A stretch of 13,736 nt of DNA from Bacteroidia bacterium (GTDB taxonomy: Bacteria; Bacteroidota; Bacteroidia; JAESSM01; NORP286). Made by a program: the position numbers and the translations under genes. Below, in pieces: positions 1-13,736 of this stretch. The stretch lies in assembly GCA_016764115.1 (NCBI GenBank), contig JAESSM010000101.1, positions 1-13,736 of the forward strand. The letters run 5' to 3'. Below the pieces are notes generated by a model. The model searched no databases. It was not told where the DNA came from and saw only the letters and a program-made list of their open reading frames with translations. Every line of letters begins with the position of its first letter. Position 1 is the stretch's first letter.

Positions 1-539
1 ATAAAAACGATTTCAATTTCACCGATGTTGATTCTGATGAGCTTGCTAAAATTATGATAACTTCACTTGAGACAGTTGGCGATCTCAAATTGAATGGGGC
101 AAATGTTGTCCAAAATCAGGAAATTGATAGTTCTCAAATCGACCTACTGACATACACTCCGCTAGCAAGTCAAAGTGGCAACAACTATGATAACTTTCAA
201 TTTGATGTAAATGATGGGACTGAATATAGTTCTATCAGTTATACAATGACAATTAATGTTCAATCCACAACTGGTATTTCTGCTATTAATCCAACCCGGG
301 CACTTTATAACACCTACCCTAATCCCGTTAAGGAAATTCTCACTATCGAGATCAAAAAAAACCATGCAAGTTCAATAAAACTGGAACTATTAAATTTATT
401 GGGGGAAACCATAATAGTTGAACATTCAAATGCTAAGGATATTCATTACATGGACCTTTCTGGTATTGCAAAAGGAACTTACATTCTCAAGTTAAGTCAC
501 CAAAGATCTTCTATTATTAAGAAAATAATTGTCGAATGA
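1..539 (+). CDS. C-terminal part of a secreted protein with a cadherin-like/Ig-like repeat and T9SS type A sorting domain (5' end outside window)
   Basis: The reading frame is open from position 3 back to the window edge, so this is the 3' end of a longer gene; the first in-frame ATG (54) is internal. The visible start reads FNFTDVDSDELAKI, followed by LKLNG and by F-Q-F-D-V-N-D-G. This is the pattern of the roughly 90-residue bacterial cadherin-like/Ig-like repeats that occur in tandem in long extracellular proteins. From about nt 300 comes a typical T9SS type A tail: YPNPVKEILTIEI, then a LLNLLGE strand pair, then GIAKGTYILKL, and a basic end (KKIIVE). Such tails direct a protein through the outer membrane by the Por system, after which they are normally cleaved and the protein is anchored or released. 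What the full protein does cannot be seen here. The next gene starts 6 nt after the stop. Confidence 0.85.
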   Translation, partial: KNDFNFTDVDSDELAKIMITSLETVGDLKLNGANVVQNQEIDSSQIDLLTYTPLASQSGNNYDNFQFDVNDGTEYSSISYTMTINVQSTTGISAINPTRALYNTYPNPVKEILTIEIKKNHASSIKLELLNLLGETIIVEHSNAKDIHYMDLSGIAKGTYILKLSHQRSSIIKKIIVE

Positions 540-545
540 TACCAA

Positions 546-881
546 ATGATGAAAGACGAATCTTTCTTCGACAAAGTTTACGATGTGGTTCGTCAAATAC
601 CTTATGGTAAAGTAACAAGCTACGGTGCCATTGCTAAATTTTTAGGAGCTGCTCGATCTTCACGAATGGTTGGTTGGGCAATGAATAATTCCCATACCGA
701 AAATCTTTCTGTACCTGCACATAGGGTTGTTAACAGGAATGGGCTTTTGACAGGAAAATTCCATTTTGATACTCCCACGCTAATGCAGGAACTTCTGGAA
801 AACGAAGGGCATACACTTACTGATGATCAAATTAAGGATTTTGATAATGTCTTTTGGGATCCTGCTAAGGAAATATTTTAG
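546..881 (+). CDS. Alkyltransferase-like protein (ATL), MGMT DNA-binding fold without the catalytic cysteine
   Basis: The 111-residue product matches the C-terminal DNA-binding/active-site domain of O6-alkylguanine-DNA alkyltransferases: IPYGKVTSYGAIA (residues 18-30, with the conserved Tyr26), SSRMVGWAM (38-46, with the Arg40 that in MGMT fills the gap left by the flipped base), and VPAHRVVNRNG (56-66). The active-site PCHR of true MGMT reads PAHR here (Ala58 for Cys), so alkyl transfer is not expected. ATL proteins, including Thermus TTHA1564, which also has Ala at this place, bind O6-alkylguanine lesions and hand them to nucleotide excision repair. The length fits the ATL family. There are two adjacent ATG codons (546 and 549); either could be the start. 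Its stop overlaps that of the convergent methyltransferase gene by 4 nt. Confidence 0.9.
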   Translation: MMKDESFFDKVYDVVRQIPYGKVTSYGAIAKFLGAARSSRMVGWAMNNSHTENLSVPAHRVVNRNGLLTGKFHFDTPTLMQELLENEGHTLTDDQIKDFDNVFWDPAKEIF

Positions 882-1693
882 GCAGTATAGGCCTGCGCTT
901 GCACAAAACTATAATAGAAAACTGCATTAGGGTCTTTACCCACAATCTTTAACTCATCCTTCACCTTTTGAACGCTTTCTTCTTTTATATGCTCAGACTC
1001 TAATAAATTATTAACTGCACTTAACAAAAGATTGGTCCAATATTCTATCATTTGTGCCCTCTTTACAGGATTGCGGTTATCTAAGTGAATTGTTTTAATA
1101 GATGTTTTAATGTTAGCATAACCTAATGACTGAAGTAGGTTTCCAAGTTTAGCACCAATAAATGGGTCTCCTCCCATTTCATATTGTAGGTCGTTAAAGT
1201 GCATCCAATACTTTAGTACGTTTGGAGAATACGGTTCCACAAAAAAACTACTATTCAAAACCTCATTTACATAAACAACACTTCCGGGTATTAGTACACG
1301 CCTTACTTCTGACAACACATCAACCGGGTTTGGAATATGCTCCAATACCCAACATAAATAGGCTGCATCAAACCTCTCGCCTGCTTTAAAATCCATGTCT
1401 TTGGCATCCATATTTAAAAGTTCATATCTACCTTCTGCATATTGCAAGTCAGACAAGTGGTCTTTTGCTCGTTCAAGCTGATTATCGGATAACTCAATGC
1501 CAGTAAGATTAAGATTGGGAAACCTTCTTAATAATATTTCGGACTGAGCCCCAACACCACAACCCACTTCCAGAAGATTTTCAGCATATGAAAAATCAAT
1601 ATCGGAAAATATGATATTCTCCAAAAACTTAGCTTGTCTATAAAGTCTGTCTTGTTCCTTTTTATCGAAACCATGTAAATATTCTTTACTCAT
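878..1693 (-). CDS. Class I SAM-dependent methyltransferase
   Basis: The 271-residue product has a Rossmann-type SAM-binding domain. Motif I is LLEVGCGVGAQSEIL (residues 40-54), the acidic end of strand 2 is LTGIELSDNQLERA, and strand 4 lies in FDAAYLCWVLEHIPNP, followed by EVRRVLIPGSVVYVNEV. The N-terminal HGFDKKEQDRLYRQAKFLE block precedes motif I in a recognisable subgroup of bacterial methyltransferases. The C-terminal ~90 residues are the substrate-specific part and give no clear clue, so the methyl acceptor is unknown. The gene starts at an ATG 25 nt downstream of the TraB/GumN-like lipoprotein gene on the same strand, so the two are probably cotranscribed. No signal peptide is present and the enzyme should be cytoplasmic. 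Confidence 0.88.
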   Translation of the reverse strand: MSKEYLHGFDKKEQDRLYRQAKFLENIIFSDIDFSYAENLLEVGCGVGAQSEILLRRFPNLNLTGIELSDNQLERAKDHLSDLQYAEGRYELLNMDAKDMDFKAGERFDAAYLCWVLEHIPNPVDVLSEVRRVLIPGSVVYVNEVLNSSFFVEPYSPNVLKYWMHFNDLQYEMGGDPFIGAKLGNLLQSLGYANIKTSIKTIHLDNRNPVKRAQMIEYWTNLLLSAVNNLLESEHIKEESVQKVKDELKIVGKDPNAVFYYSFVQAQAYTA

Positions 1694-1718
1694 AAATCAA
1701 CAACTCTTATTGAGTTAT

Positions 1719-2576
1719 TTATAAAACTGGTGACACAGTATAACCTTCTTTCTTTAACAGAACAATAAGCCCTGTACCAGCACCTAAATGAGCAGCACTT
1801 ATTGCAAAAAATGTAGGTTCATTGTGTATCTCTTCAATAATTCTTTGTAGTATTCGTTGATTCCTGATCCTTAAAAATTCATTTTTTAAAATCACCATTG
1901 TTTTGTCTTTCATCATAACCTTATAAAACTTCTCAAGATCAGCAGCTATATATGCATGGAGCAATTCCATAGCCAACGCTTTCTGTTTTTCGATGTCAAT
2001 AATTTCATTAAAAATATCCTGGTATGAGATCTTGTCGATCAATGCTATCTGTTCCTCAACTGATTCAAGACCAAATGTTCGCTTTCTATTTTCAAGAGCG
2101 CGCTGGTAAAGGTGCTCATCAAGGGTTTGGTTCATTTCATTTTTAAATATAGAAGAATTGATGAGAGAGATAAGTATCAAAGGACTCATATTATTGAAGT
2201 TTTCAATATCATGACCGGTTTGCAGTTTAAGCAACTCTCCAAGTTGTTCATACTCATCATTAGAAAAAATGGTTAATAATGACACTCCTACGGGTAACTG
2301 AAGATTTTGAGTTATTTTCAGTTTATTTTCCTCTGTCGTTATGACCTCCATACCGAACGAGCTGCAGCTCTTCAATGCAATAAGTACTGAGTCAGAAAAA
2401 TCAAAAACACGGGCATCCTTTATGTGAATAGTGCCATATATGTATGACGGTGACTCCACACCATTTCCTGTAATTTTCAATAACAAAGAATTTTTTTGTA
2501 TTTCTTTTTCGCTGCATCCGCTAAAGATAAATGCGATGAGTATCACCACAAAAGTGAAGTTCTTATTTAAGTTCAT
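1719..2576 (-). CDS. TraB/GumN family lipoprotein
   Basis: A 285-residue protein with an N-terminal lipoprotein signal (hydrophobic residues 8-18, then F-S-G-C with the lipidated Cys at 21). The mature part has the TraB/GumN signature: YIYGTIHI (45-52, first GxxH motif, His51), GLESVEEQ (169-176, conserved Glu171), and a C-terminal AAHLGAGTG (261-269, His263) before KKEGYTVSPV. The family is related to the eukaryotic TIKI proteases, in which the two GxxH motifs and the Glu are thought to form a metal site; bacterial members are mostly uncharacterised. Here the second motif reads SAAH instead of GxxH, so its first Gly is lost. It is probably attached to the periplasmic face of a membrane. The first gene of a likely two-gene unit with the methyltransferase, it is transcribed divergently from the propeller gene. 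Confidence 0.85.
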   Translation of the reverse strand: MNLNKNFTFVVILIAFIFSGCSEKEIQKNSLLLKITGNGVESPSYIYGTIHIKDARVFDFSDSVLIALKSCSSFGMEVITTEENKLKITQNLQLPVGVSLLTIFSNDEYEQLGELLKLQTGHDIENFNNMSPLILISLINSSIFKNEMNQTLDEHLYQRALENRKRTFGLESVEEQIALIDKISYQDIFNEIIDIEKQKALAMELLHAYIAADLEKFYKVMMKDKTMVILKNEFLRIRNQRILQRIIEEIHNEPTFFAISAAHLGAGTGLIVLLKKEGYTVSPVL

Positions 2577-2798
2577 ATAATTATGTTTAAAATATCATAC
2601 ATTAATCGAAAAGTACAAATTCCATAATGAAAATGAAATATATTGGCATCTATATAGATAATTGCCTCATTTTACAAAATTAACTAAAGTTGGCTATCAG
2701 TTGCCTGAATTTGTCAACTACTTTGCAATTCCCCATTTACAGTGAGGCTTCTATACCACAGTATTGGTAAATTGCGTTACAATTTCTAATTTCGAGCT
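2577..2798. other. Divergent intergenic region
   Basis: This 222-bp AT-rich gap separates the divergent TraB/GumN lipoprotein and beta-propeller genes, so it should hold promoters for both. On the minus strand TAATTTTG (2682 to 2675) fits the Bacteroidota -7 consensus TAnnTTTG, but no TTTG box lies at the right distance upstream. Towards the plus-strand gene there is only TACTTTG at 2719-2725, one base short of the consensus. I see no hairpin, terminator or small ORF in it. Confidence 0.5.
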
Positions 2799-5486
2799 AT
2801 GCCAACATCTTCCAGACATAGGTTATCTGTATATATCCCCATAATTTTGATATTGGTAGTTGTTTATTCATACTATAAAATCGACCAATCAAACTCAAGG
2901 GCAATTGATGTAAAAGTTGCAACAAATAACCCTACTTTTCCAAAAGGCGCAGTTGAATTTGAAAAATTAAAAAGAGCCAATCCTAAAACAGGGAAAATAC
3001 CTGCAGGTGCAAGATGGAAAGCGTATAAACAGTTACTTCATCAAGGAAAAATACTAAAACGAAAATTAAAAAAAACCTCAACCACCAATGGGCCATGGAA
3101 ACCGTTTGATGATTTTTTATCTACGCTTAGTATTTCAAGAATAACTTACGATCCAAATGACACACAAATATTCTATTTCTGTACCGGTGAGGGTTGGTAT
3201 AATGCCGATGCCTCAAGAGGTGCAGGAGTTTGGAAATCTATTGATGGAGGGGTAACATGGTCGCAATTATCTTCAACTGATACATCTACTTTTTATCTAT
3301 GTCAGGACATGAAAGTACATCCTTTAACTAGTGATGTATATGTAGCCACCAGGGAAATTGGTTTACAAAGATCAAAAGATGGAGGTCAAACATGGGAAAA
3401 AGTTTTAGGTAAAGGAACTGGTGCTATCTCCAATAAAGTTGCAGACATTGAATTTACAAAAAATGGAAATTTATTCGTGACAATGGGGTTTGGGTATACT
3501 GATGACTTCACTGATACCGATCCTGATGGAATTTATTATTCTGATAACGGAGATGAAAGTACATGGACCAAGCAAACAGGAGGGTTTCCAACAGATGACA
3601 TACTAAGAATAGAAATAGCTACTGCACCTTCTGATGATAATGTTGTATATGCCATACCATGTAATCCAACAACCGATAAGATCAAAGGCTTTTATAAAAC
3701 AACGAACAAGGGTATTACATGGTTTGAGACAACTAATCCAGGTAATGACTTAAACATGGCAAAAAGACAGGGCTGGTACGACTTAACCCTTGCAGTAGAC
3801 CCTACTGATGCAGATATTGTTGTTGCCGGAGGATTAAACCTATGGAAATCATTAGATGGTGCATCAACATGGATCAAGCTAACTCATGGCACTTATAAAG
3901 ATTCAGGAGGTTTTCAATATGTTCATGTAGACCAGCACCATATTGAATTCATAGATTCTGATACTCTTCTGTTTGGAAATGATGGAGGAATCTGGAAATG
4001 TGATAATTTCCAGGACAGTGTTCCTGTTTTTTATGACCGGAATTTTTCTTACAATGTAACACAATTCTATGCTGCAGCGATTCATCCCGAAGCAGGAAAT
4101 CCCACCATAATTGGTGGTACTCAAGACAATGGTAGTCATATGTCAACAGGTGATGAAATTACTTCATCTCAAAAACTAACTGGAGCAGATGGCTCTTTTT
4201 GCGCTATCAATCATGTGAATGGCGATATAATGTACACCACTACGCAATTCAGAAGAATGTATCGCTTTGTAAATGGAGGGTATGGCAAGTATGACACGAT
4301 CACAAATCCATTTATAACGAACTCTAATGTTCTATTTATTAATCCTATTGAAATAGACCCCATCGACCCTGAAATAATATACCAGGCAACCGATAGAGGG
4401 ATATGGCGATTGAAAAACGCATCTACTGCAGATACTTCTGATTGGATGAAAGCTTCAAGAACCTGGGGAACAATTTCTGCAATTGGTATTGCTACAAGTA
4501 AACCTAATTTAGTTTACTTTGGAAGATCAACAGGAGGAACGGTTTATAGAGTTGAAGGAGCAGATACAACTGATGCCAGCTACAAGCCCATTGACTGCGA
4601 TCTTTCAGACATGCTTCCTACTGGCAACTATACAGCTTCTATTTATGTAAATCCTGAAGATCACAATCATGTAATCGTTACATATTCCAATTATGAGGTT
4701 GAAAGTATCTTCGAAAGTAAAAATGCTTCCGCAGATAGTGCAAAATGGGTAAATATTGAAGGTGATTTGCCCGACCTCCCTGTTAATTGGGCCTTGCTTC
4801 ACCCCAAAAATTCTGAAGTTTGTTATATAGGAACAGATTTAGGAGTTTTCTACACTACTAAAATAGATAGTGTTAACACTGTTTGGCAAACAAGTAATCA
4901 AGGGTTAGCAAATTTGAGGGTCGAAATGCTAAAAATGAGAAGTTCTGATTACACTGTTGTTGCTGCTACACATGGCAGGGGTTTATATACAGGCCAAATC
5001 GATTCTACTGGGAGCCGTTATGAAATTACCTGGCAAGAGCGAGGCCCTAATAATGTTGGAGGAAGAACCAGAACCATTGTACAAGATCCAAATGATCCGT
5101 CAGGACAAACTTATTTGGCCGGAAGTGTTTCCGGTGGATTGTGGAAAACAGAAAATATAAATTACAAAGAAGAGGATTATGATGAGCAACCTGAAGATTC
5201 TATTCCCGATGTGCAAGCCTTTAGTTTGAACTTAAAATCTGCTAATCCATTTACAGATCAACTCGAGATTGAGTACGAAGTTTTGGAAACAGAAACCATT
5301 TCAATTCGAGTTTATAATCTCCAAGGCCAAATAGTTGCAAACATTATTGATGCTGAAACCAAGGAAAAAGGCATTTATTCCCTAAATTGGCCTGCTCCTA
5401 CTGATCTAAGAGTTGGATTATACTTTTTAGAATTCAAGTATGGAGATAAAGAAAATTCAGTTACCAAGATCGTTAAAGGTCGATGA
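2799..5486 (+). CDS. Secreted Asp-box/BNR beta-propeller (VPS10/sortilin-like) protein with T9SS sorting domain
   Basis: The 895-residue product has an N-terminal hydrophobic export segment (about residues 11-25), a charged pro-region (KLKRANPKTGKIPAGARWKAY, written 57-76), a propeller of about 600 residues, and a T9SS C-terminal domain (808-895, with the signature NLQGQ and GLYFLEF). Propeller blades are marked by Asp-boxes: SIDGGVTW (147-154), SKDGGQTW (192-199), TTNKGITW (301-308) and SLDGASTW (351-358), plus a degenerate SDNGDESTW (248-256). ATHGRGLY (723-730) is typical of the last blade. An odd point is RGPNNVGGRTR (748-758) with SVSGGLWKTEN: in relatives that I recall this stands near the N-terminus, right after the pro-region. 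It should be a cell-surface or released protein; glycan or peptide binding is possible, but no catalytic residues could be assigned. The start is the ATG at 2799, chosen because it precedes the export segment; no clear ribosome binding site is visible. Confidence 0.85.
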   Translation: MPTSSRHRLSVYIPIILILVVVYSYYKIDQSNSRAIDVKVATNNPTFPKGAVEFEKLKRANPKTGKIPAGARWKAYKQLLHQGKILKRKLKKTSTTNGPWKPFDDFLSTLSISRITYDPNDTQIFYFCTGEGWYNADASRGAGVWKSIDGGVTWSQLSSTDTSTFYLCQDMKVHPLTSDVYVATREIGLQRSKDGGQTWEKVLGKGTGAISNKVADIEFTKNGNLFVTMGFGYTDDFTDTDPDGIYYSDNGDESTWTKQTGGFPTDDILRIEIATAPSDDNVVYAIPCNPTTDKIKGFYKTTNKGITWFETTNPGNDLNMAKRQGWYDLTLAVDPTDADIVVAGGLNLWKSLDGASTWIKLTHGTYKDSGGFQYVHVDQHHIEFIDSDTLLFGNDGGIWKCDNFQDSVPVFYDRNFSYNVTQFYAAAIHPEAGNPTIIGGTQDNGSHMSTGDEITSSQKLTGADGSFCAINHVNGDIMYTTTQFRRMYRFVNGGYGKYDTITNPFITNSNVLFINPIEIDPIDPEIIYQATDRGIWRLKNASTADTSDWMKASRTWGTISAIGIATSKPNLVYFGRSTGGTVYRVEGADTTDASYKPIDCDLSDMLPTGNYTASIYVNPEDHNHVIVTYSNYEVESIFESKNASADSAKWVNIEGDLPDLPVNWALLHPKNSEVCYIGTDLGVFYTTKIDSVNTVWQTSNQGLANLRVEMLKMRSSDYTVVAATHGRGLYTGQIDSTGSRYEITWQERGPNNVGGRTRTIVQDPNDPSGQTYLAGSVSGGLWKTENINYKEEDYDEQPEDSIPDVQAFSLNLKSANPFTDQLEIEYEVLETETISIRVYNLQGQIVANIIDAETKEKGIYSLNWPAPTDLRVGLYFLEFKYGDKENSVTKIVKGR

Positions 5487-5533
5487 TAATTTATGAGTTC
5501 TCCAATTGAACTTGTATATTACTGAAACCCAAG

Positions 5534-5591
5534 GTCATGTTGAGCGGAGTCGAAACATAGACCTGAAGATTTCGACTCCGCTCAATCTGAC
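5534..5591. repeat. Long palindromic intergenic repeat (REP-like)
   Basis: TTGAGCGGAGTCGAAA (5540-5555) is perfectly repeated in inverse orientation as TTTCGACTCCGCTCAA (5570-5585) around a 14-nt loop. The stem continues outwards over a T/C mismatch and a G/T wobble into GTCA (5534-5537) and TGAC (5588-5591), giving about 22 base pairs. The arms are GC-richer than the flanks. I recognise this sequence type as a dispersed intergenic palindrome in Bacteroidota genomes, but copy number cannot be judged from one window. It lies between two plus-strand genes. There is no T-run after either arm, so it is not a standard intrinsic terminator, although a transcript could fold strongly here and affect RNA stability. 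A 9-bp inverted repeat, CCAATTGAA (5502-5510) and TTCAATTGG (5609-5617), encloses it. Confidence 0.85.
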
Positions 5592-5635
5592 GATCAAGTA
5601 GTTACGTTTTCAATTGGTCAACAGGTTAATAATTT

Positions 5636-6985
5636 ATGTCTGCAATACTTATTCAAAATGCTTTTATCGTAAATGAAGGAGATATCTCTAAAGGGGATGT
5701 TCTAATTACTGATGGTAGAATTGATGAAATTACCTATAACGCTGAAAATTTATCAATTTCCGGTGATACCAAGATCATTGATGTTGAAGGGAAATACCTG
5801 ATCCCTGGAATAATTGATGATCAGGTTCATTTTCGCGAGCCTGGATTTACCCATAAAGCTGAAATATATACAGAAGCAAAGGCCGGCATAGCAGGCGGTG
5901 TCACTTCTTTTATGGAAATGCCTAATACCAATCCTCAAGCATTAACCCAAGAGTTGTTAGAGGAAAAATATCAAATAGCTGCTGCGAGATCGCTAGCTAA
6001 TTATTCTTTCTTCATGGGTGCCTCTAATGATAATATTGATGAGGTACTCAAAACTGATCCTGAAAACGTTTGTGGTTTAAAAATATTTATGGGTTCTTCA
6101 ACCGGAGATATGTTGGTGGATGACTTATCAGTATTGCAAAATATATTTTCGCGAACCAACATGTTGATCGCTGTTCATTGCGAAGATGAAGAAACCGTAA
6201 AACAGAATTTTGGCAAAGCCAGGGAAAAATATGGTGAGGATATTCCAATCTCTCAACATCCAATTATCAGGAACGAAGAAGCATGTTATAAATCTTCCAG
6301 TTTGGCTATTGAATTGGCCAAGAGATATAATTCAAGATTACATATACTACACATCTCAACAGAAAAAGAAATTGAACTGTTCGATAACAGTATTACTTTG
6401 GAAGAAAAACGAATAACTTCCGAAGCATGTGTGCATCACCTTTGGTTTGATGCTGATGATTATGAAAAATTGGGAACACAAATCAAATGCAACCCGGCTA
6501 TTAAAGAGAAATCCAATAAAGAAGCAATACTAGAAGCATTGTTAGAAGATAAAATTGACATCATCGCCACTGATCATGCGCCACATACTTGGGATGAAAA
6601 ACAAAATAAATATGAATCTTGCCCAGCAGGAGTTCCATTGATCCAGCATTCATTAAATACTATGTTGGAATTTTATCATCAGAATAAAATCACCTTGGAA
6701 AAAATTGTTGAGAAAATGTGCCATGCTCCGGCAACTTGTTTTCAAATTAAGGAACGGGGATTTATACGTAAAGGATATTGGGCTGATCTTGTTTTGGTAG
6801 ATCTAAACAATTCATGGAAAGTTGAAAAGGACAACCTTTTGTATAAATGTAAGTGGTCACCATTTGAGGGTTACGAGTTTAAGTCACAAGTCACCCACAC
6901 ATTTGTAAATGGGAATGTGGTTTACGAAAATGGTAAATTTGATGAATCAATAAAAGGGCAAAGATTGACATTTAAAAGAAATTAG
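5636..6985 (+). CDS. pyrC: Dihydroorotase (class I-like), pyrimidine biosynthesis
   Basis: The 449-residue amidohydrolase-superfamily protein catalyses, by family, the reversible cyclisation of N-carbamoyl-aspartate to dihydroorotate in the cytoplasm. Signature segments are DDQVHFREPGFTHK (61-74), MEMPNT (93-98), GLKIFMGSSTG (147-157, Lys149 in the place of the carboxylated metal-bridging lysine), AVHCEDEE (179-186, His181), LHILHIST (235-242, His239), CNPAIK (285-290), IIATDHAPH (309-317, Asp313), and the C-terminal ADLVLVDL. The first ligand of the usual HxH metal motif is Gln63 (QVH instead of HVH). I recall the same substitution in other Bacteroidota dihydroorotases, so it does not look like decay. 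All other expected metal ligands are present and the length is normal. The ATG lies 149 nt after the propeller gene. The PLP enzyme gene begins 2 nt after its stop, implying cotranscription. Confidence 0.88.
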   Translation: MSAILIQNAFIVNEGDISKGDVLITDGRIDEITYNAENLSISGDTKIIDVEGKYLIPGIIDDQVHFREPGFTHKAEIYTEAKAGIAGGVTSFMEMPNTNPQALTQELLEEKYQIAAARSLANYSFFMGASNDNIDEVLKTDPENVCGLKIFMGSSTGDMLVDDLSVLQNIFSRTNMLIAVHCEDEETVKQNFGKAREKYGEDIPISQHPIIRNEEACYKSSSLAIELAKRYNSRLHILHISTEKEIELFDNSITLEEKRITSEACVHHLWFDADDYEKLGTQIKCNPAIKEKSNKEAILEALLEDKIDIIATDHAPHTWDEKQNKYESCPAGVPLIQHSLNTMLEFYHQNKITLEKIVEKMCHAPATCFQIKERGFIRKGYWADLVLVDLNNSWKVEKDNLLYKCKWSPFEGYEFKSQVTHTFVNGNVVYENGKFDESIKGQRLTFKRN

Positions 6986-6987
6986 AG

Positions 6988-8196
6988 ATGGAATTCGAAT
7001 CAAAGTGCATACACAGTGGAGAATTAGACGATCAAAATAATGCTCATATCCCTCCCATATATTCTACATCAACATTTAAATTTAATTCTGTTGATGAGGG
7101 GGTAAAGGCATTTTTAGGTGAAAACGATAATTACATTTATTCGAGATGGGATAATCCAACTGTTAATGCTACTGCAAAGAAAATAGCTGAACTGGAGGCA
7201 TTTGATCTTAAGGATGAAAATGGTAATCTTCTTCAACTACATGGTAAAATGTTCAGCTCCGGAATGGGAGCTATTTCTACTTTGTTGTTTTCCTTACTGA
7301 AAAATGGCGATAAAATTCTTACGCATGGAACCATTTATGGCGGTAGCGCTGAACTCATGGATAAAATATTGCCAAAGTCAGGAATCACTCGTAAAAACCT
7401 TGAATTAAAAGATTTGAATTTGGTTGAGGAAAACATCAAGAATGACTCTTCCATTAAGCTTCTGTACTTTGAAACGCCTGCCAATCCAACAATTGACTGT
7501 TACGATATTGAAGGGTTATGTAGTATTGCAAAAAAGTACAACATTAAAATTGTCATTGATAACACTTTTTGCTCCCCATATTTGCAACAGCCCTTTAAAT
7601 ATGGTGTTGATTTTTCTATTCACTCCACAACCAAATATTTGAACGGCCATGGAACGGCTATTGGAGGTGTAGTAATAGGTAAGGACATTGAATTCATGAA
7701 AAATGAATTTCAAACCACATTTAAATTAATTGGAGCAAGCCTTAGTCCTTTTGATGCCTGGTTGGTATTTAACGGAATAAACACACTTTCGTTAAGAATG
7801 GAAAAACATAGCACTAACGCATTTACCATAGCTGAGTTTTTAGAAAAACACCCGAAAGTATCCAAAGTAAATTATCTTGGTTTAAATTCTAATCCCCAAC
7901 ATGAATTGGCTAAAAAGCAAATGAAACTATTTGGGGGAATGATAAGTTTTGAATTAACCAATGGATTTGATGCTGGTGTCAAATTGATGGATAACATCAA
8001 ATTCTGCACACTTGCTGCTTCATTAGGGACATTGGATACATTGATTTTGCACCCTGCATCAATGTCTCACTTAGGAGTTGACAAAGCAATTCTAGAAGAA
8101 CATGGAATTACAGATAGCTTAATACGTCTATCCGTTGGAATAGAAAATGTGAAAGATATTATTGAAGATCTGGACCAGGCATTAAACTCAAGCTAG
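6988..8196 (+). CDS. Cys/Met metabolism PLP-dependent (transsulfuration family) enzyme, likely methionine gamma-lyase or O-acetylhomoserine sulfhydrylase type
   Basis: The 402-residue protein is a fold-type I PLP enzyme of the Cys/Met metabolism family. Visible active-site elements are YSRWDNPT (51-58; Tyr and Arg contact the cofactor phosphate of the partner subunit), SSGMGAIST (90-98), GTIYGGS (114-120, Tyr117 stacking on PLP), ETPANPT (162-168), VIDNTF (189-194, Asp191 to the pyridine nitrogen), the PLP lysine Lys216 in HSTTKYLNGHG (212-222), and LIRLSVGIE (378-386, Arg380 binding the substrate carboxylate). The position of the reactive Cys116 of classical methionine gamma-lyases appears to be Gly (YGG), so a strict methionine gamma-lyase call is uncertain. 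Cystathionine gamma-synthase/lyase or sulfhydrylase activity is equally possible. A short insertion (about 72-86) precedes SSGMGAIS. It starts 2 nt after pyrC, and its stop overlaps that of the convergent next gene (CTAG, 8193-8196). Confidence 0.85.
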   Translation: MEFESKCIHSGELDDQNNAHIPPIYSTSTFKFNSVDEGVKAFLGENDNYIYSRWDNPTVNATAKKIAELEAFDLKDENGNLLQLHGKMFSSGMGAISTLLFSLLKNGDKILTHGTIYGGSAELMDKILPKSGITRKNLELKDLNLVEENIKNDSSIKLLYFETPANPTIDCYDIEGLCSIAKKYNIKIVIDNTFCSPYLQQPFKYGVDFSIHSTTKYLNGHGTAIGGVVIGKDIEFMKNEFQTTFKLIGASLSPFDAWLVFNGINTLSLRMEKHSTNAFTIAEFLEKHPKVSKVNYLGLNSNPQHELAKKQMKLFGGMISFELTNGFDAGVKLMDNIKFCTLAASLGTLDTLILHPASMSHLGVDKAILEEHGITDSLIRLSVGIENVKDIIEDLDQALNSS

Positions 8197-8843
8197 TTAT
8201 TACTTCTATTTTCAAAGAATTGACCTATAGGATCATTTAATACAATAAAGCTAAGATAACCAAGTCCAATACCCACAATACCTCCCAACATTGAATTGTT
8301 TACTTTTTTGTTACCTGCTCTTCTCATATAGCCTGTAACATAGTTTTCATTGCAAAGATCAAAACAATAAGAGAGTTGCTGTTTGGAAAGACATGGCGCA
8401 TGCATTTCTGAAACTGTAGCAAAAATGAGCGGAGGAATAGGAGCATACCTTGGATCACCAAATACACCTCCTAAAAATCCCACAGCCATTCCCCAGTAAA
8501 AATTACTTCCAGCTTTGTAATACTGCTTGGCATCCTGCATACCACTAATTTCCATTCTTTTGTCTTCAGGCTCTTGCGCAAATGGATCATTTGGATCTTT
8601 CTTGTAAAGTATCTTATAATCACTGTTCTCATAAGTGACCATATAAACTTTTTCGGTAGGAAGCGTTTTAGCAGATCCATCCTGCTTATCGAACTTCTTA
8701 TACTTAACGAAATCATCATTTATTTCCAACACCTTTGCCTCAATTACTTTCGCATTCATCAATAATACTTTATCCTGAGCATTGGTGCTCATAAAGTATA
8801 GGAGCAAAATAAAAGACGCAAGTAAAGTTTTAAAGGTTCTCAT
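8193..8843 (-). CDS. Exported protein of unknown function, Bacteroidota type
   Basis: I chose the ATG at 8843 (216 residues) over an in-frame TTG two codons upstream, because it gives a compact signal peptide: MRTFKTLLASFILLLYF, with cleavage after STNA (before Q23-D24 or next to it). The following segment (KVIEAKVLEINDDFVKYKKF, about 32-51, then a Tyr-rich VYMVTYENSDYKI) resembles a small beta domain common in exported Bacteroidota proteins, where a residue-level pattern of EIxAKVxEIxxxxVKYK recurs. The rest has two glycine-rich hydrophobic segments (about 117-128 and 186-202, GGIVGIGLGYLSFIVL) that could be membrane hairpins, and three cysteines (151, 160, 164) between them. No enzymatic motif is recognisable. 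A good Bacteroidota promoter lies just upstream. It overlaps the convergent PLP enzyme gene by 4 nt. Confidence 0.75.
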   Translation of the reverse strand: MRTFKTLLASFILLLYFMSTNAQDKVLLMNAKVIEAKVLEINDDFVKYKKFDKQDGSAKTLPTEKVYMVTYENSDYKILYKKDPNDPFAQEPEDKRMEISGMQDAKQYYKAGSNFYWGMAVGFLGGVFGDPRYAPIPPLIFATVSEMHAPCLSKQQLSYCFDLCNENYVTGYMRRAGNKKVNNSMLGGIVGIGLGYLSFIVLNDPIGQFFENRSNN

Positions 8844-8875
8844 AATCAACTTATTTATGAAGTAAAATAGGATAT

Positions 8876-8906
8876 CAAAATTATCATAATATTTGAATTA
8901 ACCAAA
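8876..8906 (-). promoter_or_regulatory. Bacteroidota-type promoter for the 8843 gene
   Basis: On the minus strand TTTG (8906 to 8903), then 19 nt, then TAATTTTG (8883 to 8876) matches the Bacteroidota housekeeping promoter consensus TTTG-N19/21-TAnnTTTG in both boxes. The expected transcript start is near 8870, leaving a leader of about 25-30 nt before the ATG at 8843. The match rests on sequence alone. Confidence 0.6.
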
Positions 8907-8994
8907 TTAATTTCCAAAAAATCTATATTAGATTAATATAATTCGGTTATTCTTGTATCGGTATATAAACGTTTCTTTGATGTTTTGGTTATGT

Positions 8995-9720
8995 TTAATT
9001 TCTACCAAGTACATATCCAACATTAAACCCAAATGAAATCTTATAATGCTTGAAGATTGGATGAGTATCCCAATAAAACAAAGGTTCTTTCCACACATAC
9101 CTGTACACAGATATGTTATCATATATAGTATTCAACTTGTAACCTATCCCTGTAAATATATTGATCATTAATTTATTAAAAACTACATATTGCATCCCGC
9201 TCATTAAGTTTACATTGAAATAATTGAGTCTCGAAAAAATATTAGCCCAATAAATAGCTTTTCCTGAAAACTTTACGGTTGAGTAGGATACATGTGGTCC
9301 AATGTATATTCCTTGCGGATAGGAACGATTATATTTTAACCCATCTTCAAAAATAAAGTATTTATAACCGGCCTGTCCTCTAACGCCCCTTACAACGGTC
9401 TCTTCTATAAATGGGTTTCCAGCTGTTGTATCAATAGCATCGATAAAATAAATTAACAAACTCTTGCCAAGATATGATGCTCCAAACATTGCTGACATAT
9501 TATGCGCCACAGTTGTTTCATAAATAAATCGATATTCGGCAGCCACGGGTATTTGGCTTACTATAGGTGAAAATGGACCAGTCATGATCACCGAAATTGG
9601 TTTTGGTAATGAGTCTATTACAAACTTGTTATCTCCAAAGAACAACTTGTTTTGAGATAAGCCCAACAGTGGAATTGAAATAAAAAATAATATTATACTA
9701 TATCGGTTGAATCTGATCAC
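8995..9720 (-). CDS. Outer-membrane beta-barrel-like protein of unknown function
   Basis: The 241-residue product starts with a clear signal peptide (MIRFNRYSIILFFISIPLLGLS, cut before Q23). The mature part is made of alternating polar/aromatic strands (for example AEYRFIYETT, GIYIGPHVSYS, KISFGFNVGYVLG) and ends on a strand plus short tail, as in small 8-10-stranded outer-membrane barrels. The start is GTG at 9720: no ATG exists upstream of the signal peptide in this frame. I cannot assign a family or function. It lies 67 nt after the end of the lipoprotein gene, with a strong terminator in that gap, so it is probably transcribed separately. No exact Bacteroidota promoter match is seen in the gap. 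Confidence 0.75.
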   Translation of the reverse strand: MIRFNRYSIILFFISIPLLGLSQNKLFFGDNKFVIDSLPKPISVIMTGPFSPIVSQIPVAAEYRFIYETTVAHNMSAMFGASYLGKSLLIYFIDAIDTTAGNPFIEETVVRGVRGQAGYKYFIFEDGLKYNRSYPQGIYIGPHVSYSTVKFSGKAIYWANIFSRLNYFNVNLMSGMQYVVFNKLMINIFTGIGYKLNTIYDNISVYRYVWKEPLFYWDTHPIFKHYKISFGFNVGYVLGRN

Positions 9721-9737
9721 TAGGTAAATTTACAAAT

Positions 9738-9763
9738 AAAAAAAGGGAGCTATATGCTCCCTT
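9738..9763 (-). terminator. Rho-independent terminator after the lipoprotein gene
   Basis: On the minus strand an 8-bp perfect stem AAGGGAGC/GCTCCCTT (plus coordinates 9743-9750 and 9756-9763) encloses a 5-nt loop, and a run of seven T (complement of A 9738-9744) follows, sharing two bases with the stem. The hairpin lies about 25 nt past the stop codon at 9788, so it should end transcription of the 9788-10573 gene. Confidence 0.88.
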
Positions 9764-9787
9764 ATAATTCTTTAGCTTCTATTCAAG

Positions 9788-10573
9788 CTATTGGTTAAAC
9801 CGTTTAGCAATATCGAAGTGTAAAGCAGTATTAAACATCAAAGTTTGGGTGTTTAGATCATCATTTGTAAGCTTAGCTGAATAACCCATTTGCATATGGA
9901 ATTTAACCCATTTATATCCTACCCTGAGTGTTAATGCGGGCTCAAGAAATAAGTAAGATGGTACTTCTATTCCATCTAGATTTTCAAATACCAACTGAGA
10001 CTGTGAGTAATTGGTTTCTATATTCGAAAACTTAAGAAATACAAATCGTGTTGTAAAAATAAAATCAACTATGTCCTGTTTAATACCAACACTTGGCTGT
10101 GCAAAAATTTTCAAATAACTTGCTGTATACACATTTGGTGTTCCAACTGGGGCTCCATTTTCATAACCACTTAAGTCCCAACTGCTCTGACCTAAACCTC
10201 CTCCCACAAACACTTCTGCAACTATCTGATCATTTATCGATTTAAAATATCCTGCACCGCCTTCAATCAAGCTACGCTTGGTCGTATACTGAGTCAATGA
10301 AGTACCAAAAGTTGTATCACTAGTAGATGCTTCCCATCCACCTTTATCATAATATCCATTCACCATAACTCCTATATTTTCTGTAACCGCATAAGCACCC
10401 TGAAAATTCTTAACACCAACATTTGCTACTATCTCTCCTTTTTCTTTAAATAATGGTACATTCATCATATTTGGCTTATACATAATTTTGCAACTACTAC
10501 CAAGCATAGCCAATATTGCAAGTAAAAAGATTTGCCTTAACCAAATAGAATTTTTCAGGGTTTTCATGATCAT
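9788..10573 (-). CDS. Outer-membrane beta-barrel-type lipoprotein of unknown function
   Basis: The 261-residue product carries a lipoprotein signal: hydrophobic LLAILAML (17-24), then G-S-S-C with Cys28. The mature N-terminus KIMYKPNMMNVPLFKEKGE leads into a chain of beta-strand-like segments (VANVGVKNFQGAYAV, IGVMVNGYY, AEVFVGGGLGQSSW, KIFAQPSVGIKQDI, EPALTLRVGYKWVKFHMQMGY) and ends in F-D-I-A-K-R-F-N-Q. The Y-x-P...VPLF-x-E-K-G-E start followed by barrel strands is a pattern I know from Bacteroidota lipoproteins of unknown role; no partner or substrate is apparent. ATG at 10573 or the ATG two codons later (10567) can be the start; both keep the signal intact. It has its own terminator and a candidate promoter, so it seems to be a single-gene unit downstream of the YidD/TPR cluster. 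Confidence 0.75.
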   Translation of the reverse strand: MIMKTLKNSIWLRQIFLLAILAMLGSSCKIMYKPNMMNVPLFKEKGEIVANVGVKNFQGAYAVTENIGVMVNGYYDKGGWEASTSDTTFGTSLTQYTTKRSLIEGGAGYFKSINDQIVAEVFVGGGLGQSSWDLSGYENGAPVGTPNVYTASYLKIFAQPSVGIKQDIVDFIFTTRFVFLKFSNIETNYSQSQLVFENLDGIEVPSYLFLEPALTLRVGYKWVKFHMQMGYSAKLTNDDLNTQTLMFNTALHFDIAKRFNQ

Positions 10574-10609
10574 TTAATTTAATGAATGGGTTATTTTATA
10601 TAATAAACG

Positions 10610-10617
10610 CAAATATA
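10610..10617 (-). promoter_or_regulatory. Candidate -7 promoter box for the lipoprotein gene
   Basis: TATATTTG on the minus strand (10617 to 10610) fits TAnnTTTG exactly and would place the transcript start near 10603, about 30 nt before the ATG at 10573. The upstream -33 TTTG is only weakly matched (TTTCG near 10644-10640), so the call is tentative. The 94-bp gap shows nothing else. Confidence 0.4.
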
Positions 10618-10667
10618 AAAGCAATTTAACAAAATGAAACGAAAGCCTAATTGAAAAGTTACATTTC

Positions 10668-11528
10668 TTAATTTAATTCATCTTCAACTAATTCAACAAT
10701 TTCTTGGTACACCAGGCTTCTCTTCTTTTTTATTTTATCTTGAGCAATTACTTCAGCATTGTTATACCCACCAGTATAATATCTCTGAAACCATGGAAGA
10801 ATCGCTACAAGTGCGTCTAACGGAGTATACACCAATGTGATACCTGCACCAATGGCAATAAAACTAGACGTAAGCACCAAAGAATTCAAACCACTGGTAA
10901 TATTTCCGGCATAAACCTGACCTAAGCCAGGTAAAAACATGCTAAGTACCTTGGCAAGGTTTGGCTTTATTTTGTTGATCTTATTATTGGATACAAAAAG
11001 TTCATCTAATTCAGCTAAAAGGTTGGAATCATCTCCTATTATTTTTTGAAAATGCATTTTAGATTTATCAAACTGCTCTAACCCAAAATAGGTAACCCCT
11101 AAATAAAAAATTCTTTTTTTGTTAAAATAACCAGAAAGGTTATCATCCATCCCCAACAATTGCATCAACGCCATTTGAAAATCATGCTTAAAAAGTTTGC
11201 ACGATATTTTGTTGAACATTAGATGGTTTTTTAAACTATCATCATCTGCAACATTGTAAGCAAGTTCATAATAATAACTCGACTTATCAAAATCTTCAAG
11301 ATCAAAATATGCTTTGCCTAATTTGTGATAAACTTCAAAGTTGTACTTTTCCTTTTCATAGTAAAGTACTCTTTGATATGCTTTAGAAGCAATAGTATAT
11401 TCTTGCTCTTGGAATCGGGCATGCGCAAATGCTAGAGTTTGCTGTACTGTTTGTCCAAAAGTAGGAATGCTAAAAGGAAGCAGACTTAATAAGACGATGA
11501 ACTTTTTCAAGTATTTTTTGATTTTCAA
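10668..11528 (-). CDS. TPR-like protein with C-terminal PGxGxxYxG membrane module (second of a tandem pair)
   Basis: The 286-residue product has a signal peptide (KKFIVLLSLLPFSIPTFG, cut before Q26), about 150 residues of helical TPR-like repeats (for example KAYQRVLYYEKEKYNFEVYH, LGKAYFDLEDFDKSSYYYELA, written as separate pieces), and a C-terminal module from about 190 with the motif PGLGQVYAGNITSGL (200-214), two hydrophobic stretches (about 214-232 and 237-246), YYTGGYNNA (250-258) and a basic tail. Such PGxGQxY segments occur in small integral membrane domains of Bacteroidota proteins. No ATG precedes the signal peptide; the start is TTG at 11528, inside the end of the upstream TPR gene (59-nt overlap), so translation is probably coupled. 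It is likely envelope-bound with the TPR part in the periplasm. Function unknown; it shares its C-terminal motif with the upstream gene product. Confidence 0.75.
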   Translation of the reverse strand: MKIKKYLKKFIVLLSLLPFSIPTFGQTVQQTLAFAHARFQEQEYTIASKAYQRVLYYEKEKYNFEVYHKLGKAYFDLEDFDKSSYYYELAYNVADDDSLKNHLMFNKISCKLFKHDFQMALMQLLGMDDNLSGYFNKKRIFYLGVTYFGLEQFDKSKMHFQKIIGDDSNLLAELDELFVSNNKINKIKPNLAKVLSMFLPGLGQVYAGNITSGLNSLVLTSSFIAIGAGITLVYTPLDALVAILPWFQRYYTGGYNNAEVIAQDKIKKKRSLVYQEIVELVEDELN

Positions 11529-12435
11529 GTTGGTTGTACTTTTTTACAGATTTAACAGAACCAACAATATTACCACCATAAAACCCAGCTGCAAGTCCTG
11601 CATAGAACCATCCGTAAACACTTTTTTCCTTTCTAACAATAAATCCTTTATATGCTAAAAATCCTGTAAACCCTGTCATTAACATGGATAACAATCCATC
11701 AAAGTAATAGCCTGTATAAAATTTTCCCGTTCCCGGAATAATAGAAGAAAACAACAATGCTAAAGCTGGGCTTTTGTGTTTAATATTTATACCCGCTTCA
11801 ATTATTTTTTGGTAACCATCAAATAAATGATTTTCCTTATTAGGCAGGGCATCATATAATTCTTTGGCATTATCCCAATCGGACTTAAGCAACAAAATAT
11901 TCAGATCTATATATTCCTTCTGATCATTATCTAATGATGGTATTTGGGTTTTTGCTTGCTCTATTTCTTCAAGATCATTGTGCAGCAATAGCAAGCGAAC
12001 ATACTCCATCCCTACATTATTAGGAATTTGAGAAGTGGAGTTATAAAGCCTTGCAATCCTCTTAATTCCCTTATCATGATCATCAGTTTCTGAGTAAGCT
12101 CTTATTAATGATTTCTTAGCGATGTTATTATCTGGTTCTAGAAAAATAACACGTTCCCATTCCTCAATAGCCAGGTCATACTGCTTGGTTTTCATCAAAT
12201 AATTGGCATACTCTTTTGAACGCGTCAAATCATAAATATCCTGCGCTTCACAAACGTGAAACATCAAGAAAAATAGAATCAGAAATAAACTAAATGGGGT
12301 TGTAAGCAGATAGATTTTAGCTGCGATTACAGGTCGCCTTAAGAATTGAATAACGAATAACGAACAATCGAATAATGAATGTTGAAATAATTTTTCTAAA
12401 AATAATACTTTTACTCCTATTATTGATTTCAACAT
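11470..12435 (-). CDS. TPR-like protein with C-terminal PGxGxxYxG membrane module (first of a tandem pair)
   Basis: The 321-codon frame from ATG 12435 encodes an odd ~44-residue N-terminal stretch, a hydrophobic signal-like core (PFSLFLILFFLMFHV, 47-61) with a possible cleavage C-E-A|Q at 64/65, TPR-like helices (about 68-215, including KTKQYDLAIEEWERVIFLEP), and a membrane module: PGTGKFYTGYYFDGL (234-248), hydrophobic 249-265, YGWFYAGLAAGFYGG (274-288) and a basic tail. The module aligns position by position with that of the next gene product, so the two are probably old paralogues. Residues 16-31 are encoded by one arm of an inverted repeat, and the first codon lies in the other arm. No ATG, GTG or usable TTG occurs between this stretch and the hydrophobic core, so the start is uncertain; a non-canonical internal start is possible. 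It follows yidD after 91 nt. Confidence 0.72.
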   Translation of the reverse strand: MLKSIIGVKVLFLEKLFQHSLFDCSLFVIQFLRRPVIAAKIYLLTTPFSLFLILFFLMFHVCEAQDIYDLTRSKEYANYLMKTKQYDLAIEEWERVIFLEPDNNIAKKSLIRAYSETDDHDKGIKRIARLYNSTSQIPNNVGMEYVRLLLLHNDLEEIEQAKTQIPSLDNDQKEYIDLNILLLKSDWDNAKELYDALPNKENHLFDGYQKIIEAGINIKHKSPALALLFSSIIPGTGKFYTGYYFDGLLSMLMTGFTGFLAYKGFIVRKEKSVYGWFYAGLAAGFYGGNIVGSVKSVKKYNQLENQKILEKVHRLIKSASF

Positions 12436-12469
12436 TCGAAATTCGTTGTTCTACTGTTCAAAATTCAAT
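12345..12469. repeat. Imperfect inverted repeat spanning the start of the first TPR gene
   Basis: The 44-nt left arm (12345-12388) and the reverse complement of the 44-nt right arm (12426-12469) agree at 30 positions without gaps, including a terminal GAATGTTGAAAT, around a 37-nt AT-rich centre. The arms are built from CGAAT/GAATAACGAA-like units, a type of A/T-rich palindromic repeat that I have seen between genes of Bacteroidota. The left arm is read as protein in the 11470-12435 gene. No transposase or target-site duplication is recognisable. Confidence 0.7.
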
Positions 12470-12526
12470 ACTAAAGTTACCTACTAAAAGCGTGGAATTT
12501 CAACCATTCCAAAACTTGAAATTAAA

Positions 12527-12925
12527 CTAAAGAGGATCGTATTGCAGATGAGTTTCGAGGTGTATCGGATACTTGTCACGATAAAAACCATGGCATCTTG
12601 TTAAGCGATCAAAGGTATTAAAAATACCCAAAAAACCTTTCTTTTTAACGGCTTGAATACCGTACTCAGAGCATGATGGTGTAAAAGAACAGGTTTGTCC
12701 ATCCTGCGATGAAATAAAGTTTTTATAGAACAAAAACATGCCTGACAACAAATAAGCCAATTCGTTTGTATTATGTTTTACGTATTTTTTAAAATCAGGT
12801 GTTTCAACTTCTTCCACGAACAAATTCTTTAACTGATAAATTTCTGTTGAAGATTGAGCGTAACTGAAATTAGCGTTGCTACTGAGGAATAGGATAATTG
12901 TAAATATTGTCTTCTTTAAAGTCAT
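12527..12925 (-). CDS. yidD: YidD-family membrane protein insertion efficiency factor with signal peptide and N-terminal extension
   Basis: The C-terminal ~70 residues (61-132) match YidD: FYKNFISSQDGQTCSFTPSCSEYG (in pieces, 66-89), KKGFLGIF and DRLTRCHGF (106-114), with the three family cysteines at 79, 85 and 111. Classical YidD is about 70-90 residues, is tied to the inner side of the cytoplasmic membrane and helps YidC-dependent insertion. This protein has 132 residues, with a clear signal peptide (MTLKKTIFTIILFLSS...SYA|Q, cut at 23/24) and a ~37-residue linker. The YidD domain should therefore face the periplasm. The ATG at 12925 overlaps the end of the LolA-like gene by 47 nt, so the two are surely one operon. 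The rnpA-rpmH-yidC neighbourhood usual for yidD is absent, so a separate function is likely. The family assignment is firm; the role here is not known. Confidence 0.88.
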   Translation of the reverse strand: MTLKKTIFTIILFLSSNANFSYAQSSTEIYQLKNLFVEEVETPDFKKYVKHNTNELAYLLSGMFLFYKNFISSQDGQTCSFTPSCSEYGIQAVKKKGFLGIFNTFDRLTRCHGFYRDKYPIHLETHLQYDPL

Positions 12926-13736
12926 TTACAACTAGATTTTTGAATGTGGTTACTTTATAGTTTTCCTGATCATCACGATAGATGATCTGAACGATCTCCG
13001 TTGGAAAATCCAAACCACTAATATTGGTGTATTTCTTATAGAATTGCTTGCTTATGATCTTACCTTCAGGGTTGAAGAAAACAACGCCATAAAGTTTTCC
13101 CTGTTTGTGTGACATTACAATTTTACCAAGCTTACTTCTTAATAAAGCCTTGGCTTTCCAAGTAGTAATTACCATATTCTCATTATTTCCTTTAATATTA
13201 TTGATATAATCCACTTTCCCACTTTCATTAATATTTATAGATTTATCCTTATAAAAAAGAAGTTCAGAAGTCCCTTGTTCTGTAATTGTTTCACTAACCT
13301 TATCCGGTTTGCCTAGTTCTTCAATTACTTCGTCTTTTGTGATACCTATGTTAATTTCTTTGGTTTTTCCTATACTGCTTTTTTCTGTCTCAACAATTTT
13401 ATAAACTGAGTTATCCAAACCGTAATTGGTTAGATTGCCATTTAAACTCAAATTAAATATAGAGAACCCGACAACATGGGATACCAGGTTTTTGTCCACT
13501 ACTTCTCCATTTGCTATTCTGTACAAAGCGGTATCAGTAGTTAACCATGTTTCTTTTTCAGGAAATTTGAGGTTATAGACTATTTTTTGGGAGTTCTTGT
13601 CAAAATACACCTCCCCCATGGTAAGTTGTTGCTTTCCATCAGCCATTTTTTCCTTGATAGAAAAATCAGCTTTGATCCTAAAAAACTGTTGCCCAAGAGA
13701 AATCTTGGGCAACAGAGCTATAAATAATATAGCTAA
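12879..13736 (-). CDS. LolA-like periplasmic protein with inserted BamE/SmpA-like segment (5' end outside window)
   Basis: The frame is open to the right edge, giving a hydrophobic stretch LAILFIALLPKISLG directly before QQFF: the end of a signal peptide. The gene thus begins outside the window, and the TTG at 13712 is not the start. After cleavage, F-x-I-K-A-D-F-S-I-K-E-K, GEVYFD, KFPEKETWLTTDTALYRI and the late FFNPEGKII...LDFPTEIVQIIY...NYPIP follow the layout of LolA-type lipoprotein carriers (a half barrel binding lipid chains in the periplasm). Between the halves (about 13355-13203) stands NIGITKDEVIEELGKPDKV, then LLFYKDKSI and ESGKVDYI: the helix-turn and strands of the BamE/SmpA/OmlA motif. 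This gene leads the run, overlapping yidD by 47 nt. The LolA-like call rests on pattern, not on a search; sequence identity must be low. Confidence 0.68.
   Translation of the reverse strand, partial: LAILFIALLPKISLGQQFFRIKADFSIKEKMADGKQQLTMGEVYFDKNSQKIVYNLKFPEKETWLTTDTALYRIANGEVVDKNLVSHVVGFSIFNLSLNGNLTNYGLDNSVYKIVETEKSSIGKTKEINIGITKDEVIEELGKPDKVSETITEQGTSELLFYKDKSININESGKVDYINNIKGNNENMVITTWKAKALLRSKLGKIVMSHKQGKLYGVVFFNPEGKIISKQFYKKYTNISGLDFPTEIVQIIYRDDQENYKVTTFKNLVVNDFKEDNIYNYPIPQ

Follow-up and report, generated by a model that had tools for sequence, protein, structure and literature searches.

An exported YidD paralog within a conserved gene unit of Bacteroidota, with a pair of TPR proteins and a Lol-fold protein

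Canonical YidD proteins have no signal peptide and work on the cytoplasmic side, and the canonical yidD gene adjoins rnpA/yidC. Proteins of the Lol type can be dedicated to a single pathway, a precedent being LolA2/LolB2 of F. johnsoniae, which are encoded within the flexirubin locus. The BAM complex of Bacteroidota comprises BamA, BamD, BamG, BamH, BamM and BamP (PMC12611786), and a search of the main text of that F. johnsoniae paper for YidD, TPR and tetratricopeptide finds none of these terms. The words YidD, LolA and tetratricopeptide do occur in the text of PMC13066512, and no description of the unit reported here was found in the open-licence literature; this unit, arranged around an exported YidD paralog, seems to be a component of the cell envelope that has not been described before.

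The window, that is, the whole 13,736-nucleotide stretch analysed here, is one entire contig (C230) of a 2.09 Mb genome that is 69% complete and divided into 244 contigs. The open reading frame list places four genes on its minus strand, with products that are probably exported to judge from their sequences: a Lol-fold protein (A, 12879-13736; from the reading frame, predicted structure and family alignments), a YidD paralog (Y, 12527-12925; from Pfam and NCBIfam matches and alignments) and two TPR proteins (T1, 11470-12435, and its homologous partner T2, 10668-11528; from reading frames, profiles and a tree, and for T1 also a model). These coordinates agree with the initial annotation, which had described four genes on one strand with overlaps of 47 nt and 59 nt and a gap of 91 nt. 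Since the window is the whole contig, A is cut by the contig end and lacks its 5' end. Repeat analysis found a 120-nt imperfect palindrome (12348-12467), able to form a hairpin, which spans part of the Y-T1 gap and part of the T1 frame; the listed start codon of T1 falls within it, so that the real start is uncertain. A second copy, 82% identical, lies on contig 19 of the same genome. Among 155 distinct relatives with a T gene after Y, the Y-T1 gap is zero or an overlap in 113 and reaches at least 91 nt in 5, and the 91 nt of the window is thus unusual.

Y scores above both curated YidD cut-offs, with 61.6 bits against Pfam PF01809 (cut-off 27) and 56.3 bits against NCBIfam TIGR00278 (cut-off 40). 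Its YidD domain occupies residues 59-118, with cysteines at 79, 85 and 111, and its N-terminus, judged from sequence, resembles a signal peptide, in keeping with its earlier description as an exported YidD. The first cysteine lies at a median residue of 78.5 in 44 exported rows versus 27 in 14 canonical rows, the N-terminal hydrophobic core scores 2.97 versus 2.30 in the same rows, and an AxA-like site is present in 39 of the 44; a looser AQ-type pattern separates the groups poorly (40/44 exported, 8/14 canonical). A classical YidD/YidC neighbourhood is ruled out, as neither rnpA nor yidC adjoins Y, and their absence had been correctly noted. Exported YidD is a second copy beside the canonical one, which is also present in all 11 genomes with exported YidD that were counted, the window's own being left out. 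Canonical rows, drawn from 14 of 30 canonical loci, fall on one side of a branch in the YidD tree with a support of only 73, and exported YidD is not treated as a clade. The exported-Y profile matched no solved YidD structure up to E 1.

Contiguity of Y, T1 and T2 holds past close relatives, inside and outside the window's class, so that the test of conserved order set by the initial annotation did not refute the unit. With contiguity defined as the same strand and gaps below 700 nt, the window's own Y being left aside, 147 of 161 distinct exported Y show it, a count that merges both locus sets after removal of their overlap (12 Y of the named set having an exact match in the first). The Y-T-T order is seen in 83 of 94 instances, the window included, and in 77 of 80 named loci. 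Among the named hosts are Emticicia, Marivirga, Cyclobacterium and Lacihabitans. In a survey of neighbour families at 158 loci, equivalent to 147 distinct units by their Y, A stands beside 104 units and a further family, U, beside 75, with the next family beside 19, and neighbours beyond the unit are much less common to the loci. The four-gene unit of the initial annotation therefore survives in part: it is a real conserved unit, with a core of three genes to which A, and U or another family, M, are added in part of the phylum, and the assembly or insertion machine proposed with it is hypothetical. Values of dN/dS were 0.02-0.20 in every computable comparison (29 of 35). The unit went undetected in 28 of the 70 genomes examined and so is not a core function. 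Of the 42 genomes with exported Y, 17 have Y-T-T but none of A, U and M, from which it follows that the core has another or a wider job.

The two TPR proteins hold up as such to different degrees, T2 reaching the cut-off of one TPR model (TPR_8) in the profile scan and T1 giving TPR matches below cut-off. The T1 model resembles the TPR domain of SRP72 (TMt 0.74, E 0.03), with no structural match at E 0.001. T1 carries a C-terminal two-helix hydrophobic hairpin (minus strand, 11482-11706; model helices 194-221 and 223-268), and T2 has its counterpart at approximately residues 190-262 (minus strand, 10743-10961; a conserved block of alignment A3). DUF5683 matches were below cut-off for both (E 0.035 and 0.0099). 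A single branch, with SH-aLRT 99, parts T1 from T2 in a quick tree of 39 rows each from 39 chosen loci, and the pair is therefore old. Across the 70 genomes, near-full-length T at E<1e-20 is present in all 42 with exported Y and in none of the 28 in which exported Y was not detected (best 40.6 bits).

The predicted structure of A (mean pLDDT 88.4) has a Lol fold, by which A would belong to the LolA/LolB superfamily; the best structural neighbour is a DUF1329 protein (4z48, Z 15.8). The earlier LolA-like label thus stands for the predicted fold and not for the sequence, since the Pfam scan gave no LolA match in the window's A, and a classical LolA identity was rejected on that ground. Weak LolA_like matches were found for 9 of 65 A members (best E 0.0039), against 17 for an unrelated family. 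A lipobox pattern, which is a trait of LolB, was seen in 0 of 48 A proteins, the N-terminus of the window's A being incomplete. A likeness to BamE, also proposed, does not extend to the family: it comes from an in-frame insert of 65 residues (120-184; minus strand, 13185-13379), delimited by family alignments, profile scan and model, and private to the window's A. This insert matches DUF3192 at E 6e-4 with 20.2 bits against a cut-off of 26.9, is missing from alignment A6 outside the window's own row (at most one letter there in each of the 64 remaining rows, also in P0002, which is 93-96% identical), and is modelled as a helix (134-141) and strands (146-169) with pLDDT 47-83 per ten-residue block. 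A second copy was not found in the window's incomplete genome.

U and M are families of small exported proteins with two membrane helices, present in several copies. We followed them in 70 genomes grouped according to the loci they carry, in which presence in the chosen genomes is partly a product of selection, absence elsewhere is informative, and counts are not independent as the genomes are related. A was found at E<1e-30 in 25 genomes and in none of the other 45, apart from a 28-bit partial match in G014. M at 110 bits or more was found in all 18 genomes with an A-Y-T-T locus and in none of the other 52 (best 71.4 bits); U at 88 bits or more was found in all six genomes with U-A-Y-T-T, in two with A-Y-T-T (G132 and G287) and in none of the 45 without A, the window's genome giving a weak match of 48.7 bits. 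Hence the 25 genomes with A comprise 18 with M, six with U and that of the window with its weak U, and neither family reaches such strength in the remaining 45. Ten of the 18 M genomes supplied rows to the M profile and four more were known beforehand, leaving G027, G029, G128 and G171 as blind cases, and because so many had supplied rows we slightly lowered our confidence in the explanation given below. Contrasts within families f41, f5, f16 and f23 were concordant, and family f53 was discordant (M in G287, none in G094 and G195). A hold-out of 67 genomes was searched for M only, A and U there being known from loci; M at 94 bits or more appeared in three of eight genomes having an A locus without adjacent U (G199, G182 and G264, the last of which had supplied a profile row through L151) and not in the other five (G017, G402, G382, G094 and G195). 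Three of these five have no small hairpin gene near A, and G402 and G382, which lie outside the window's class, have a different small two-hairpin gene immediately upstream of A. M-like proteins of full length but lower score (84.9 and 78.3 bits) occur in G080 and G078, where exported Y was not detected. A is linked with U or M, with exceptions, and more weakly in the hold-out.

Some U proteins and the majority of M proteins have in common an acidic motif directly after the signal peptide. In its strict form it occurs in 32/87 U, 19/27 M and 0/1058 other exported-like proteins, and in its loose form in 41/87, 23/27 and 15/1058, the pattern having been composed after viewing the sequences and covering less than half of U. 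A lipobox-like pattern is present in 16 of 87 U. Aligned by hhalign, U and M reach E 2e-11 when signal peptides are included and 2e-7 when they are removed; homology is not claimed, as two of 60 controls with shuffled columns gave higher scores. At loci U stands in tandem, and in at least 7 of 16 U-bearing genomes it is distant from the unit. In five of seven pairs U diverged least at synonymous sites, and codon bias across 66 loci gave no consistent difference that would indicate high U expression.

Because they have this motif in common and occur in several copies, U and M may be clients of a machine, and our best explanation, held tentatively and at clearly less than even confidence, is that the window carries the 3' portion of a conserved envelope unit, U-A-Y-T1-T2, encoding a periplasmic machine that handles them. 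T1 and T2 would be anchored in the inner membrane through their C-terminal hairpins, as an obligate pair with TPR solenoids in the periplasm; Y would be a YidD paralog relocated to the periplasmic side, and A a Lol-fold carrier. Together these proteins would receive U or M, recognised through the acidic motif, with A holding their hydrophobic hairpins soluble, and the machine would insert them into, or pass them to, a membrane, either the outer membrane or the outer leaflet of the inner one. A bolder version, which we think quite improbable, is a periplasmic counterpart of the Sec/YidC insertion helpers, in which exported YidD, the obligate T1/T2 pair and the Lol-fold carrier make up a pathway of their own, reading the post-signal motif and delivering small helical-hairpin proteins into the outer membrane, as a Bacteroidota route for alpha-helical outer-membrane proteins.

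The variable copy number and separate copies of U and M suit cargo better than subunits, and this tells against a route for lipids or hydrophobic small molecules to the outer membrane, in which an MMPL/RND pump with T1, T2 and U would load lipid onto A, and U and M would be membrane subunits. Such a route, which may parallel pigment loci with dedicated LolA/LolB pairs, fits the MMPL exporter near some units and is a live alternative, but we rate it somewhat below our own explanation: MMPL is near few units, no lipid biosynthesis gene was among the most frequent neighbour families inspected, and the exported YidD is left unexplained. Less probable again is a static complex in the inner membrane, its output left unspecified, such as an envelope-stress or quality-control sensor, with A as sensor (RseB and MucB have the same fold), T1/T2 as scaffold and U/M and Y as structural subunits; the copy number and spread of U/M tell against it, and visual inspection of frequent neighbours, some of which lack annotation, revealed no family of regulators. 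That unrelated exported genes merely surround a misannotated YidD is highly improbable given the conserved gene order, the T1/T2 phylogeny, the finding of T only alongside exported Y and the low dN/dS, even though an exported protein passing the YidD equivalog model would fit it.

If the unit handles U and M, it would be a pathway for envelope proteins to which the open-licence literature searched offers no counterpart, in which a YidD domain works on the periplasmic side and a Lol-fold protein has protein cargo other than lipoproteins. Even otherwise, exported proteins that pass the YidD equivalog model may often bear the wrong name, and many hypothetical genes, linked to one another, are now testable in cultured Emticicia, Marivirga or Cyclobacterium.

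The BAM complex is a system of envelope assembly in the same phylum. The T hairpins are weakly similar to DUF5683 and TM2, below threshold where a cut-off is shown, and in T1/T2 the hairpin is fused to a probably exported TPR domain; TM2 is also weakly similar to two of three scanned M proteins. Unlike canonical YidD, Y appears to have a signal peptide, and the exported form has about 50 extra residues ahead of the first cysteine; the cysteine pair is invariant across 33 exported rows, the third is kept by most and lost in some relatives, and the flanking genes are A, T1 and T2. LolA3 (9tp6) and LolB (9tpm) of Porphyromonas gingivalis share the predicted Lol fold of A at identities of 10% and 6%, whereas A, unlike LolA/LolB, is tied to an exported YidD and to T1/T2.

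Inspection of the ORF coordinates bore out the four-gene unit of the initial annotation, with all genes on one strand and overlapping as claimed; they encode an exported Lol-fold protein (A), an exported YidD-like protein (Y) and paired exported TPR/hairpin proteins (T1 and T2). The window spans one entire contig of an incomplete genome (2.09 Mb, 69% complete, 244 contigs), and A, the first gene, is therefore truncated. Domain scores identify Y as a YidD, with a signal-like N-terminus in front. A private, in-frame BamE-like insert in A (13185–13379) was not found in the 64 other rows of the alignment of A proteins (A6), including the closest relative found (P0002, 93–96% identical), which suggests that it is either recent or an assembly matter. 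The gap between Y and T1 is spanned by an imperfect palindromic repeat of 120 nt (12348–12467; fold across the gap, z −4.57), within which the listed T1 start codon falls; contig 19 of the same genome carries another copy of this repeat, at 82% identity. Elsewhere in the window, the C-termini encoded at 3–539 and 2799–5486 are candidate type IX secretion sorting domains.

The core order Y-T1-T2 is widely conserved. Among loci selected for having Y, and counting as contiguous genes on the same strand with gaps under 700 nt, 83 of 94 exported-Y instances (91 fetched loci and the window) show it, as 39 YTT, 25 AYTT, 17 UAYTT and 2 UUAYTT, where U is a small exported family with two membrane helices. 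The other 11 comprise 3 AYT, 1 AUYT, 6 Y alone and 1 in which the gene after Y encodes a long TPR protein, probably unrelated. Named loci gave the order in 77 of 80, with one T in the remaining 3 (in two of which the contig stops short); 12 Y are common to both sets, and of the 68 exclusive to the named set 65 have the order. Altogether, it was found for 147 of 161 distinct Y outside the window. In a quick tree of 39 chosen loci, rows from outside the class included, one branch (SH-aLRT 99) splits T1 from T2. Beyond the unit, neighbours are little shared: A occurs in 104 of the 147 distinct units and U in 75, and the next families in 19, 18, 14 and 10. One recurrent neighbour is an exported TPR-like family of about 280–370 aa (21/158 loci, 18/147 distinct; e.g. 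L046, L143, L146), and an MMPL/RND exporter gene lies just upstream of U-A-Y-T1-T2 at L033 (by Pfam), L043, L047, L048 and L054. In family f39, exported YidD stands without T1/T2 at L036, L059 and L062, the last with ribosomal protein genes nearby.

Exported YidD exists beside a canonical type. When the window's genome was compared with 39 others, 38 of these had a canonical-type match of 93 bits or more, while in the remaining one, a 0.5 Mb genome, the match scored 67.4 bits (86 aa). Among the 39, 11 had a second, weaker match (35–66 bits) in a longer frame (135–187 aa), like that of the window. The window's genome shows the long YidD alone, and its missing canonical copy may reflect genome incompleteness. 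Among 296 class genomes, 64 had a match of 80 bits or more, the window's included and one 66-aa partial match (G083) set aside; as some exported copies score lower, this is a lower bound. Long matches also occur outside the class, in families f79, f87 and f97 (among 198 genomes).

Co-occurrence was assessed in 70 genomes: the window's, 18 AYTT, 17 with YTT alone, 6 UAYTT and 28 without detected exported Y. T turned up in 42 genomes and in 0 of these 28, and A in 25 and 0 of 45 others, presence being partly due to selection, and several profiles containing rows from these genomes. M, a second small two-helix family, matched (110 bits or more) in 18/18 AYTT genomes and 0/52 others, 10 of the 18 having given rows to its profile, with 4 more already known and 4 found blind (G027, G029, G128 and G171). 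U (88 bits or more) was found in 6/6 UAYTT genomes, G132 and G287, and in 0/45 without A. At one G128 locus (L235, contig 2), two M genes lie beside what seem to be fragments of Y and T1 and beside two intact, paired T genes.

A hold-out of 67 genomes, searched with the M profile alone, yielded M in G199, G182, G264 and G224, each time at no less than 94 bits; the loci of all four show A. Two of the four, G264 (as L151) and G224 (as L148), matched to those loci by contigs of equal length, had supplied profile rows. Eight hold-out genomes have an A locus without adjacent U, and M occurs in three of the eight. G017, G094 and G195 lacked M and also showed no small hairpin gene near A; in G402 and G382, likewise without M, a different small hairpin gene lies directly upstream of A. 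Full-length M-like proteins also occur in G080 (84.9 bits) and G078 (78.3 bits), both without detected exported Y. Because of these results, the link of A with U or M is strong in the first 70 genomes and moderate in the hold-out. Contig 117 of the window's genome (L230, 3103 bases) carries two complete U-like genes and part of a third, which runs off the contig, together with a gene for an exported TPR-like protein of 372 aa. Since this contig ends inside a U-like gene and the window inside A, and since U sits directly before A in relatives, the two may adjoin, L230 possibly being the missing upstream part of the unit.

We tentatively propose that Y, T1, T2 and A handle the U and M proteins, a reading that we rate clearly below even chances. 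Because many M genomes also fed the M profile, this reading and its boldest extension were each marked down slightly, and the two main rivals, a lipid route and a fixed inner-membrane complex, were each rated slightly higher. Copy number, separate copies and a motif common to U and M, its pattern written after the sequences were seen, make it somewhat more likely that these proteins would be clients, with A as their carrier, than subunits. That A instead carries lipid is a live alternative, given its Lol fold and the MMPL neighbour of some units. The boldest extension of the client proposal, in which exported YidD, T1/T2 and the Lol-fold carrier would form a periplasmic route for alpha-helical outer-membrane proteins, we consider improbable. 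The folds of the unit are already known; its novelty lies in the unit as a whole.
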